A stretch of DNA of 64,000 nt. It comes from Desulfocapsa sp. (GTDB lineage: Bacteria > Desulfobacterota > Desulfobulbia > Desulfobulbales > Desulfocapsaceae). The notes beneath the pieces were generated by a model. That model was not told the origin of the DNA. It made no database searches and worked only from the letters and a program-made list of their open reading frames with translations. A program made the translations under genes and the position numbers. Below, piece by piece: positions 1 through 64,000 of the stretch (its first letter is position 1; every line of letters begins with the position of its first letter). The DNA is taken from assembly GCA_013792135.1 (NCBI GenBank), contig VMSP01000170.1, positions 34,116 through 98,115 of the forward strand, written 5' to 3'.

Positions 1-2453
1 CATTTCTCTCCGGTTCGCGGGAGGAGCTGTTGAAGGCGGCCTCTCCTTTTTTCTCGCGTCTTTTGGCTGAGCACGACATCAGCCACTATTATTTTGTCAA
101 GCCTGATCTGACCTGTTTCCTGCGGGTCCATAACCCTGGCCGTTATGGTGATCTTATTGACCGTTATACCATGCAACAGGCCGCTCTTTCCGTAAAACCA
201 TCCTACGGCATAGAACTGGGGAAATTCGGCACCTTCACCCTGAGGGTTGTCTATCCGTGGATTGTCAATAAGAAACTGATCGGCTATGTCGAGCTGGGGC
301 GGGAAATAGACTATATTACTCCCGAATTAAAAAAGATTCTCGGGGTTGAGTTGTTTTTTCTGGTCAAAAAGGAGTTTCTCTCCCGTGAAGACTGGCAGGA
401 AGGGCTGCGGATGAGCGGTCGAAGCGGCAGCTGGGATGAGCTGGCGGACTATGTCGTCATAGACAGGACGCTGCCGAGAATCCCGGAGAGATTCAAAAAT
501 AAAGGGGTGGTCTTTGCGGAACATAAAAGCATGCTGGATGTTCGTCTGGGAGGAAAAGAGTATCAGGGCGGCGCTGTTCCTCTGCTGGATGCCCGAGGAC
601 AGCATATGGGGGTGATTATTTCACTGACGGACTCTACGGCAAGACAGGCTGAACAGAAAAGGATTTTCCTTCTGCTTTCAGTCTGCGTCAGTCTGGGAGG
701 AGCAGGGTACTTTTTCTTTTATATCTCCATGGGCCGTCTGGAGGCTGGCTTGAAAAAGGCATATGGTGGTCTCGAGGAAGAAATTGAACTGCGTAAAGGC
801 ATTGAAGGAAGATTACGTGATCATGAGGAGCAACTGGAACAGCAGGTGGCAGAGAGGACGGCTGAGCTCCGGGCCAGTAACGAGTCTCTTCTGGAGGAGA
901 TGAAGGAGAGACAAGAGTCAGAAAAAAAAGTGCAGCAGGCCAGGGATGAATGGGAAAAATCCTTTAATGCCATCGGGGATCTTATTACCATTCAGGATGT
1001 CGATATGACTGTTATCCGGGCCAACAGGGCTGCTGCTGAGTTTTTCGGGCAAGAGATGGGTCATATCCTCGGCAGAAAATGCTATGAAATTTTTCAGGGA
1101 GGAGCAAGCCCCTGCCCTGGTTGTCCGGTCCAGGAGAGCCGCCTTGACCGCGGAAACCATACGGAAATTATAAACCATGAGCGGCTGGGGAGAATCTTTA
1201 CCGTGAATTCCGCCCCCGTCTTCGATGCAGATGGCAAACTGCAATATCTTGTTCATGTCGCCCAAGATATAACACAGCAGAAAAAACTGGAGGAGGATCT
1301 GCTCCAGGCCCAGAAAATGGAGGCCGTCGGCAACCTGGCCAGCGGCATAGCCCATGACTTCAACAATATCCTGGCAGCAATTCTGGGCTATTCTGCCTTG
1401 GCAAAACGTGATCTTCCGCCACATGCGGCGGCGCAGGAGGATATTGATCAGGTCATAGCCGCAGGACAAAGGGCCACTGCCCTTGTTCAGCAGATTCTCG
1501 ACTTCAGCCGCAAGATAGAACAGACCGTGCAGCCGCTGCAACCGCATCTGATCGTGCAGGATGCCTTGCGACTGTTGCGCTCCACCCTGCCAAGCAGCGT
1601 TGAGATTCAGGAGGACATTGATCCTGCCAGCGGGACAATCCTGGCCGATTCGACCAGGATCCATCAGATTGTCATGAACCTCTGTACCAATGGCTTCCAT
1701 GCCCTGAAGGATGAAAAAGGGATCTTGCTGGTCACGCTTTCCCGTCAGGAAAAGGCTGCAAAAGATTTACCAGCAGAGAGCACTGTCTCTCCAGGCCTTT
1801 TTGTTGTCCTCTCTGTCTGCGACACAGGACAGGGCATGGACGAGGAGACAGCGGCTCATATCTTTGAGCCCTATTTTACCACTAAAGAGAGGGGCTGTGG
1901 GACCGGGCTCGGCCTGGCTGTGGTTCATGGAATCGTTGAGGGATATAAAGGTCTGATCGAGGTGGAAAGCAAGCCGGGGCAGGGCTGCACCTTCCGTGTC
2001 TTTATCCCGGCCCTGGAAACGGAGCTCTCAGTTCCGGAAAGTGCTAAAGAGCAGGGACAGGATGCTCTGTCCACTGGCACGGAGCGGATTCTTATTATTG
2101 ATGATGAACCCCTCCTGGTCAAGATAAACAAGAGGCTTCTAGAGGATTATGGCTATACGGTCACCGGGAGCACAGACAGCAGAGAGGCCCTGGAAAAGGT
2201 GTTGGCCGATCCGCAGCAGTTTGACCTTATCGTGACCGATCAGACCATGCCGGGTCTTTCCGGCTCTGAACTGGCCAAGGCCGTGCTCGAGGTCGCCCCG
2301 CACATGCCGATCATCATCTGCACCGGCCACAGTGCAGTTACCTCGAAAGAAGAGGCCATGGCCATGGGTATCAGGAAGTATCTCCATAAACCGGTACAGA
2401 AAGATGAGCTTGCCAGAACTGTGAGGATGGTCCTGGATGAACGAAAAAAATAA
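1..2453 (+). CDS. Hybrid sensor histidine kinase (Cache-PAS-HisKA-HATPase-receiver), 5' partial
   Basis: Membrane-bound hybrid histidine kinase. The frame stays open to base 1, so the start lies outside the window; the first possible start inside is TTG at 30 (807 residues). Residues 1-200 from there resemble a double-Cache sensor ([10 protein letters not shown] motif), followed by one membrane segment near 211-233, a coiled coil to about 305, and a PAS domain (310-420) holding a PCPGCP motif that could bind a cofactor. The HisKA domain has the phospho-acceptor H442 in [10 protein letters not shown], then a HATPase with the G boxes DTGQGMD and GTGLGLA. The C-terminal receiver (about 690-805) has IIDDEP and the phospho-acceptor D in VTDQTMPG. 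Signal and output are unknown; no DNA-binding output domain is seen. The 3' end faces the minus-strand ferredoxin gene. Confidence 0.9.
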
Positions 2454-2546
2454 TCAGGAGGTGGAAACTCACCCTTTCCCGAGATCGCCCCTATTTTGGA
2501 GAGCAGAACATTGCATCTCCCTTTTTCCCTGATGGTCAATACAGAT

Positions 2547-2576
2547 AGGCCCGGATGCCCGGCATCCTCCGGGCCT
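2547..2576. terminator. Hairpin between convergent genes
   Basis: A 9-bp perfect stem (AGGCCCGGA at 2547-2555 with its complement at 2568-2576) lies between the ends of the convergent kinase and ferredoxin genes. There is no T run, so its role as a bidirectional terminator is a guess. Confidence 0.4.
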
Positions 2577-2607
2577 GCCTGCCTGCTCAAGCTTCAGCTC
2601 GCTTTGC

Positions 2608-3360
2608 TTACCACTGGCTGCGTCCAATTACCTCGCCCCGAGTGGAAAGGGTTATCTGCTCCACCGGAACCGTCTTCCCGGCCTGTTCCATGGCCTGCTT
2701 GATGATACCGATCATGGAGGAACAGCAGGGGACTTCCATGATCAGGATGGTCAGGCTGTTGAGATTGCAGGTGGCAATGATCTCGGCAAAACGCTGGACA
2801 TAGCTCTGGGCGTCGTCAAATTTGGGACAGCCCATCATTACCACCTTGCCGGTTAAAAAGTCTGTCTGAAAATTAGGAGCAGAGACCGCTGTGCAGTCGG
2901 CAGCAACTAACAGATCGGCATTCTGCAGGAAAGGGGCCGAAGGTGGAACCAGGCGAATCTGGACCGGCCAGTGACTGAGGGCGGAAGTGCCGCCAGTAAC
3001 GGCCAATGTCGGTTTATTAGCTGATTGACAGTGTGTCTGCGGGGCAAAGTTCTGGAGCCTGGCCGATGGACAGCCGGAGGGTTTGGGGCTGGTCTTCGCG
3101 CTCTCCTGTTTCTTCTTATTGGCCAGGAATTCCTGCACGGCCTCTTCGCTGAAATCCTCGGCCTCACGTTCAATGATCTGCAGTGCGCCGGTGGGACAGG
3201 AACCAAGGCAGGCACCCAGACCGTCGCAGAGCTTGTCGGCTACCAGTCTGGCCTTGCCGTCAATGATCTGCAGTGATCCTTCTGCACAGTCCGGTACACA
3301 AAGGCCACAACCGTTGCAGAGCTTTTCGTCTATCAATATAATTTTGCGCATTATTTTCAT
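2608..3360 (-). CDS. Two-cluster 4Fe-4S ferredoxin with a C-terminal electron-transfer-associated domain (FrdX-like)
   Basis: Cytoplasmic iron-sulfur protein of 250 residues. Two cluster motifs are visible near the N-terminus: CNGCGLCVPDC (about 16-26) and CDGLGACLGSC (about 45-55). A Lys/Ser/Pro-rich linker (about 80-120) is followed by a conserved C-terminal domain with HWPVQIRLVPP, ADCTAV, MMGCPKFDD and MEVPCC motifs, the typical form of this anaerobe ferredoxin family. An HcpR/FNR-like palindrome sits about 95 bases upstream (3456-3469). With hcp on the same strand nearby this fits the ferredoxin (frdX) reported with hcp in HcpR regulons, so it may feed electrons to hybrid-cluster protein; that link is inference. 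ATG at 3360; MRKIIL four codons on is an alternative start. Confidence 0.85.
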   Translation of the reverse strand: MKIMRKIILIDEKLCNGCGLCVPDCAEGSLQIIDGKARLVADKLCDGLGACLGSCPTGALQIIEREAEDFSEEAVQEFLANKKKQESAKTSPKPSGCPSARLQNFAPQTHCQSANKPTLAVTGGTSALSHWPVQIRLVPPSAPFLQNADLLVAADCTAVSAPNFQTDFLTGKVVMMGCPKFDDAQSYVQRFAEIIATCNLNSLTILIMEVPCCSSMIGIIKQAMEQAGKTVPVEQITLSTRGEVIGRSQW

Positions 3361-3455
3361 TTTAATATTTTCCCGGATAAAAGGTTATGGATTAATCTCT
3401 TGTATGTGATCCTGTTTTGTATGATCCCATTATAGCAGAAATAATCCCTGTCACC

Positions 3456-3469
3456 TTGACTTGGGTCAA
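3456..3469. promoter_or_regulatory. HcpR/FNR-type operator upstream of the ferredoxin gene
   Basis: The sequence shows TTGAC-TTGG-GTCAA, a perfect palindrome that extends one more base pair each side (3455-3470). This is the TTGAC-N4-GTCAA form known for the HcpR branch of the CRP/FNR family in sulfate reducers. It lies between the terminator of the upstream minus gene and the ferredoxin start. A related site lies upstream of hcp. Confidence 0.7.
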
Positions 3470-3481
3470 GCCTCTAATAAA

Positions 3482-3509
3482 AATAGCCCCCGATCTTATG
3501 GGGGCTATT
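3482..3509 (-). terminator. Rho-independent terminator after the zinc-ribbon/HD-like gene
   Basis: A 10-bp perfect stem AATAGCCCCC / GGGGGCTATT with an 8-base loop. On the minus strand it is followed by TTTTTATTA and lies about 80 bases past the stop at 3591, so it closes the hcp-side transcription unit before the ferredoxin promoter. Confidence 0.75.
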
Positions 3510-3590
3510 AAAATGTTGTGATAGAAAATTCAGGTACGGGAAAAGTACTTGTTTTTTATTCTAACGGGGAGTGTTTGAACGTGTTGGTGA

Positions 3591-4241
3591 TTATTTTATT
3601 TGTGCTTTACGCCGGGTCTTAATCTCTTCCACCGTTTTTATACCTGCTTCGGTCAGGCAGGTGTTTGCCGGATCTAAGGCGAGACCCAGGCTCATGTCGG
3701 CCAGGATACAGGCGTCATGGAAGATGGCGGCTGACTTTGCCTCTTCATCATTCATGGCAGGCTGCCGGGAGAGAAGCGCATTCACCTTCTTGATAAGGGT
3801 TTCTTCCGCCTTCAGTTCCGTCAGCAGAGCCAGAGGCTGGTCGATCTCTGTGAGCAGGGCGGCGGCGACAATGGAGGCCATGTTCCCGCCCTCTTCCTGG
3901 CAGAGTTTTTCGCCAAATTCCGCCCTTCTGCTGAACAGAATATATTTTTGCTCATTATCCAGTAATCGTTTCCGCACTGCAATTGCCAGCCGATCCTTGA
4001 ACAGGTCAGCAAGTCCGGCCCGCAGATCGGACGGCAGTGCTCCCATGCACTGTTCGGCATAGGGACAGTAGGAGGCGCAGCCAAAATCGATCTTGGGATT
4101 TAGTGTCTTGTGTCCACACTGTTTACAGGTACGTTGACTGTCGTCCTTGAAAAATTCCAGAACATTTCCGCAGTGGGGGCAGGGGAGTTCAAAGACGGCC
4201 TCGCCGCTCCAGTATCGGCTATCCTGTCCAGGACATTGCAT
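3591..4241 (-). CDS. Zinc-ribbon protein with degenerate HD-phosphohydrolase-like domain
   Basis: A 216-residue soluble protein. The N-terminal third has a zinc-ribbon pair, CPHC (about 21-24) and CKQC (about 39-42), then GCASYCPYAEQC, a second cysteine group typical of small anaerobe proteins annotated as phosphohydrolases. The remaining helical region corresponds to an HD domain, but only an isolated HD pair (FHDAC) is obvious, so catalytic activity is doubtful. It starts 20 bases after the stop of the sulfite-reductase-like gene, so the two are almost certainly co-transcribed. Its cysteines suggest a metal- or redox-linked role in the same stress response; the exact role is unknown. Confidence 0.75.
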   Translation of the reverse strand: MQCPGQDSRYWSGEAVFELPCPHCGNVLEFFKDDSQRTCKQCGHKTLNPKIDFGCASYCPYAEQCMGALPSDLRAGLADLFKDRLAIAVRKRLLDNEQKYILFSRRAEFGEKLCQEEGGNMASIVAAALLTEIDQPLALLTELKAEETLIKKVNALLSRQPAMNDEEAKSAAIFHDACILADMSLGLALDPANTCLTEAGIKTVEEIKTRRKAQIK

Positions 4242-4261
4242 GATAAACCCTCCGGGCTGAA

Positions 4262-4888
4262 TTATTCGCTCAGGACTACTTCTTTGAAGGCGTCAATACC
4301 AAAACGCTCCATGAAGCGTGCTGTTCGTGATTTATATTTGGCATTCTGTTGATAGACGGTCAGGCATTTTTGCACGAGATCGACAACTTGGTCGTCGGTC
4401 AGGGCTTCGGCTATGATGTCGCCAAGACGTGGATTGCCGCCGCCGTTGCCCCCAAAGACCAAGGTCCAGCCTTTTTTTGTGGCAAAGATGCCCACGTCGC
4501 GGACATAGGGTTCGGTGCAGGACATCCGGCAGCCGGAGATCCCGACCTTGACCTTGCCGGGCAGGGGTTCGGGAAAAGAAATCTGCTCAATCCTGGCGCC
4601 GAGTGCCAAGGAGTCGCTGGTACCGAATTTGCACCACTGCGAGCCGGGGCAGGCCTGGACGTAATGGACGCCGTTGACGGCCACCGGCCGGATCAGGGGG
4701 TGCAGTTCGGTCTTGAGCTTTTTCTGCTCTTCCTCATCCATGCCAAGAAGGGCCAAGCGTTGGGCCGAAGTGATCTTGGTCATGGGAACATCATATTTAT
4801 TGATGATTGCAACAATTTCTTCCAGCTCTTTTGGCGAAAACAGACCCATGTTCAAACCAGGGACCACGCCGTATGTCTTTTGATTCAT
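4262..4888 (-). CDS. Small nitrite/sulfite reductase-type siroheme/4Fe-4S protein
   Basis: Low-molecular-weight member of the nitrite/sulfite reductase family, 208 residues. The cluster motif is C-x5-C (ACPGSQWC) and C-x3-C (GCRMSC), which in this family ligates a 4Fe-4S cluster coupled to siroheme. The size matches the small assimilatory-type sulfite reductases of sulfate reducers rather than DsrAB. I chose ATG at 4888 because AGAGAG lies just upstream and the protein then begins MNQKTYGVV; a longer frame to 4927 exists. It lies between hcp and the zinc-ribbon gene on the same strand. Substrate (sulfite, nitrite or another N/S oxide) cannot be told from sequence. Confidence 0.85.
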   Translation of the reverse strand: MNQKTYGVVPGLNMGLFSPKELEEIVAIINKYDVPMTKITSAQRLALLGMDEEEQKKLKTELHPLIRPVAVNGVHYVQACPGSQWCKFGTSDSLALGARIEQISFPEPLPGKVKVGISGCRMSCTEPYVRDVGIFATKKGWTLVFGGNGGGNPRLGDIIAEALTDDQVVDLVQKCLTVYQQNAKYKSRTARFMERFGIDAFKEVVLSE

Positions 4889-4918
4889 TGTAAATTCTCT
4901 CTTGTGTAAACAGGAAAA

Positions 4919-4949
4919 GCAGGACACGCTGATCTGAGCCGTGTCCTGC
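4919..4949 (-). terminator. Hairpin after hcp
   Basis: A 10-bp perfect stem GCAGGACACG / CGTGTCCTGC with an 11-base loop lies just past the hcp stop; on the minus strand it is followed by TTTT. It may end the hcp transcript or only weaken read-through into the next gene. Confidence 0.55.
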
Positions 4950-4973
4950 CGGGGGGAACCAATGGTTGCTATC

Positions 4974-6602
4974 TTAGCCCAGGATGGCCTTCAGATCAGC
5001 CTCGGGAGTGGAAACCGGTTTGACGTTGAAATTTTCCACCAATACGTTGAGGACATTGGGGGTGATGAAGGCCGGCAGCGAGGGTCCAAGATGGATGTTT
5101 TTGATTCCCAGGCTGAACAGGGTGAGAAGAATAACCACTGCCTTTTGCTCGTACCAGGAAAGAATCATGGAGAGGGGCAGATCATTGACTCCGCATTCAA
5201 AGGCGCCGGCCAGGGCCACCGCAATCTGGATGGCGGAGTAGGCGTCATTGCACTGACCAACATCAAGGAGACGGGGGATGCCGCCGATATCACCAAGTTT
5301 TTTGTCAAAGAAGCGGAACTTGCCACAGGCGAGCGTCAGGATCATGCAGTCGGTGGGGATCTGCTCGACGATCTCGGTGTAGTAGTTGCGTCCGGGTTTG
5401 GCACCATCACATCCACCTACCAGGAAGAAGTGACGGATGGCCTTGGATTTAACGGCCTCAATCACCTTGTCGGCCACGCCCAATACGGTGTTGCGGGCAA
5501 AGCCAACGAGGACGGAGTCATTGTCTACGGTATCGGTGAAGCCGGGCAGGGCCAAGGCACGGTTAATTACCGGGCTGAAGTCTTTGTCGTTGCCGATGTG
5601 GGCAACATCCGGCCAGCCGACCAGACCGGTGGTGAAGACATTGGCCTTGTAGGAGTCTTTTGGTTTCTGGATGCAGTTGGTGGTAAAGAGGATAGCCCCT
5701 GGAAATTCAGGCATCTCCTTTTGCTGATTCTGCCAAGCTGTGCCGAAATGGCCATAGAAATGGCTGTATTTCTTCAGCTCAGGATAGCCGTGGCAGGGCA
5801 GCATCTCGCCGTGGGTGTAGATGTTGATTCCCTTATCTTTGGTCTGCTCCAGGAGCATGGCCAGATCTTTGAGGTCATGACCGGTGACCAGGATACACTT
5901 GCCGGGGATATGACCAAGCGGTACCGGGGTGGGGACTGGATGACCGTAGGTGCCGGTATTACCGGCATCCAATAGTTCCATGGCCCGCAGGTTAACCTCG
6001 CCGCATTTGAGGGCCAGGGCCACCAGCTGGTTGAGGTCCAGGTCGCCGGTCAGTGCGGCCATGGCTTCATGAATGTAGGCGTAGACAGCATCATCTTCCT
6101 GGCCGAGGATGGCAGCATGGTCAGCATAGGCGGCAAGGCCGCGCAGTCCGTACATGGTGATCTGCTTGAGGGATTGCAGGTCTGGGTTGGCATCCAGGGT
6201 GTTGATGAAGTTCAGGGCGGCGCCCTGCTCTTCCAGTCCGGTCAGAGAGTCGGCCGGGGTAAAGGTGGCTGCGGCGGCGGTAAAATCAATCTTGCCGCCA
6301 GCAGCTTTTACTTCGGCTTTCAGGGTTTCCCGCAGAGCGACGATCTTATGGATCAGGACACCAAAACGGGCGGGGTCAAAATCGACATTGGTAAGACAGG
6401 AAAAAATTGCCTCACAGGTGAAACGATCGACAGCGTTATCTATCACTCCGACCTTACGCCCTGCGTCAGCCAGCAGGCAAAGGCCTTGGACTGCATGAGT
6501 AAGAAGATCTTCAAGGCCGGCTACAGGCTCAGTCTTACCACAGACACCGATGGTGGTGCAGGCGATTCCTTTAGCGGTTTGTTCACATTGATTGCAGTAC
6601 AT
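4974..6602 (-). CDS. hcp: Hydroxylamine reductase / hybrid-cluster protein, class I type
   Basis: Cytoplasmic hybrid-cluster protein of 542 residues. It reduces hydroxylamine in vitro and is linked to NO detoxification in anaerobes. The N-terminus MYCNQCEQTAKG shows the compact C-x2-C-x8-C-x5-C spacing (Cys 3, 6, 15, 21) of the anaerobe form with a 4Fe-4S cluster rather than the wider-spaced enterobacterial 2Fe-2S form. Downstream motifs such as HGEMLPCHGYPELKKY, NCIQKP, GGCDGAKPGRNYYTE and LACGKFRFF supply hybrid-cluster ligands. ATG at 6602 is preceded by AAGGAGC; the frame could extend to 6641 but homologues start at MYCNQCE. An FNR/HcpR-like box lies 133 bases upstream. It leads the minus-strand stress block. 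Confidence 0.97.
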   Translation of the reverse strand: MYCNQCEQTAKGIACTTIGVCGKTEPVAGLEDLLTHAVQGLCLLADAGRKVGVIDNAVDRFTCEAIFSCLTNVDFDPARFGVLIHKIVALRETLKAEVKAAGGKIDFTAAAATFTPADSLTGLEEQGAALNFINTLDANPDLQSLKQITMYGLRGLAAYADHAAILGQEDDAVYAYIHEAMAALTGDLDLNQLVALALKCGEVNLRAMELLDAGNTGTYGHPVPTPVPLGHIPGKCILVTGHDLKDLAMLLEQTKDKGINIYTHGEMLPCHGYPELKKYSHFYGHFGTAWQNQQKEMPEFPGAILFTTNCIQKPKDSYKANVFTTGLVGWPDVAHIGNDKDFSPVINRALALPGFTDTVDNDSVLVGFARNTVLGVADKVIEAVKSKAIRHFFLVGGCDGAKPGRNYYTEIVEQIPTDCMILTLACGKFRFFDKKLGDIGGIPRLLDVGQCNDAYSAIQIAVALAGAFECGVNDLPLSMILSWYEQKAVVILLTLFSLGIKNIHLGPSLPAFITPNVLNVLVENFNVKPVSTPEADLKAILG

Positions 6603-6734
6603 GGTTTGCTCCTTGGTTGGGGTGAATGAAAAAGTTCTCAATAAAGTATACGTTACATTTTGGGCATTGTGAAATTCTTATTACAAATATGTCGTTTATG
6701 TTTGATACTCTATCGTAGATCAGGAGATGTTTGT

Positions 6735-6748
6735 TTGATCTAGGTCAA
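6735..6748. promoter_or_regulatory. HcpR/FNR-type operator upstream of hcp
   Basis: TTGA-TCTAGG-TCAA, a TTGA-N6-TCAA palindrome with the FNR/HcpR architecture, 133 bases upstream of the hcp start. It differs from the perfect site before the ferredoxin gene only in the fifth base and spacer. No other strong element was seen in the 276-base gap apart from AT-rich promoter-like DNA. Confidence 0.6.
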
Positions 6749-6878
6749 GGAAAGAAACTTTTTTCTGGAAAGAAGTGATTTTTTTGGGGGGAGGAGAAAG
6801 GGATAGAAAGAAGATTGCCGTATCTGAGGTTAGTACGGCATGTCAGTGAAGCTGGAGGTAGTAGGAGGAGGATGAGGT

Positions 6879-9419
6879 CTATCGTGCCAGTTCGTCTCTC
6901 ACCGCTCGGCCCAACCCTTCCATGGTGTAGGGTTTTGTGATGAACTCCCCGGCCCCAAGCGCTGTCGCCTCTTCCACATCGATGCTTCTGGCGTAGCCGC
7001 TGGTAATGACCGCCTTCTGGCCGGGATGGATGGCGATGATTTGTTTGTATGTCTCCCGGCCATTTATGCCTGGAGACATAAGCATGTCAAGAAGGATGAG
7101 ATCCATCGGTTTTTCCCGGAGGAACTGCACTGCCTCTTCCCCTGAGCTCGTCGTTTCCACTGAGTAGCCAAACTGTTCCAGCATACGTGAGGCGATATCC
7201 CGCTGCTGAGGCTCATCATCCACGACCAGAATGGATTCACCCTTTCCCTGTAATGTGGCAAGATCCGTCTGCTCTTTCCTGGTTTCGGGCTCTCCGTCCG
7301 TTGAAACTGGAAAATAGAGGGCAAAGGAAGTCCCTTTCTCGCTGCTTTCCACATTGATTCCGCCGCCATGATCCTGAACGGTGCTCCACACCACAGAGAG
7401 TCCCAGGCCCGTACCGCTTCTGCCCATGACCTTCTTGGTGTAAAACGGCTCAAAAATATGCTCCAGATCGGCCTGCGCTATGCCGGAACCGGAATCGGTC
7501 ACGAGCAGCAGCGCGTATTTCCCCGGCATTATCTTCAGGGTACTGCCTGAAGATTCATCAACGTCACAGATGCTGGTGGAAACATGGATGTTACCCGGTC
7601 CGACAATGGCCTCGGCCGCGTTGGTGATCAGGTTCATGATGCTCTTGCGGATATGCACCGGCGAACAGGAAACAGTACAGGGGGCGGGAGTTAACCTGGA
7701 GATGATCTGCACTTCTGGATGCAGGGCCTGCAGCATCATCCCTTCCGGGGATTCAAGATATTCGGTAACCAGAGTGTTGAGGTTGGCTGGTTTTTTGGTA
7801 CTGGCCACTCCTCTGGCAATGGTAAGCAGGTCGGCCACAACTGCTGCGGCCCGGAGTCCGGCCTCGTGCATCAACTGCAGGGGCTTTTGCAGGTTACTGT
7901 CCTGAGGAAGTTGCCGGAGTACCAGCTCCGGGTAACCGACAATTCCGGAAAGGATATTGTTCAGATCGTGGGCCACCCCACCGGCCATGAGTCCAATGGC
8001 CTCCATCTTACTGGTTCGGGCTTGATGGTTATGCAAATCCTGCTCCACCCGTTGGAGCCGATTATAGCCGGTCTGATCGTTCAAGGTGATGATGATGGTA
8101 TCATCGACCAAGGTGAAGGCCAGGATAACGTCTTTGAACGAGCCGTCTTTACAGACTATACTTCTTTCCTTGAAGGTGGCGCCTTCCCCGGTTTCTATGG
8201 CGGTGTGCAGTTTATTCTGCCAGTCCAGGAGGACTTCTTCCTGTGTTTTTTTATTGGGGAAAGTCCTGGCGAACCAGGTCCCAATAGTTGGCACATCTTC
8301 AAGGGTGTAGCCGTAGGTGTTTTGGCATTGACCGTTGATCAGTCTTGTCTGGCCGGCAGTGCCGACAATGATAATGGGGATGTGGGAACTGTCGATAAAG
8401 CGGGAAAAGATACGTTCCTGTTCCAGTAGTCTTTGTTCAGCCTGCAACCGCTGCCTGGATTCGCGGATAATGATACGGGAACGGAGCAGAAAAGCCCCTA
8501 CGGCCATAACCGTACAGAACAGAGTGACCCACCATATGCCAAAAGCATTAATTGCCTGCAAAGCTTGTCGTTCCGGGGTCGCGACTACAACGGACCAGCG
8601 GGTCCCAGGAAGTTGAATCGGCGAATAGACGGCCTGCTTGCGGATGGTTTCGACTTGATTGTTTTTTATCCGGTCATAGTCGTATACTGCAGTTCCTTCA
8701 TCTCCGGCCATCATCTTCCGGGCCATGAACAGCACAGAGGGAAACTGGGCAGAGGTCTCGTCTACTGTTTTGCCGATGTGACCAGGAACAGGACAGTAAA
8801 GTTCTACTCCCGCTGCGCTGATCAGCCAGGCGTACCCATCTGCTCCGATAATGATGTCCGCCAGATATCTTTTAGTAATCGTTTCGAAGGGAATCAGGAT
8901 GGAGATGCAGCCGACGTACACCCCGCTGTCGAAAACAGGATAAGCAAAGGCCACGGTCCGATAGCCCTGAGCAGCCGTAAAGACCTCGCTTACCTGGGCC
9001 TGATGGGTCTGAATGATTCGCCGGTTATGCTCCTGACCGGATACATCCATGCCGAGAACTTTTGAATTGTCTGGAACGGTCGCAAGGATATGTCCGGAGG
9101 CGTCAATGCGGGTGACGGCGCTCACCGACCCTTGAGTAAAGCCATACATGTCCTCCAGGAGCTGTCTTCCCTGCCTGTCGATCCGGATAATGGAGTCCTG
9201 TTTGGCCAGATAGGCGAGGATGCTTCGATAATGGTGAAAATGTTCTTCGATCCCCTTTGCTGCCTGTCGAGCCAAAATAAGTTGCTGGGCGTTGAGCGCC
9301 TGGATGGTATTGTCACGGACTATCCGGTATGGAGGATAAAAGATGGCGGCTCCTGCCAGTAAAAGCAGGAGATAGAGGGCAACGGATTTAAGGTTGTTAG
9401 AGACTGTTTTGTTTGGCAT
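6879..9419 (-). CDS. Hybrid sensor histidine kinase (dCache-PAS-HisKA-HATPase-receiver)
   Basis: 846-residue inner-membrane hybrid kinase. A membrane segment near 12-30 and another near 290-312 flank a periplasmic double-Cache domain (about 40-280, with WSVVVATPER before the second segment). A PAS domain follows (about 345-455), then HisKA with the acceptor His in GGVAHDLNNIL, a HATPase with DSGSGIA and GTGLGLS, and a C-terminal receiver with VVDDEP and the acceptor Asp in LLDMLMSPGING. The layout matches the kinase at the left edge, but the sensor differs. It is divergent from the nitroreductase gene with a 394-base gap. Signal and partner are unknown. Confidence 0.93.
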   Translation of the reverse strand: MPNKTVSNNLKSVALYLLLLLAGAAIFYPPYRIVRDNTIQALNAQQLILARQAAKGIEEHFHHYRSILAYLAKQDSIIRIDRQGRQLLEDMYGFTQGSVSAVTRIDASGHILATVPDNSKVLGMDVSGQEHNRRIIQTHQAQVSEVFTAAQGYRTVAFAYPVFDSGVYVGCISILIPFETITKRYLADIIIGADGYAWLISAAGVELYCPVPGHIGKTVDETSAQFPSVLFMARKMMAGDEGTAVYDYDRIKNNQVETIRKQAVYSPIQLPGTRWSVVVATPERQALQAINAFGIWWVTLFCTVMAVGAFLLRSRIIIRESRQRLQAEQRLLEQERIFSRFIDSSHIPIIIVGTAGQTRLINGQCQNTYGYTLEDVPTIGTWFARTFPNKKTQEEVLLDWQNKLHTAIETGEGATFKERSIVCKDGSFKDVILAFTLVDDTIIITLNDQTGYNRLQRVEQDLHNHQARTSKMEAIGLMAGGVAHDLNNILSGIVGYPELVLRQLPQDSNLQKPLQLMHEAGLRAAAVVADLLTIARGVASTKKPANLNTLVTEYLESPEGMMLQALHPEVQIISRLTPAPCTVSCSPVHIRKSIMNLITNAAEAIVGPGNIHVSTSICDVDESSGSTLKIMPGKYALLLVTDSGSGIAQADLEHIFEPFYTKKVMGRSGTGLGLSVVWSTVQDHGGGINVESSEKGTSFALYFPVSTDGEPETRKEQTDLATLQGKGESILVVDDEPQQRDIASRMLEQFGYSVETTSSGEEAVQFLREKPMDLILLDMLMSPGINGRETYKQIIAIHPGQKAVITSGYARSIDVEEATALGAGEFITKPYTMEGLGRAVRDELAR

Positions 9420-9813
9420 GGTTGTCCGTCATGGAAGTGCGCGCCTTATTTTGTACCGGTGCTGCGCTGAAACAGTCGAGGTCTATTGATGATAAAAATA
9501 TGATATCACATTTACTCCGGGATTGAGGAACATTATTTTGCTTTAAGCATGTTTGACTTGGCAGTTAAGAGCCTTAAACTTCATACGGGACAGTATGAAA
9601 AAGAAAAATGAATCGGATTCAGCAGGCAGCTGGTTAAGGTCTTTTCGCCCCTACTGCTGTTGCAGTGAGTCAGCTTATGGGGGTATGCTTTAGCCCTTGA
9701 CACAGAGGATGACTTTTCATAGGAAAAGAGGATAGTGAGACGGTTGCACATTTAATATTCTGCTACGGTAGGTAGAAAATGTATAGAGGTGAAAGCTAAA
9801 ATAGGAGGGGAAA
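9420..9813. other. Intergenic region between divergent kinase and nitroreductase genes
   Basis: No convincing gene in these 394 bases. A 7-bp inverted repeat TTCATAC-N6-GTATGAA at 9580-9599 could be an operator. A TTGACA hexamer near 9698 is promoter-like toward the nitroreductase but its -10 partner is weak. Confidence 0.4.
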
Positions 9814-10347
9814 ATGTTTATCGATCTTTTACGAGCCAGAAGAAGTATTCGCCGGTTTCAGGATCAGCCGGTTGAAAAAGAGAAGAGAGATCTTTTGCTG
9901 GAGGCCATGCTGCGTTCACCCTCCTCACGTGGTTTGAACCCCTGGGAGTTTGTTGTGGTTACAGAGAAAGAAACACTGCTCCGGCTTTCGCATGCCAAGC
10001 CGCATGGTGCATCATTTCTGAAGAACGCACCCCTGGCCATTGTGGTCTGTGCCGATCCTGCAAAATGTGATGTGTGGGTGGAGGATTGCTCCATTAGCTC
10101 GATCCTTCTTCATCTGGCGGCAGCGGATCTTGGCCTTGGCAGTTGCTGGGTCCAGATACGGTTGCGGGAACATGACACCCGGCACACGGCTCAGGAATAT
10201 GTGGCTGGAATCATTGGGCTGAAAGAAGGAATGGTGGTGGAGTCGATTATTGGTATCGGTTATCCGGCGGAACAATTGCCCGGTCATTCCCGCTCGTCTC
10301 TGCAGGATGAAAAGGTGAGTTTTGAGAAATATGGGCAGAAGAAATAG
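9814..10347 (+). CDS. Nitroreductase-family FMN oxidoreductase
   Basis: 177-residue soluble flavoprotein of the nitroreductase superfamily. The N-terminal RARRSIRRFQDQPVEK motif and SPSSRGLNPWEFVVV are the usual FMN-contact segments, with the C-terminal half carrying LAAADLGLGSCWVQIR and IIGIGYPAEQ. Proteins of this type reduce nitro compounds, quinones or other substrates with NAD(P)H; the substrate cannot be assigned. The ATG at 9814 follows AGGAGGGG, a strong ribosome site. It stands alone, convergent with the HD-GYP gene 18 bases downstream. Confidence 0.92.
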   Translation: MFIDLLRARRSIRRFQDQPVEKEKRDLLLEAMLRSPSSRGLNPWEFVVVTEKETLLRLSHAKPHGASFLKNAPLAIVVCADPAKCDVWVEDCSISSILLHLAAADLGLGSCWVQIRLREHDTRHTAQEYVAGIIGLKEGMVVESIIGIGYPAEQLPGHSRSSLQDEKVSFEKYGQKK

Positions 10348-10364
10348 GTGGCTGTTCAGCGCGA

Positions 10365-13079
10365 CTATTCAGTAAGTATCACCTTCTCTGTGATTGGGCA
10401 TGAAATTACCATTTTTTCAAGTTTATCAAGGGTGTATGCCTGATCTTCCTTTAATTCAATATGTTCTGGCTCAACGGAGATCACGGAGTCGGCGATACTG
10501 GTGAAAGAGTTAAAGGCGTCTCCTGCCAACTCAAAATGTTTTCGGGTGAGAATGGCGAAATCGTTGCCGTAGGCCCTGAAGAGCAGGGCATGAGGATAGT
10601 GTGCCTGCAGTTCAATAGCGAAATCCTGGAAAACGTGATTTCCCTGTTCCCATCCCTCACGTTTATTGTATTCGATAACGTTGGTCAGATGGAGAATATG
10701 TAGACAGGTGTATTCGTGGAGTCCCTGATTGTTCTGCAGAAAGATTTTCAGGTAGTCTTCGTTGAACAGGCCGGTCAGTCTGTCATTAAAGAAATAAGAA
10801 AATCGTTTTTTTTCAATATCTGTACTTGGGCTCTGGGCGATGTCTACCGGGAGTGTTGTTTCTGTGAGAGCTTGAAGGGCCACGGCGACAACGTCAGGGT
10901 GAAATTGGATACCGCTGAGAGATGCCAGCTCAGCCAAGGCCTCCTTGATTTGTTTTCGTGGTTTGTAGATACGGTTGGTGGTCATGGCATCGAAGGCATC
11001 AGCCACAGTGAGGATGCGGGAGAGAAAGGGGATATCGTCGCCGTGCAGTCCGTCGGGATAGCCCTTGCCATCATGACGTTCATGGTGGTGGTAAATGATT
11101 TCGGCCAGATCTTTATACATGTCGTTATTGGAGAGCATCTCATAGCCGGCGGTGGCATGGAGCTTGATCAGCTCATAGTCCAGGCTGTTGAGCTTTCCTG
11201 GTTTGAGAAGAACGGAGTCCGGTGTGGCTATTTTGCCGATATCATGGAGGATGGCCGCTTTGTAGAGTTTTTCTATATCCTGCTCGTCAATGCCCATTGC
11301 CTGGGCTATTTTTTGACAATAGCCGGCCACACGCTCAGTATGACCGGCGGTGTAGGTATCCCGCTGCTCGATCATGTTGACAAAGGTGAAGATTGTCTCC
11401 TGATAATTGACCGTTCGCTCAAATGTCAGTTTGGCGACTTCGTCCCGGTGGCGAAAGGAGCTGATGGCGAAACCGAGATCCCCGGCAAGTTCTTCCAGCA
11501 TGGCGATTTCTTCCTGCTCAAATCCCTTTCGCATCCAGGTATAAATTGTGAGTGTGCCCAAGGGCTTGGCTGATTGTCTGGCCCGTAAAGGCAGAGCGAT
11601 GGCTGACTGGAATCCCTTTATCTCGGCCTGGTCCCGCCAGGGGGTCAGATCCTGGTCATGGTAGCGATCGCTGATTACGGTGGTGTCTTCCCGAATACAT
11701 CTGGCCGTCGGACTTTTATAAAAGGGGAGCTTCTGGTCATTGACTGCATACGGGGGAGGAGCCAGGTATTTTTCAAAATCATCGGAGCTGTATATCTTAT
11801 AAATTTTCTCCTGATCCAGTAGACCAATCCACGCGAATCCATAGTGTCCATGTTGGACAAAGAGCTCACAGGATTTTTTGAGCAGGACTTGCAGGGTGGG
11901 AGAGGTGATCAGTAATTTGTTGATATCGGCCACGGTCTGCAGGATGCCCTTGAGATAGAGCTGCTGATCGAGAAGGGTGTTGACCTTTTCCGTTCGTTTC
12001 GCCACCTTGCTTTCCAGGGTGATGTTCAGTCTGTCCACTTCCATTTTTTTCTTTTGCAGGATGCGATTGAGGAGCAGAACGTACCAGGCGGTGGCCAGAA
12101 CCAGAAGGACAGCCAAGCCCAAGAGAGTGAATTGCCGCCAGTACCGGGAGAGAACATCCGTAAGGGAGAAATTACCATAGTCTTTGTAAGGGCCGATTTT
12201 CAGGTCAAAAAGACAGTCATGCACAGGTTGATAATTGAGGGGAATGGTCCATCCTGCCGAATGACTGGCCAGGGCTGCTGGGTCATTGCTTTCCATGGTC
12301 ATCAGGGCACCGGCAACAAGACGGGAGAGCCTGTCTGGTGTCGATTTGATTGCCGCCATGGGCCATTCAGGGTAAAGGGCGGTGCTGAGGAGAAAGGGAA
12401 AGTCGTCTGCCGGCTGTTTATTTAAAATCTTTATCTGTTCCAGATGCATGGTTCCGTTTTCAGCCATGCGCTCAAGGGTGTCGGTGCGCACTGTTCCGGC
12501 ATCAACGGTCCCGCTCAGGACAGCATGGACAACACCTTCATGGGTGCCGGCGTAGCGCAGAGAAGAAAAGTCGGTGTGCGGTTCGATGTCCTGCAGAAAA
12601 AACTCCCGCCAGGCGACAATCCACCCACCGAGCGAAAGCGGATCCACAGCCATGAAGGACTTTCCTTTGAGATCAGTGAAGGTATTGATGTCCTGGCGGT
12701 CAGCCTTGGTGAAGATAACACCGCCAAAAGTGGTGGTCTGTTGCTCAGGGAGATTCTGGTTGATCAGGGTGGCAAGGCGGCTGACTCCGTAGAGCTTTTC
12801 CAGCTCCACATAATAGGCCGGGTTGGTCAGTACGAAATCGATCTTGCCCTGTTTTACGGTCTCATGAATTTCTTTAAATCCCAAGGGGACAATAGTGAAA
12901 TGGTAATCAGGGAGAGTGGCGGAGAGATAGTCAGCCGTTGCAGTCCATTTTTGTACCGCAATATCCTCTCCGCTTTTGGCAAGGACACCTATGGATATAG
13001 TTTGGGGGCCGGCCATCAGCAGGATTGGTTTGAACAGGAGAAACAATAATATGTAGATTGTTCTGGCGGTAATAGTCAT
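10365..13079 (-). CDS. PhnD-like sensor / GAF / HD-GYP c-di-GMP phosphodiesterase with degenerate GGDEF (copy 1)
   Basis: 904-residue membrane receptor. A signal segment (about 6-23) leads into a PhnD-type periplasmic binding domain (about 25-285; TISIGVL, DFVLTNPAYYVELEK, DLKGKSFMAVD, SLGGWIVAWREF), then one membrane helix near 310-332, a coiled coil, a GAF domain (about 375-530) and an HD-GYP domain with HDIGKIATPDSVLLKPG and HHERHDGKGYPDGL, the metal-ligand and GYP signatures of c-di-GMP phosphodiesterases. The last 150 residues look like GGDEF with DRLTGLFNEDYL, but the signature is YGNDF, so diguanylate cyclase activity is unlikely. The likely job is to lower c-di-GMP when a small ligand binds outside. 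It has a close tandem copy upstream on the same strand. Confidence 0.92.
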   Translation of the reverse strand: MTITARTIYILLFLLFKPILLMAGPQTISIGVLAKSGEDIAVQKWTATADYLSATLPDYHFTIVPLGFKEIHETVKQGKIDFVLTNPAYYVELEKLYGVSRLATLINQNLPEQQTTTFGGVIFTKADRQDINTFTDLKGKSFMAVDPLSLGGWIVAWREFFLQDIEPHTDFSSLRYAGTHEGVVHAVLSGTVDAGTVRTDTLERMAENGTMHLEQIKILNKQPADDFPFLLSTALYPEWPMAAIKSTPDRLSRLVAGALMTMESNDPAALASHSAGWTIPLNYQPVHDCLFDLKIGPYKDYGNFSLTDVLSRYWRQFTLLGLAVLLVLATAWYVLLLNRILQKKKMEVDRLNITLESKVAKRTEKVNTLLDQQLYLKGILQTVADINKLLITSPTLQVLLKKSCELFVQHGHYGFAWIGLLDQEKIYKIYSSDDFEKYLAPPPYAVNDQKLPFYKSPTARCIREDTTVISDRYHDQDLTPWRDQAEIKGFQSAIALPLRARQSAKPLGTLTIYTWMRKGFEQEEIAMLEELAGDLGFAISSFRHRDEVAKLTFERTVNYQETIFTFVNMIEQRDTYTAGHTERVAGYCQKIAQAMGIDEQDIEKLYKAAILHDIGKIATPDSVLLKPGKLNSLDYELIKLHATAGYEMLSNNDMYKDLAEIIYHHHERHDGKGYPDGLHGDDIPFLSRILTVADAFDAMTTNRIYKPRKQIKEALAELASLSGIQFHPDVVAVALQALTETTLPVDIAQSPSTDIEKKRFSYFFNDRLTGLFNEDYLKIFLQNNQGLHEYTCLHILHLTNVIEYNKREGWEQGNHVFQDFAIELQAHYPHALLFRAYGNDFAILTRKHFELAGDAFNSFTSIADSVISVEPEHIELKEDQAYTLDKLEKMVISCPITEKVILTE

Positions 13080-13284
13080 TACTGTTTATGTAAAAAATGA
13101 GAAAATAAAATAACATATGGAAAATGTGGTCTATTAATGGTTCGGGTAAGGTGAGCCCTTATTTTTGCAGGAGGATCGTAATAGCGACAGTTCCGCAATA
13201 ATATAGATTGGTTAAATCATACGAAGTGCGATTACAATTATCATGTAGTTTTGGATCCGAAATGGCATCGGAATGCATTTACAA

Positions 13285-16002
13285 CTATATTGCCCCTATC
13301 ATATTGTTCGTAAGTGGACTGGAAATTATCATTTTTTCAAGTTTATCAATGGTATAGGTTGTGTCTTTGAGTAAATCAACATGCTGGGATTCAACAGTGA
13401 TTTCTGAGTTTGCTATACTGATAAAGGAATCGAAGGTACTATCTTCCATAACAAAATGTTTTCTGTTGAGAATGGAAAAATCATTTCCGTAGGCCCGGAA
13501 AATCAGGGCGTCAGGGTAATATTCCTGCAACTCGGCAGCGAATTTCTGGATGAGTTGATTTCCTTGTTCCCATCCTTGTCGTTTATTGTATTCCAGAATA
13601 TTCTGCAGATGCAGTATATGAATACATGAATATTCCTTGAGGTTCTGGTTATTCTGCAAGAATATTCTCAGGTAATCTTCATTGTACAGTCCGGTTAATT
13701 TGTCATTAAAAAAGTAAGAAAAGCGTTTCTTTTCAATATCGGTGCTTGGTGTCTGGGTAACTGCTACAGGGCTCTGTGTATCTTTAAGTGCTTTGATGGC
13801 CGCAGTGACAACTTCCGGGTGAAACTGACTGCCGCTGAGGGATTCAAGCTCGGCCAAGGCTTCCGGGATGGTTTTCCGCGCTTTATAGATACGGTTTGTG
13901 GTCATGGCGTCGAAGGAGTCGGCAACAGTTAATATTCTGGAAAGAAAAGGGATGTCATTGCCATGCAACCCGTCAGGATAGCCTGTTCCATCATAGCGTT
14001 CATGGTGATGGAGAATAATATCGGCCAAATCTCTGTAAGTATCAATATTGGCAAGCATTTCATAGCCGGCAGAGGCGTGGAGTTTGATCAGGGCGTAATC
14101 CAGGCTGTTGAGTTTGCCCGGTTTGAGAAGAATTGAATCCGGCGTGGCTATCTTTCCGATATCATGGAGGGTTGCAGCCTTGTAGAGCTTTTCTGCTTCC
14201 TGGTCTGCAACTCCCATTTCTATGGCTATCTGCTGGCAATATTTGGCTACACGTGCGGTATGGCCCGCGGTATAAGTGTCCCGTTGCTCAATCATGTAAA
14301 CAAAAGAAAGAATCGTTTCTTTATAATTGGTTGTTCGTTCGGTCATAAGTCTGACCACTTCCTCTTTGTGTCGAAAGGAACTGATAGCAAAACCAAGATC
14401 TCCGGCGAGTTCTTCAAGCATGTCAATTTCTTGCTGTTCAAATCCATCACGATGCCAGGTATAGATGGTGAGTGCGCCTAGTGGTTCTGTTGTTTCTTTG
14501 TTTCGTAGAGGGAGAGCTATGACAGATTGAAATCCTGTTACCTTATTCTGTTCCCGCCAGGGAGTAAGGTCCAGGCAGTTATGACGGTGGTCGTTGATTA
14601 CCGTGGTATTTTCCCGGACACATCTGGCTGTCGGGCTTTGATAAAATGGTGATTCCGGGACATTGATCGCATATGGAGGGTCGGCCAAGTATCTTTCGAT
14701 ATCGTCAGAACTGTATATCGTCAAAAATTGTTCCTGATCCCGCAGGCCAATCCAGCAGAAACCATAGTGGCCATGATGAATGAATCGATCGCATGATTGT
14801 TTGAGCAGGATTTCCAGGTTAGGAGAGGTGATCAGGAGTTTGTTGATATCGGCTACGGTCTGGAGGATACCTTTGAGATAGATCTGCTGATCGAGGAGGG
14901 TGCGGATTTTTTCTGTCCGCCCGGCCACTTTGGTTTCAAGAGTGATGTTCAGTCTGTCTACTTCCAGTTTTTTCTTCTTCAGGATTCGATTCAAAAGAAA
15001 GCTGTACCATGAAGCGGCTATGACCATGACGGCGGACAGGCCCAAGATGGTCAATTGCCGCCAATAGCGTGAGAGGACATCCTTAAGGGAAAATTTGCCA
15101 AAGTCTTTATAGGGGCCAATCTTCAGTTCAAAAAGACACTCATGTACGGATTGATAATTGAGGGGGATGGTCCATCCTGCTGATTGACTGGCCAGTGAAG
15201 CTGGATGGTCGCTACTCAAGGCCATCAAGGCGCCGGCAACCAGACGGGAAAGTTTGTCTGGTGTACTTTTGGTTGCGGCCATGGGCCACTCCGGATAGAG
15301 CGAGGTGCTGAGCAGAAAAGGAAAGTCGCATTCGGTCTGCGGATGAAGAACCTTTATCTGGTCCAGGCGGATAGATCCGTCCGCCGCCATCCGTTCAAGG
15401 AAGTCGGTGCCAACTGACCCGGCGTCAACCGTACCAGCAAGAACGGCATGAACAACAGCTTCATGGGTACCGGCAAAACTCAGGGATGAAAAGTCGGTGA
15501 GCGGATCAATGTTTTTTCGGAAAAACTCTCGCCAGGCCACGATCCAGCCACCGAAAGCAAGCTGGTCTACTGCCATAAACGACCTTCCTTTAAGGTCGTA
15601 AAGAAGGTTGATGTCCCAGCGGGCGGCTTTAGTGAAAATCACACCGCCAAGAGTGCTAGTCTGTTGGCCGGGGAGATTTTGGTTAATCAGGGTGCAAATT
15701 CGGATAACATTGTAAAGCTTTTCCAGTTCCACATAAAAAGCGGGATTGGCCAGAACAAAATCGATCCTGCCTAGTTGGACTGCCTTATGAATTTCTTTAT
15801 AACCTAAAGGGATTATGGTGAAATGGTAATCAGGAAGGGAGGTGGAAAGATAGTCAGCCGTTGCGGACCATTTTTTTACGACAAGCTCCTCTTCACTGTT
15901 GGCAAGGACGCCTATGGATATGGTTTGGGAATCAGCTGACAGCAGTTGCGGCTGGAAGAGGATAAACAATAATAAACAGGTCATCCGGACGATTACAATC
16001 AT
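13285..16002 (-). CDS. PhnD-like sensor / GAF / HD-GYP c-di-GMP phosphodiesterase with degenerate GGDEF (copy 2)
   Basis: Paralogue of the next gene with the same domain order and high identity throughout: PhnD-like sensor (DFVLANPAFYVELEK), membrane helix, GAF, HD-GYP (HDIGKIATPDSILLKPG, HHERYDGTGYPDGL) and degenerate GGDEF (DKLTGLYNEDYL; YGNDF). I placed the start at ATG 16002 because the paralogue begins at the equivalent residue and AGGAAGG is just upstream; an in-frame ATG at 16062 would add 20 residues. The HD-GYP ligands are intact. Divergence is visible in the sensor, so the two copies may read different ligands. The 205-base gap between copies has no gene. Confidence 0.9.
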   Translation of the reverse strand: MIVIVRMTCLLLFILFQPQLLSADSQTISIGVLANSEEELVVKKWSATADYLSTSLPDYHFTIIPLGYKEIHKAVQLGRIDFVLANPAFYVELEKLYNVIRICTLINQNLPGQQTSTLGGVIFTKAARWDINLLYDLKGRSFMAVDQLAFGGWIVAWREFFRKNIDPLTDFSSLSFAGTHEAVVHAVLAGTVDAGSVGTDFLERMAADGSIRLDQIKVLHPQTECDFPFLLSTSLYPEWPMAATKSTPDKLSRLVAGALMALSSDHPASLASQSAGWTIPLNYQSVHECLFELKIGPYKDFGKFSLKDVLSRYWRQLTILGLSAVMVIAASWYSFLLNRILKKKKLEVDRLNITLETKVAGRTEKIRTLLDQQIYLKGILQTVADINKLLITSPNLEILLKQSCDRFIHHGHYGFCWIGLRDQEQFLTIYSSDDIERYLADPPYAINVPESPFYQSPTARCVRENTTVINDHRHNCLDLTPWREQNKVTGFQSVIALPLRNKETTEPLGALTIYTWHRDGFEQQEIDMLEELAGDLGFAISSFRHKEEVVRLMTERTTNYKETILSFVYMIEQRDTYTAGHTARVAKYCQQIAIEMGVADQEAEKLYKAATLHDIGKIATPDSILLKPGKLNSLDYALIKLHASAGYEMLANIDTYRDLADIILHHHERYDGTGYPDGLHGNDIPFLSRILTVADSFDAMTTNRIYKARKTIPEALAELESLSGSQFHPEVVTAAIKALKDTQSPVAVTQTPSTDIEKKRFSYFFNDKLTGLYNEDYLRIFLQNNQNLKEYSCIHILHLQNILEYNKRQGWEQGNQLIQKFAAELQEYYPDALIFRAYGNDFSILNRKHFVMEDSTFDSFISIANSEITVESQHVDLLKDTTYTIDKLEKMIISSPLTNNMIGAI

Positions 16003-16132
16003 GGCCTTCCTGGGATATGTGATAGGACGAGAAGAGAGCAAGGTCTCAAGCTTGATCACCATAATCTAATCTCAAGATACTTATATGTAAAGGTATCTTT
16101 ATTCCCTTTTTTAATCAAGGTGGAATCAGTGA

Positions 16133-16930
16133 TCAGTATAGATCAGCCTCGATGAACAGGCAGGTGTTTTTTCCCGGGATGAAGGATGCGAGCTCGTAGT
16201 CGCTGAACTGCTGATAAATTCTGAATCCTGAATCGTGGAGAAATGCCTGCCATTTTTCCACGGTAAAAGCTGCAAGGTGCAAAGTGTGGCTCAGGTCTTC
16301 ATTGGCCACCCCTGGTTGCCGGAGACGGACCCGATATCGCTCTTCGAGGGTGAGTTGCTCATTAGAGTAGCCGCGGCGGATTTCTTTAATGACCTTGCCG
16401 CCATCTGGTTGATCAAAGATCTGGAACTGAAAGAGCTTTTTAGAGCCCAAGTTCAGAGTGGTCAGGTCAGGGATAAAGAGTTGCAGGAGCAGTTTGCCAT
16501 CCTGTTTGAAAACAGTCCTGATCTGTTGCAGGCACTTTTTTATCCTATCTGCGGTTACAAGGAGATTCAGCGTATGATAGGGAATTATCACAGTGTCGAA
16601 TTGCCGAGATAGAGCCAGTTCGGTCATATCCATGCATACATAGGAGATGTTTGTTGGCCCGGCTTTGAGCTTGGCCAGGTGCAGCATGGAAAGGGAGAGG
16701 TCAATGGCGGTGATATCAGCCCCGGTTGCTGCCAGTTGTCGGCACAGGCGGCCGGTTCCGCAGCCAATCTCGAGGACGGTGCCGGGTACCTTGATTCTTT
16801 CCTGGTAGAAGGTGAGATCATCATTAAAATCTGCCATTTCCATGTCGTAAAACTGACAGTATCGTTCACTGCCCAGGGGCAGGAAAACCTCATCCGGCTC
16901 CTTATGAGTGGCAAAGATATCGGCTGTCAT
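16133..16930 (-). CDS. Class I SAM-dependent methyltransferase
   Basis: 265-residue protein with a Rossmann methyltransferase core: motif I VLEIGCGTGRLCRQLA (about 52-67), the acidic end of strand 2 in ITAIDLSLSML, motif III-like FDTVIIPYHTLNLL, and LLLQLFIPD after it. It resembles small-molecule methyltransferases of the Methyltransf_25/11 type with a C-terminal beta-rich cap. The N-terminal DEVFLPLGSERYCQFYDMEM region is of the sort found in family members acting on small metabolites. Substrate unknown. It lies 70 bases downstream of mscL on the same strand, with a hairpin between them. Confidence 0.85.
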   Translation of the reverse strand: MTADIFATHKEPDEVFLPLGSERYCQFYDMEMADFNDDLTFYQERIKVPGTVLEIGCGTGRLCRQLAATGADITAIDLSLSMLHLAKLKAGPTNISYVCMDMTELALSRQFDTVIIPYHTLNLLVTADRIKKCLQQIRTVFKQDGKLLLQLFIPDLTTLNLGSKKLFQFQIFDQPDGGKVIKEIRRGYSNEQLTLEERYRVRLRQPGVANEDLSHTLHLAAFTVEKWQAFLHDSGFRIYQQFSDYELASFIPGKNTCLFIEADLY

Positions 16931-16950
16931 TTTCTGGTGTTATCTGAACA

Positions 16951-16983
16951 TATCTGGTTCCCATGCAGCAAGAGAACCAGATA
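16951..16983 (-). terminator. Hairpin downstream of mscL
   Basis: A 10-bp perfect stem TATCTGGTTC / GAACCAGATA with a 13-base loop, 18 bases past the mscL stop. There is no clean T run, so termination is uncertain. Confidence 0.4.
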
Positions 16984-17000
16984 CGGTCACGTCCTGGAAT

Positions 17001-17408
17001 TTATTTTGCTTTCAGCAGGTCGCGGATCTCGGTAAGCAGCAGTTCTTCCTTGGTGGGTACGGGTTCGGCTGGAGGTTCTACTTTGGCAGCTTCCTTACGT
17101 TTCAGGGAATTTATTCCTTTGATCATCATGAAGATGGCAAAGGCGATGATGGTAAAATCAACGGCTGTCTGGACAAACTTACCATAGGAGATAACGACCG
17201 CTTCGGTGCCCTCTGATGCCGCCTGGAGAGTGATGGCGAGTTTGCTGAAATCTATACCGCCAATGAGAAGACCAATCGGCGGCATGATAACATCGCTCAC
17301 AATGGAAGAGACGACTTTGCCAAAGGCTGCCCCGATAATAATACCAACAGCCATGTCGATAACGTTTCCTTTTACTGCAAACTCTTTGAATTCTTTGAGT
17401 AGACTCAT
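17001..17408 (-). CDS. mscL: Large-conductance mechanosensitive channel
   Basis: 135-residue inner-membrane channel that opens under membrane tension to release solutes during hypo-osmotic shock. The N-terminal amphipathic helix [22 protein letters not shown], the pore helix [25 protein letters not shown], the second helix [15 protein letters not shown] and the C-terminal helical bundle ([14 protein letters not shown]) are all present at the usual length. GGAGA precedes the ATG. It seems to be a single gene with its own short leader. Confidence 0.98.
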
Positions 17409-17685
17409 TTTTAATTCTCCATGGATTGAGATGAAAAAAATCGCCTGCCTGTCCAGAGTAAACCAGTAGGCCCATTGTTTTTCTGCAGAACTGATTGGTT
17501 TTTAAGGGGGAGATCTCAGTGGTTTCGTTTGTTCACCTTTTGCAGATAAAGAATTATATCAAAATGCAGGAAGATTTTGCAAGGATGAATTCTTTTGGGC
17601 ATGGAGGACCACTCGGTGTCGTTTATGGGAGCGACCCTCTGCGGAGATGATGTCCATTTGTTTTCCGTATCGCTCCTGGATGATC

Positions 17686-18576
17686 TTATAGCAGATTTTT
17701 TAACGCCTCCTCTATCTTCGGAAAACTATATGGATAGTCGGCCTGTTGCAGGACTTCCGGTATTGCACGCTGAGAACCCAACAATACATCGGCAAATTCA
17801 CCTAATACGATCTTGAGGGCAAAGCCGGGTACAGGTAGAAAAGCTGGCCGATGTAAAACTGTCGCCAGGGCATGGGTAAATTCCCGGTTGCTTACCGGGT
17901 ATGGAGCCACTGCATTGACTGGGCCACGCAGGCTTGTATTATCTTTTGCATAGAGCATGATTCTTGTCAGGTCATCAATATGAATCCAGGACATATATTG
18001 GCGGCCACTTCCCAGCCTGCCTCCCAATCCGAATTTAAAAGGAAGCAGCATTTGCGCTAATGCCCCTCCGTTATCGCCTAAAACAACACCTGTACGGATC
18101 GTAACAACCCGGACACCATACTCTTCCGCGCGCAGTGCCTCTTTTTCCCAGTCCCTGCAGACCTTGGCAAGAAAATCATCTCCGGATGCAGAGCGTTCAG
18201 TGAGCATCTCGTCCTTTCGTGAACCGTAATAGCCGACGGCAGAAGAAGAGATCAGGGTTGTCGGCCTGTTTTTCGATTTAGCAATGAGGTCGACAAGGTG
18301 CCGGGTTCCTTCAACCCGGCTGGTCCGTATTCGGTTTTTCTTTTCCGTATTCCAGCGGCCGTGAAAGATCGATTCACCGGCCAAGTGGTATATCGTATCC
18401 ACACCATCAAGAAAAGACGGGTCTGCGTTCTGTGAACCATCCCACTTCCTGACCTCGTTGTCGGCAAAGAGGTGTTTGATTTTTGCTGTATTACGTCCGG
18501 CAATAATCGGCTGGGATAATTTGTTTGCAAGATGTTGACCAACAAAACCTGTCCCACCAGTGATCAGTGTTTTCAT
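17686..18576 (-). CDS. TIGR01777-family NAD-dependent epimerase (SDR39U1/YfcH type)
   Basis: 296-residue extended SDR protein. The nucleotide-binding motif is TGGTGFVGQHL at the N-terminus, followed by GVDTIYHLAGESI, SSSAVGYYGSRKDE containing the YxxxK-like region, and RTGVVLGDNGGALAQMLLPFKFGLGGRLGSGRQYMSWIHIDDL typical of TIGR01777. The C-terminal DUF1731-like part (PAFLPVPGFALKIVLGEFADVLLGSQRAIPEVL) is intact. Family members are poorly characterised; some link to cell-division or envelope phenotypes. It is monocistronic in appearance, with 277 bases to mscL downstream and 136 bases to the photolyase upstream. Confidence 0.93.
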   Translation of the reverse strand: MKTLITGGTGFVGQHLANKLSQPIIAGRNTAKIKHLFADNEVRKWDGSQNADPSFLDGVDTIYHLAGESIFHGRWNTEKKNRIRTSRVEGTRHLVDLIAKSKNRPTTLISSSAVGYYGSRKDEMLTERSASGDDFLAKVCRDWEKEALRAEEYGVRVVTIRTGVVLGDNGGALAQMLLPFKFGLGGRLGSGRQYMSWIHIDDLTRIMLYAKDNTSLRGPVNAVAPYPVSNREFTHALATVLHRPAFLPVPGFALKIVLGEFADVLLGSQRAIPEVLQQADYPYSFPKIEEALKNLL

Positions 18577-18712
18577 GATGTTTCCTCCAGAGAAATGACA
18601 TGATTGGAATTCTTTCGTTTCTTGATGCTGCCAACTATGAGGATTTAATAAGAGTGAACATGCACAACTACATGAAAAATGGGGATTTATTCATAGTTCC
18701 TTTTTGTTGGTA

Positions 18713-20086
18713 TTATCCTGAGCTCTGCATGTTAACGCGTTGTAAATAATCAGAGATGTCAAATTTTCGCTTACAGCCATTTTTGTTCATATACCGTATT
18801 TTCCCAAAGACTTCTCGTTCCTGCCAGGCCCGGTCGTGTACTCCGCCGATGCTCCAGGCAATGCCGGCATAGCCGTTGGGGTCACGTCCATCCAGAGAAT
18901 ATCTGTCGTTGAGATAAATGGCATTGATCATGGCCTCTTCCGCTGAGGCGGACCATTCCAGAATCTTTTTGGCCCAGTACATACGCAGGTAGCCATGCAG
19001 CTTTCCCCGTCCTGCCAGCTCATGCTGGCAGCCGTTCCAGAGTTCATCTTCGGTGGCTGCATTTTCCAGGGTCTGGAGGTCGGCAATATAGAAGCGCAGA
19101 TCTTTATGATGCGCGGTGAGGGTTTTCCGAGCCCAGTCGGGAAAGGCACTGGTGCGGTCATACTCAGCCGTGTAATAGCAATAATTGTCCGACAGCTCCC
19201 GGCGAATGATCAGCTCTTCAAGATACGTATCTTTGGCCTGTTGATTAGCGTCACTCTGCCATATATCCCAGGCAACCCGCTGGGGGGCAAGCTGGCCGAA
19301 GTGAAAATAGGGTGACAGGTTGGACTGGCCATCAAGGCAGGGATTGTTGCGATCTCCGGGGTAGGATTGCAGGCGGTGTGTGACAAAATCAGCAAAGGTC
19401 TGCCTGGCTGCCTGTTCTCCAGGTTTCAGCCAGGTCACTTCTTCAACAGATTGATCCTTGATCCGGCTCAGTAATGCATGGATATCGAGCTGTTCACTGT
19501 CATGATGCGCAGTGTTATAGGGGTGGTCTGCAAGTTCAGGAAAATCGGTGAGAAAACGGGGCAGCAGTTTTTGTATCTTTGGCCGGATGGTGTAAGCTGC
19601 ATATTCCCGCTTGTCCGAAGCCAGCCAGCAAGGGACGATGTTGTGGGCGTCCACTTCATAGACGGGGAAATTGCATTGGTGGATAATATTTTTCTTCCAT
19701 TGTTGTTTTATTTGCAGAGGATCAAAATCCATGACCAGCAGGGCAGGGTCCTTTTTTTTGAGAAAGGCCGGCAGAGTTTGGGGCGGATCACCCTGAAGAA
19801 GGAAAAATGGAATTCCGTGGTCAGCAAGGCGTGCCTGCAGCTCGTATAACCCTCGGATGAGAAAGCCGAAATGGCGCAGATTAGCAGAGGGGTAGTCCAG
19901 GTCGAGACAGAAAATGACGATCAGAGGGCGCTGCAGTACCATGGCCCGTTCCTGAGCAAAAAGCAGGGCCCAGTTGTCATGAGATCTTTGATCCCTGCTC
20001 ATCCAATAGATGACCGGCCCTTCACCTTTACTGCCGTTTTGCACTAGACGGCCACGCTCCTGGTCAACGATGTATTTGAATAACAT
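18713..20086 (-). CDS. phrB: Class II deoxyribodipyrimidine photolyase
   Basis: 457-residue cytoplasmic flavoprotein that uses light to split cyclobutane pyrimidine dimers. Class II features include the start region PVIYWMSRDQRSHDNWALLFAQ, LSPYFHFGQLAPQRVAWDI and EELIIRRELSDNYCYY in the FAD domain, and HGYLRMYWAKKILEWS with WSIGGVHDRAWQEREVFGKIRYMN near the C-terminus. It lies last in a three-gene minus-strand group after a DUF523-DUF1722 protein and a membrane protein. A photolyase in an anaerobe suggests exposure to light, for example in surface sediment; that is inference. Confidence 0.96.
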   Translation of the reverse strand: MLFKYIVDQERGRLVQNGSKGEGPVIYWMSRDQRSHDNWALLFAQERAMVLQRPLIVIFCLDLDYPSANLRHFGFLIRGLYELQARLADHGIPFFLLQGDPPQTLPAFLKKKDPALLVMDFDPLQIKQQWKKNIIHQCNFPVYEVDAHNIVPCWLASDKREYAAYTIRPKIQKLLPRFLTDFPELADHPYNTAHHDSEQLDIHALLSRIKDQSVEEVTWLKPGEQAARQTFADFVTHRLQSYPGDRNNPCLDGQSNLSPYFHFGQLAPQRVAWDIWQSDANQQAKDTYLEELIIRRELSDNYCYYTAEYDRTSAFPDWARKTLTAHHKDLRFYIADLQTLENAATEDELWNGCQHELAGRGKLHGYLRMYWAKKILEWSASAEEAMINAIYLNDRYSLDGRDPNGYAGIAWSIGGVHDRAWQEREVFGKIRYMNKNGCKRKFDISDYLQRVNMQSSG

Positions 20087-20184
20087 GGGAAAGGGCTCTC
20101 AATAAAAGATTAGCGACTGGAAGCCGGGTGGATGCCGTTCGATAACAGGGCGACGGGGAGCAGTGGTTGCTTGTCGCCTGTCTG

Positions 20185-21159
20185 TCATAGGAGCTCTCTG
20201 CCTCGACCACTGTCGGAGAGGTCACTGAGCTGTGCGGGGAATGGCTGAAGGAGAACCTGTCCCAGTAAGTATTCATGGTTAAAGCGGATGGCCTGAGCCT
20301 CGATGAGCCGGGTCACTACCTGTAAAGAAACCCGTTCATCCCGATACTCCTCAATCGCATTGATGATAAAATGCTTTTCTCTGGAAGAGAGATCTTCGGA
20401 AACCCAGCCCAGGGCATGGTAGAGGGTATTGATCATGGCCTTGCTGAGAAAAGGTTTCAACAGTATTTGTCCCAGTTCCTGCTCGTATTGGTGAAAGACC
20501 TCCTTGGCTGGTAGACGTTCATGGTTGGCGACAATTTTACCGCAGAGACGAAAACGTTTCTGGTTGTAGGCGAGAAAAAGCAGTTTGTGTCTGGCATGAT
20601 AGTCTACCAGGTCAGCCATCCTGGGGGTGACGGCGATGGTGCGGAAACGTGTCCAGGCAAAAAGCTTGATCAGGAAGTGTTCACGGAGGCTGCGGTTGGT
20701 CAGGCGCTGTTCATCTTCAACAGCCTTGTGGCCGAGCCCTTCAAGGATCAGTGTCCCGAAGATGCCACTGCCTCGCTGCAGGAATTGGGGTTTGTCTGTC
20801 CCGTTGTAGATTTTGGCGTCCTGCAGAGCGCATGAGGGAGATTTCGTTTTGAGGATTGCTCCATCAAGGTTGGTTATATCCTGAGCCAGGAAAACAGCCG
20901 CCTTTTGCAGGGCATTGGTGACACATCGTGATTCTGCCGGTTGCCATACTTCAATCTTATTATCCTGCAGGCAGAGACGGATGGGAGGACGGGGAACTCC
21001 CAGTCCTGCCTCTATTTCCGGGCAGACATCAATAAAATCAACATGGTTTAGAAGTTGGGCAACAATTCTGGAATGAAGTTGCTGGCCATCGTATCGGCAG
21101 GCTGCAAAACCGAGACAGCGGCTGACAAGAACCTTTGGTCTGGGAAATGGGTGCTCCAT
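20185..21159 (-). CDS. DUF523-DUF1722 (YbgA-like) protein next to photolyase
   Basis: 324-residue protein. The N-terminal half is DUF523 (VLVSRCLGFAACRYDGQ, VCPEIEAGLGVPRPPIRL, LKTKSPSCALQD, GIFGTLILEGLG), with conserved cysteines that may bind a cluster. The C-terminal half is DUF1722/YbgA (TPRMADLVDYHARHKLLFLAYNQ, LPAKEVFHQYEQELGQIL, DYRDERVSLQVV-like region). ATG at 21159 follows AGGAGA; the open frame runs on to 21369 but overlaps the next gene. YbgA is encoded beside phrB in Escherichia coli, and the same pairing here supports a shared role in light-linked DNA repair, though no biochemical function is known. Confidence 0.92.
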   Translation of the reverse strand: MEHPFPRPKVLVSRCLGFAACRYDGQQLHSRIVAQLLNHVDFIDVCPEIEAGLGVPRPPIRLCLQDNKIEVWQPAESRCVTNALQKAAVFLAQDITNLDGAILKTKSPSCALQDAKIYNGTDKPQFLQRGSGIFGTLILEGLGHKAVEDEQRLTNRSLREHFLIKLFAWTRFRTIAVTPRMADLVDYHARHKLLFLAYNQKRFRLCGKIVANHERLPAKEVFHQYEQELGQILLKPFLSKAMINTLYHALGWVSEDLSSREKHFIINAIEEYRDERVSLQVVTRLIEAQAIRFNHEYLLGQVLLQPFPAQLSDLSDSGRGRELL

Positions 21160-21170
21160 GCGTACGTCTC

Positions 21171-21593
21171 CTAAAATAATGGCAGGTGATATGCTGCTAA
21201 GCCGGTTCTGAGAAACAGCAGGCTCCAGAGCAGGGTCCTGATCCAGTTGGTAACAACCAGTCGGTTGATGGTCGATAAGACCTTGCCGTGATTCTGGAGC
21301 TGTCTGTGGCAGGGCACTGAAAGACTGAATGTGGCCAGCCAGATTAGGACAATGGGTACAATGCGCCAACAGCGGACCTCATCATGATAGAGGAAGATTC
21401 CCTCAATTCCTGCCTGGATCAGCATGAGCGGACTGACGATCAGACCCATGAGAAAGGTGTAACGGCCATGCCACTGGATGAAATATTCCTCATTCGTGTA
21501 GCGGAAAGAAGGGTAGATGATGAGTTGTACGAGCCAGATCAAAATAAAGAGTCCGCTGTCAACAATGATCTGTATTTCAGTCAGTCCATTCAT
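21171..21593 (-). CDS. Small four-helix membrane protein of the photolyase operon
   Basis: 140-residue integral membrane protein with about four hydrophobic segments (SGLFILIWLVQLIIYPSF, YTFLMGLIVSPLMLIQAGIEG, IVPIVLIWLATFSLSV, NWIRTLLWSLLFLRTG). It carries a conserved-looking QWHGRYTFLM and PCHRQLQNHGK, reminiscent of DUF1772-type anthrone-oxygenase-like membrane proteins, but the match is weak. Its stop lies 11 bases before the DUF523-DUF1722 start, so it is the first gene of that operon. Function unknown. Confidence 0.75.
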   Translation of the reverse strand: MNGLTEIQIIVDSGLFILIWLVQLIIYPSFRYTNEEYFIQWHGRYTFLMGLIVSPLMLIQAGIEGIFLYHDEVRCWRIVPIVLIWLATFSLSVPCHRQLQNHGKVLSTINRLVVTNWIRTLLWSLLFLRTGLAAYHLPLF

Positions 21594-21678
21594 GCAATTT
21601 TTCTCTTATGCGCGGCAGCGACTCAGTGTCCCGATAAAGGGGGACTCATTCATCTTGCGTGGAGTTGGGGGCGGAATG

Positions 21679-22491
21679 TTACCATAGATATGCACTTACC
21701 TGCTTTCCCAGTATTTCCCACAGAAACACCCGTCTGGCAGGAGACTGGGCCACACCATAGCATACATGTAATGGCAATAAGTGCTCTTCTCTGGGGTGAC
21801 AAAATCGTGCAGCCGGTGCACTTTCCCAATGAATCAGCCTCTGTTCCCGTTCGTTTTCATTGAGTGCATGGCTGCAACATGTCTCGATCAACCACTGCTC
21901 AAAAGATTCATTCTTTGAATCTGTTGCCTCTGTCGACGGTGAAAAAAACGCTTTCAGGTTGTGGAATGAGAAACCGGAACCTATGATAAGTATTTTCTCT
22001 TCTTGTAACCCGGCCAGGGCCTTGCCGATCTGGATATGTTTAGCAGGATCCAGATTATTGACCAGAGACAACTGGACACATGGAATATCTGCAGCTGGGT
22101 ACATGATTTTCAGTGGAACAAAAACGCCATGGTCAAAACCCCTTTCCTCCGTCAGATCCGCTTCAATTCCGTATTTGTTCAGGATGTTGCAGATCTTCCG
22201 GGCCAGTGCAGGCTTTCCCGGTACAGGATATTGAATTTCATAGGATTCTTGTGGGAATCCAGAGTAATCGTAGAGCAGTGCAGGATTCGCCCCACTGGTA
22301 ATGGTTGCCTGATATGTTTCCCAATGGGCGCTGATAAGGATAATAGCCGAAGGTCTGTCCACAAGGGTTACAATTTTTTGAAGACCGGCGATCATCTCTT
22401 TGTGAGAGGGCTCTCCCAATAATGGCAAGGGGCCTCCCCCATGAGAAATATATAAAATAGAAGGTGCTGATACATTTGGCTTATCAGGCAT
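21679..22491 (-). CDS. LigB/YgiD-type extradiol dioxygenase family protein
   Basis: 270-residue protein of the LigB superfamily, like the DOPA 4,5-extradiol dioxygenases. Metal-ligand histidines are visible in ISHGGGPLPLLG near the N-terminus, ISAHWET, RGFDHGVFVPLKIMYP and GSGFSFHNL. Such enzymes open catechol rings with Fe(II) or Zn(II) and O2, odd in an anaerobe, so a different substrate or an oxygen-scavenging role is possible. I chose ATG 22491, preceded by AAAGGAG, over 22512. The gene starts 17 bases after the stop of the PNPOx-like gene and likely shares its transcript. Confidence 0.9.
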   Translation of the reverse strand: MPDKPNVSAPSILYISHGGGPLPLLGEPSHKEMIAGLQKIVTLVDRPSAIILISAHWETYQATITSGANPALLYDYSGFPQESYEIQYPVPGKPALARKICNILNKYGIEADLTEERGFDHGVFVPLKIMYPAADIPCVQLSLVNNLDPAKHIQIGKALAGLQEEKILIIGSGFSFHNLKAFFSPSTEATDSKNESFEQWLIETCCSHALNENEREQRLIHWESAPAARFCHPREEHLLPLHVCYGVAQSPARRVFLWEILGKQVSAYLW

Positions 22492-22508
22492 TCTGTACTC
22501 CTTTCCTT

Positions 22509-22904
22509 TCAATCAATGGCTATTTCTTCGCCGCCAATGAGGCTGAGTATTTTATTTACTTTGAACCGAACAAGAAACTTTTCACCCTGCAATCTGTCAT
22601 CTTCAGGGCTGAGATGACGTCTGGTCAGGGAGGCGATCAGCTCCGGGTCGGTGCTCTCATCCAGCTTGGAAAGAAAAAGACGAACTCCGCTGTACCCGTT
22701 TCCATCCTTAATAAAGAGATAGTTGGCATGCTTGTTTTTTTCCAGGTTCTTATGGGTCAGGCGGTCACGCATTACAAAGGCGATTTCATCTTTCCCCTGG
22801 ACATGCGGCCTGGAATAAATTGCGGTGTCTACTACGCCATTTTCATCACTGGTGGCCATGACCCCGATGCCCTTCATTTCAGTGAAATAACTATTCAGAT
22901 TCAT
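22509..22904 (-). CDS. Pyridoxamine-5'-phosphate-oxidase-like FMN-binding protein
   Basis: 131-residue split-barrel flavin-binding protein. The N-terminus MNLNSYFTEMKGIGVMATSDENGVVDTAIYSRPH and IAFVMRDRLTHKNLEKNKHANYLFI show the family fold, with SPEDDRLQGEKFLVRFKV toward the end. It most likely binds FMN or another flavin and acts as a small reductase or stress protein; true PdxH activity is not implied. It heads a two-gene unit with the LigB-type gene and is divergent from the PAS-LuxR regulator 170 bases away. Confidence 0.85.
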   Translation of the reverse strand: MNLNSYFTEMKGIGVMATSDENGVVDTAIYSRPHVQGKDEIAFVMRDRLTHKNLEKNKHANYLFIKDGNGYSGVRLFLSKLDESTDPELIASLTRRHLSPEDDRLQGEKFLVRFKVNKILSLIGGEEIAID

Positions 22905-23074
22905 CTTGTTTGTTCTCCTTGCAATTATTGTTGTGGTACTTAATTATCAGAGAGACAGCTCTGACAATCTCCAATTCTCATCTTTACTTTGATTATAAGC
23001 TTTGATATTGAAGATATCAATGGTGGTTAAATTTGGGATAAATGATAGGGAAAACTATCATTAGGTGGTGAAGG

Positions 23075-23929
23075 ATGAAGAGTAGTATGTATGAGATTAT
23101 TGTCGATTCTCTTTCTGCCCATGTTGCGGTGCTTGATGACAGGGGAGTGATCATTCAAACCAATCGTGCCTGGCAAGAGTATGCTGTCCACAACGGGATG
23201 GTAGAATACCCGGATTCCATCGGAGTGAGTTATCTTGCTATCTGTGAGGCGGCGAGCGCGAGTGGTGAGTTGGAAGGTGAACTTGTTGCTGCTGGCATAG
23301 AAAAGATATTGGCTGGAGATCTCAGGGAATTTGTCATCCAGTATCCCTGTCATTCCCCGACAAGACGTCAATGGTTCAATCTCCGGGTTCTTACTTATCT
23401 TTCGGAACTGGAACATCGGGTTCTTGTTGTGCATGAGGATATAACTTCCATAATTCTAGCTCAGGAAGAGCTGCGACAGAAAAAAGATGAACTGCGGCAG
23501 AAGAGTGAGGAGCTGGAGGAGATGAACATTGCCCTCAAGGTACTGCTTGAACACCGCGAGCGGGGTCTGGAGGAGTTGGAGCAACGGATAGTCGGCAATA
23601 TTCGCGAACTGGTACTGCCTTATACAGAGAAGCTGGGAAACAGTTTAAAGGGACACCGGGAACGGACTCTGATTGATATCGTCGAGACCAATCTCAATAC
23701 TATCATCACTCCTTTTTTACATCGACTTTCCTCACTTAATCTTCTGCTGACACCGCAAGAGGTTGAGGTGGCGACTCTGATTCGTCCAGGAAAGAGCAGC
23801 AAGGAGATTGCTGATGTGCTCGGTGTGTCCGTGAGTACTGTCAGCTTCCACCGTAAGAATCTGCGCCGCAAGCTGGGCCTGGAGGACCGATCGATGAATC
23901 TGCGCACCTATCTGTTTTCCTTGAAATGA
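23075..23929 (+). CDS. PAS-domain LuxR-type transcriptional regulator
   Basis: 284-residue one-component regulator. An N-terminal PAS-like domain (about 5-125; VAVLDDRGVIIQTNRAW, VVHEDIT) leads into a heptad-rich coiled coil (about 128-190; EELRQKKDELRQKSEELEEM) and a C-terminal LuxR helix-turn-helix (about 220-275; LTPQEVEVATLIRPGKSSKEIADVLGVSVSTVSFHRKNLRRKLGL). It should dimerise through the coil and bind DNA. Divergent placement suggests it could control the PNPOx/LigB pair, but no operator was identified. Ligand unknown. Confidence 0.88.
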   Translation: MKSSMYEIIVDSLSAHVAVLDDRGVIIQTNRAWQEYAVHNGMVEYPDSIGVSYLAICEAASASGELEGELVAAGIEKILAGDLREFVIQYPCHSPTRRQWFNLRVLTYLSELEHRVLVVHEDITSIILAQEELRQKKDELRQKSEELEEMNIALKVLLEHRERGLEELEQRIVGNIRELVLPYTEKLGNSLKGHRERTLIDIVETNLNTIITPFLHRLSSLNLLLTPQEVEVATLIRPGKSSKEIADVLGVSVSTVSFHRKNLRRKLGLEDRSMNLRTYLFSLK

Positions 23930-24073
23930 GTATATTGGCAGGGGCGTCCTCCTCTTCGCTCATGATTTTGCCAAGATGAGATGATAAGGGAATACTGATC
24001 ATGAGAGTGATGATGAGAGGCTGTTTTTGTCGTTGACTTGTGCTGGCTTTTTCAGTAATTCTTGTTAAGAAAA

Positions 24074-24245
24074 TTTCAGATGCTCATAACAGAGCTTAAA
24101 AGGGAACCCGGTGACAATCCGGGACGGGCCCGCCGCTGTGACCGGGGACGACCGTTGCATTCAAGCCACTGACCGTATTTAATTTTTTTTGGTTGGGAAG
24201 GCGCAACAGGGAGGACGATCCGGGAGTCAGAAGACCTGTCTGAAA
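24074..24245 (+). ncRNA. Cobalamin riboswitch
   Basis: The conserved cobalamin riboswitch core is visible: AAAAGGGAACCCGGTGACAA, CCGGGACGGGCCCGCCGCTG with TGTGACCGGGGACGA after it, GCCACTG, GGGAAGG and GAGTCAGAAGACCTG in the right order. A closing stem pairs TTTCAGA (24074-24080) with TCTGAAA (24239-24245). It lies in the leader of a TonB-dependent receptor and is followed by an intrinsic terminator, so adenosylcobalamin or a related corrinoid should switch off the downstream uptake genes. The rest of the 467-base gap (from 23930) shows no gene. Confidence 0.95.
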
Positions 24246-24306
24246 TCAAGAAGGATGTCTCCGAGGACAAGGGGCATACCTGTGTCATCTGTGGATAAAA
24301 CAAGGC

Positions 24307-24346
24307 AATCCCCGGATCAATATATATTGGTCCGGGGATTTTTTTT
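24307..24346 (+). terminator. Intrinsic terminator of the cobalamin riboswitch
   Basis: AATCCCCGGA pairs with TCCGGGGATT, extended inward through GATCAAT/ATTGGTC, and is followed by eight T. It lies 61 bases after the aptamer and 50 before the receptor start, the layout expected for transcription attenuation. Confidence 0.9.
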
Positions 24347-24396
24347 GCTTTTTTACTGGCCTGCCCCCGGACTGCTTTTCTTGAAGGAGAGAAGAA

Positions 24397-26451
24397 ATGA
24401 AAAAGCGGTATCCTCGGCAATGTTTTTGTTTAGTACTTTGTAGTTTGTTTTTCTCTGATGTTAGTGGCGTGCTGGCCGTTGAAGGTGGGCAACCACCGAT
24501 TGATTTTGCAGCCGATGTGATGGCTGTTTCCCCGGATGTCGAGAATTTGCCACAGGCTGAGACCATCAACGGCAAGACCTATCTGACCATCACGGCCACT
24601 CGGGTCCCGGAAAAAAGCAACGGGGTGAGCGCCAATCTTACGGTGATCGACCGTACAGAGCTTTCCCGGGCCGCGGCCGATAATGTAGGTGATCTCCTGT
24701 CTGAAAAAGGCATTGGCCATGTCCAGAAATATCCGGGGGCACTGACCACCATCGGTATTCGCGGTTTCCGAACCGAGACCCACGGCAATGACCTCCAGGG
24801 GCATGTCTTGATCCTCCTCGATGGCCGCCGGGCCGGGACCGGCAATCTGGCCAAGATCCTGACCAGAAATGTGGAGAGGATCGAGATTATCCGCGGCCCC
24901 GCAGCTGTCCAGTATGGCTCCGGCGGTATGGGCGGTGTGGTCAATATCATCACCCGCCAGGGCCGGAATAATTCCGCCTTCCTTGAGGCTGGAGGTGGCA
25001 GCTTCGGCAAGGTAGAGGGGAGTGTCGGCGGTACCGCCAAAGAGCAGGGGGTCGATTTCGCTGGGGCCTTTTCGTCGGCCACCCAGGATGACTATAAGAC
25101 GGCAAGTGGCGTCACCTTTGCCAATACAGCTCTCCATTCCCAGACCGGGGCCAGCGCCAACGTGGGTTATGAGTTTGCGCCGCATAACCGGGTCGGGGTG
25201 ATCGTCACCGACTTTGAGGCCGACAAAGCCGGCAATCCCGGCTATCTGAGTGTCAATGATACCGACAATTATACCGATAACAGCAATTATTCTGTGGATG
25301 GTAGTTACAGCGGCCAGAACAGCTCCGGCCGCTATCAGTGGATGGGTCACTACTTCTTCGGCAGGGATAAAAATGTCTGGGTTGACCCAATCTCATCCAA
25401 CCCAACGGGCTGGGATGATGGCATCGATTCCCGCAACGCCACCGATCAGCAGGGGGCGCAGGCCCAGATCAGCGGGGCCTTTGGGTCGCTGAATTTGACC
25501 ACCGGTCTGGATTGGCTTCATTATGCGGTGGAAAACAGCTGGAGCCCGCAACAGACCACCTACACCAATCCGGCCCTTTTCCTGCTGGCCAGGGTCGGCC
25601 TTCTTGATAACCGCATCATCGTTTCCGGCGGGGTACGCCAGGACTGGTATGCAGTCGAAGTGCAGCAGCCGACTGGTTCTAAGGTCGATGATTCTCATTT
25701 TACGCCGCAGCTTGGTTTGGCCTGGATAGTAAACGATGGTCTCAAACTGCGAGGCCAGGTGGCCCATGGCTTTGTCATGCCTTCGGCCGACCAGCTCGCC
25801 ATCGATATGGTTTCTTTTGGCCGCCGCACCATTGGCAATCCCGACCTGAATCCAGAAAAAAGCCTGACCTGGGAGGGCGGTGCCGATTATAGCAAAGCAG
25901 GATTTTCCAGCTCGTTCACTTGGTTTGCCACTGATTTTGAAGATAAGATTGTTACCAATAAAGTGGCCAATGGGGACACCTCCTATACCAATCTTGGCAG
26001 TGCCACCATCAACGGTCTGGAGGCGGCACTCTCCTATGACCTCGGTGCTCCCCTGCACTGGGCCTGGGAGGTCCGTCCTTTTGTTGATATGACTTGGCTC
26101 AACCAGTATGAGGATGACGCCACCGGCCTTGATCTCACCTATGTAAGTGACCTGACCCTGTCATCGGGGCTCACCTTGTCTGATTCCGGCGCCTTTTCCG
26201 GCCGTCTCAATATGACCTATACCGGGCCGCAGCAGGTAGATGACTGGGAAGAGAGCTATAAGGTGGTGGAGAAAGGCGGCTTTGTGGTCACCGATCTGAC
26301 CCTCAGCTATCGTTTCTTACAGCATGCAACCCTGGGGGACTTCACGGTGCGGGGGGAGCTGCGTAATCTTTTTGATCAGGACTATGCCTATGTCAAGGGC
26401 TACCCAATGCCGGGGTGTTCGGCCTTTATCAGTCTGAAGTGGGAGTATTGA
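24397..26451 (+). CDS. btuB: TonB-dependent outer-membrane receptor, cobalamin type (BtuB-like)
   Basis: 684-residue outer-membrane receptor. A signal peptide (about 1-28) precedes a TonB-box-like stretch and a plug domain (about 65-180; VTVIDRTELSRAAADNVGDLL-type region, GIRGFRTET, LILLDGRRAGTGN, IEIIRGPAAVQYGSGGMGGVVNIIT). The rest is a 22-strand barrel with alternating aromatic strands and a terminal ...FISLKWEY ending in an aromatic residue as needed for insertion. The upstream cobalamin riboswitch marks it as a corrinoid transporter. Its stop overlaps the start of the binding-protein gene by one base. Confidence 0.95.
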   Translation: MKKRYPRQCFCLVLCSLFFSDVSGVLAVEGGQPPIDFAADVMAVSPDVENLPQAETINGKTYLTITATRVPEKSNGVSANLTVIDRTELSRAAADNVGDLLSEKGIGHVQKYPGALTTIGIRGFRTETHGNDLQGHVLILLDGRRAGTGNLAKILTRNVERIEIIRGPAAVQYGSGGMGGVVNIITRQGRNNSAFLEAGGGSFGKVEGSVGGTAKEQGVDFAGAFSSATQDDYKTASGVTFANTALHSQTGASANVGYEFAPHNRVGVIVTDFEADKAGNPGYLSVNDTDNYTDNSNYSVDGSYSGQNSSGRYQWMGHYFFGRDKNVWVDPISSNPTGWDDGIDSRNATDQQGAQAQISGAFGSLNLTTGLDWLHYAVENSWSPQQTTYTNPALFLLARVGLLDNRIIVSGGVRQDWYAVEVQQPTGSKVDDSHFTPQLGLAWIVNDGLKLRGQVAHGFVMPSADQLAIDMVSFGRRTIGNPDLNPEKSLTWEGGADYSKAGFSSSFTWFATDFEDKIVTNKVANGDTSYTNLGSATINGLEAALSYDLGAPLHWAWEVRPFVDMTWLNQYEDDATGLDLTYVSDLTLSSGLTLSDSGAFSGRLNMTYTGPQQVDDWEESYKVVEKGGFVVTDLTLSYRFLQHATLGDFTVRGELRNLFDQDYAYVKGYPMPGCSAFISLKWEY

Positions 26452-27311
26452 TGACCATATCACGTTTTTTTCTTTGGTTGGCACTGGCCTTGACAACTAT
26501 CCTCCAGCCAGCCCTGGCGTTCAGTCAGAACGGGATCTTTCCTCAGCGGATTGTCTCACTCGGGCCGATCAATACCGAGAATGTTTTTCTGCTGGGGGCT
26601 GGGGATCGTCTGGTAGCTGATACCAGCTATTGCGTGCATCCGGATGCGGCTCGTGGCAAAGTGAAGATCGGCTCGGTGATGCAGCTCAATATCGAACAGA
26701 TACTTGGGTTGCAGCCGGATCTGATCCTGGCCACCGGGTTGACCAGTCCGCAGCAGGTGGCTCAATTAGCAGCCTCCGGGGTGCGGGTGGTTCATTTTTC
26801 CCAACCCTCAAATTTTACCGCGATCTGTGATCAGTTTCTGGAGATGGGGAAGCTTCTGGGCCTTGAAACCAGGGCCCGCGAGATCATTGCTGAAGCGCAG
26901 AAGGAAGTCCGGACCATCCAGCAGCGGGTTAGCGGGTTTCCGCAAAAGAAGGTGTTCCTGCAGGTCGGTGCCCATCCCTTGTTTGCCTCGGTGGCAAGTT
27001 CCTTTACCAATGACTATATCGTGCTGGCCGGCGGCATCAACATTGCCGCAGTCCAGCACGATGGCCGCTATAACCAGGAAAAGGTGACGGCCCAGAACCC
27101 GGATGTGATCATCATCGCGGTCATGGGCAGCGAAGGAGGGATCGGCGCCAGGGAAAAAGAGGAGTGGTTGCGCTTTGAGCCCATCTCTGCGGTACGAAAC
27201 AGGCAGATCTTTGTCGTGGATCCGGATATCATCTGCAGCCCCTCGCCCCTGACCTTTGTCAAGGGACTGGCCCAGGTTGCGGCGCTCATTCATCCGCAGA
27301 AAGGGCAATAG
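26451..27311 (+). CDS. btuF: Periplasmic corrinoid-binding protein, BtuF-like
   Basis: 286-residue ABC-type substrate-binding protein of the helical-backbone class. A signal peptide (about 1-23) is followed by the TroA/BtuF-type fold: RIVSLGPINTENVFLLGAGDRLVAD, LQPDLILATGLTSPQQVAQL, VFLQVGAHPLFASVASSF and NPDVIIIAVMGSEGG. The ATG overlaps the receptor stop (TGATG), so the two are translationally coupled and both under the riboswitch. No BtuC or BtuD gene follows; permease and ATPase must lie elsewhere. Assignment to corrinoids rests on the operon, since iron-siderophore binding proteins share the fold. Confidence 0.9.
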   Translation: MTISRFFLWLALALTTILQPALAFSQNGIFPQRIVSLGPINTENVFLLGAGDRLVADTSYCVHPDAARGKVKIGSVMQLNIEQILGLQPDLILATGLTSPQQVAQLAASGVRVVHFSQPSNFTAICDQFLEMGKLLGLETRAREIIAEAQKEVRTIQQRVSGFPQKKVFLQVGAHPLFASVASSFTNDYIVLAGGINIAAVQHDGRYNQEKVTAQNPDVIIIAVMGSEGGIGAREKEEWLRFEPISAVRNRQIFVVDPDIICSPSPLTFVKGLAQVAALIHPQKGQ

Positions 27312-27431
27312 CAATAATATCTTTCTTGTTGATTAATGTTGCCTCGCTCCGGTGTGGGAAGGCACATTTTGTACCGAAGTGATGTGGCCAAACAGAAAAC
27401 AGCCAGTTTATTTATTCCCTAAAACAGTAGC

Positions 27432-27482
27432 TCAAAATTTGACTATCTGAAATTGTGGTGGCATTCTAAAAAAGGACATTTT
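27432..27482. repeat. 51-base dispersed repeat, copy A
   Basis: Matches the segment at 31737-31787 at 43 of 51 positions. Core words are TTTGACTATCTG, ATTG, TGGCATTCTAAAAA and GGACA. It lies 70 bases before the haem-binding protein gene. It resembles end sequences of IS21-family elements as I remember them, or a shared promoter; no transposase is present. Confidence 0.75.
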
Positions 27483-27552
27483 CTGAAGAGTAGCTTAGCC
27501 TTCCATGATCAGGTAATGGGTAGATGAAAAAACTTTATTCAAAGGAGTCCTT

Positions 27553-27975
27553 ATGAAAACTAAAATTCTCATTATCAGTTTGATCCTCCTGATTGCCATT
27601 CAGCTCGTCCCCTACGGCAAAGATCATGTTAATCCGCAGGTCATCGCCGAACCTCAATGGGACAGCCCCGAGACAAGAGCCCTTTTTATGAGGGCCTGCG
27701 GCGATTGTCACTCGTATGAGACAAAATGGCCGTGGTACAGCAATGTTGCACCAGCCTCCTGGCTTGTAACCAGTGACGTAAATGAAGCGCAGCAGCATTT
27801 TAACGTTTCCGCTTGGAAATATCAGGAGAAGAACAAAGGCGACGAAGCTGCTTACGAGCTGCGTGAAGGTAAGATGCCGCCGCTGCGTTATCTTGCGGCA
27901 CACACTGAAGCGCGGTTAGGTGAGCAGGAAAAGGCGGCGTTACTCAAGGGGTTAAGCTCGACGTTTGGACACTAA
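27553..27975 (+). CDS. Haem-binding-domain protein, small periplasmic c-type-like
   Basis: 140-residue exported or membrane-anchored protein. An N-terminal hydrophobic segment (about 4-20) precedes a haem-binding domain with one CGDCH motif at about 52-56 followed by SYETKWPWYSNVAPASWLV and later REGKMPPLRYL, characteristic of the PF14376-type family. One covalently bound haem c is expected. AAGGAG precedes the ATG. It stands alone and is preceded by a dispersed 51-base repeat also seen before the 73-residue membrane protein at 31850. Electron partner unknown. Confidence 0.88.
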   Translation: MKTKILIISLILLIAIQLVPYGKDHVNPQVIAEPQWDSPETRALFMRACGDCHSYETKWPWYSNVAPASWLVTSDVNEAQQHFNVSAWKYQEKNKGDEAAYELREGKMPPLRYLAAHTEARLGEQEKAALLKGLSSTFGH

Positions 27976-28116
27976 ACGCAGAGTAGTCTCTGCACCATGT
28001 CCGTGTCATCGGCACGAACATGGTGCATCTGGGCACTAAGGCTCATTTCCTATTATCTTTTGAGGAGTATAAATCCAGCTGGTACTGTATCACCTGCCGC
28101 CTGTCAACCAGGCTGT

Positions 28117-28533
28117 TCAGTCCAGGTCATGACCGGTGGTAGTCATGACCAGTTTGCCGTGTTTGACCCCTTTGACGCCGATCAGCTCATCGGCTATCTG
28201 TCTGATCTCCTGAGCTGTTCCCTTCACCACAAGGACTTCCAGGCAGTTGTGGGCGTCCAGGTGGACGTGGAGGGAGGAAATGATGTGGTCGTGATGGGAG
28301 TGCTGCTGTTCCGTCAGTTTGTCGGAAAGATCCCGCACATGGTGGTTGTAGATGAGGGTGACGGTGCCGATGGCCTCTTCTGTCGATTCGGACTTGTTCT
28401 CCACCAGGGACGTGCGGATGAGGTCGCGGATTGCTTCCGAACGGTTGGTGTATTTTTTCTGCTCAATCAGCTGGTCAAAGTTGAACAGCAGTTGTTCATC
28501 CAGCGAAATACCAAATCTGACAGTCTTTCCCAT
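28117..28533 (-). CDS. nikR: Nickel-responsive regulator NikR
   Basis: 138-residue ribbon-helix-helix repressor. The N-terminal DNA-binding part is [19 protein letters not shown]...[11 protein letters not shown]. The C-terminal ACT-like domain carries nickel ligands in [26 protein letters not shown]. The ATG at 28533 follows AGAAGGA; the frame is open to 28608 but the family starts here. It is divergent from the nickel ECF transporter and a textbook operator lies between them. It should repress uptake when nickel is plentiful. Confidence 0.96.
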
Positions 28534-28572
28534 GTTCCTTCTCTCCGATGCAATTTTTTTTTCATGACGAAC

Positions 28573-28603
28573 TTTCCTCAAGAATAACTGATTCTTGAGG
28601 AAA
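28573..28603. promoter_or_regulatory. 13-bp-arm inverted repeat in the nikR leader
   Basis: TTTCCTCAAGAAT and its complement flank a 5-base spacer, 40 bases upstream of nikR. It could be a hairpin in the nikR 5' leader or an operator for another regulator; no T run follows on either strand. Confidence 0.55.
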
Positions 28604-28685
28604 AACAATCGAATTCCCTATGCTTAAGGGGCAGGAGATGCATTTGCCTGTTTCCGGGCCTCCTGTGTTCTTGTCAGAAAAGATA

Positions 28686-28745
28686 TTGACACACGAAATA
28701 TATTATCGTATCTGTAAGGTGTTACTTTCTGTAAATTTGTAACAC
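28686..28745 (+). promoter_or_regulatory. NikR operator and promoter of the nickel transporter operon
   Basis: TTGACA (28686-28691) and TATCTG (28709-28714) with a 17-base spacer form a plausible promoter. Directly downstream, GTGTTAC-N13-GTAACAC (28719-28745) is a perfect 7-bp inverted repeat matching the NikR box described for Deltaproteobacteria. Bound NikR would cover the transcription start. Confidence 0.85.
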
Positions 28746-28789
28746 ATATCTATCTTTTACGGCTTCGTATTATTCAGGAGGAAAGAACC

Positions 28790-29836
28790 ATGCATATGGC
28801 AGATGCGCTTTTGTCACCGGCAGTTGGGGGTACCATGTGGGGAGTTGCCGCCGGTACCATCGCCTACAGTTCCATGAAGGTGAAAAAGGAGCTTGATGAC
28901 AGCAAGGTCCCGCTCATGGGTGTTCTCGGCGCCTTTATCTTTGCCGCCCAGATGATCAATTTTACCATTCCAGCTACTGGCTCCAGTGGGCATCTGGGAG
29001 GAGGGCTGCTGCTGGCGATCCTGCTCGGCCCCTATGCCGCCTTTCTCACCATCGCCTCGGTCCTGGTGGTGCAGTCGTTGTTTTTTGCCGACGGCGGCAT
29101 CCTGGCCCTGGGCTGCAATATCTTCAACCTCGGCTTCTTTCCGGCCTTTATCGCCTATCCCTTCATCTACCGCAAGATAGCAGGCAGCCAGCCGGGCCGG
29201 ACACGGTTGAGCGTTGCTGCCATTATTGCCGCGGTCGTCGGTCTGCAGATGGGGGCCTTCTCCGTGGTGCTGGAAACCGTCTCGTCGGGTATTTCATCCC
29301 TGCCATTCTCCACCTTTGTCGTGCTCATGCAGCCGATTCACCTGGCCATCGGTATAGTTGAAGGGCTGGTGACGGCGACGGTTGTCTCCTTTGTCGCTGC
29401 TGCCAGACCTGAGATACTGAGAGCGGCAAGCGAGTTGGTAACGCTTGGCAGCCTGCCGCTGCGCAAGGTGCTGCTCTCTTTTCTGGCGGCCTCCCTGCTT
29501 ATCGGCGGCATTGTCTCCTGGTTTGCCTCGGAAAACCCGGACGGGCTGGAATGGGCCATCGCCAAAGTGACCGGCGCCGAAGAGGTGACCGGCACGGAAG
29601 AGGGTGTGCACACCATGCTGGCGTCTCTGCAGGAGAAAATCGCCTTTCTGCCCGACTACTCCTTCAAGCAGGAAGCCGCAACGACAGCTGAAGGGGAAGT
29701 CCATGTCGATGGGGTAAAAGGGGACGAGCCGGGCAGGCTCGGCACAAGTGTGGCCGGCGGCGTCGGTGCCCTGCTTTCGCTTGCCCTGGCCTTTGTCATC
29801 GGTTTTGCCTTAAGGCGGCATCAACAGTTCGCCTGA
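28790..29836 (+). CDS. nikMN: ECF nickel transporter substrate-specific component, NikM-NikN fusion
   Basis: 348-residue membrane protein. The N-terminus MHMADALLSPAVGG supplies the His ligands essential in CbiM/NikM S components. About six helices follow, with GHLGGGLLLAILLGPYAA and GCNIFNLGFFPAF as family signatures. After about residue 210 an extra membrane segment and the ENPDGLEWA (PDGLE) motif mark the NikN-type C-terminal domain, and a final helix ends the protein. Cobalt CbiM proteins look similar; nickel is chosen because nikR and its operator precede the gene. First gene of nikMN-nikQ-nikO. Confidence 0.93.
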   Translation: MHMADALLSPAVGGTMWGVAAGTIAYSSMKVKKELDDSKVPLMGVLGAFIFAAQMINFTIPATGSSGHLGGGLLLAILLGPYAAFLTIASVLVVQSLFFADGGILALGCNIFNLGFFPAFIAYPFIYRKIAGSQPGRTRLSVAAIIAAVVGLQMGAFSVVLETVSSGISSLPFSTFVVLMQPIHLAIGIVEGLVTATVVSFVAAARPEILRAASELVTLGSLPLRKVLLSFLAASLLIGGIVSWFASENPDGLEWAIAKVTGAEEVTGTEEGVHTMLASLQEKIAFLPDYSFKQEAATTAEGEVHVDGVKGDEPGRLGTSVAGGVGALLSLALAFVIGFALRRHQQFA

Positions 29837-29969
29837 TCCCAGCGTTCTTCTTTGTTGGACGTCAGAAACTGCACGAACGGTTAAACCAGACGAATTCTCT
29901 GCAATGATGTCTGGCCCTGGCTTATGGCGCAGGGCTTCTGACTCTTGATTTTCTGATTTCTTAATTGCC

Positions 29970-30782
29970 ATGCGATCCATTGACGGAGCAGTACTCGATC
30001 TGAAACGGCTGGATCTGCTGGCAACAGCAGATTCGGTCATCCACCGCCTTGACGCCCGGGCCAAGGTGCTGACGACCCTCGTCTTTATCGTCACGGTGGT
30101 TTCCTTCAATCGCTATGAGTTTACCGCCCTCTTTCCCTTTTTCATCTATCCCGTGGTTACCGCATCGCTTGGCAATCTGCCGGGCGGCTATATCGTCAGA
30201 AAGATCATCATGGTGATCCCCTTTGCCTTTGTGGTGGGCATGCTGAACCCGATCTTTGATCGGGAGCTCTTTGTCCGGATTGGCCCCCTTGCCATCACCG
30301 GCGGCTGGATATCCTGCGCCTCGATCATCCTCCGCACCGTGCTCACCGTCGGTGCCGCCTTTATCCTGGTGGGGGTGACGGGCTTTCTCTCCGTCTGCGA
30401 GGCCCTTGAGCGCCTGGGCACGCCGAGAACCTTCACCGTGCAGCTGCTTTTCCTCTATCGTTATATCTTCGTGCTCACCGAGGAAGGGGCCAGGGCCTCA
30501 CGGGCCCGGGAGCTCCGCTCCTGCGGCAGGAAAGGGCTGGGGCTCGCCAGTTTCGGCCCTCTTATCGGCCATCTGCTGATCCGTACCTGGCTGCGGGCCG
30601 AGCGGATCCACATGGCCATGCTGGCCCGCGGCTTCACCGGCGAATTCCACTCGCGCCAGGTATCCGGTTTCGGCTGGCGTGAGCTGTTCTATGTGGCCGG
30701 TTGGTCAGCCGTCTTTCTCGTCCTCAGGATGGAAAATGGTGCCCAGTGGCTGGGCCGGCTGGTTACGGGGGGTCTGTCATGA
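29970..30782 (+). CDS. nikQ: ECF transporter transmembrane T component
   Basis: 270-residue CbiQ-type membrane protein. It opens with a soluble HRLDARAKVLTTLVFI element, has several helices, and carries the coupling motif in SRARELRSCGRKGLG and the second MAMLARGFTGEF, which contact the ATPase in ECF transporters. It follows nikMN after 133 bases and its stop overlaps the ATPase start by four bases. It couples ATP hydrolysis to movement of the NikMN component. Confidence 0.93.
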   Translation: MRSIDGAVLDLKRLDLLATADSVIHRLDARAKVLTTLVFIVTVVSFNRYEFTALFPFFIYPVVTASLGNLPGGYIVRKIIMVIPFAFVVGMLNPIFDRELFVRIGPLAITGGWISCASIILRTVLTVGAAFILVGVTGFLSVCEALERLGTPRTFTVQLLFLYRYIFVLTEEGARASRARELRSCGRKGLGLASFGPLIGHLLIRTWLRAERIHMAMLARGFTGEFHSRQVSGFGWRELFYVAGWSAVFLVLRMENGAQWLGRLVTGGLS

Positions 30783-31534
30783 GCCATCATATTGTCGAGG
30801 TCAAACATCTGCAGCATGTCTATGCCGATGGCACCGTTGCCCTGCAGGATGTGTCCTTTATCATCCATCATGGTGAGTCGGTGGCGATTATCGGCGCCAA
30901 CGGGGCCGGGAAATCAACCCTCCTGCTCCATCTCAACGGCTATCTGACTGCCAATTCCGGCGAGATTCGCATCGGTGATTTCCCGCTCACTAAGAAAACC
31001 CTGCCGGAGATCCGGCGCACGGTGGGTATGGTCTTCCAGGATGCAGACGATCAGCTCTTCATGCCCACGGTCTTTGATGATGTGGCCTTCGGGCCGTTCA
31101 ATCTGGGACTGCCGGTGGATGAAGTCAAGCAGCGGGTCAAAGCCGTCCTCGAACAGGTGGGTGCCGCCCATCTGCAGGAAAAACCGCCCTATCATCTCTC
31201 CGGCGGGGAGAAGAAAAGGGTGGCCATTGCCACGGTCCTTTCCATGTCGCCGGACATCCTGGTCATGGATGAGCCGACCAGCGGTCTCGACCCTTTTGCC
31301 CGCCGCCAGCTCATGGGCCTGCTCCGCGATTTCCAGCACACCAAAATCTTCACCAGCCATGATCTGGACATGGTGGTCGAGCTCTGTCAGCGGACCATCG
31401 TCCTCCACCAGGGAATAGTCAAGGCCGACGGACCCACCCTGGAGATCTTCAACGACGACGCCCTGCTGGCCGAGTGCCGCCTGGAAAAACCGCTCTCCAT
31501 GCAGGGCTGTCCGGTCTGCGGCAAGGGCAGATGA
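30779..31534 (+). CDS. nikO: ECF transporter ATP-binding component
   Basis: 251-residue ABC ATPase. Walker A is GANGAGKST (about 40-48), Q-loop VGMVFQDADDQLF, signature LSGGEKKR, Walker B DILVMDEPTSGLDPF and the switch His in TSHDLDMV. The DDQLF stretch after the Q-loop is typical of ECF (CbiO/NikO) ATPases. It ends with a Cys pair in CPVCGKGR. ATG at 30779 overlaps the nikQ stop (ATGA); the frame is open further upstream but that would overlap nikQ deeply. Last gene of the operon. Confidence 0.95.
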   Translation: MSHHIVEVKHLQHVYADGTVALQDVSFIIHHGESVAIIGANGAGKSTLLLHLNGYLTANSGEIRIGDFPLTKKTLPEIRRTVGMVFQDADDQLFMPTVFDDVAFGPFNLGLPVDEVKQRVKAVLEQVGAAHLQEKPPYHLSGGEKKRVAIATVLSMSPDILVMDEPTSGLDPFARRQLMGLLRDFQHTKIFTSHDLDMVVELCQRTIVLHQGIVKADGPTLEIFNDDALLAECRLEKPLSMQGCPVCGKGR

Positions 31535-31613
31535 GATTCCCGTAGAGAACGCCAGCGTTCATAGGGTGGTGATCGGATACTATTAAGCAATTGATTGGCT
31601 GAGGAAGAACAGT

Positions 31614-31659
31614 ATAAGGGGCCAGTATATGAAATTATTTACATATACTGGCCCCTTAT
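31614..31659. terminator. Long inverted repeat after the nik operon
   Basis: An 18-bp perfect stem (31614-31631 with 31642-31659, core GGGGCCAGTATATG) encloses a 10-base AT loop. It lies 80 bases past nikO and probably ends that transcript, although only TTATTGTAT follows. Confidence 0.6.
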
Positions 31660-31736
31660 TGTATAGGAGGAGTGGTCTTTTGCTGGAGCAAACTTGTAAT
31701 CCCGTTATTATTATGATTGGCATTCGAGTTGATTTC

Positions 31737-31787
31737 AATATTTGACTATCTGCCATTGCAATGGCATTCTAAAAATGGACAATTTCA
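31737..31787. repeat. 51-base dispersed repeat, copy B
   Basis: Second copy of the element at 27432-27482, 43 of 51 bases alike and in the same orientation. It ends 62 bases before the 73-residue membrane protein gene, nearly the same distance as copy A to its gene. Confidence 0.75.
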
Positions 31788-31849
31788 ACAAGTCCCCGGC
31801 GCGCTGTCCGTGGCGGGAATCCAAACGTTTCTTTTAAGGAGGAGTCGAA

Positions 31850-32071
31850 ATGAATGCAGTCAAGGGTGTGGCAATCGCGCTGATCCTGGCCGGTGCCCTG
31901 GGGTTGGCGTATGGCGGTTTCAGCTACACCAAGGAGACCCAACAGGTCAAGTTGGGACCGATTGAGATGTCAGTAAAAGAAAACAAGACGGTTAATATCC
32001 CGGCCTGGGCGGGCGTGGCAGCGATAGTAGTTGGCGGAGTGCTTCTGCTTGCCGGTGGGAAAAAATCATAA
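31850..32071 (+). CDS. Small two-helix membrane protein
   Basis: 73-residue protein with two membrane segments, GVAIALILAGALGLAYGG (about 5-22) and WAGVAAIVVGGVLLLAGG (about 53-70), joined by a polar YTKETQQVKLGPIEMSVKENKTVNIP loop. Similar short hypothetical proteins with this pattern are common in Deltaproteobacteria; no function is known. AAGGAGGAGT precedes the ATG, a strong ribosome site. It has its own transcription unit. Confidence 0.85.
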   Translation: MNAVKGVAIALILAGALGLAYGGFSYTKETQQVKLGPIEMSVKENKTVNIPAWAGVAAIVVGGVLLLAGGKKS

Positions 32072-32130
32072 ACGTGAGGAGAAACAATGGTCATGAGAGA
32101 TCTCTTAATTTTTCTTGCAACCATTGCATC

Positions 32131-32210
32131 CCCCTTGCCCGCCTGAGAACATACTAGTGTGATCTGTTCTCAGCCGTTGTCTCCAACGATATCGAGCGCG
32201 AGGCAAGGGG
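32131..32210. repeat. Nested inverted repeats before the methyltransferase
   Basis: Outer arms CCCCTTGCC (32131-32139) and GGCAAGGGG (32202-32210) enclose inner arms CTGAGAACA (32143-32151) and TGTTCTCAG (32165-32173). The pair could fold into a branched RNA in the 249-base gap or end the small gene's transcript. Confidence 0.55.
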
Positions 32211-32320
32211 CGGGACTGATGCGCCCCCCTATCTTTGTTGTTGGTGAGGCGAACCGTTCTATCTTGCAGGGCATGTAGCAGCCAGTTGACATAGGCTGAT
32301 AGCAAAGGGTGGAAAGATTT

Positions 32321-32962
32321 ATGGATTTTCGACAGGTTGCCAATAGAAACAAATATGATTTAGCAGCTTCCAGCTATGACCTTATTGCCTTCTTGTTGAG
32401 CTTAGGCCAGGCGCGCAAACTTTACGAAGAGGTTGGGAAAAACCTCGATATCCCAGCCGCCGGGACGGTTGTTGAGCTCGGCTGTGGGCCGGCTACTGTC
32501 GTGCCCAGCCTTCTGCAGGTGATTGACGATTCGGCGCAGATCATCGGCATTGATTTTTCGCAGCAAATGATTGCCATCGCCAACCGCAAGAAGGAGGCCA
32601 ATGGTTGGCACAACGTCCAGTTTGAATGTATGGATATGTATGATTTTTCGCCCGCGCAAAAAGTTGATGCGGTGATTTTCTGTCTGGCTCTGACCGCGAT
32701 GCCCGATTACCAGAAGGCCCTTGATCATGCCCTTTCGATCTTGAAACCAGGGGGCCAATTATTGATTGTCGACTCAATCCCCCTCCATTCCAAATGGTAT
32801 CATCTCCTTACCAATGCCTATATCTATCTCAAGTCCCTAGTCGTAGGTGCCAAGCCGGTTGCTGAAATCCTTGCGTACATTGACCGGAAGACCATTGCCG
32901 TCGAAAAAAAGACCATGGCTTTGGGGGTCTACACGTTGATAAAATCGAGAACTCCTCAATAA
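32321..32962 (+). CDS. Class I SAM-dependent methyltransferase (UbiE/Methyltransf_11 type)
   Basis: 213-residue methyltransferase. Motif I is VVELGCGPATVVPSLL, the acidic post-I residue is in IIGIDFSQQMI, and QFECMDMYDFSPAQKVDAVIFCLALTAMPDYQKAL plus LKPGGQLLIVDSIPL follow as motifs II and III. The C-terminus is short, as in small-molecule or quinone/lipid methyltransferases; substrate unknown. I prefer ATG 32321 after GGAAAG; GTG 32309 is four codons upstream. It sits alone just before the reverse transcriptase, with 190 bases between, so co-function is not shown. Confidence 0.85.
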   Translation: MDFRQVANRNKYDLAASSYDLIAFLLSLGQARKLYEEVGKNLDIPAAGTVVELGCGPATVVPSLLQVIDDSAQIIGIDFSQQMIAIANRKKEANGWHNVQFECMDMYDFSPAQKVDAVIFCLALTAMPDYQKALDHALSILKPGGQLLIVDSIPLHSKWYHLLTNAYIYLKSLVVGAKPVAEILAYIDRKTIAVEKKTMALGVYTLIKSRTPQ

Positions 32963-33152
32963 GGACCGTGGCGCTGAAAGTGGTGCCAAGGAGAAGCTGG
33001 GGTCATTGATGATATGGGGCTTGTGCAATAGGACAAATTCTTCATTCTTCTTGAGAATTATAGATCCTGCTGGTAGATAACAGGATTGTTCTACAATTTT
33101 ATGGTATTTGATTTAGGTATGGTGTTACCCTTATTCTGCTCTGGAGCAAAAC

Positions 33153-34733
33153 ATGCCGTTGACACTTTCTGACTCAGCTCTCGATTGGTCTTTAAAACAC
33201 GGCCTTACTTGGGGCGATACAGATATCTTTCCAGCCATCTTCGAGTTCGAAGCAATCTCCGATGATTGGAAGAATGTTAAAGTATCGATTCAAACTACAG
33301 ATATGCTGGATTGGAAGGTACGGCCATACCGTCGCTGCTTGGTCCCAAAACATCGGTTCGGATTTCGAGTTTCGACTCAGTTAGATCCTTTGGATTTTCT
33401 GGTTTTCACTGCATTGATTCGTGAAATTGGTGAAAAGCTCGAAGCGTGCCGTATTCCCGTTGCGGATAACATTGTCCATTCTTATCGTTTTGCCCCTGAT
33501 GCCGATGGGCGAATGTTCTCCGACAAAAGCACGTATCGGAGTTTTCAAAAGGCATCTCGTGATGCCTGCGATACCTACAACCCGAGTCACGTCGTAATTG
33601 CTGATATTGCCGATTTTTTCCCTAGACTTTATACGCATCGTATTGATAATGCCCTTGATAGTGCACTTGAAATTGGCCATATGCATTCAAAAGCGCTTAA
33701 ACAGCTAATTGGCCACTGGGCCGGTGCGTACTCGTATGGTATTCCCGTTGGTTCTGCCGCATCCCGCCTTGTTGCCGAGATCACCATTTCTGACATCGAT
33801 CAACTTTTGCTTTCTGAAGGTGCACGCTATGTAAGATACTCGGATGACTTTCGGTTTTTCTGCAAGTCAGAGGGCGAGGCATATAAGTATCTAACTCTAA
33901 TCGCTCGCGCACTGATAGAGAATCACGGGCTTACACTACAACAGAACAAAACCAAGATTATTTCGATTGACGTATTCCGAACGAAGTATTTGCGTGAGAA
34001 CGAGAAGCGAGAGATCGAGACGTTGTCTGAGCGTTTCTATGAATTGCTTGCGGAAATCGGTATTGAGGATACTTACGGGGAAATCGACTATCACGCCTTA
34101 CTGCCCGAGTATCAGGACGCAATCGACCAACTTAACCTCGAAGGCATCCTGCAAGAACAAATCGATGAGGAAGAACCAGACCTTTCGCTGTTGAAGTTTC
34201 TCCTGCGAAGACTGGCACAACTGGGAGATACGGATGCAATTGACTTAATCTTCGATAACTTTGGCAAGTTCGTTCCCGTGGTTCGAGAAACGATCGAGTA
34301 TCTCCTGCATTTGGAAACCTTACCCGCTGCGAAGAAGGCAATCCTCGGCGAGCGGTTGATCGGTATATATCGGGATGAAAAGTCAACAGCTTCACACCTC
34401 GAATACTCACGAATGTACTTGTTAAGGCCGTTCGCATTGGATTGTGATTGGAATTCTGACGATCAATACGTCAGGATATTCAATGACTCACTTGATGAAT
34501 TGTCAAGTCGCGAGATACTCTTGGCGATGGGCAGAAGTAAGAAAGATTTTTGGTTTCGGGGTAGAAAACAGAATCTACAGGGAATGACTGCATGGATGCG
34601 TAGAGCCTTTATTTACGGGGCTTCCTGCCTACCAAGAGATGAGTACAAACATTGGATTCGAGGAGTCGAGGGTCAATTGGATGGTGTTGAGCGAGCAGTT
34701 GCTCACTGGGCACGTAAGAATCCAATAGCATAA
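33153..34733 (+). CDS. Stand-alone reverse transcriptase, unknown-group/Abi (defence-associated) type
   Basis: 526-residue RNA-directed DNA polymerase. N-terminal DTDIFPAIFEFEAI and FRVSTQLDPLDFLV are shared with phage-defence RTs as I remember them. Catalytic motif A is VVIADIADFFPR (D151), motif B GIPVGSAASRLVAEI (196-210), motif C YVRYSDDFRFF (YSDD 229-232), motif D-like HGLTLQQNKTKI; all key acids are present. About 240 residues follow, mostly helical with repeated amphipathic helices and a conserved-looking WMRRAFIYGA, rather than a group II maturase or HNH domain. Retron hallmarks (NAXXH, VTG) are not seen. GGAG precedes the ATG. Codon use is more AT-rich than rhlE next door, suggesting transfer. 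Function most likely antiphage, by template-directed or untemplated DNA synthesis; the exact DRT/UG class was not determined. Confidence 0.88.
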   Translation: MPLTLSDSALDWSLKHGLTWGDTDIFPAIFEFEAISDDWKNVKVSIQTTDMLDWKVRPYRRCLVPKHRFGFRVSTQLDPLDFLVFTALIREIGEKLEACRIPVADNIVHSYRFAPDADGRMFSDKSTYRSFQKASRDACDTYNPSHVVIADIADFFPRLYTHRIDNALDSALEIGHMHSKALKQLIGHWAGAYSYGIPVGSAASRLVAEITISDIDQLLLSEGARYVRYSDDFRFFCKSEGEAYKYLTLIARALIENHGLTLQQNKTKIISIDVFRTKYLRENEKREIETLSERFYELLAEIGIEDTYGEIDYHALLPEYQDAIDQLNLEGILQEQIDEEEPDLSLLKFLLRRLAQLGDTDAIDLIFDNFGKFVPVVRETIEYLLHLETLPAAKKAILGERLIGIYRDEKSTASHLEYSRMYLLRPFALDCDWNSDDQYVRIFNDSLDELSSREILLAMGRSKKDFWFRGRKQNLQGMTAWMRRAFIYGASCLPRDEYKHWIRGVEGQLDGVERAVAHWARKNPIA

Positions 34734-34837
34734 ATCATAGTTTCCTTCCTATAGGGCTGCTCTTGTCATGCTGCGTCCTTACCCGAAAGTGAACCGAATT
34801 CGTGTGAAAAATCGCACAGGCTGGTTGTTTTGAATGT

Positions 34838-34944
34838 TAGACTCTTTGAGTCTACTGCTGGTGCCACTATCATCTTCCGTAACGTAGAACTTCTCTGTCT
34901 CGATAGGCAGCGCCCTATCCACGGTCGAGACCATCAACCTTTTT
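34838..34944. other. Structured DNA between the reverse transcriptase and rhlE
   Basis: TAGACTC-TTT-GAGTCTA (34838-34854) is a tight hairpin. GTCTCGA (34897-34903) pairs with TCGAGAC (34925-34931) around an inner TAGG/CCTA stem, and a T6 run follows at about 34940-34945. This could be the RT terminator, an RT-linked noncoding RNA, or the rhlE leader. Confidence 0.5.
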
Positions 34945-34959
34945 TCGAGAAACCGCCCC

Positions 34960-36237
34960 ATGTCATTTGCCTCCCTCGGACTTTCCGAAGCCCTTCTTCG
35001 TGCCATTAATGAAAGCGGCTATACTACTCCCACTCCGATCCAGCTCAAGGCGATCCCTGCGGTTCTCTCCGGTAAGGATGTCATGGCCGCGGCCCAGACC
35101 GGTACCGGTAAGACCGCCGGTTTTGTCCTGCCGCTGCTGCAGCGTCTGGCTGGCGGCCCCAAGGTGCAGGTGAATCACATCCGCGTGCTGGTGCTGACCC
35201 CGACCCGAGAGCTGGCGGTGCAGGTTGAGCAGAGCGTTGCCACCTATGGCAAACACCTGTCGCTGAAATCGGCCGTGGTTTACGGCGGGGTGAAGATCAA
35301 TCCGCAGATGATGAAACTGCGCGGCGGGGTCGATGTGCTGGTGGCGACTCCGGGACGTCTGCTGGACTTGTTCAACCAGAACGCCGTGAAGTTTGCGCAG
35401 GTGGAGACGCTGGTGCTCGATGAGGCCGACCGGATGCTCGATCTGGGGTTCATCACAGATATCCGCAAGATCCTGGCTCTGCTGCCCCCAAGGCGCCAGA
35501 ACCTTCTCTTCTCGGCCACCTTTTCCAGCGACATCCGTAAGCTCACAGCGGGACTCCTCAGAAATCCGGTGCTGATAGAGGTCAGCCCGCGCAACTCCGC
35601 TCCCAGAAGTGTGAAACAGTGGGTGTATGAGGTCGACAAGGGCAAGAAGCCGGCCCTGCTCAGTCATATGGTGCGCAACCAGGGCTGGGAACAGGTGTTG
35701 GTCTTCGTCCGCACCAAGAACGGGGCCGACAGCCTGGCTCGGAAACTGGGGGGCGACGGCATCTCGACGGCGGTGATCCACGGTGACAAGTCTCAGTCCG
35801 AGCGTTCCCGCGCCCTGGCCGACTTCAAAGAGGGTAAGGTCCGGGTCCTGGTCGCCACCGATATTGCCGCGCGCGGCATCGACATCAGTGAACTGCCGCA
35901 CGTGATCAATTTTGATCTGCCCAAGGTCGCTGAGGACTACGTCCACCGCATTGGCCGGACTGGTCGTGCCGGTTCCAAGGGGGAGGCGATCTCGCTGGTC
36001 AGCGCCGATGAGGTCTTGCTGCTCTCGGCGATCGAGACCCTGATCGGCCAGCTTCTGGTACGCGAGGTGGCGACCGGTTTTATCCCGACCCATCATGTCC
36101 CCCTGACCCACCAACTCCAGGCGCGCCCCAAAAAGCCAAAAAAACCAAAGCCGGTGCAGGATCGGGGTGAGGCTCGGAAAACGGATGGGGAACAGAAAAG
36201 CGGGGACCTCAAACCACGCCGGGGCCGCAAGTCGTAG
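34960..36237 (+). CDS. rhlE: DEAD-box RNA helicase, RhlE type
   Basis: 425-residue ATP-dependent RNA helicase. Q motif [26 protein letters not shown] leads into Walker [20 protein letters not shown] and TPGRLLD, DEAD in [13 protein letters not shown], then the second domain with [26 protein letters not shown] and HRIGRTGR. The tail (about 375-425) is Lys/Arg/Pro-rich ([10 protein letters not shown]), typical of RhlE C-termini for RNA contact. It should unwind structured RNA in ribosome assembly or decay. It is followed by the thioredoxin-CcdA gene 115 bases on. Confidence 0.95.
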
Positions 36238-36352
36238 GCTGCCGGGAAAACCGAAAGGGACAACGGAAGGCCGAAGAAAATACCTGGTTTTCCATTGCCA
36301 GAACGTATCATGGATGTCCCGTACTTCTCCTGCCACTTCTGGAGCTAACGTG

Positions 36353-37585
36353 ATGAAGATTTCGTCCTCTTTTTTGGCCGTACTGTCCTGGCTCAAGGAA
36401 ATCCTTGACGATCCTTTCCGCAGGTACTTTTTTCTTGCTCTCATCCTCCTGGCCCTGATCCTGATTGTCCGCGGGGAGGAAAAGCGGCCCCAGGAGGGGC
36501 TGGTTGCTGAGGAAGCGGTCCATTTCTTTTATCATCCCACCTGTCCCCACTGCCGCGCCCAGAAACAGTTCCATCTCTATCTGCAACAGAAATACTCGGA
36601 ACTCTCGATCATTGCCCATGACACCTCCAGGCCCGAAGAGGCTAGCCGTATGGTGGCGATGGCCAGAGAGCGGGGGCTAGCCCCTGATCGCCTGGCCGTG
36701 CCGATCACCTTTGTCGGTCCTTATGTGCTGATCGGTTTCGATCGCCCGGAAAACAGCGGGGTGACCCTTGAAAAGGCCATCGCCGCCCATCTCTACAAGA
36801 CCCCTGAGGTTTTTACCGAGAGCGATGAACAGTGGCTCACCAAGGACACCGTGGACCTGGGCTGGTTCGGGGTGATCCGCACGGGTGACTATTCGCTCCC
36901 CGTGCTCACTGTCCTCTTCGGATTGATCGACGGTTTCAATCCCTGCGCCATGTGGGTGCTGGTCTACATGCTTTCCCTGGTGGCCAGCCTGAACGAGAGA
37001 AAAAAAGTCTGGATTCTGGTTGGCTCCTTTCTCGTCGCCTCGGCAATCCTCTATTTCCTGTTGATGACCGCCTGGCTCAATGTCTTCCTTTTTTTAGGAT
37101 ACCTGCGTCCTCTCACCATTGTCATCGGCTGTTTTGCCATGGGCGCTGGAGGGTTGAGTGTCCGGGAATATATACGGGAAAAGGGGGAGGTTACCTGCAA
37201 GGTGGGTGATCCCGCAAGTCGGAAAAAGACCATGAATCGGATCGAGCGGGTGATAGCGGCACCGGTGAGTCTCGCCACCCTGTCGGCCGTCATCATCTTG
37301 GCCTTTGTCATCAATTCCATAGAGTTTGCCTGCTCTGCGGCCCTGCCGGCCATTTACACACATATTCTTTCCCTTCACCATCTTGCTACCCTCAGGTATT
37401 ACGGCTATATACTTCTCTATGATTTATTCTTTATGCTCGACGACCTGATCATCTTTACCCTGGCTGTCCTCGCTTTGGAGAGCAGGGTGGGGCAGAGATA
37501 TGCCGGCCATTGCAAGGCTGTGGGCGGGATTCTCCTTCTGGTTCTGGGGGTGATCATGGTCTTTTGGCCGGAACTGTTGCGCTGA
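36353..37585 (+). CDS. Thioredoxin-fold / CcdA-DsbD-like membrane fusion protein
   Basis: 410-residue membrane thiol-redox protein. A membrane anchor (about 22-42, YFFLALILLALILIV) precedes a thioredoxin/glutaredoxin-like domain with the CPHC active site in FFYHPTCPHCRAQK (about 65-75). From about residue 190 a CcdA-like core begins with GLIDGFNPCAMWVLVYML and has six helices; the partner cysteine lies in INSIEFACSAALPAIY. The architecture moves electrons from cytoplasmic thiols across the membrane. A Cys in EVTCKVGD lies in a loop. ATG 36353 follows GGAG; longer frames overlap rhlE. The target outside is unknown. Confidence 0.88.
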   Translation: MKISSSFLAVLSWLKEILDDPFRRYFFLALILLALILIVRGEEKRPQEGLVAEEAVHFFYHPTCPHCRAQKQFHLYLQQKYSELSIIAHDTSRPEEASRMVAMARERGLAPDRLAVPITFVGPYVLIGFDRPENSGVTLEKAIAAHLYKTPEVFTESDEQWLTKDTVDLGWFGVIRTGDYSLPVLTVLFGLIDGFNPCAMWVLVYMLSLVASLNERKKVWILVGSFLVASAILYFLLMTAWLNVFLFLGYLRPLTIVIGCFAMGAGGLSVREYIREKGEVTCKVGDPASRKKTMNRIERVIAAPVSLATLSAVIILAFVINSIEFACSAALPAIYTHILSLHHLATLRYYGYILLYDLFFMLDDLIIFTLAVLALESRVGQRYAGHCKAVGGILLLVLGVIMVFWPELLR

Positions 37586-37681
37586 CTTTCTTACAAAAAA
37601 TAACTTGCGGCCTGAACGATCTGGTCGCCATCCTTTACGACCGGACATCAGTACGTATCCACCATTGAGGAGCAGTAAACA

Positions 37682-38263
37682 ATGAGTACAGAACAAACAT
37701 TACAGGCACGGAGCGAATCTAAATGTGAATTGTGTGGCGTAACAGAGGGGCTCGCTATCTATGAAGTTCCCCCTCGCTCAAATGGCAGTGCTGATGAGTG
37801 CGTATTTATCTGTGCAACGTGCCGCGAACAGATTGAGGATCCGGAGAAAGTGGATGCCCAGCACTGGCGGTGCCTGAACGAGAGTATGTGGAGCCAGGTG
37901 CCGGCCGTGCAGGTCGTCGCCTGGCGGATGCTCAAACGTCTGAGCACGGAAGATTGGGCGCAGGGTTTACTCGACATGCTCTATCTGGATGAAGATACTC
38001 AGGCCTGGGCGCAGGTAACGGGCGCAGGGGCAGGGGGTGAAGATGCGGTCAAACATGTCGACAGCAACGGCACAACGCTTGAGGCAGGCGACACGGTCAC
38101 CCTGATCAAGGATCTCACTGTGAAAGGGGCCAACTTTACGGCCAAGCGGGGCACAGTTGTCCGCGGTATTTCGCTGGTTGCCGATAACCCTGAGCATATT
38201 GAGGCCCGTGTAAGTGGCCAGCAGATTGTTATTCTGACGAAGTATGTGAAGAAGGCGAACTGA
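37682..38263 (+). CDS. phnA: PhnA/YjdM-family zinc-ribbon protein
   Basis: 193-residue cytoplasmic protein of the PhnA family. The N-terminal zinc ribbon has CELCG (about 16-20) and CATCREQ (about 43-49). The C-terminal PhnA domain follows from about 120 with TLEAGDTVTLIKDLTVKGANFTAKRGTVVRGI and EARVSGQQIVILTKYVKK. Despite the old name, it is not the phosphonoacetate hydrolase; its role is not settled. Short ribosome site GAGGAG before ATG. Single gene. Confidence 0.93.
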   Translation: MSTEQTLQARSESKCELCGVTEGLAIYEVPPRSNGSADECVFICATCREQIEDPEKVDAQHWRCLNESMWSQVPAVQVVAWRMLKRLSTEDWAQGLLDMLYLDEDTQAWAQVTGAGAGGEDAVKHVDSNGTTLEAGDTVTLIKDLTVKGANFTAKRGTVVRGISLVADNPEHIEARVSGQQIVILTKYVKKAN

Positions 38264-38354
38264 TAAAATGACTCTCCGGGCCGGGGCATAGGAACATTGC
38301 CTGTTAGCTGTGCTGAATTCTCTCGTTGAGCCAAAAAAATGATAAGGAGCTGAT

Positions 38355-38909
38355 ATGAACACTTGCCTGATAGTGGTTGACCTGCAGAATGACTATTTCC
38401 CCGGCGGCACCATGGAACTGCTTGGTATCAAGGAAGCTGCGGCAAATGCACAGCTTCTTCTGGGGGAATGGAGAAAGGCAAAACTCCCTGTTATCCATGT
38501 CCAGCACATTGCTGCTCAGCCCGGCGCGACGTTTTTCTTAGCTGAGACAGGTGGGGCCAGGATAAATAAAATGGTAACTCCCCTGGAGGATGAGAAAGTT
38601 GTCGTAAAAAACTTTCCCAACAGTTTCCGTGGCACCACTCTGCTGGAGATCTTGAAAAACATTAAAACAGAGAATCTGCTTATTTGCGGCGCCATGAGCC
38701 ACATGTGTATAGATGCCACAACACGTGCTGCCTTCGATCTTGGCTTCAACTGTACTGTTGCCGAAGATGCCTGCGCTACCAAAGATCTGATTTTCAAGGG
38801 CAGGACCATAAGAGCATCAGATGTTCATGCATCCTTTATGGCGGCATTATCTGCCCCTTATGCCAAGGTGCTTGCAACACAGGAAATCATTAAAAGTATG
38901 GCGGAATAA
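38355..38909 (+). CDS. Isochorismatase-family cysteine hydrolase
   Basis: 184-residue hydrolase of the isochorismatase/nicotinamidase fold. The catalytic triad is visible: Asp in LIVVDLQNDYFPGG, Lys in VVKNFPNSF, and the nucleophile Cys in LICGAMSHMCIDATTRAAFDLG. It hydrolyses amide or vinyl-ether bonds of small molecules; the substrate cannot be read from sequence. AAGGAGCTGAT precedes the ATG. It is followed 81 bases later by an SDR gene on the same strand. Confidence 0.93.
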   Translation: MNTCLIVVDLQNDYFPGGTMELLGIKEAAANAQLLLGEWRKAKLPVIHVQHIAAQPGATFFLAETGGARINKMVTPLEDEKVVVKNFPNSFRGTTLLEILKNIKTENLLICGAMSHMCIDATTRAAFDLGFNCTVAEDACATKDLIFKGRTIRASDVHASFMAALSAPYAKVLATQEIIKSMAE

Positions 38910-38990
38910 TTGTGAAATTGCTGATGCGGCAAACAGTGCCGAGCCGGTCAGGTGTGAAACGTTTACTGTGAAGATCACAATGAAGGAAAT

Positions 38991-39698
38991 ATGATGGAAA
39001 GTAAAACCGTATTGATAACAGGCGGCAACAAGGGGATTGGCTTATCGACAACAGAAAAATTTATTGATGCTGGATATACTGTGATCGTTGTGGCGCGAAA
39101 TTTTAATGATTTTAAATTTAACGGTCATCGCAGGATTAAAACAATTGAATTTGATCTTGTCAACGTTGCCGGCATACCAGAGTTGATTGCTCAGCTTCCT
39201 GCCGTGGATATCTTGATCAATAATGCAGGCGTCATGTATGCCATTCCTTATGATAAGTATCCACAAGAAAAAGTTGATGAGATTATAAAAATAAATATTG
39301 AGGCGCCGGTGGCCTTAATCAGGGAAGTCTCAAAGACAATGATTGCTCAAGGTGTTGGCCGGATTGTCAATAATGCCTCCATCGCCGGTGAAATTGGCCA
39401 TCCGGATATCTGGTATGGCATCACCAAGGCCGGGATGATCAATATGACCAAGAGTTTTGCTAAAATTATGGGGCCGGGCGGTGTTGTTATCAATGCCGTT
39501 GCTGCTGGCCCTGTTGAAACCGAGATGCTTCATGTCATTCCCGAACAGAGAAAAAAAGATATTAAAAGAGTGGTCTATACAGGAAGATTTGCCTATCCTG
39601 AAGAAGTGGCAGATACCATTTATTGGTTGGCGACAGAAAGCCCGGAATATATAAATGGTACGTGCATTGATATCAACAATGGCGCCTTCCCTCGGTAA
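38991..39698 (+). CDS. Short-chain dehydrogenase/reductase
   Basis: 235-residue classical SDR. Cofactor motif TGGNKGIGLS near the N-terminus, NNAGVMY, catalytic Ser in NNASIAGEIG and YGITKAG (YxxxK) are all present, and the tail EVADTIYWLATESPEYINGTCIDINNG is typical of FabG-like enzymes. It reduces or oxidises a small alcohol/ketone with NAD(P)(H); substrate unknown. AAGGAAAT precedes ATGATG; either ATG could be used. Confidence 0.92.
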   Translation: MMESKTVLITGGNKGIGLSTTEKFIDAGYTVIVVARNFNDFKFNGHRRIKTIEFDLVNVAGIPELIAQLPAVDILINNAGVMYAIPYDKYPQEKVDEIIKINIEAPVALIREVSKTMIAQGVGRIVNNASIAGEIGHPDIWYGITKAGMINMTKSFAKIMGPGGVVINAVAAGPVETEMLHVIPEQRKKDIKRVVYTGRFAYPEEVADTIYWLATESPEYINGTCIDINNGAFPR

Positions 39699-39857
39699 AA
39701 CTTAGTACATAATTGTCGTGACGCAATCCAAAGCGTGTTGAAATGATTTGAGTTATGTCGTACCCTATTATGGGTATTGAATAGAGAGTTTGTTTTGCCT
39801 CCCAAGGTGTTGACCTTAGAGGTGATTATATATCTTTTATAGCTACGGGAACAGGTA

Positions 39858-40283
39858 ATGACTACGGAACAAACAGACCAGAACAAGAGAAAATATGTCC
39901 GCTATAACATCGAACTCGGCTCTTTTGCTGTCTTCCGCCATGATCTATCGGTACTGCCGGGTTTAATTGTTGATATAAGCAAGGGTGGGCTTGCCTTTTT
40001 CTACCATGAAGATGAGGACTGGCCTCAGGACAGCTCTGAACTTTTCTACCTCTTTGGTGACAAATATAACGTAGAAAATGTATCGTTGATCACCACCTAT
40101 GATGCTGAAGTCACTGACACGAATCATCCTATTTATAAGGTTATTGCTCAACAGAAAACCGGTCCGATTAAAATCCGTCGAAGAGGCGTTGAATTTGGTC
40201 TCCTTTCCAGAGAGCAGGAGAAGGCTGTCGAGGCGCTTACCAATGAGTATCATGCCAGCCAGGATGAGCTCTGTTTGGAATAG
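39858..40283 (+). CDS. PilZ-domain c-di-GMP receptor protein
   Basis: 141-residue single PilZ domain. The c-di-GMP motif RxxxR appears in RKYVRYN near the N-terminus and the D/NxSxxG motif in VDISKGGLAFFY. The rest forms the PilZ barrel with an acidic insert (HEDEDWPQ). It should bind c-di-GMP and act through protein contact. The window also encodes two HD-GYP phosphodiesterases, so it may read the same messenger pool. Confidence 0.85.
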   Translation: MTTEQTDQNKRKYVRYNIELGSFAVFRHDLSVLPGLIVDISKGGLAFFYHEDEDWPQDSSELFYLFGDKYNVENVSLITTYDAEVTDTNHPIYKVIAQQKTGPIKIRRRGVEFGLLSREQEKAVEALTNEYHASQDELCLE

Positions 40284-40446
40284 AAAAGCTTATTCATTCC
40301 CTCTATACCTTTTATTTCTGCCCAGGAAACTCCAGAGATAAAGGGGCCGCATAACTATTTAAGAACTGAAAATAATATCTTCCTGATTTCTCAACGTTTG
40401 TAACGTTACCTGGAAAAGGTGATTTTTGGAAAGATGAAAGGACGTG

Positions 40447-42651
40447 CTATCCAAGCCAGGTGCCAATCTGATAGACGGCTGTGGCCATGAGGAAGGCAAA
40501 GATAGTATTAAAGGACATGGAGAATAGGGCCCAACCCCAGTGTCCTGCTTCTTTGGCGATACAGACCACCGTGACAAAACAGGGGGCGTAGAACATGATG
40601 AAAATCAGGGCAGCCACTGCCACCACCTTGTTCCAGTTGGGGTCACGGGTCAATCTTTTTCCTAAAGAGTCAGAGGCCTCCGCCTTGACGTCACCCATGG
40701 AGTAAGCGGTTCCCAGGGTGGAGATAATCACCTCTTTAGCCGCAAAACCGCCAACCAGGGCAATGTTGGTGCGCCAGTCAAATCCTGCCAGTCTGGAGAT
40801 GGGTTCCAGAGCAATGCCTATCCTGCCGGCAATAGAGCTGCGCAGAGCCTGTTCCGATTCCTGATTGGAAACGGCGATGACCTGCTGCCGTAGCCTCTGT
40901 GCCTTTTCTGATACTATCTCATTCTCCGAACTGCTTTCGGCAATGATCTCAGGCGCAAATGAAGAAGTCACGGCCTGTCTCTGTTGTTCATAATCAGCCT
41001 TGGTTGCCGCCGGCAGTCCAGGATACGTCATCAAGGCCCAGAGGAGGATGGATATGCCCAGAATTACGGTTCCGGCCTTTTTGATGTACTGCCAGGTGCG
41101 TTCCCAGGTGTGAATGGCAAGGCCGCGCAGGGTGGGGAAGCGGTAGGGAGGCAGTTCCATGACAAAGGGTGTGGCTTCGCCTTTGAGCACAGTGGCGCGG
41201 AGAAACTTTGCCGCCAGCAGGGCGACTGCCCAGGAGATCAGGGTGAAGAGAAACATGTACATGGCCTTGTTCTCACTGAAAAAAGCGCCAATCAAGAGGG
41301 CGATAACCGGTACCTTGGCACCGCAGTTCATGAAGGGGACGGTGAGCAGAGTGGCCATCCGTTCCTTGGGGGAACGCAGGGTTCTGGTGGCCAGGACCCC
41401 AGGCACGGCACAGCCTCCGGCGATTCCGCCCGAGACGATAAATGGCATGACTGAGGAGCCGTGCAGGCCAAAAATACGGAAGATACGATCCATCATGAAG
41501 GCGACCCTGGCCAGGTAGCCGGAGTCTTCAAGGACGGCAATTCCTAAAAACATGAATATGATCAGGGGGACAAAGCCAAGCACGCCGCCCATCCCGTTGA
41601 TTATTCCTGAAATAATCATGGATTTAACCGGGCCGTCTGGCAGGATGGCTTCCACATGTGCGTCCAGCCAGCCAAAAAGCAATCCCAGCCAGGAAACCGG
41701 AAACTCGCTCCAGGAAAAGGTGAACTGGTAGAGGCCAAAAAGGATCATGAGCATGAACACGGGGCCCAGGAGACGATTGGTGAGAACCTTGTCGATTTTG
41801 TCAGAGGTGTAGAGCCTGTCGGTGTCAAAGGTATGAGTCTGAACGCCCTGGCGGAGGATGGATTTGATAAAGCCATAGCGATGGTCAGCGATGATTGCCT
41901 CGGGGTAGGCGTCCATGGTCTTCAGGAGGTGGTCAGAGACCTGGGTAACCTTTTTTTCAAGGCGTGCCGCGGTGGCGCTGTCGTCCTGTTGTCCTTTCTG
42001 CAGGAGCTGGTCATCATGTTCAAGGTATTTAATGGCGGTAAAACGGGCAGGATACGTATGGGCCAGGAAAGTATTTTCTGAGATGATGGCGATCAGCTCC
42101 ATGATGGCCTCGTCCAGGTCTTCACCATAGGATATATCACGGGGCTGCCATTCTTGTGTTACCTGCAGTATGGCTTGGCTGATCAGTGTTTCGGTTCCCT
42201 GTCCGGAACGGGCGATGATCGGAACTACCGGCACTCCCAGCAGCTCAGCCAATTTCTCGGCCCTGATCTCAATTCCACGATCCTTTGCCACGTCAATCAT
42301 GTTGAGGGCAATGATCAGAGGGCAGCCAAGCTCCAGAAACTGGGTGGTCAGATAGAGATTACGCTCGAGGTTTGAGGCGTCAACAATATTGATCACCACC
42401 TGCGGCTTCTCATTTACCAGATAATCCCTGGTCACAACCTCTTCCACCGAATAGGCTGTCAGGGAGTAGGTTCCCGGCAGGTCGGTGATGGTAATTTTCT
42501 GATTGTTATGAGTGAAATCACCTTCCTTGTACTCAACAGTGATGCCTGGGTAGTTTCCTACATGTTGTCTGGCCCCGGTCAGGGTGTTGAAGAGGGTGGT
42601 TTTTCCGGCATTGGGATTGCCGGCAAGGGCCATGCGTATATTCTGTTTCAT
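40447..42651 (-). CDS. feoB: Ferrous iron transporter FeoB
   Basis: 734-residue inner-membrane Fe(II) permease. An N-terminal G domain has GNPNAGKTTLFNTLTG (G1), the switch region TVEYKEG, DLPGTYSL (G3) and ALNMIDV (G4). A helical spacer follows, then the membrane part with two Gate motifs (PFIVSGGIAGGCAVPGVLATRTL and PFMNCGAKVPVIALLIGAFF). The start is ATG 42651, seven bases after the stop of the FeoB-associated protein. A long insert of about 80 residues (AATKADYEQQ...SNQESEQALRSS) sits between the last helices. Two feoA genes lie upstream on the same strand. Confidence 0.97.
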   Translation of the reverse strand: MKQNIRMALAGNPNAGKTTLFNTLTGARQHVGNYPGITVEYKEGDFTHNNQKITITDLPGTYSLTAYSVEEVVTRDYLVNEKPQVVINIVDASNLERNLYLTTQFLELGCPLIIALNMIDVAKDRGIEIRAEKLAELLGVPVVPIIARSGQGTETLISQAILQVTQEWQPRDISYGEDLDEAIMELIAIISENTFLAHTYPARFTAIKYLEHDDQLLQKGQQDDSATAARLEKKVTQVSDHLLKTMDAYPEAIIADHRYGFIKSILRQGVQTHTFDTDRLYTSDKIDKVLTNRLLGPVFMLMILFGLYQFTFSWSEFPVSWLGLLFGWLDAHVEAILPDGPVKSMIISGIINGMGGVLGFVPLIIFMFLGIAVLEDSGYLARVAFMMDRIFRIFGLHGSSVMPFIVSGGIAGGCAVPGVLATRTLRSPKERMATLLTVPFMNCGAKVPVIALLIGAFFSENKAMYMFLFTLISWAVALLAAKFLRATVLKGEATPFVMELPPYRFPTLRGLAIHTWERTWQYIKKAGTVILGISILLWALMTYPGLPAATKADYEQQRQAVTSSFAPEIIAESSSENEIVSEKAQRLRQQVIAVSNQESEQALRSSIAGRIGIALEPISRLAGFDWRTNIALVGGFAAKEVIISTLGTAYSMGDVKAEASDSLGKRLTRDPNWNKVVAVAALIFIMFYAPCFVTVVCIAKEAGHWGWALFSMSFNTIFAFLMATAVYQIGTWLG

Positions 42652-42658
42652 CGGTAAA

Positions 42659-42835
42659 TTATCTTTTTTCCTTCTGGCTCGGTGCACATCCTTGAGAAGA
42701 GCAGCCGGAGCAACCACAGCCGCAGCTCATTTTTGCTTTAGGGTCTGTTGCGATCTTGAATTGTTTATAGAGCTTTCTACCGATAAAGAAAAGGCAGATT
42801 ATAAGAACAAAGGCGATTGAGAGTGATTGCCACAT
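42659..42835 (-). CDS. FeoB-associated Cys-rich membrane protein
   Basis: 58-residue protein read directly from the minus strand. It has one N-terminal membrane helix (MWQSLSIAFVLIICLFFIGR) and a cysteine-rich tail MSCGCGCSGCSSQGCAPS with six Cys. This is the FeoB-associated Cys-rich family found next to feoB in many anaerobes; it may pass or sense Fe(II). It is too short for usual length cut-offs. A DtxR-like box sits 22 bases upstream and feoB starts seven bases downstream, so the pair forms its own unit. Confidence 0.92.
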   Translation of the reverse strand: MWQSLSIAFVLIICLFFIGRKLYKQFKIATDPKAKMSCGCGCSGCSSQGCAPSQKEKR

Positions 42836-42856
42836 GATATTCCTCAGGTTTGATAG

Positions 42857-42870
42857 TTAGGTTGCCCTAA
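42857..42870. promoter_or_regulatory. DtxR/IdeR-type box before the feoB unit
   Basis: TTAGG-TTGC-CCTAA, resembling the first 14 bases of the DtxR-family consensus TTAGGTTAGCCTAACC. It lies 22-35 bases upstream of the FeoB-associated gene. A weaker relative is found before feoA (43262-43275). Inference from pattern only. Confidence 0.5.
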
Positions 42871-42882
42871 ATGTGAGACGCC

Positions 42883-42905
42883 AAAAAAAACCGCAGATGA
42901 TGCGG
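42883..42905 (-). terminator. Terminator after the Cys-rich feoA gene
   Basis: On the minus strand CCGCA-TCATC-TGCGG is followed by eight T (complement of 42883-42890), 12 bases past the feoA stop. It separates feoA from the feoB unit. Confidence 0.75.
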
Positions 42906-42916
42906 GTTGTTGTTTT

Positions 42917-43234
42917 TTATACTTCTGTCACCATAATGTTCCTAGTGGCAGTACTGTCAAGACTCAGGGTAGTGCCTTGCAGTTTTAACAGGCACTGTGA
43001 ACCGTTTTCAGGGCAGAGCAATTCAGCCTCTTCTCCGGCATAAATACCAAGTGATGCCATTCTGGCGCAAAGTTTTCTGTCCCCAGTGATCTTGCAGATT
43101 TTTACCCGCCCAGACCGGCAGGACTCTGAGAGGGGAGTGATCTGTCCGGGACAAGGAGATTGCTTAATGCAATTCTTTACCTTGTCAGCCAAGCAGGCAC
43201 ATTTTTTATTGAGTTTTTTAAAGGTCATGATCAT
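42917..43234 (-). CDS. feoA: FeoA-like protein with Cys-rich N-terminal extension
   Basis: 105-residue FeoA-domain protein. The C-terminal 70 residues form the SH3-like FeoA barrel (VKICKITGDRKLCARMASLGIYAGEEAELL, LLKLQGTTLSLDSTATRNIMV). The N-terminal part adds KKCACLADKVKNCIKQSPCPGQ, and further cysteines occur within the barrel, nine in all, unusual for FeoA and suggestive of metal binding. ATG at 43234 follows AAGGGAAAC. A possible DtxR-like box lies 28-41 bases upstream. It has its own terminator. Confidence 0.88.
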   Translation of the reverse strand: MIMTFKKLNKKCACLADKVKNCIKQSPCPGQITPLSESCRSGRVKICKITGDRKLCARMASLGIYAGEEAELLCPENGSQCLLKLQGTTLSLDSTATRNIMVTEV

Positions 43235-43571
43235 GTTTCCCTTTGTGAAAGAAAGCAATGTTTAGGTACACCAAACATTAATGCCTGTCAATATTTTTTC
43301 AAGGGGTAGGGGTTGGGGTGTTGGATATTTAGGAGGCCGTTATCAGAGAACCATTTCTTTTCCGGCCATTTTGTTCCCCTGACTATTGGTCTGTCGCAGG
43401 AAAGTGCTTTTGGGGCATGAATGAAGGGTGAGCAGATTTCTTTGTAGGCAATGGTGGTTCGATGTTGCTCTTGTTCTTGCATGAAAAGGGGAATTGACAT
43501 AAGGATCTCAGAGAGAGATTCTTACGGACAGGGTACTTGGTTGGGGAAAAGAACGATTTTGTTGTTGATAT
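43235..43571. other. Gap between the two feoA genes
   Basis: 337 bases. Near the 3' feoA it has AATGTTT (43257-43263) and AAACATT (43273-43279) around TTAGGTACACCAAA (43262-43275), a possible iron-regulator site. A 70-residue minus-strand frame (43288-43500) has no ribosome site or recognisable motif and is not called. Confidence 0.45.
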
Positions 43572-43814
43572 TCAGTCGTTGTCATCGACGATGACAGTAA
43601 TATGGTCGGCCTCATTGTTGCGCAGGGTCAGGACTCCACCCATCACCCGCAGGGCCACCGGGTCATTGAGTGGTGCCCGGCCCTGAATGGTAATTTTTGT
43701 GCCGGGCACCAGGCCCATCTCGCGCATCCTGAGGCCGAGTTCGCCCCCAGCTTTTATGGAGGAAATGATCCCGGATTGATCTTTCTTCATCTGACGCAGG
43801 TTCATTTTAGCCAT
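43572..43814 (-). CDS. feoA: FeoA-domain protein
   Basis: 80-residue cytoplasmic FeoA protein of usual length. The SH3-like fold is seen in GIISSIKAGGELGLRMREMGLVPGTKITIQGRAPLNDPVALRVMGGVLTLRNNEADHITV. It likely assists FeoB at the membrane. First gene of the feo block, with a long palindrome 112 bases upstream. Ribosome site GGAGAAAAAA precedes the ATG. Confidence 0.95.
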   Translation of the reverse strand: MAKMNLRQMKKDQSGIISSIKAGGELGLRMREMGLVPGTKITIQGRAPLNDPVALRVMGGVLTLRNNEADHITVIVDDND

Positions 43815-43925
43815 TTTTTTCTCCGGATACTTTTGTTAGGGGACGGATTTATGTCTTTAAAAACAGCATTTTTATAGCCATCGCTGACAAAGATGTCAAG
43901 CACCCCGGAACTTGCAAAAAAAATT

Positions 43926-43952
43926 GTATATCACAATCACATTGTGATATAC
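43926..43952. promoter_or_regulatory. 27-base palindrome between feoA and the chemoreceptor gene
   Basis: Arms GTATATCACAAT and ATTGTGATATAC are perfect 12-mers around CAC. On the minus strand nine T follow (complement of 43915-43923), so it could be an attenuator in the feoA leader; equally it could be an operator for either divergent gene. Confidence 0.6.
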
Positions 43953-44084
43953 GTAAGTTATAAAACTGATGAGAATGCCTCTTGGATCTGATATCTGAAC
44001 AAAACAACGGCCTTGCTTTGTATCGATATCTAGGAGTTTTTGTCTATAAATAGTCGAATTATTATTTCTTTATGAAGGAGTTTT

Positions 44085-45812
44085 ATGTTGAATAATATGA
44101 GTATTAAATGGCGGATGTGTCTGATATTGATTGGAGTTGTCATCCTTTTTGGTGTCATGTCTTTTTTTGCTTTAAATATTTCAGGTCAGGTTCGCGATCT
44201 AGGACTTACAGAGACTGGCAAAGTTATGGCGGAGGATCAGAGAGCAAAAATCAAGGTTGCAAGCCATGCTATGGCACTAGCAATAAATCAGGCAGTTGAA
44301 AAAGCAGGATATATTGAGCAGAATGAAAAGGTTGACCTGATCCGCTCCATGCTAGGCCCGATCCGTTTCGAAGAGGACAGTTCGGGGTATTTCTTTGTCT
44401 ACCAGAATACCACCAATGTAGCTTTCCCTGTAAAACTGGAGAATCAGGGAAAAGATCTCGGCGAACTCAGGGATAAGAATGGAATATACGTTATCCAGGA
44501 ATTGGACAAACAGGCGAAAGCTGGGGGCGGTTTTGTCTCTTATATATGGCCTAAACCAGGCAGCGGAGATACTCCAAAAATTAGTTACGCGGAAATGATT
44601 CCCGGACTTGATATGTGGATTGGGACCGGGGTGTACCTGGACAACATCGAAAAAACAAAGGCAGAACTGGATGCCAAAATGAGGGGACTGACTCGCAGCA
44701 AAACCATCAATATGCTGTTGATTTCTGGACTTATCTTTCTGGCCATTATTGTTCTCAACATCATCATCGTGTTCGGCATTTCCTCTGGACTCAAACAACT
44801 GATCATTAACTTCAGGGATGTGGCCGAGGGAGAGGGTGATCTGACCAAGCGTATCAACATTCGATCCAGTGACGAGCTCGGTGAGTTGGCAAAATTGTTT
44901 AACAGTTTCCTGGAAAAACTGCAGGGAATACTCAAGCAAATTGCTCAAAGTTCATCAAGTGTAGGAACGAGTTCGACTGAGCTGGCTACTATTTCCCAGG
45001 ACTTGCTTTCTAACTCAGAAGACACTTCGCAACTGGCTAAAAATGTTGCCACCTCTTCAGAAGAAATGAGTACAAATCTCAATAATGTTGCTGCTGCAAT
45101 GGAACAATCATCCACAAATGCCAATATGGTTGCATCAGCAGCAGAAGAAATGACTGCGACTATAAATGAAATTGCCGAGAATGCAGAAAGAGCCAGAAGT
45201 GTTTCTGCTAATGCCGTAGGACAGGCCCACAGTGCCTCTGAGAAAATGGCTGAACTGGGGCAGGCAGCAGAAAAAATAGGCAAGGTCACAGAAACAATTA
45301 CTGAAATTTCCGAGCAAACTAACCTGCTGGCCCTGAATGCAACAATAGAGGCTGCTCGAGCAGGTGAAGCTGGCAAAGGATTTGCAGTCGTTGCCAATGA
45401 AATAAAAGAACTGGCCAAGCAGACAGCTGCAGCTACACTGAATATCAAAGCTCTGATTGACGATGTTCAAGGCACTAGTAAAACAACCAGAGAGGAAATT
45501 AGTCAAATTTCTTCAGTTATTGGAGGCGTGAATGAAATTGTTGCAACCATAGCAACAGCAGTTGAAGAACAGACAGCAGCAACCAGGGAAATCGCCGATA
45601 ATATTTCCCAGACCAGCGTAGGAATTCAGGAAGTTAATGAAAATGTGAGCCAAAGTTCTACTGTTGCGGCAGACATTACTCAGGACATTACACAGGTGTC
45701 CTCCGCTGCAAAACGGATATCCCAAAGTAGTATTGAGGTAAAAGACAGTGCTGCGAAGCTCCAAGCCCGGTCTAAGGAATTGAATGCAATAGTAGGACGT
45801 TTCAAAGTGTGA
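44085..45812 (+). CDS. Methyl-accepting chemotaxis protein with single Cache sensor
   Basis: 575-residue chemoreceptor. N-terminal membrane helix (about 12-32), a periplasmic sCache_2 domain (about 35-200; [36 protein letters not shown]), a second helix (about 208-232), HAMP (about 233-285) and a long MCP signalling coil with the tip [38 protein letters not shown] (split across about 410-447). AAGGAG precedes the ATG. Ligand unknown. The single gene is followed by a strong terminator. Confidence 0.95.
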
Positions 45813-45836
45813 AAATGTTCAAATTGACATAGTTCT

Positions 45837-45872
45837 AATGAGTAGGGACAAAAAAACATGTCCCTACTCATT
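45837..45872 (+). terminator. Terminator after the chemoreceptor gene
   Basis: A 14-bp perfect stem (AATGAGTAGGGACA and complement) with an 8-base A-rich loop begins 25 bases past the stop; TTTCT follows. Confidence 0.75.
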
Positions 45873-46366
45873 TCTCTGATCCCAAGATATTTCCAGAAAA
45901 TCTGCTTAAAAGCAGAGTCCAGAGCTATAGAGCTATCTGGACTCCGACCCCGGTCAAAATCGAATATAGCTATATGGATTTTTGAAAAACGAGATTTGAA
46001 GTCGGCCAATGGCGATTCTGGCTTCGGGATCTGAACATAATAATAACGTTCGTCCCGTGGTTGTGCTTAGAAGGCTGGTTTTTGACCTCGAAAAGTGGCT
46101 TCTAAGTACTGAGGTGGTAGGGGAAAAGTGGACACTTTCTTAAGAGCGGGTTAGATCCTGCGCAAAGAGGTGTTGGATTTCTCTTTGACTCCAAGACTTT
46201 TAACGATCTCTCGTTTGCCTATTTTGCTTTTGATGTTTTTTTAGGGCAAGCTTGTCTGAAATAATAGGTATCTTGCTTTTTAAGAAGATAGGAATAGGAA
46301 GGCACACCCATTGTAAACCTCGCTTTTGTATCACTGGTTTGTATCAAATGGGTATTCTATGGATAA
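45873..46366. other. Gene-free stretch with possible insertion-sequence relic
   Basis: No gene is supported in about 490 bases. A 9-bp inverted repeat GAGTCCAGA/TCTGGACTC lies at 45915-45944. Around 46112-46140 a GGGGAAAAGTGGACACTTTC stretch looks like an insertion-sequence end, but no transposase fragment is readable. Confidence 0.4.
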
Positions 46367-46410
46367 AAACACAAAAACCCACTGATATTAGATTGCAATA
46401 TCAATGGGTT
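46367..46410 (-). terminator. Terminator of the tRNA-Glu gene
   Basis: AACCCACTGATATT pairs with AATATCAATGGGTT with one G-U-type mismatch. On the minus strand it is followed by TTTTTGTGTTTTT, ten bases past the tRNA end. Confidence 0.75.
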
Positions 46411-46419
46411 AAATGTTTA

Positions 46420-46494
46420 TGGTGACCCCAAGGGGAATCGAACCCCTGTTTACGGCGTGAGAGGCCGCTGTCCTAACCGCTGGACGATGGGGCC
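46420..46494 (-). tRNA. tRNA-Glu (anticodon CTC)
   Basis: The minus strand folds as a complete cloverleaf of 75 bases with encoded CCA. The acceptor stem GGCCCCA pairs with TGGGGTC (one G-U), the D arm reads CGTCCAGCGGTTAGGACA, the anticodon loop is CCTCTCACG with CTC, and the T arm is ACAGGGGTTCGATTCCCCT. It reads GAG codons. Confidence 0.97.
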
Positions 46495-46604
46495 TAAAGG
46501 TCGATGTCTTTTTACAGGAATCGGATTCCCTTGTCAAGGAATTGTTCGAGGATTATCGAGGATAAAATGCCGGGTTGTAATGAAAAGGGATTGACCAGGA
46601 CTTC

Positions 46605-47183
46605 TCAGCTCTTGCCGCTTGCAATTTTCCGGCCCAGAGCTACGGCCTGGGCCAGGGTCTCAGTCTTTTTTTGCATGGCTCCACGTTGATCGACTCCCCT
46701 GACCAGCAAGGAGTCTCCGTTTTCCAGATCGAGAGCGTCAAAGAGAGTACGCGCGGTAAGCAGTGCGCCGTCAAAGATTTTTTTCCCTTCGGTAGCTGCG
46801 GTTACCAGGAGGGTGCCTTGACGCTTTTCATCATGTCTGAAACGTATTCCAGAGAGATATTTCCTTGCCCAGCGGGCCTGAAAACGGTCGATGAAAGTCT
46901 TGCATTGGGCCGAAAGGCCATAGAAATATATGGGACTTACCAAAATCAGATGATCGCAGTTGTCGACCTTTTCGTAGAGGGCTGTCATGTCATCGTTTAT
47001 GACACAGGTTGAGGTCTTGTCGCATCCGCCACATCCCTGACAGGGAGAGATCTGCAGGTCATTCAGCCGTATGAATTCAACGGTAGTATCAGAGTGCTGT
47101 TCTATGCCACTGGCGACACTCTGGGCCAAGGTCTCACTGTTGCCATTTTTACGGGGGCTACCAAGGATGATGAGGGTATACAT
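46605..47183 (-). CDS. Flavodoxin-fold NAD(P)H-dependent reductase, iron-sulfur-flavoprotein-like
   Basis: 192-residue protein with a flavodoxin fold. The FMN phosphate loop is GSPRKNGNSETL, with PIYFYGLSAQCKTFIDRF for the isoalloxazine site. CQGCGGCDKTSTC after the second strand resembles the compact cysteine group of iron-sulfur flavoproteins, so a cluster is possible. AGGAG precedes ATG 47183. It starts 11 bases after the malQ stop on the same strand and may be co-transcribed with it. Substrate unknown. Confidence 0.88.
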   Translation of the reverse strand: MYTLIILGSPRKNGNSETLAQSVASGIEQHSDTTVEFIRLNDLQISPCQGCGGCDKTSTCVINDDMTALYEKVDNCDHLILVSPIYFYGLSAQCKTFIDRFQARWARKYLSGIRFRHDEKRQGTLLVTAATEGKKIFDGALLTARTLFDALDLENGDSLLVRGVDQRGAMQKKTETLAQAVALGRKIASGKS

Positions 47184-47194
47184 GGGGACTCCTG

Positions 47195-48748
47195 TCAAGG
47201 TAGAAGAGTATTTACGGCCTTTTCCGCGCAGCGACCAAAGAGATCAGTTTCGGCCCGCAACCAGGAGCTTAATGATTCCGTTAAAAAACGAGGGGCGCAG
47301 CGCCATGTCCAGTTGCCTTTGCTGGTTCCGGGACTGTTCATCTTGCAGTCGTTACCAAACCCCAGGATATCCTGGAGGGGGAAAATGGTCAGACGTCCGA
47401 TGGAGGCCATGGCCAGATAGATAAGATCCTTGTGTATTGTTGAGGGGTTGTCATCTTCCTGATTGACATTTTTCTTAATGCGCCATCTCTGTGAGGGAGT
47501 CAGGTGATCGCTGAGGAACCAGCCGACGGTGGTGTCATTATCATGGGTTCCGGTATAGACGACACAGTTTGAACTAGTAAAGTTGTGGGGGAGGAAGGGG
47601 TTGTCCGGGTTGTCATCAAAGGCAAATTGCAGCACCTTCATGCCTGGAAAACCAAGGGTGCGACGAAGTATGGTGACTTCCTGAGTGATTATGCCTAAAT
47701 CTTCGGCAATGATATCGAGCGGTCCAAGGGCACTAAATATTTTGTCAAAAAAGAGTTTGCCCGGCCCTTTGAGCCATTCTCCCTCTATGGCTGTTTCCTC
47801 TTCCTCCGGAATGGACCAGTAGGCCTCAAAACCTCGAAAATGGTCGATGCGTGCTGTGTCAACCATTTGGAATACTGTACGAAATCGTTCGATCCACCAG
47901 CTCGTCAGCTTTTTCTGGATATTTTCATCACTGCTCTGCCATTTGTAAAGAGGATTGCCCCATCGTTGTCCGGTGGCGCTGAAATAATCGGGAGGAACAC
48001 CGGCAACATGGATGGGACGGAGGCTTTCGGGGTCAAGAATAAATATCTCCTGATTGGCCCAGACATCCACACTGTCCCAGCCAACATAGATGGGGATGTC
48101 GCCGATGAGTTTAATGTTTTCTTTTCTGGCTTTTGCCCGCAGAATCTGCCATTGCCGGAAGAACTCAAACTGCTCAAAGGCATAATATTCCATACGATCG
48201 TGATGTTTCAGGCGCAAGGCGGCCAATGCCTCGGGCCTGCGGGTGGCAATCTCAGCAGGCCAGTCAAACCATCCAAGGCCCTGGAACTCCTCTTTCAGGA
48301 CCATAAACAAGCTGTAATCATCCAGCCATGGAGTATCTTCTTTGAAGGTGATAAATTGTTGCGAATCTGGAGAGAAATTAAAAAAAGCCTCTTGCAGGAT
48401 TTTCCCTTTATAGAGACTGACTTGTGGGAAGTCGGTGCTGAACTCGGAGAAAACAGGCGCGGTTTTCAGGGAACTCTCCTTGATTAATCCATTTTCAAGC
48501 AGCAGGTCTGGTGAAATCAGAAGCGGAGAGCCGGCAAAGGCTGAACTGCTCATGTAGGGAGAGTTGTCAAAAACAGGATTTCCGGGTCCAGTGGGGAGAA
48601 ACTGCCAATGTCCTTGCCCGGCACGGGCCAGAAACTCAAGAAATGTATGGCTGGAGTAACCCAGATCACCAATGCCGTAGGGAGAAGGGAGAGAGGTTAT
48701 ATGGGCCAGGATGCCACTGCCGCGTTTTTGGGGGGGGAGAGCTCGCAT
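47195..48748 (-). CDS. malQ: 4-alpha-glucanotransferase
   Basis: 517-residue GH77 amylomaltase of normal length. It moves maltodextrin chains between glucans. Signatures: RGSGILAHITSLPSPYGIGDLG at the N-terminus (split around 10-30), FDNSPYMSSSAFAGSPLLI, DIPIYVGWDSVDVW, catalytic Asp in RIDHFRGFEAYW, Glu in IIAEDLGIIT and Asp in YTGTHDNDTTVGWF. It implies glycogen or maltodextrin metabolism. It is upstream of the flavodoxin-fold gene. Confidence 0.97.
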   Translation of the reverse strand: MRALPPQKRGSGILAHITSLPSPYGIGDLGYSSHTFLEFLARAGQGHWQFLPTGPGNPVFDNSPYMSSSAFAGSPLLISPDLLLENGLIKESSLKTAPVFSEFSTDFPQVSLYKGKILQEAFFNFSPDSQQFITFKEDTPWLDDYSLFMVLKEEFQGLGWFDWPAEIATRRPEALAALRLKHHDRMEYYAFEQFEFFRQWQILRAKARKENIKLIGDIPIYVGWDSVDVWANQEIFILDPESLRPIHVAGVPPDYFSATGQRWGNPLYKWQSSDENIQKKLTSWWIERFRTVFQMVDTARIDHFRGFEAYWSIPEEEETAIEGEWLKGPGKLFFDKIFSALGPLDIIAEDLGIITQEVTILRRTLGFPGMKVLQFAFDDNPDNPFLPHNFTSSNCVVYTGTHDNDTTVGWFLSDHLTPSQRWRIKKNVNQEDDNPSTIHKDLIYLAMASIGRLTIFPLQDILGFGNDCKMNSPGTSKGNWTWRCAPRFLTESLSSWLRAETDLFGRCAEKAVNTLLP

Positions 48749-49152
48749 AAAATGTGTATTGTTGTTGAAAAAATAAATGTTTTTGTTTCGGTATGTTGTG
48801 AATTTTCATCACTGGTGATAAAAAAAGATGGTGTTGCCTCTCTTGCCTGTTTGATGAATCAAGCTTACAATGCTAAAAATATTTTTTTGTTCAGGAAATA
48901 TTATTACTAGCCTTATGATGTGATTCAATTTTATTTATTTGTTTTTTGTGATCAGGCGTTGTAAGCTACTATGTTTCGATAAGAATTTTGAAGGCGGCGG
49001 GATTTTCAAGTCGCTTTTTTTTGTTTGATTTCTTGTCGCAAGAGATTGTGGTATCAACGGGCCTGATTCTGAATATGTCAATGTATAAGGCTAAATTTTT
49101 ACTGTAATTATTGGGTTTTGTAAATAGATGAGTTGTCTAAAAAATATAAATA
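48749..49152. other. Divergent intergenic region malQ / sigma factor
   Basis: 404 AT-rich bases between divergent genes. I see no gene, and only general promoter-like AT-rich DNA with no site I would name. Confidence 0.4.
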
Positions 49153-50502
49153 ATGGAGTATGTCCCAGTGCTTTCTGAATTGAAAGAAAATCTACTGAAA
49201 GCGGGTCAGTCTGAAGGATGTCTCAGCTTTAGCGATTTGAATGAATTGTTGCCTGATGAGATTAAAGATCCGAATGCCATTGAAAATATCTTTAATTTTC
49301 TTGGGGCCAACAATATTCAGATCGTCACTGTTGAAAAAAACGGTGAAAAGAGAACCTTGTCTGGAGAGGCGTGGGATCATGATAAGGCTGAAAGCGATGA
49401 GGATGAAGATCTGACAGATGGCTCGATCATGGCTGCAGGCGATATCAGCCATGAAGCAGAAGAGACCACAACCACATATCTTCGGGAAATGGGGCAATTT
49501 GATCTCTTGACCCCTGATGAAGAGGCGAAGTACTCCAAGTGCATCCGTGAGGGGTTTGATCAGATTATTTTGGCCATACGGGAAGATGTCACTGGGGTTG
49601 CAGAGATGGGCTTGCTGTGTACCCGGATTGACCTCTGGGAAAAGCGCGACCCTACCTTGAAGCCAAAAAAACAGCAGCTCAATTTCATGCGCTACAGTGT
49701 GATCAGCGCCGCCAAGAAGTATTCTGATAAACGCGAATTGCATGAATTGCAGGCCAAGATTGAGGCCTACAGCCGTTCCATTGAGGTTGCAAAGGATGCG
49801 ATGATCCGCGCCAATCTGCGTCTGGTGGTCTCCATTGCCAAGCGTTATATGCATCAGGGACTGACCTTGGCTGATCTGATCCAGGAGGGGAATTTGGGTC
49901 TGATGCGTGCGGTCTTTCGTTTTGATTATACCAAGGGCAATAAGTTTTCCACCTATGCCAGTTGGTGGATCAGGCAGGCCATCACCCGGGCGATTCTGGA
50001 TAAGACCAGGACTATTCGTCTGCCGGTACATTTTCTCGAGCTGCGCAGTCAGTTTTTCAAGGCCTTTTATGCCCTGTTCAAGGAGCTGGGCCGGGAACCA
50101 ACGCCACTTGAGATCTCCAAGAGCACCGAACTGCCCATGGACAAGATCCTGGCCATTCTGGAGGCATCAAGAGAGCCCATTTCTTTGGAGACTCCGGTTG
50201 GTGATGATGACTCGACCCTTGGCGATTTTCTCGAAAATAATGATTCTCAGTCGCCATATGATACGGTGCAGACCAGGGAGCTTGCTGGTCGGGTGACCGA
50301 GATTCTGTCGACCCTCAGCGAACGGGAAGAAAAGATTATCCGGCTTCGTTTCGGTATCGGCGAAAAGGCCGAATATACTTTGGAAGAGATTGGTAAGCGA
50401 TTTAATGTCTCCCGTGAGCGGATTCGCCAGATTGAAAAAAAGGCTTTGAATCGGCTGCGTCATTCCAGCAGACGTGATCAACTGAAATATTTTCTTGATT
50501 AA
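49153..50502 (+). CDS. Sigma-70 family RNA polymerase sigma factor, RpoD/RpoS group
   Basis: 449-residue group 1/2 sigma factor. A region 1.1-like helical N-terminus is followed by an acidic linker, region 1.2 (TTYLREMGQFDLLTPDEEAKYSK), a short spacer instead of the long RpoD insert, region 2 (ANLRLVVSIAKRYMHQGLTLADLIQEGNLGLMRAV; TYASWWIRQAITRAI for -10 recognition), region 3 and region 4 (YTLEEIGKRFNVSRERIRQIEKKAL). It may be the primary sigma or an RpoS-like factor. ATG 49153 lacks a ribosome site; GTG 49168 has GGAG nine bases before it and may be the true start. A strong terminator follows. Confidence 0.92.
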   Translation: MEYVPVLSELKENLLKAGQSEGCLSFSDLNELLPDEIKDPNAIENIFNFLGANNIQIVTVEKNGEKRTLSGEAWDHDKAESDEDEDLTDGSIMAAGDISHEAEETTTTYLREMGQFDLLTPDEEAKYSKCIREGFDQIILAIREDVTGVAEMGLLCTRIDLWEKRDPTLKPKKQQLNFMRYSVISAAKKYSDKRELHELQAKIEAYSRSIEVAKDAMIRANLRLVVSIAKRYMHQGLTLADLIQEGNLGLMRAVFRFDYTKGNKFSTYASWWIRQAITRAILDKTRTIRLPVHFLELRSQFFKAFYALFKELGREPTPLEISKSTELPMDKILAILEASREPISLETPVGDDDSTLGDFLENNDSQSPYDTVQTRELAGRVTEILSTLSEREEKIIRLRFGIGEKAEYTLEEIGKRFNVSRERIRQIEKKALNRLRHSSRRDQLKYFLD

Positions 50503-50526
50503 GAGATAACATTGTATTTTAGTATA

Positions 50527-50557
50527 AAGCCGGACTTCGTGTCCGGCTTTTTTTTTT
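50527..50557 (+). terminator. Rho-independent terminator after the sigma factor gene
   Basis: AAGCCGGAC-TTCGT-GTCCGGCTT followed by a run of T, 25 bases past the stop. Confidence 0.92.
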
Positions 50558-50563
50558 AGGAGT

Positions 50564-50604
50564 CGTTACAAAAGATTGCAAGCCTTTGACGCTATTTTGT
50601 AACG
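50564..50604. repeat. Inverted repeat upstream of the menaquinone operon
   Basis: CGTTACAAAA and TTTTGTAACG, 10-bp arms 21 bases apart, followed by an ATGTCAA/TTGACAT pair near 50646-50688. Between the sigma terminator and mqnE; may be operator sites or a small repeat element. Confidence 0.45.
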
Positions 50605-50719
50605 TCGGCCGTGGACGGCAAAGTATCGCTTGCTCCAAGGATGAATGTCAAGTTCGACCGGTTTCGTATGCCGATTTTGACATCCAGATAACTATTTTAT
50701 TTTTTATTTGCGGTTAATT

Positions 50720-51817
50720 ATGAAATCTTTTGTGCAACAGGCAGGACTTGGGGATATTCTGGAAAAAGTGGAGGCCGGCGAGAGGCTAAACCTGCAAGAC
50801 GGGCTGGCCCTGTATAACACCAAAGAAATCCTGGCTCTTGGCTATATGGCCAACCTGGTCAGGAACAGGATGAATGGCGACAATGCCTATTTCATCTATA
50901 ACCAGCATATCAATTATTCCAATATCTGCACCAATCTTTGTAAATTCTGCGCCTTTGGCAAGGATAAGAGCTCTGACCTCGCCTATGAGATGGATTTGGC
51001 CCAGGTCAAGGAGAAGGTGCGGGCGCGGCTTGACGAGCCCATTACCGAGATCCATATGGTGGGCGGGATTCATCCTGACCTGCCTTTTGAGTATTACCTG
51101 GAACTATTGCGCGGCATCAAAGAGGTCAGGCCCGATGTCCATATCCAGGCCTTCACCTGTGTCGAGATTGCCCATCTGGCCGGGCTGGCTGGTAAATCCG
51201 TGGCGGAGACCCTTGATATCCTGCGGGATGCGGGCTTGGGCTCTATCCCCGGCGGCGGGGCCGAGGTCTTTTCTCCGCGCATCAGGGCGATAACCTGTGA
51301 AAAGAAACTTTCCGGCGAGCAGTGGCTGGAGGTGGCCAAGACCGCCCATCGTCAGGGATTGCACACCAATGCCACCATGCTCTATGGTCACATTGAGACC
51401 ATGGAGGAGCGCTTGGAACACCTTGACGCCCTGCGTACGGCCCAGGATGAGACGAAGGGCTTCCTTGCCTTTATTCCGCTCTCCTTTCATCCCCAGAATA
51501 CCGAGCTGAGTAATTTGTCTCGTACCACCGGCATTGATGACCTGAAAAATATCGCCGTGGCCAGACTTTTTCTCGATAACTTTCCGCATATCAAGGCCTA
51601 CTGGGTCATGATCGGTCCCAAAATGGCCCAGGTTGCCCTCTCCTTCGGGGCCGACGATATGGACGGCACGGTCAAAGAAGAGGTTATTACCCACATGGCT
51701 GGTGCCGACACAGATCAGGCCATCGGCAGCAAGACCTTGGTGCGGTTGATCAAAGAGGCGGGCCGGGTTCCTGTGGAACGGGATACGCTCTATAATGTGA
51801 TCAAGGTGCATGACTGA
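50720..51817 (+). CDS. mqnE: Aminofutalosine synthase
   Basis: 365-residue radical SAM enzyme that joins 3-[(1-carboxyvinyl)oxy]benzoate to SAM to form aminofutalosine. The cluster motif is C-x3-C-x2-C in NICTNLCKFCAFG. MVGGIHPDLPFEYYL, IPGGGAEVFS, ATMLYGHIET and LAFIPLSFHPQNTELS are MqnE-type motifs. ATG 50720 is used; a TTG at 50708 is in frame. The stop overlaps the mqnC start by one base. First gene of the futalosine operon. Confidence 0.96.
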   Translation: MKSFVQQAGLGDILEKVEAGERLNLQDGLALYNTKEILALGYMANLVRNRMNGDNAYFIYNQHINYSNICTNLCKFCAFGKDKSSDLAYEMDLAQVKEKVRARLDEPITEIHMVGGIHPDLPFEYYLELLRGIKEVRPDVHIQAFTCVEIAHLAGLAGKSVAETLDILRDAGLGSIPGGGAEVFSPRIRAITCEKKLSGEQWLEVAKTAHRQGLHTNATMLYGHIETMEERLEHLDALRTAQDETKGFLAFIPLSFHPQNTELSNLSRTTGIDDLKNIAVARLFLDNFPHIKAYWVMIGPKMAQVALSFGADDMDGTVKEEVITHMAGADTDQAIGSKTLVRLIKEAGRVPVERDTLYNVIKVHD

Positions 51818-52923
51818 TGGATGTCGGTGAAAAAATGCAGATGAAAGGATTGCAGAAAGAGGTGATGGAGTCCATTACTGAAAAGGTTATGGCGGGCGGT
51901 AGGATCAGTGACGAGGAGTTTCTCGCGCTCGAACGTGACGCCGATCTCTATCAGCTTGGATTTCTGGCAGATGGTATCAGACGGCGCCTCCATCCGGAAG
52001 GCAATGTCACCTATGTCGTTGATCGCAATGTGAACTATACTGATATCTGTATCTCCGCCTGTAAATTTTGTGCCTTTTTCAAGGCGCCCGAGCATCAGAC
52101 AGGGTACCTGCTCACCTTTGATGAACTTGAACTGAAAATCCGGGAGACGCAAGATCTAGGCGGGACTCAGATCTTACTCCAGGGTGGGCTTCACCCTGAT
52201 AAGCCATTGGAATATTATGAAGAGATGTTGCGCTTCATGAAGACCACCGGCATCCATGTCCATGGTTTTTCACCCCCGGAGGTCTGTCATTTTGCCAGCC
52301 TCTCGGGTCTTTCTATTCGGGAGGTACTGCAACGGTTGATCGCTGCCGGTCTTGATTCTATCCCCGGTGGTGGCGCTGAGATCCTTTCTGATCGAGTGCG
52401 GGAGGCTACTGCTCCCCGGAAGTGTTCGGCTGATCAGTGGATTGAGGTAATGGAAGAGGCCCACAAACTGGGGCTGCGCACTACCGCCACCATGATGTTC
52501 GGTCACATCGAAACTGTTCCTGAACGGTTGGAGCATCTGCGTCGTCTGCGGGAGCTGCAGGACAGGACCGGCGGCTTTACCGCCTTTATCCCCTGGCCAT
52601 TCCAGCCCGACAATACAGCCCTCTCCCAGCAGGTCGAGATAGAAAAAACCACCGGCATGGGCTATCTGCGCATGCTGGCCCTCTCTCGGATCTATCTTGA
52701 TAATTTTGAGAATGTCCAGGCCTCCTGGGTGACTCAGGGGCCGAAGATCGCCCAGCTCTCTCTTTTCTTTGGGGCCAATGATTTTGGCAGCACCATGCTC
52801 GAGGAGAATGTGGTGGCAGCGGCGGGGGTCAGCTTCAGGCTCTCAGAGCAGGAGATCAGACGTCTAGTTGTTGATGCCGGTTTTGAACCACGGCAGCGGC
52901 TGATGGATTATACGGTGATTTGA
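51817..52923 (+). CDS. mqnC: Dehypoxanthine futalosine cyclase
   Basis: 368-residue radical SAM enzyme that converts dehypoxanthinyl futalosine to its cyclic form. The cluster motif is CISACKFCAFF (C-x3-C-x2-C). ILLQGGLHPDKPLEYYEEML, VHGFSPPEV, SIPGGGAEILSDRVR and TATMMFGHIET follow, with FIPWPFQPDNTAL matching MqnC. It is a close relative of the preceding mqnE, showing the usual mqnE/mqnC paralogy. Translationally coupled to it. Confidence 0.96.
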   Translation: MDVGEKMQMKGLQKEVMESITEKVMAGGRISDEEFLALERDADLYQLGFLADGIRRRLHPEGNVTYVVDRNVNYTDICISACKFCAFFKAPEHQTGYLLTFDELELKIRETQDLGGTQILLQGGLHPDKPLEYYEEMLRFMKTTGIHVHGFSPPEVCHFASLSGLSIREVLQRLIAAGLDSIPGGGAEILSDRVREATAPRKCSADQWIEVMEEAHKLGLRTTATMMFGHIETVPERLEHLRRLRELQDRTGGFTAFIPWPFQPDNTALSQQVEIEKTTGMGYLRMLALSRIYLDNFENVQASWVTQGPKIAQLSLFFGANDFGSTMLEENVVAAAGVSFRLSEQEIRRLVVDAGFEPRQRLMDYTVI

Positions 52924-52936
52924 GGAAGGTATCTTC

Positions 52937-54220
52937 TTGCCATCTCCAGTACCCATATCCCTTTTTGCAACAAAGAACGAGCTCCCTTCTTTCCCCGTCT
53001 CTCTCTATCTGGCCCCCTGGGTAGTGCCCATCAGCTCGCCGGTAATCCGGGACGGTGCTGTTGCCATTGCTAATGGCAGGATTCTTGCTGTGGGCAGCTC
53101 CTCTTCCATCCAAGCCCAGTTTGCGGGTGCACGCGTTAAGAACTGTCAGGGGGTGTTGCTGCCCGGTCTGGTGAACGCCCACATCCATCTTGAGCTGTCC
53201 GCTTATCACCATGTTCCGCGTCCGCTCCCTGATGAGACCTTCTGCGACTGGATTAGTTCCCTGCTTCAGCTTAGGCAGGAGGGCGGGATCGAGCCGGAAG
53301 ATATGGCCCGTGCGGCCCGGAATATGCTCCAGCAGCAGCATGATGCCGGAGTTCTCCTCCTGCTCGATATCGGCAATATCCTGCCATCTCCCCCAGCAAC
53401 CATAGCGCCTGCTGTCCATCTTTCCTTTCTCCTTGAACTGCTGGGACCCACTTCCAAGGCTGAAGAACAGGTACTGGCCAGGATTGCCTCCCTTTCTGAT
53501 TCAGTGGCGGTCACCCCTCATGCCCCCTATTCGACTACTCCCGGAATTATGACGGCCCTGAAGCAGAGGGCGGATCGTCTTCATCATATATTTTCCCTCC
53601 ATGTGGCGGAATCAGCCGATGAAATTGAACTGCTGCAGAGTGGCAGGGGCTGCTTTCGTAGCTTCCTTGAAGAACGGGGTGCCTGGGAGAATATTTTCCC
53701 CGGTCCGGGAATGGACGGCCGTGGGGCTGTGGACTACTTGGAGCGTCTGGGACTGTTGGATGCAAATCTGCTCTGTGTCCACTGTGTCCATGTGAGCGAA
53801 AAAGAGGTGCAGATGCTGGCGGCACAGGGTTGCAAGGTCTGTCTCTGCCCCGGCAGCAACCGTTTTCTTGGTGTCGGTGTCGCACCCTTGGAGGTGATGC
53901 TGCGTCATCAACTGCTTCCCGCTCTCGGCACCGATTCCATCGCCTCCAATGAAGAGCTTGATCTGTGGCGGGAGATGCAGATCCTGCGTGAAGATCATCC
54001 CGGGGTGGCTCCTGCCGCGGTCATGGCCATGGCAACTCTGGGAGGGGCAGAGGCCATGGACCGTGAAGAGGAGTTCGGGACCCTGGCCCCTGGTCGAAAA
54101 GCCATCTTGCTCAATGTTGACAGTCCCGCTCTGCAAGGCGTGGGCAATGGGGAGCAGCTTTTTGATACCCTCACCGGCGGCGGTCGCCCTGAAAAGATTT
54201 TCTGGATCGTTGAAGCTTGA
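52937..54220 (+). CDS. Aminofutalosine deaminase-like amidohydrolase
   Basis: 427-residue metal-dependent amidohydrolase. Metal and catalytic motifs: VNAHIHLELSAY (HxH), HAPYSTTP, HVAESADEIE, CVHCVHVSEKE, and GTDSIASNEELDLWREM with the metal Asp. In futalosine operons this family deaminates aminofutalosine to futalosine, which fits its place between mqnC and mqnA; guanine- or cytosine-deaminase-like roles are the alternative. The start is TTG 52937 after GAGGAAGGT. No mqnB or mqnD is seen in the window. Confidence 0.88.
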   Translation: MPSPVPISLFATKNELPSFPVSLYLAPWVVPISSPVIRDGAVAIANGRILAVGSSSSIQAQFAGARVKNCQGVLLPGLVNAHIHLELSAYHHVPRPLPDETFCDWISSLLQLRQEGGIEPEDMARAARNMLQQQHDAGVLLLLDIGNILPSPPATIAPAVHLSFLLELLGPTSKAEEQVLARIASLSDSVAVTPHAPYSTTPGIMTALKQRADRLHHIFSLHVAESADEIELLQSGRGCFRSFLEERGAWENIFPGPGMDGRGAVDYLERLGLLDANLLCVHCVHVSEKEVQMLAAQGCKVCLCPGSNRFLGVGVAPLEVMLRHQLLPALGTDSIASNEELDLWREMQILREDHPGVAPAAVMAMATLGGAEAMDREEEFGTLAPGRKAILLNVDSPALQGVGNGEQLFDTLTGGGRPEKIFWIVEA

Positions 54221-54302
54221 TAGCTAAGTGGTCGAGAACAGATTCCATGCCCTGGCAGACCGATACCAAGCGAAAAGCGGGAGTGAATCTGTTTCCGAAT
54301 AA

Positions 54303-55373
54303 ATGAAGACGACTGCCATAAATACATCGGTATTCCCGATTCTCAGATTTTTTGCGGCCAGCATCGTGGTTTTTTTTCACTTTGGCCAGAAAATTGAGTA
54401 TTATCAGCAAGTGCCGGTGATATTCAAAGCAGGCCCCCAAATGGTTACATTTTTCTTTGTTTTGTCTGGATTCGTGCTGTTTCTGGGGTATCAAGGGAGG
54501 GAACTTGTCTTCCGGCAATATTTCCTGAAGCGCGCAATAAAGATATTGCCTTTGTATTTTCTGGCATTCTTGATGTCGGTGGTGTTCAGGACTCTTTCCG
54601 GTCACTTGTCTTTTGCCGAGTTCCTTCTGAATCTTCTCTGTTTGCAATCCTGGTTTCCGCATCCACTCTCTTTGAACTTTACCAGTTGGTTTGTTTCGGA
54701 TTTGCTCTTCTTTTATTGTGTTTTTCCCCCCATCTTGTTCGTTCTGAAAAAAACAAGACCAGATGGCTGGAAAATGGTAACAGTTGGTTTATTGTTTTGG
54801 GCTCTCACGCAAGGAGTCTTGGTCAAGCTTCTCAACACAGACTTTCATGGCGGGTATTTTTCTTCCTATGATTTGATTCTTTATTCACCTCTTTCTCATT
54901 TTTGTAGTTTTTTTATGGGGATATGTGGCGCATATTTTATTCAAAACAATGGTGTGGGAAGACAGCAGGGGGCAACAATGTCTTTGTTGCTGAGCTTGTT
55001 CATCCTGTGTGCCGTGGGATTGATGGTTCAGTTCCAGCCTCAATTGAGCGAACTGGCAGGCTGCAAGTTGCCCTTTGCGTCCAGCTTTTACGCGCCTGTT
55101 GTTCTGCTGGTGCTCTGTCATATGAGCCTGTCAAGGAACCCTTTATTAAGAATACTGTTGTGGCCTAATTTTGTGCTTTGGGGGGAAATAAGTTACGCTC
55201 TCTATATATTGCAAGCACCTATGGATACGCTGTATAAGTATATTGTTCCTGAACACCTTGGCGTGCAGCCGGGAATGAATTTTTTTATGTTTTTTATATT
55301 ACTTGTAGCCACCGCTTTTCTGGTAACCTGGGTGGAAAAAATTATCATCAGGCGATTGAGAATAATTGCTTGA
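54303..55373 (+). CDS. Membrane acyltransferase, family 3 (OafA/YrhL-like)
   Basis: 356-residue integral membrane acyltransferase with about ten helices. The conserved R-x10-H pair is in ILRFFAASIVVFFHFG, with FFVLSGFVLFL and RAIKILPLYFLAFL after it. Family members O-acetylate cell-surface sugars or lipids. It interrupts the futalosine operon, with 82 bases before and 18 after, and its T-rich codon use differs from the GC-richer flanking genes, suggesting insertion. No link to menaquinone synthesis is known. Confidence 0.9.
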   Translation: MKTTAINTSVFPILRFFAASIVVFFHFGQKIEYYQQVPVIFKAGPQMVTFFFVLSGFVLFLGYQGRELVFRQYFLKRAIKILPLYFLAFLMSVVFRTLSGHLSFAEFLLNLLCLQSWFPHPLSLNFTSWFVSDLLFFYCVFPPILFVLKKTRPDGWKMVTVGLLFWALTQGVLVKLLNTDFHGGYFSSYDLILYSPLSHFCSFFMGICGAYFIQNNGVGRQQGATMSLLLSLFILCAVGLMVQFQPQLSELAGCKLPFASSFYAPVVLLVLCHMSLSRNPLLRILLWPNFVLWGEISYALYILQAPMDTLYKYIVPEHLGVQPGMNFFMFFILLVATAFLVTWVEKIIIRRLRIIA

Positions 55374-55391
55374 TTTGAAGGAAATAAAAGG

Positions 55392-56228
55392 ATGAAGCTG
55401 CCAGTCACGGCCAGGATCGGTATGGTGAATTATATAAATACCGCGCCGATTTATGAGAGCTGGAAGAAAAGGGAGCATCCTGCCCAGTGGCATCTGGTTG
55501 AGGGGCCGCCTTCCACTCTGAACCGGATGCTGGCTGCGGGAGAGCTTGATCTCGGATTTGTTTCTTCCCATGAGTATTGCGCCCGTCCTGAACTGTATCG
55601 AATTCTGGCTCATCTGTCGATCAGCTCAAGCGGTTCAGTGGGCTCAGTGTTCCTCTTCTCCCGGATTGATCCCAGCAAACTTGATGGGTGTCCGGTGCTG
55701 CTCAGCGGACAGTCACAGACCTCGGTTTTTCTGGTCAAGATCATCTTGGAGGAATTTTATGGGGTCAAGCCCGTTTATAGCTCCGGCGATGTCAGCGGTG
55801 ATATGAGCACCAAGGCTACGGCTTTGCTGGCTATTGGTGATCAGGCCCTGCGTCTGGTGGGAGATCCTCAGTTTCCCTATCAGCTTGATCTGGGTGCAGT
55901 GTGGCAGCATCATACCGGGTTGCCCTTCGTTTTTGCCGTGTATGCAGTGCGGGAGGATTTTTGCCGGAGAGATCCTGAGACCCTGGCCCTGATTCATCGG
56001 GAACTTGTTTGCTGTGTTCGGGAAGGGCGGCAGAATCTTGAGGCCATCTGCCAGGTGGCGGCCCCGAGGATTCCCATGCACCCTGATGAATGTTATGTCT
56101 ATCTGCGGGCCATCGAGTATGATCTGGGTGCGGAAAAACAGTTGGCCCTGGAAAGGTTTTTCCGCTATCTGATAGATCGGGGTGAGGGCTCGGCGCAATC
56201 GCTGCCCTTGAAGATTGTTGAAAGTTAA
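55392..56228 (+). CDS. mqnA: Chorismate dehydratase
   Basis: 278-residue periplasmic-binding-fold enzyme that makes 3-[(1-carboxyvinyl)oxy]benzoate from chorismate, the first step of the futalosine route. Motifs: RIGMVNYINTAPIYESW, EGPPSTLNRMLAAGELDLGFVSSHEY, SSSGSVGSVFLFS, IGDQALRL and DLGAVWQHHTGLPFVFAVYAVR. Ribosome site AAGGA before ATG. Ends 38 bases before ubiX. Confidence 0.95.
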   Translation: MKLPVTARIGMVNYINTAPIYESWKKREHPAQWHLVEGPPSTLNRMLAAGELDLGFVSSHEYCARPELYRILAHLSISSSGSVGSVFLFSRIDPSKLDGCPVLLSGQSQTSVFLVKIILEEFYGVKPVYSSGDVSGDMSTKATALLAIGDQALRLVGDPQFPYQLDLGAVWQHHTGLPFVFAVYAVREDFCRRDPETLALIHRELVCCVREGRQNLEAICQVAAPRIPMHPDECYVYLRAIEYDLGAEKQLALERFFRYLIDRGEGSAQSLPLKIVES

Positions 56229-56265
56229 TGAGAGAACAAATGGGTGCAAGCGGAGTTTACGAATA

Positions 56266-56853
56266 ATGGGGAACAGACAAGTACCGAAAAAGATCCTGGT
56301 GGCAGTGACTGGTGCCTCGGGCATGCTTTATCTCCAGTCTTTTCTGACAGCCATTGCCGATCTTGATCTGGTGGTGCATGGCATCTGCTCCGAGGCGGGG
56401 CAGAAGGTGCTCGGGCTGGAAAAGGGGATAAGCCCGCAGGATCTGCCGACGGTCAGCGCCTGGTTTGACTGCCGAGATTTTGCAGCGCCTCCTGCCTCCG
56501 GTTCCAGCGGCTATGATGCCATGCTGGTCCTGCCCTGCAGTATGGGAACCCTGGCAGCCATTGCCGCCGGGATCTCGGCCAACCTGATTCAGCGTTGTGC
56601 CGATGTGATGCTCAAGGAACGGAAGGATCTGGTGCTGGTGGTGAGAGAAACCCCCTTCAACAGGACGCATCTCAAGAATATGCTGGCGGTCCATGATGCC
56701 GGGGCCATTATCTGTCCGCCCATGCCGGGCTATTATCTGCAACCTGCCAGCCTGGAAGAGGCCGCTGATACCTTTTCCTGGCGACTTGCCGACCAGATTG
56801 GGCTCGATATCCCCGGTCGGCGGCGCTGGGGCACAGAGGAAAGTAAATGTTGA
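56266..56853 (+). CDS. ubiX: UbiX-family flavin prenyltransferase
   Basis: 195-residue flavoprotein that makes prenylated FMN for UbiD-type decarboxylases. VAVTGASGMLYLQSFL is the FMN loop, LPCSMGTLAAIAAGISANLIQRCADVMLKERKDLVLVVRETPFNRTHLKNM is the typical core, and PPMPGYYLQP lies near the end. In this pathway the decarboxylase acts on the prenylated naphthoate. ATG 56266 fits the family start; the frame is open to 56215. Overlaps the mqnP start by seven bases. Confidence 0.95.
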   Translation: MGNRQVPKKILVAVTGASGMLYLQSFLTAIADLDLVVHGICSEAGQKVLGLEKGISPQDLPTVSAWFDCRDFAAPPASGSSGYDAMLVLPCSMGTLAAIAAGISANLIQRCADVMLKERKDLVLVVRETPFNRTHLKNMLAVHDAGAIICPPMPGYYLQPASLEEAADTFSWRLADQIGLDIPGRRRWGTEESKC

Positions 56854-57707
56854 AAAAGATTGCTGTTCTCCTGGAGATGGTGAAGTTCAAACTCACAATC
56901 TTTGCCATGCCTTTTGCCTTGATGGGGGCCTTTCTGGCGGGCCGCGGCGCGCCGGATGGAATGACCTTTCTGTGGATTATCCTGGCCATGGTGGGGGCCA
57001 GAACCTGCTCCATGGGTTTTAACCGGATTGTTGACCGCCATTTTGATCGCGCCAACCCCCGGACGGCAGGCAGGGCAATACCTGCCGGCGAGGTACATCT
57101 GGTGGAGGCCTGGGCCATGGTAATTCTGGCCGGGCTCCTTTTTTTCTTTGCCTGCTATAACCTCAACGAGCTGACCCTGAAGCTGGCGCCCCTGGCCCTC
57201 TCCCTGACTCTTTTTTATTCCCTGACCAAGCGTTTTACCTCGTTCTGCCATCTGGTGCTCGGTGTGGCCCTGGCCTTTTCGCCTCTGGGCGGTTGGGTGG
57301 CGGTCTCGGGAAACCTCTCAGGGTTCCCTTGGGTGCTCTCCCTCGGTGTCCTCTTCTGGGTGGCCGGTTTTGATACTATTTATGCTTGTCTGGATGCGGA
57401 TTTTGATCGCGACGCAGGCCTGCATTCCCTGCCCTCCCTTCTGGGGCGCGAAAATGCCTTCAGGCTGGCGATTGGTTTTCATATCCTGGCCTTTATCCTC
57501 TTTGTTTTGACCGGGGCGCAGGCCCGTCTCAATCTCTGCTATTATATCGGCATCGTGCTCACGGCCGCCGTCCTGTTCTATCAGCATCTGGTGGTCAACC
57601 CCAGGGATCTGTCACGAATCCAGGGTTCATTTTTTTCTCTGAACGGGGTGATCAGCCTCACCCTTTTTGCTGCCACCTGGCTTGCCCTGCTGACGGAAAA
57701 GGGGTGA
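56847..57707 (+). CDS. mqnP: UbiA-type prenyltransferase for dihydroxynaphthoate (MqnP)
   Basis: 286-residue membrane prenyltransferase with about eight or nine helices. The two Asp-rich motifs are NRIVDRHFDRANPRT and DADFDRDAGLHSLPS; GARTCSMGFNR precedes the first. In futalosine gene sets this MqnP-type enzyme prenylates 1,4-dihydroxy-6-naphthoate. It overlaps ubiX upstream and the DUF3108 gene downstream by four bases, so translation is coupled. Confidence 0.94.
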   Translation: MLKKIAVLLEMVKFKLTIFAMPFALMGAFLAGRGAPDGMTFLWIILAMVGARTCSMGFNRIVDRHFDRANPRTAGRAIPAGEVHLVEAWAMVILAGLLFFFACYNLNELTLKLAPLALSLTLFYSLTKRFTSFCHLVLGVALAFSPLGGWVAVSGNLSGFPWVLSLGVLFWVAGFDTIYACLDADFDRDAGLHSLPSLLGRENAFRLAIGFHILAFILFVLTGAQARLNLCYYIGIVLTAAVLFYQHLVVNPRDLSRIQGSFFSLNGVISLTLFAATWLALLTEKG

Positions 57708-58555
57708 AAACAGTGGCAAGCTTCTGTGGGACTCTCTGCTGCGCTCTCGTCCTCTTTTTTGGTGTGATTGCTGCTGTCGCGGCAGAAGCTTCTCCTCTCG
57801 GGGCGCCTAATCCCGCGCTGCTGCGTTCCGCTTACGGTGCTGATGAAACCTTTCGCTATGATGTCTCCTGGAGCGGGGGCATCAAAATCGGTGAACTGCG
57901 TCTACGGATAAGCCGGACTGCCGGTGATCAGGACAGTTTTGAAATCCATGCCCAGGTTACAGATTACGGGGCCTTCCGTTTTTTCTATCCGGTTGATGAC
58001 ACCTTTGTCACCCAGGTGCAAGGGGAAGAGCGCTTGCCGGTCAAATATGAAGTAGATCAGAAAGAGGGCCGCAGTTACAAGGCGCATCGCCTGACCCTTT
58101 ATGATCAGGAGACTGGCTTCGTGCGGTACCGGAAAAATGATGAGCCGGAGAAACAGTATGCCGTGGCCGGCAGGGTGCATAATGAGTTTTCATCATTTTT
58201 CTTCACTCGGGTGCTTCCCTTTGAGCCGGGCGCATCCGTTATCGTACCCACCTTTGCCGATGATAAACGACATGAAGTGGTGGTTCGGGCCAGGGAGTGG
58301 ACCTATTTTGATGAAACGCTGCTGGGTCCGGTGAACGTGGTCGAGGTCCTGCCCCGCATGACCTTCAAAGGCTTATATGATAAGAGCGGCGATACGGTGA
58401 TCTGGTTTACCGATGATGCCTGCCGGGTGCCGGTGCGGATTCGCTCGAAGATCCTGATCGGTTCACTCACCGCAGAGCTTGTTTCGTACCACGGTTTGTC
58501 CTGTGGCCGGCGTTGGGATCTGGATAAAAAGGTCTTGAAAGTCAACGGAGATTGA
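57704..58555 (+). CDS. DUF3108 exported protein
   Basis: 283-residue exported protein. A signal peptide (about 6-28, FCGTLCCALVLFFGVIAAVAAEA) precedes a beta-rich DUF3108 domain (YDVSWSGGIKIGELRLRISR, FSSFFFTRVLPFEPGASVIVP, VVEVLPRMTFKGLYDKSGDTVIWFTDDACRVPVRIRSKI spread across the chain). DUF3108 proteins are periplasmic and uncharacterised. GTG start overlaps the mqnP stop (GTGA), so it is the last gene of the operon, though a direct role in quinone synthesis is not evident. Confidence 0.9.
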   Translation: MKTVASFCGTLCCALVLFFGVIAAVAAEASPLGAPNPALLRSAYGADETFRYDVSWSGGIKIGELRLRISRTAGDQDSFEIHAQVTDYGAFRFFYPVDDTFVTQVQGEERLPVKYEVDQKEGRSYKAHRLTLYDQETGFVRYRKNDEPEKQYAVAGRVHNEFSSFFFTRVLPFEPGASVIVPTFADDKRHEVVVRAREWTYFDETLLGPVNVVEVLPRMTFKGLYDKSGDTVIWFTDDACRVPVRIRSKILIGSLTAELVSYHGLSCGRRWDLDKKVLKVNGD

Positions 58556-58611
58556 GAAAGGGCATGTAACGGCAATCTGCCCGAGACAGGGTGATACCCT
58601 GGCCGTACTAC

Positions 58612-58809
58612 TTATGCCCGGATATCGATGATCCTGCCGGTTGCGGTGTTGGTGGATGATGCAGGTGCGGGGCTTGCTGTAGGGCTTTGCATATTCTGGC
58701 TGCTTGCCGTACCCTCCAGCGTTTTTTGCAGAAGCTGAAGAGCCAGCTCCGGTTGTTTATTGGCATACGCTAAAACAGATAAACCACTCTTGGCGCTAAT
58801 TCCTTCCAT
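58612..58809 (-). CDS. Small hypothetical protein
   Basis: 65 residues, not recognised with confidence. An N-terminal short helix-forming half (LAYANKQPELALQLLQKTLEG) is followed by a Ser/Pro/Ala/Thr-rich tail ending GRIIDIRA. The pattern recalls small YjfB-type putative motility proteins, but this is weak. AAGGAGGAG precedes the ATG at good spacing, the best evidence that it is expressed. Confidence 0.65.
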   Translation of the reverse strand: MEGISAKSGLSVLAYANKQPELALQLLQKTLEGTASSQNMQSPTASPAPASSTNTATGRIIDIRA

Positions 58810-59225
58810 GGTAACTCCTCCTTTATCTTTTTATAAAATAGATTGTCAAAGGTCTTTTGTCAAAGGCCTGGCGAAAATAAAAGAGAACGGTTAAATAACT
58901 GGGCGTCATCTGCCTTCATTTTTTAGGAAGGTGCTGGCGCTGCCGGGGCAAAACAGCTTGCAACATAAGATCTTGTCGATAATACAAATTTAATACTGTC
59001 AGTTCTTAAGACGCCTGCATTCGTAACGCTTGAGAATCATTTAAAGATAATGGATAGCAATCAGTCTGGTCACTTCTGGTTGATTATCAGAGTTATATTT
59101 CACTGGCGTTGAACGAAAAAGTGTTTATGTTATTTCCCATTTTATACCCTTGGACAAACAGAGGGCATAATCTGAAATTTGCAATAACTGCATGAAGATT
59201 TTATTCTAATAATAAGGAGAGGATA
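58810..59225. other. Intergenic region before adk
   Basis: 416 bases with no gene I can support. A weak promoter TTGCAA-N17-TATTCT (59179-59207) lies just before adk, which then has AAGGAGAGG as ribosome site. Confidence 0.4.
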
Positions 59226-59873
59226 ATGAAACTGATTCTGTTGGGCGCCCCTGGTGCTGGAAAAGGCACCGTCGCCAAATTGTTGACCGCACTCGATGGC
59301 TCTGTCCAGATTTCCACCGGCGATATCCTGCGTGGTGCTGTTCAGGCTGGAACCGATCTGGGCCGTGAGGCCGAGGGCTTCATGAAACGTGGTGATCTGG
59401 TGCCTGATTCCCTGATCATGGGGATCATGGAAAAAAGATTGCAGGAGCCAGACTGCGCCAAGGGTTTTCTCCTTGACGGTTTTCCCCGGACCATTCCTCA
59501 AGCAGAGGAATTGACCCAGCTTCTGGAAAAACTCAATATTAAACTGGATATGGCCGTTGATATTGATGTTCCCCGTGATATCATCCTTGACCGTCTCTGT
59601 ACCCGCCGGACCTGCGAGAATTCGGACTGTCAGGCCATTTATAACGTGAAGTCCAATGCCCCCAAGGTGGAGGGCATCTGTGACAAGTGCGGCGCCAAGG
59701 CAGTTCAACGTGAGGATGAGACCGAGACAGCCATTACCCATCGTCTTGAGACCTATAACGAGAAGACCGCCCCTCTTATCGGTTTTTACCGGGAGAAAGG
59801 CCTGCTGATGAGTGTGCCTGCCACCTCCAGCGATGATGTGATTAACGCAGTGAAGGCGAAACTGAATCTGTAG
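59226..59873 (+). CDS. adk: Adenylate kinase
   Basis: 215-residue cytoplasmic enzyme, ATP + AMP = 2 ADP. P-loop GAPGAGKGT, AMP site STGDILRGAVQ and GFPRTIPQAE, and the long-form LID domain with a zinc-type Cys set CTRRTCENSDC...CDKCG. All elements are in the usual order. It is single, followed by three inverted repeats before purC. Confidence 0.97.
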   Translation: MKLILLGAPGAGKGTVAKLLTALDGSVQISTGDILRGAVQAGTDLGREAEGFMKRGDLVPDSLIMGIMEKRLQEPDCAKGFLLDGFPRTIPQAEELTQLLEKLNIKLDMAVDIDVPRDIILDRLCTRRTCENSDCQAIYNVKSNAPKVEGICDKCGAKAVQREDETETAITHRLETYNEKTAPLIGFYREKGLLMSVPATSSDDVINAVKAKLNL

Positions 59874-59879
59874 AATTTT

Positions 59880-59932
59880 AGGTGCCGTAATAAAATAAGC
59901 AGTGCCTTGTTGCTTATTTTATTACGGCACCT
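59880..59932. repeat. 22-bp-arm inverted repeat after adk
   Basis: 59880-59901 and 59911-59932 are perfect complements (core GGTGCCGTAATAAAATAAGC) with a 9-base loop. It begins 6 bases past the adk stop, so it may be the adk terminator, but the stem is far longer than needed. Confidence 0.8.
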
Positions 59933-59941
59933 TATGCCGCT

Positions 59942-59979
59942 TCCAGGAAACAGCCAATCTTTTCCGGTTGTTTCCTGGA
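59942..59979. repeat. Second inverted repeat between adk and purC
   Basis: TCCAGGAAACA (59942-59952) and TGTTTCCTGGA (59969-59979), 11-bp perfect arms, ten bases after the first repeat. Confidence 0.65.
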
Positions 59980-60004
59980 GTGGCGTCTGGCAGATAACAC
60001 ACGG

Positions 60005-60042
60005 GGAGGCTGTTCGGCTATGACCGGTCAGCCTCCTTTTTT
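60005..60042 (+). terminator. Terminator-like hairpin before purC
   Basis: GGAGGCTG (60005-60012) pairs with CAGCCTCC (60029-60036), followed by TTTTTT, 36 bases before the purC ATG. It could end adk-side transcripts or attenuate purC. Confidence 0.65.
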
Positions 60043-60078
60043 AACTCAAGGTACCCTCAAACAAGGAGTTGTGGACAA

Positions 60079-60972
60079 ATGACTCAGACAATTGTGAAAA
60101 CTGATTTTGCGGGGCTCAACCTGGTGCATCGGGGAAAGGTCAGGGATATGTATGCCATCCCCGGTCATGATGATAAGCTGCTCATGGTGGCCACCGATAG
60201 GATCTCTGCCTATGATGTGGTGATGGATGATGCGGTTCCGGGCAAGGGCAGGATTCTCACCCAGATCTCCCTCTTCTGGTTTGACCTGCTGGGCGACATT
60301 GTTGACAACCACCTGATTACCGCCGATGTGGATGAATATCCCGCGCTCTGTCAACCCTATGCCGATCAGTTGCGCGACCGCTCCATGCTGGTTCGTAAAA
60401 CCCAGCCCCTGTCTATAGAGTGCATTGTCCGCGGCTATCTCTCCGGTTCCTTCTGGAGTGCCTATAAGAAAAATCCAACGGTCTGTGGCTTTGAACTGCC
60501 CGCGGGTATGCAGGAATCTGACCAGTTTCCCCAGCCTCTCTTTACCCCCTCCACCAAGGCGGCCCTGGGCGACCATGACGAGAATATCTCCGTTGCCACC
60601 ATGGAGACCATGGTGGGCAAGGAGCGGGCTCGTGAGATCGCGGATATCAGCATTAAATTGTATAGCCGGGCCGCAGATTATGCCCGGAAAAAGGGGATCA
60701 TCATTGCCGATACCAAGTTTGAGCTTGGTCAGCTGGGCGACCGGCTGATCTTGATTGACGAGGTGCTGACCCCTGACTCCTCTCGCTTCTGGCCTGTGGA
60801 TGAATATCAGCCGGGCAGGGGCCAGGCAAGTTTTGACAAGCAGTTTCTGCGCGATTATCTTTCCTCTCTCGATTGGGACAAGACCCCGCCGCCACCCAAA
60901 CTTCCAGCGGAGATCATTGAAAAGACAAAGTCCCGCTACGAAGAAGCCCTGCGGAGGCTTACCGAGGGCTAA
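60079..60972 (+). CDS. purC: SAICAR synthetase (phosphoribosylaminoimidazole-succinocarboxamide synthase)
   Basis: 297-residue ATP-dependent ligase of purine synthesis, joining CAIR and aspartate. N-terminal HRGKVRDMYAIPGHDDKLLMVATDRISAYD, then SIECIVRGYLSGSFWSAYKK, TPSTKAALGDHDENIS and LIDEVLTPDSSRFWPVDEYQPG are the family blocks. The length is that of the longer yeast-type form. AAGGAG precedes the ATG. No other pur gene is adjacent. Confidence 0.97.
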   Translation: MTQTIVKTDFAGLNLVHRGKVRDMYAIPGHDDKLLMVATDRISAYDVVMDDAVPGKGRILTQISLFWFDLLGDIVDNHLITADVDEYPALCQPYADQLRDRSMLVRKTQPLSIECIVRGYLSGSFWSAYKKNPTVCGFELPAGMQESDQFPQPLFTPSTKAALGDHDENISVATMETMVGKERAREIADISIKLYSRAADYARKKGIIIADTKFELGQLGDRLILIDEVLTPDSSRFWPVDEYQPGRGQASFDKQFLRDYLSSLDWDKTPPPPKLPAEIIEKTKSRYEEALRRLTEG

Positions 60973-61050
60973 GTTCTCAGGACAGGGTAAGGTCGTCATC
61001 GGGATGGCAGAAACAACAGTCGCTCTCTTCCCCCAGTCCTGTTCTGCGTA

Positions 61051-61103
61051 AGGAGCCGTGGCGAAACGCTCAGGACAATAGTGCTTGTGGCGTCACGGCT
61101 CCT
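61051..61103. repeat. Inverted repeat between purC and marC
   Basis: AGGAGCCGTGGCG (61051-61063) is complementary to CGTCACGGCTCCT (61091-61103) except for one base. It encloses a 27-base loop and ends about 57 bases before marC. Confidence 0.55.
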
Positions 61104-61159
61104 GCATTCTCAAGGGCCGCTATCTTGTTTCACGGTTATTCTACGGGAGAATGAAAGCC

Positions 61160-61789
61160 ATGCTCGATTTTACGGAATATACCAAAATTTTTATCGCCCT
61201 GCTGGCCATAGTCAATCCCATCGGGGCAATTCCCATTGTCATGGCCCTGACCGCAGATGCCTCGGAGGAGGAATTTAAGCGGACCACTAAGATCACGGTG
61301 ATTTCCGTCCTGGTGATCTTGCTCACTGCCCTGTTGACGGGTGAATTGCTGCTCGGCTTTTTTGGTATCAGTATCAGTTCCTTCAGGGTCGGTGGCGGAA
61401 TCCTGATTCTGCTCATGGCCATATCCATGCTCCATGCCCGGCAGAGTCCGATCACATTCAGCAAGGAAGAGGCCAGTGACGGGAACCGGGAATCGGTGGC
61501 AGTCGTTCCCATATCCATGCCTCTGCTTGCCGGCCCCGGGGCCATAAGTACAGTCATTCTCTATACCCAAAAAAGCCACGCACCTCTGCACTATCTGTGT
61601 ATGGGTTTGGATATCTTGCTGCTGGTGCTGGTTTTATGGGTTGCTTTCCTCTCCATTCCCTGGATCTCCAAACATACCACCCAGACAGGTATCAATATCT
61701 TTTCACGGGTCATGGGGCTGATTCTGGCCGCCATTGCCGTGGAATTTATTGCCAATGGCTTGAAGGGCTTGTTCCCAGTCCTTGCCTGA
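61160..61789 (+). CDS. MarC-family integral membrane protein
   Basis: 209-residue membrane protein of the MarC/UPF0056 family with about six helices. FIALLAIVNPIGAIPIVMAL at the start, FRVGGGILILLMAISMLHARQSPI and VPISMPLLAGPGAISTVIL are typical. Function is unsettled; transport of a small compound is assumed. ATG 61160 with GGGAG upstream is preferred; ATG 61151 is close by. A strong terminator follows. Confidence 0.93.
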   Translation: MLDFTEYTKIFIALLAIVNPIGAIPIVMALTADASEEEFKRTTKITVISVLVILLTALLTGELLLGFFGISISSFRVGGGILILLMAISMLHARQSPITFSKEEASDGNRESVAVVPISMPLLAGPGAISTVILYTQKSHAPLHYLCMGLDILLLVLVLWVAFLSIPWISKHTTQTGINIFSRVMGLILAAIAVEFIANGLKGLFPVLA

Positions 61790-61803
61790 ATGATTCGAAC
61801 AAA

Positions 61804-61849
61804 AAAAGCCATGATCGCCCATTTTTAGGGTGAGCATGGCTTTTTTTTT
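61804..61849 (+). terminator. Rho-independent terminator after marC
   Basis: AAAGCCATG...CATGGCTTT with an inner CGCCC/GGGTG pairing, followed by nine T, 15 bases past the stop. Confidence 0.92.
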
Positions 61850-62273
61850 GTGTGGATTATGCTTTCGGATGGCAAGATATACGTATTATGTCTTCGTATT
61901 TTGAAAGTCTGCTCGGTGCGATACGCGTAATGATGAGACCGAAACACCTCGCGAACCTGATCCATGAACCTGATATCGGGATTCGGATGAAATTGTGGTT
62001 TGTTTTCCTTTGACTTTCCATAATACGTCTCATAGTATCGTAATATCTAGAAATCAACCATAGAAGATGCAATAAGCGGACAAGAAACTCTTTGAGTTTC
62101 TATGTTTCATAGATCAATATAGAAATAAGCGGAAATTCCGTCCATCTATAATAGGTGATATGATGGAAAGATTTCCACGTATTACACTGTTGGCCTTCTT
62201 TATTCCCTGAATGTGCAACTAAAAACCCAGCAAAGAGAAACAAATAAAAACGCAGGAGCCAATAGTCATCATC
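61850..62273. other. Gene-poor stretch before the cassette region
   Basis: 424 AT-rich bases. A plus-strand 41-codon frame (61888-62013) has protein-like composition but no ribosome site and is not called. AGAAACTC-TTT-GAGTTTCT near 62084-62102 is a tight hairpin. Confidence 0.4.
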
Positions 62274-62711
62274 TTGGAAACTAAAACTATCCTCACTCTT
62301 ATTGGCTTTGTGGTTGTCCTTTTTGGGTATATTGCCGTCCACCGTCTTTCCGACTGGAGGAGTAAAAGAACTGAGCTTAGAACTGCTGTTATTGCTTACA
62401 AATCTGCTTTTGCCCCCGAAATTGCTGCCATCAGCAATAATTCTTTCGCCATCAACACCTTTACTATTGCTTTGCAGCTCCACGAGTCCGCTGTTGACAC
62501 CATCCGTCCTATCTTGCCCGAAGACTACCAACGGAAACTGCAAGAGGCATGGGATGAATATCGCGGCAAAGACAATAACCTTGGTTTTGACGACTTTGGC
62601 TTTGTTCAAGCTACCAGTGCCACATTCATGCTTATTGATGATAAAAAACATTTTTATGACTTTAAAAAAAGATTTCATAATCTTCATAGTTGTCTCGATA
62701 AATTGAAATAA
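62274..62711 (+). CDS. Cassette-encoded hypothetical membrane-anchored protein
   Basis: 145 residues, not recognised. One N-terminal membrane helix (about 7-24, LTLIGFVVVLFGYIAVH) is followed by a charged, helical cytoplasmic part (KSAFAPEIAAI, QEAWDEYRGKDNNLGFDDFGF). The start is probably TTG 62274 with CAGGAG some 15 bases before; no better ATG exists nearby. It ends five bases before an attC-like site in the same orientation, the layout of an integron gene cassette. A minus-strand frame over the same DNA looks less like a protein. Confidence 0.65.
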   Translation: METKTILTLIGFVVVLFGYIAVHRLSDWRSKRTELRTAVIAYKSAFAPEIAAISNNSFAINTFTIALQLHESAVDTIRPILPEDYQRKLQEAWDEYRGKDNNLGFDDFGFVQATSATFMLIDDKKHFYDFKKRFHNLHSCLDKLK

Positions 62712-62715
62712 AAAC

Positions 62716-62807
62716 TGCCAACAATACGCTAAAGCAGACCAGCGGAATCAGCCTCGAATTTCAAAAATCATCCGGTGGCCGCTGGCTGCTTACCTTGGTC
62801 GTTAGCT
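62716..62807 (+). repeat. attC-like recombination site 1
   Basis: 92 bases bounded by TGCCAAC (R'' box) and GTTAGCT (R' box). Inner arms AGCAGACCAGCGG (62733-62745) and CCGCTGGCTGCT (62779-62790) are complementary except for one unpaired A in the left arm, the extrahelical base that sets attC orientation. It follows a plus-strand gene at once, as expected. Confidence 0.8.
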
Positions 62808-62881
62808 AGAAAACCAAATATGATCAGTAGCTTTCAACCCACCGCGAGAGTTATAAGGCAACCCCTTGCACAATACTGCTA

Positions 62882-63043
62882 TCAAGTTTTGCGCATCGGC
62901 TTCCCTTGCAAATCGTAAAGCTGATATAGTATCTCTTGACCACCAATAATATTCACAGAAACAGACAGCCACACAGGTTCACCACCTTCAACACCTTCAA
63001 CCAACCATCCATACTCGTCCGGATTTTCTTTGATTTCATCCAT
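62882..63043 (-). CDS. Small cassette-encoded hypothetical protein
   Basis: 53 residues, acidic N-terminus (MDEIKENPDEYGWLVEGVEGG split by Gly) and a beta-like C-terminal half (WLSVSVNIIGG, ILYQLYDLQGKPMRKT). Not recognised. ATG 63043 follows GGAGAATAAAA. It lies on the strand opposite to the flanking attC sites, i.e. reversed within its cassette. Confidence 0.6.
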   Translation of the reverse strand: MDEIKENPDEYGWLVEGVEGGEPVWLSVSVNIIGGQEILYQLYDLQGKPMRKT

Positions 63044-63070
63044 TTTTATTCTCCAGTTAATTAAATAATT

Positions 63071-63153
63071 TGCTAACAATGCGCTACAGGTGACGGGAAC
63101 AAGCGCATCGTTTCAAAGTTATCTCAGGCCCGCACCTGAGTTTTGCGTTAGCC
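63071..63153 (+). repeat. attC-like recombination site 2
   Basis: 83 bases from TGCTAAC (R'') to GTTAGCC (R'). Arms CAGGTGACGGG (63087-63097) and CCCGCACCTG (63129-63138) are complementary with one unpaired A in the left arm, so the site points in the plus direction like site 1. TAACAATGCGC and TTTTGCGTTAG edges match the usual attC style. Confidence 0.8.
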
Positions 63154-63157
63154 TTCA

Positions 63158-63844
63158 TTACGGGAGCCATAACCACCACCGGCCACCGTGTTCAGGGTAG
63201 TCAAGACAGTTCCAGCGGCACCCATTACTTTTACCGTCTTTCGCCATGTGCCAATGCCCGAAAAACCATAAATCCGGTCGACATTTTTCGAGAACATATT
63301 CGAGAGCCACACATGACGGGTCATTAACTTTGGCCAGATTACCGCCCCGCAAAGAGGGGAAAAAAGAGGTTGGGCAGGTATGAGAAACCACAATGTCAAC
63401 CATCCCGGCATCCAGCATTTTATCCAGGTCTTTGTCCTTGATCGTTTCTTCTGGAAACCAGTCATGCCCAGGAGTACGCATCCCCTTGTCAATCGAATCA
63501 GCCCCGCCAGCGAAAAGAACAGTCCTTCTGTCTGGCAAGGTGAGTTTGCTGCCCCTGGAGCAGAAGAACACCCCATCGTACATTTCGTGAATCTGGCCGT
63601 CCTGGGGCAAAAGTGGGTGCTCTTCATGGTTGCCATCACACCAGTATATTTTTGCTTTTCCAGGCTTTAAACCTTTAAGCAGCCATTTTTTCTGCTGTCC
63701 ATAAAGAACTGGCTTGCTCACTTCCATTTTTGGCCACCAGCCAAAGTCACCACAACACAGCACTATATCGGGGTTTTTCTTTGTAATCAGGGCGTTGAGT
63801 TTTCCCCAGTCCCCATGCAAATCTCCGACGACCAAAACCTTCAT
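63158..63844 (-). CDS. Calcineurin-like metallophosphoesterase
   Basis: 228-residue two-metal phosphoesterase. All five blocks are present: VVGDLHGDW (metal Asp/His), LCCGDFGWWP, WCDGNHEEHP, VSHTCPTSFF and FFGHWHMAK. The fold is complete, so it should hydrolyse phosphomonoesters, diesters or nucleotides; substrate unknown. It lies between attC-like sites 2 and 3, on the minus strand, 13 bases from site 3 at its 5' side and four from site 2 at its 3' side, so it is cassette cargo. Confidence 0.9.
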   Translation of the reverse strand: MKVLVVGDLHGDWGKLNALITKKNPDIVLCCGDFGWWPKMEVSKPVLYGQQKKWLLKGLKPGKAKIYWCDGNHEEHPLLPQDGQIHEMYDGVFFCSRGSKLTLPDRRTVLFAGGADSIDKGMRTPGHDWFPEETIKDKDLDKMLDAGMVDIVVSHTCPTSFFPSLRGGNLAKVNDPSCVALEYVLEKCRPDLWFFGHWHMAKDGKSNGCRWNCLDYPEHGGRWWLWLP

Positions 63845-63857
63845 TGTATAACCCCCA

Positions 63858-63920
63858 GGCTAACGAATAAGGTTAGATTGTGAGAGCGAAGCGAACCACA
63901 ATCTGAACCGTTTGTTGGAC
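63858..63920 (-). repeat. attC-like recombination site 3
   Basis: 63 bases. On the minus strand it reads GTCCAAC (a perfect RYYYAAC R'' box) to GTTAGCC. Arms (63871-63882 and 63897-63909) pair with one extra base in the arm that is left on the minus strand, so the site points opposite to sites 1 and 2. The last 80 bases of the window show nothing recognisable. Confidence 0.8.
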
Positions 63921-64000
63921 AAGCCCGGTCAGAATATATAGAAAATATCTTTTTGGGGTGTGTTGCCGGATCAGGCAGATGGAAGGTGGCGGATTTTCCG

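What the first reader, a model, noticed from the sequence alone, without database searches (positions are those of the whole stretch)
33153..34733. Stand-alone reverse transcriptase of the unknown-group/defence type
All catalytic RT motifs are intact (motif A D151, GIPVGS, YSDD), yet there is no maturase, HNH or retron hallmark, and about 240 residues of mostly helical sequence follow. The gene is more AT-rich than its neighbours and sits singly among housekeeping genes, as acquired defence genes do. Its DRT/UG class could not be fixed by eye and may be new.
Basis: partly seen in the sequence, partly recalled or inferred. Interest (0 to 1): 0.75.

Follow-up and report, generated by a model that had tools for sequence, protein, structure and literature searches.

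The report
Nuclease-free DRT8 phage-defence reverse transcriptase
This is an intact reverse transcriptase gene of the known anti-phage family DRT8 that sits alone, without the nuclease-like partner gene found beside its relatives in E. coli, so it likely stops phage infection through the DNA it is predicted to make, and it could show how the smallest form of this poorly understood defence works.

Summary
In detail: 33153-34733 (+) is an intact 526-residue reverse transcriptase (RT) with all catalytic motifs. Its class is not new: it matches PADLOC's Drt8 model full length (523 bits; next best 144). What is unusual is the missing partner. One paper describes DRT8 by a PD-(D/E)XK domain; I find such a gene, overlapping the RT stop, at 6 of 23 Drt8-type loci, all in one branch, and the pair in 105 of 5426 E. 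coli genomes. The window's clade lacks it, as do other distant branches. The AlphaFold model (pLDDT 90.8) matches DRT6, DRT4 and AbiK over RT plus helical tail, but DRT9 and DRT2 over the RT only, pointing to the template-free, self-primed group. Same-genus genomes show that only about 1.7 kb arrived: the RT, 16 bases before it and 102 after, at a site where relatives carry other cargo, some defence-like. Near homologues sit beside Pycsar and Lamassu. Likely mechanism (untested): self-primed, untemplated DNA synthesis causing abortive infection without a nuclease. Two 2026 papers still list DRT8's mechanism as unresolved. New variant of a known kind.

The parts
33153..34733 (+). Reverse transcriptase gene, DRT8 family, 526 aa
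   Evidence: ORF; PADLOC Drt8 523 bits over 5-523; RVT_1
33153..33998 (+). RT domain, residues 1-282
   Evidence: Residues 1-282/288 align with a group II intron RT at 2.4-2.6 A over 256-260 residues
33603..33605 (+). Motif A aspartate D151
   Evidence: Invariant in 74 of 74 and in 27 of 27 wider DRT8 rows
33738..33755 (+). GIPVGS motif, residues 196-201
   Evidence: Sequence; P198 and G200 invariant
33837..33848 (+). YSDD catalytic motif, residues 229-232
   Evidence: Sequence; D231 and D232 invariant
34011..34730 (+). Helical C-terminal half, residues 287-526, resembling the HEAT-like alphaRep of class 1 UG/Abi enzymes
   Evidence: Model; DRT6, AbiK, DRT4 and UG15 aligned to residue 517-523
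34074..34076 (+). Y308, first candidate for the self-priming residue in this clade (inferred)
   Evidence: Y in 74 of 74 rows of A1, but only in 19 of 27 wider rows
33143..33146 (+). GGAG, likely ribosome-binding site
   Evidence: Sequence; function inferred
33137..34835 (+). Segment absent from the same-genus genomes compared (about 1,699 bp): the acquired unit
   Evidence: Left homology ends at 33129 or 33136 (5 of 5 genomes that have the left block); right homology resumes at 34836-34847 in 5 of 7, later in 2
34734..34835 (+). 3' tail that came with the gene; about 75 bases resemble the 3' flank of a Zoogloea homologue (L024)
   Evidence: 6 of 1000 shuffles score as high
33034..33136 (+). 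Resident upstream block shared with 5 of 7 relatives compared, which carry other cargo
34836..34959 (+). Resident downstream block before the helicase gene
   Evidence: Matched, in whole or part, in 7 of 7 relatives compared
32309..32962 (+). Methyltransferase gene, left neighbour
   Evidence: Methyltransf_25
34960..36237 (+). DEAD-box (RhlE-like) helicase gene, right neighbour
   Evidence: DEAD and Helicase_C; 79-96% identical copies in 12 other same-genus genomes

Best explanation
The gene encodes an intact stand-alone DRT8-family reverse transcriptase with no PD-(D/E)XK nuclease-type gene beside it, and it likely protects the cell by making template-free, self-primed DNA whose accumulation during phage infection would stop growth of the infected cell. 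Shown here: DRT8 family membership by profile, an intact active site under purifying selection, no adjacent partner gene, a minimal transferred unit, defence genes beside two of the closest homologues. Predicted: a class 1 UG/Abi fold with a helical repeat tail. Inferred from that fold: hexamer formation, priming by a protein hydroxyl (Y308 first choice), synthesis without an RNA template, and abortive infection driven by the DNA itself, as reported for DRT4, with no dedicated nuclease.
For: Drt8 profile 522.9 bits, residues 5-523, next RT_UG21 143.6; ten other Drt8-type RTs score 435-552. Model pLDDT 90.8; full-length structural matches to DRT6 (444 residues, 3.9 A), AbiK (456, 4.5 A), DRT4 (448, 4.5 A), UG15 (452, 4.6 A), AbiP2 (403) and AbiA (398), while DRT9 and DRT2 match 251-252 residues of the RT domain only; Foldseek's top 13 rows are DRT6, DRT4/UG15, AbiK and AbiP2. 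Papers (passages seen): class 1 enzymes carry alphaRep, oligomerise and make untemplated DNA (PMC13174585, PMC13275509); DRT4 is single-gene, Tyr-primed, random ssDNA (PMC13314766). No similarity of upstream or downstream flanks among window, L021, L022 and L023, so no conserved cis RNA seen; the acquired unit leaves 16 bases upstream and 102 downstream. A profile of the nuclease-type gene finds it at 6 of 23 loci and nowhere in the 64-kb window, L021-L024 or 12 other loci; those six RTs lie on one side of a branch (SH-aLRT 99), the window's wider clade on another (98). Pycsar next to L021, Lamassu next to L022.
Against: No activity was measured. The structural call rests on one predicted monomer; group II intron and DGR chains rank above DRT6 by Z, over the RT part mainly. 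Y308 is not conserved across DRT8 (7 of 15 distant rows), so the priming residue is a guess. The 102-base tail shares a hairpin-bearing stretch with L024, which could be part of an RNA. An effector in trans cannot be excluded: the nuclease search of four whole genomes found nothing, but held no genome with a known match. Context of the window's clade is known from few loci (window, L021, L022, L024 and the broken L023); L024 shows no defence gene that I recognised, and many listed members lie on short contigs that I could not read.
Confidence: 0.55

Rival explanations
1. It is a DRT8 enzyme whose DNA product activates an effector encoded elsewhere in the genome, for example an unlinked nuclease, so the gene is not self-sufficient.
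For: One DRT8 branch has a PD-(D/E)XK-type gene overlapping the RT stop codon, and a paper describes DRT8 by that domain (PMC12596737, one passage). Other branches carry a membrane-protein neighbour or a fused tail (L044 8xMP, L047).
Against: No homologue of that nuclease-type protein in the own genome or in three genomes with close homologues (0 of 4, no positive control). The unit that moved holds the RT alone.
Confidence: 0.2
2. It is an RNA-templated enzyme like DRT2, DRT9 or DRT10, with a short noncoding RNA in the 102-base 3' tail.
For: About 75 bases of the tail resemble the 3' flank of the L024 gene (82-83% identical over its visible 162 residues; 6 of 1000 shuffles as high), and both fold a hairpin there.
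Against: No such similarity at L021 or L022; no Rfam match; DRT2 and DRT9 structures match the RT domain only; a 102-base tail is short beside the 137-nt DRT10 RNA (PMC12632851, passage).
Confidence: 0.12
3. It makes DNA of a fixed repeat sequence dictated by the protein itself, as Drt3b does, rather than random DNA.
For: Class 1 fold, the class to which Drt3b is assigned (PMC13174585, passages); product sequence of DRT8 not known.
Against: Only weak sequence similarity to Drt3b (NCBIfam 30.9 bits against a cut-off of 350).
Confidence: 0.08
4. It serves a non-defence cellular role or is a decaying passenger.
For: No phage assay of it is known to me; the homologue in L023 is broken.
Against: Intact active site in all 74 rows, purifying selection, patchy spread, and defence neighbours.
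Confidence: 0.05

Closest known systems
DRT8 with PD-(D/E)XK-type gene (E. coli genomes, viral contigs; L049, L051, L057-L060)
   Same: Same Drt8 profile at similar score (three of the six scanned: 536-552 bits), RT plus helical-tail length (28-31% identity), same residues R72, E97, R100, R112, S194, L493, E497 in 27 of 27 rows
   Different: Has an overlapping downstream nuclease-type gene; lies on one side of a well-supported branch away from the window; YVDD, YADD or FVDD instead of YSDD
DRT6 and DRT4 (UG15)
   Same: Nearest solved structures over the whole length; DRT4 is a single-gene defence (PMC13314766, passage)
   Different: About 14-17% sequence identity in the structural alignment; different PADLOC families
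AbiK, AbiA, AbiP2
   Same: RT plus helical repeat tail; full-length structural match
   Different: 13-17% identity; AbiK's Y44 (named in the title of entry 7z0z; that it is the primer is recalled) has no conserved tyrosine counterpart in the N-terminal part here (by inspection)
DRT2, DRT9, DRT10 (class 2)
   Same: RT domain fold (DRT2, DRT9)
   Different: Need a cis noncoding RNA (papers); DRT2 and DRT9 matched only over residues 4-288

Membership tests
DRT8 (PADLOC Drt8) | Full-length match to the family profile | tested here: met
   522.9 bits, 5-523 on 2-492 of 493; next family 143.6
DRT8 (PADLOC Drt8) | PD-(D/E)XK domain or gene, as described in PMC12596737 | tested here: not met
   None in the protein; a profile of the gene, which finds all six known copies, finds none in the 64-kb window; own genome also empty, without positive control. 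So: a member of the Drt8 RT family, not of the nuclease-type system
DRT8 (PADLOC Drt8) | Phage protection | not testable with these tools
   Family-level claim only, in print (PMC13213688, PMC13314766; passages)
Class 1 UG/Abi RT | RT fused to HEAT-like alphaRep | tested here: met
   Predicted structure aligns full length with AbiK, DRT4, UG15 and DRT6
Class 1 UG/Abi RT | Protein-primed, untemplated synthesis | not testable with these tools
   Inferred from fold
Class 2 UG RT | Conserved cis noncoding RNA | tested here: inconclusive
   No conserved flank among four loci, but a weak 3' match to L024; no Rfam match
Retron | Retron RT model above curated cut-off | tested here: not met
   Best retron model 39.8 bits against 235
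Group II intron RT | Maturase model above cut-off and intron RNA | tested here: not met
   60.4 bits against 300; no maturase domain; no Rfam match in 32963-34960
DGR | Template and variable repeats near the RT | tested here: not met
   One 27-nt, 74% pair is the only repeat of 24 nt or more found within 29500-38500

The most novel reading that the evidence does not exclude
A nuclease-free branch of DRT8 is a complete one-gene immune cassette: a self-primed, template-free polymerase that kills infected cells through its DNA alone and moves between phyla as a bare 1.7-kb unit dropped into a defence-cargo site. The nuclease of E. coli-type DRT8 would then be an addition in one branch rather than the core of the system.
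Probability: 0.4. Interest if true: 0.7.

Novelty: new variant of a known kind. Interest (0 to 1): 0.5.

Why it matters
Two 2026 papers list DRT8 as protective with its mechanism unresolved (PMC13213688, PMC13314766; passages seen). A branch without the nuclease-type gene separates the two halves of the question: what DNA does a DRT8 polymerase make, and is that DNA enough for defence? If one gene suffices, DRT8 joins DRT4 as a DNA-as-toxin system, and the nuclease becomes an add-on of one branch. The bounded insert also tells an experimenter which 1.7 kb to clone.

Tried and rejected
[quoted passage not shown] Upstream noncoding RNA: 174 of the 190 bases before the gene are resident DNA shared with same-genus genomes that lack the RT, and four loci share nothing there. 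Integron cassette: the right junction begins GTTAGAC, which looked like an attC end, but no partner motif was found by pattern, and the only inverted repeat near it in the window lies inside the gene's end; dropped. Small RNA in the left block: the consensus fold had 0 of 14 pairs changed on both sides, no Rfam match in the window, and two sub-threshold eukaryotic hits in relatives; dropped. Y308 as a universal primer: fails in distant DRT8. Phage records: no match; viral contigs: none with the single protein, 5 distant ones with the alignment. Of the 10 hotspot cargo proteins that I submitted, Pfam gave no family for 3 and PADLOC none for 8; the two Pfam hits of the first NTPase-like protein are below the curated cut-offs. 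Pfam did not name the nuclease-type proteins (four scanned, one weak unrelated hit); that assignment rests on the GD-x8-EIK and QxxxY motif in 5 of 5 aligned rows. Mestre et al. 2022, which as I recall defined DRT8, is not held and was not read; that Drt8 is UG7 is recalled, and fits the order of PADLOC accessions.

Rows dropped: the tree used 41 rows (15 distant, 26 near); L023, L024, L044, L045 and L046 (broken or partial) were left out, as were most of the 120 listed proteins. L047 was trimmed to its first 520 residues for the tree. The tree is unrooted (drawn at the midpoint), a quick search, with several long branches.

Full report
WHAT IS THERE. The open frame 33153-34733 (+) encodes 526 residues with motif A D151, GIPVGS at 196-201 and YSDD at 229-232, all invariant at their catalytic residues in 74 homologues. 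A likely ribosome-binding site, GGAG, lies 6 bases before the ATG. Pfam sees only RVT_1. Against two relatives (L021, L022) synonymous differences are saturated (0.91 and 0.90 of sites) while non-synonymous differences are 0.13 and 0.16, so the protein is under strong purifying selection.

WHICH FAMILY. PADLOC's Drt8 model matches residues 5-523 at 522.9 bits; the next family, RT_UG21, scores 143.6. Ten other relatives, eight of them only 28-33% identical to the window's RT, score 435-552 bits against the same model, so Drt8 is one broad family with several branches. Retron, group II intron and the other NCBIfam models that match are all below their cut-offs, and no template and variable repeats lie nearby.

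WHAT IS DIFFERENT. One paper says DRT8 is characterised by a PD-(D/E)XK domain (PMC12596737, one passage seen). I found such a gene in one branch only: in L049, L051, L057, L058, L059 and L060 a gene of about 235-261 codons begins just before the RT stop codon. In the five that I aligned, the motif GD-x8-EIK followed by QxxxY is invariant; Pfam did not name it. A profile built from those five, run on every frame of 23 Drt8-type loci, finds these six copies (303-419 bits) and nothing else up to E = 10, in the whole 64-kb window too. So 17 of 23 loci lack it: the window and its near relatives L021-L024, and 12 distant ones, some of them partial or short. The nuclease-type gene is thus the exception among the loci that I hold, although the published description takes it as the rule. 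In E. coli, 105 of 5426 genomes hold the RT plus this gene (match over at least 80% of the pair), the second gene annotated as hypothetical in the six rows listed. The six RTs with the gene lie on one side of a branch (SH-aLRT 99); the window's RT lies within another group (98; 41 rows; quick, unrooted tree; several long branches whose place is unsure). The window's neighbour downstream is the helicase, 226 bases on; L021 has Pycsar genes downstream, convergent; L022 has Lamassu genes upstream; L024 shows only the 3' side; L023 is a broken copy. A search of the own genome and three others for the nuclease-type protein found nothing (0 of 4), but no genome with a known match was included as a control.

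HOW IT GOT THERE. Of 97 genomes searched (the own one plus 96 relatives) only the own one has a full-length match; 25 others have weak, partial RT matches. The Drt8 profile rings in 5 of 297 genomes of the phylum sample, the own one included, and the RT at E up to 1e-40 in 3 of 369 and 5 of 398 genomes of two other samples, seed genome included. In same-genus genomes the helicase on the right is kept (16 of 17 genomes have some match, 13 of them, own included, at 79-100% identity) and the methyltransferase in 8 of 17, one of them in part. I fetched 7 of the 12 other orthologous helicase sites. None of the seven shows the RT. They hold a 208-codon gene; two genes, one weakly NTPase-like; two small genes; KilA-N plus FRG-domain genes plus an IS200-type transposase; a DUF4062 gene; a NYN-LOTUS gene; and, in the seventh, no clear gene. 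The FRG and KilA-N proteins match PADLOC candidate defence families PDC-S15 and PDC-S22; the other eight proteins submitted match no PADLOC family. The left resident block is found in 5 of the 7 and homology to the window ends there at 33129 or 33136; on the right it resumes at 34836-34847 in 5 of 7 and later in 2. So about 1,699 bases arrived: 16 before the ATG, the gene, and 102 after the stop. The RT is 79% identical to its Pseudomonas homologue, while the neighbouring helicase is 61% identical to the best match in that Pseudomonas genome, consistent with transfer. The relatives named in the records include Pseudomonas, Pandoraea, Burkholderia, Advenella and cyanobacteria.

CIS RNA. Upstream and downstream 400-base flanks of window, L021, L022 and L023 show no similarity above shuffles. 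One exception: the window's 3' tail and L024's 3' flank align over about 75 bases (6 of 1000 dinucleotide shuffles as high), with a hairpin in both. This may be leftover shared ancestry, or a part of the unit; it keeps an RNA-based rival alive at low weight. In one search L024 also exceeded 100 shuffles against L023, over a short stretch.

LITERATURE. Searches for DRT8 found 11 papers, several unrelated, of which 4 also hold reverse transcriptase and phage; UG7 with reverse transcriptase gave 10. In the passages I read, none describes a DRT8 mechanism or a DRT8 branch without the nuclease; two 2026 papers state that the mechanism is not established. A 2023 review lists a nucleoside-phosphorylase effector with some DRT8 (PMC10952713, passage), so partners vary. 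One study reports likely horizontal spread of DRT8 in the Pseudomonas syringae complex (PMC13182921, passage). Many subscription papers and the 2022 UG/Abi paper were not available.

VERDICT. An ordinary member by RT family, an unusual one by system: DRT8 without its nuclease. My odds: family assignment about 0.97; nuclease-free clade about 0.8; class 1 chemistry about 0.7; the whole mechanism 0.55.

Noticed in passing
window 32963-34959 and loci L089-L095: Variable-cargo site: the place upstream of the helicase gene carries different genes in the seven same-genus genomes compared, including FRG- and KilA-N-domain candidate defence genes, DUF4062 and NYN-LOTUS genes.
   Followed up: partly
window 33034-33113; L110:1168-1246: The resident block before the cargo has a second copy (76% over about 80 bases) elsewhere in the own genome, near different genes. 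No RNA structure support; nature unknown.
   Followed up: partly
L060:7596-8336 and 105 of 5426 E. coli genomes: The PD-(D/E)XK-type gene after the DRT8 RT is annotated as a hypothetical protein in the six E. coli rows listed, beside a tyrosine integrase.
   Followed up: partly
L047:2440-4920; L044:4655-5140: Other DRT8 branches have other tails: an 827-residue fusion with a membrane-like stretch and a weakly DUF3108-like end, and a broken RT followed by an 8xMP membrane-protein gene.
   Followed up: no
L053:5669-11677: On an Aminobacter plasmid a DRT8-type RT is followed by a retron type VII-A1 RT-DUF3800 gene and preceded by a HerA-like gene.
   Followed up: no
L043:10767-14139 and L054:10092-14077: Distant DRT8-type RTs lie close to Gabija genes (GajA and GajB matches in L043, GajB in L054).
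   Followed up: partly
L024:540-720: Two strong palindromes follow the DRT8 homologue in the Zoogloea contig (arms of about 15 and over 20 bases); the same motifs recur once each as their own reverse complement only.
   Followed up: no
L023:3868-5444: The betaproteobacterial MAG homologue is broken into separate frames.
   Followed up: no
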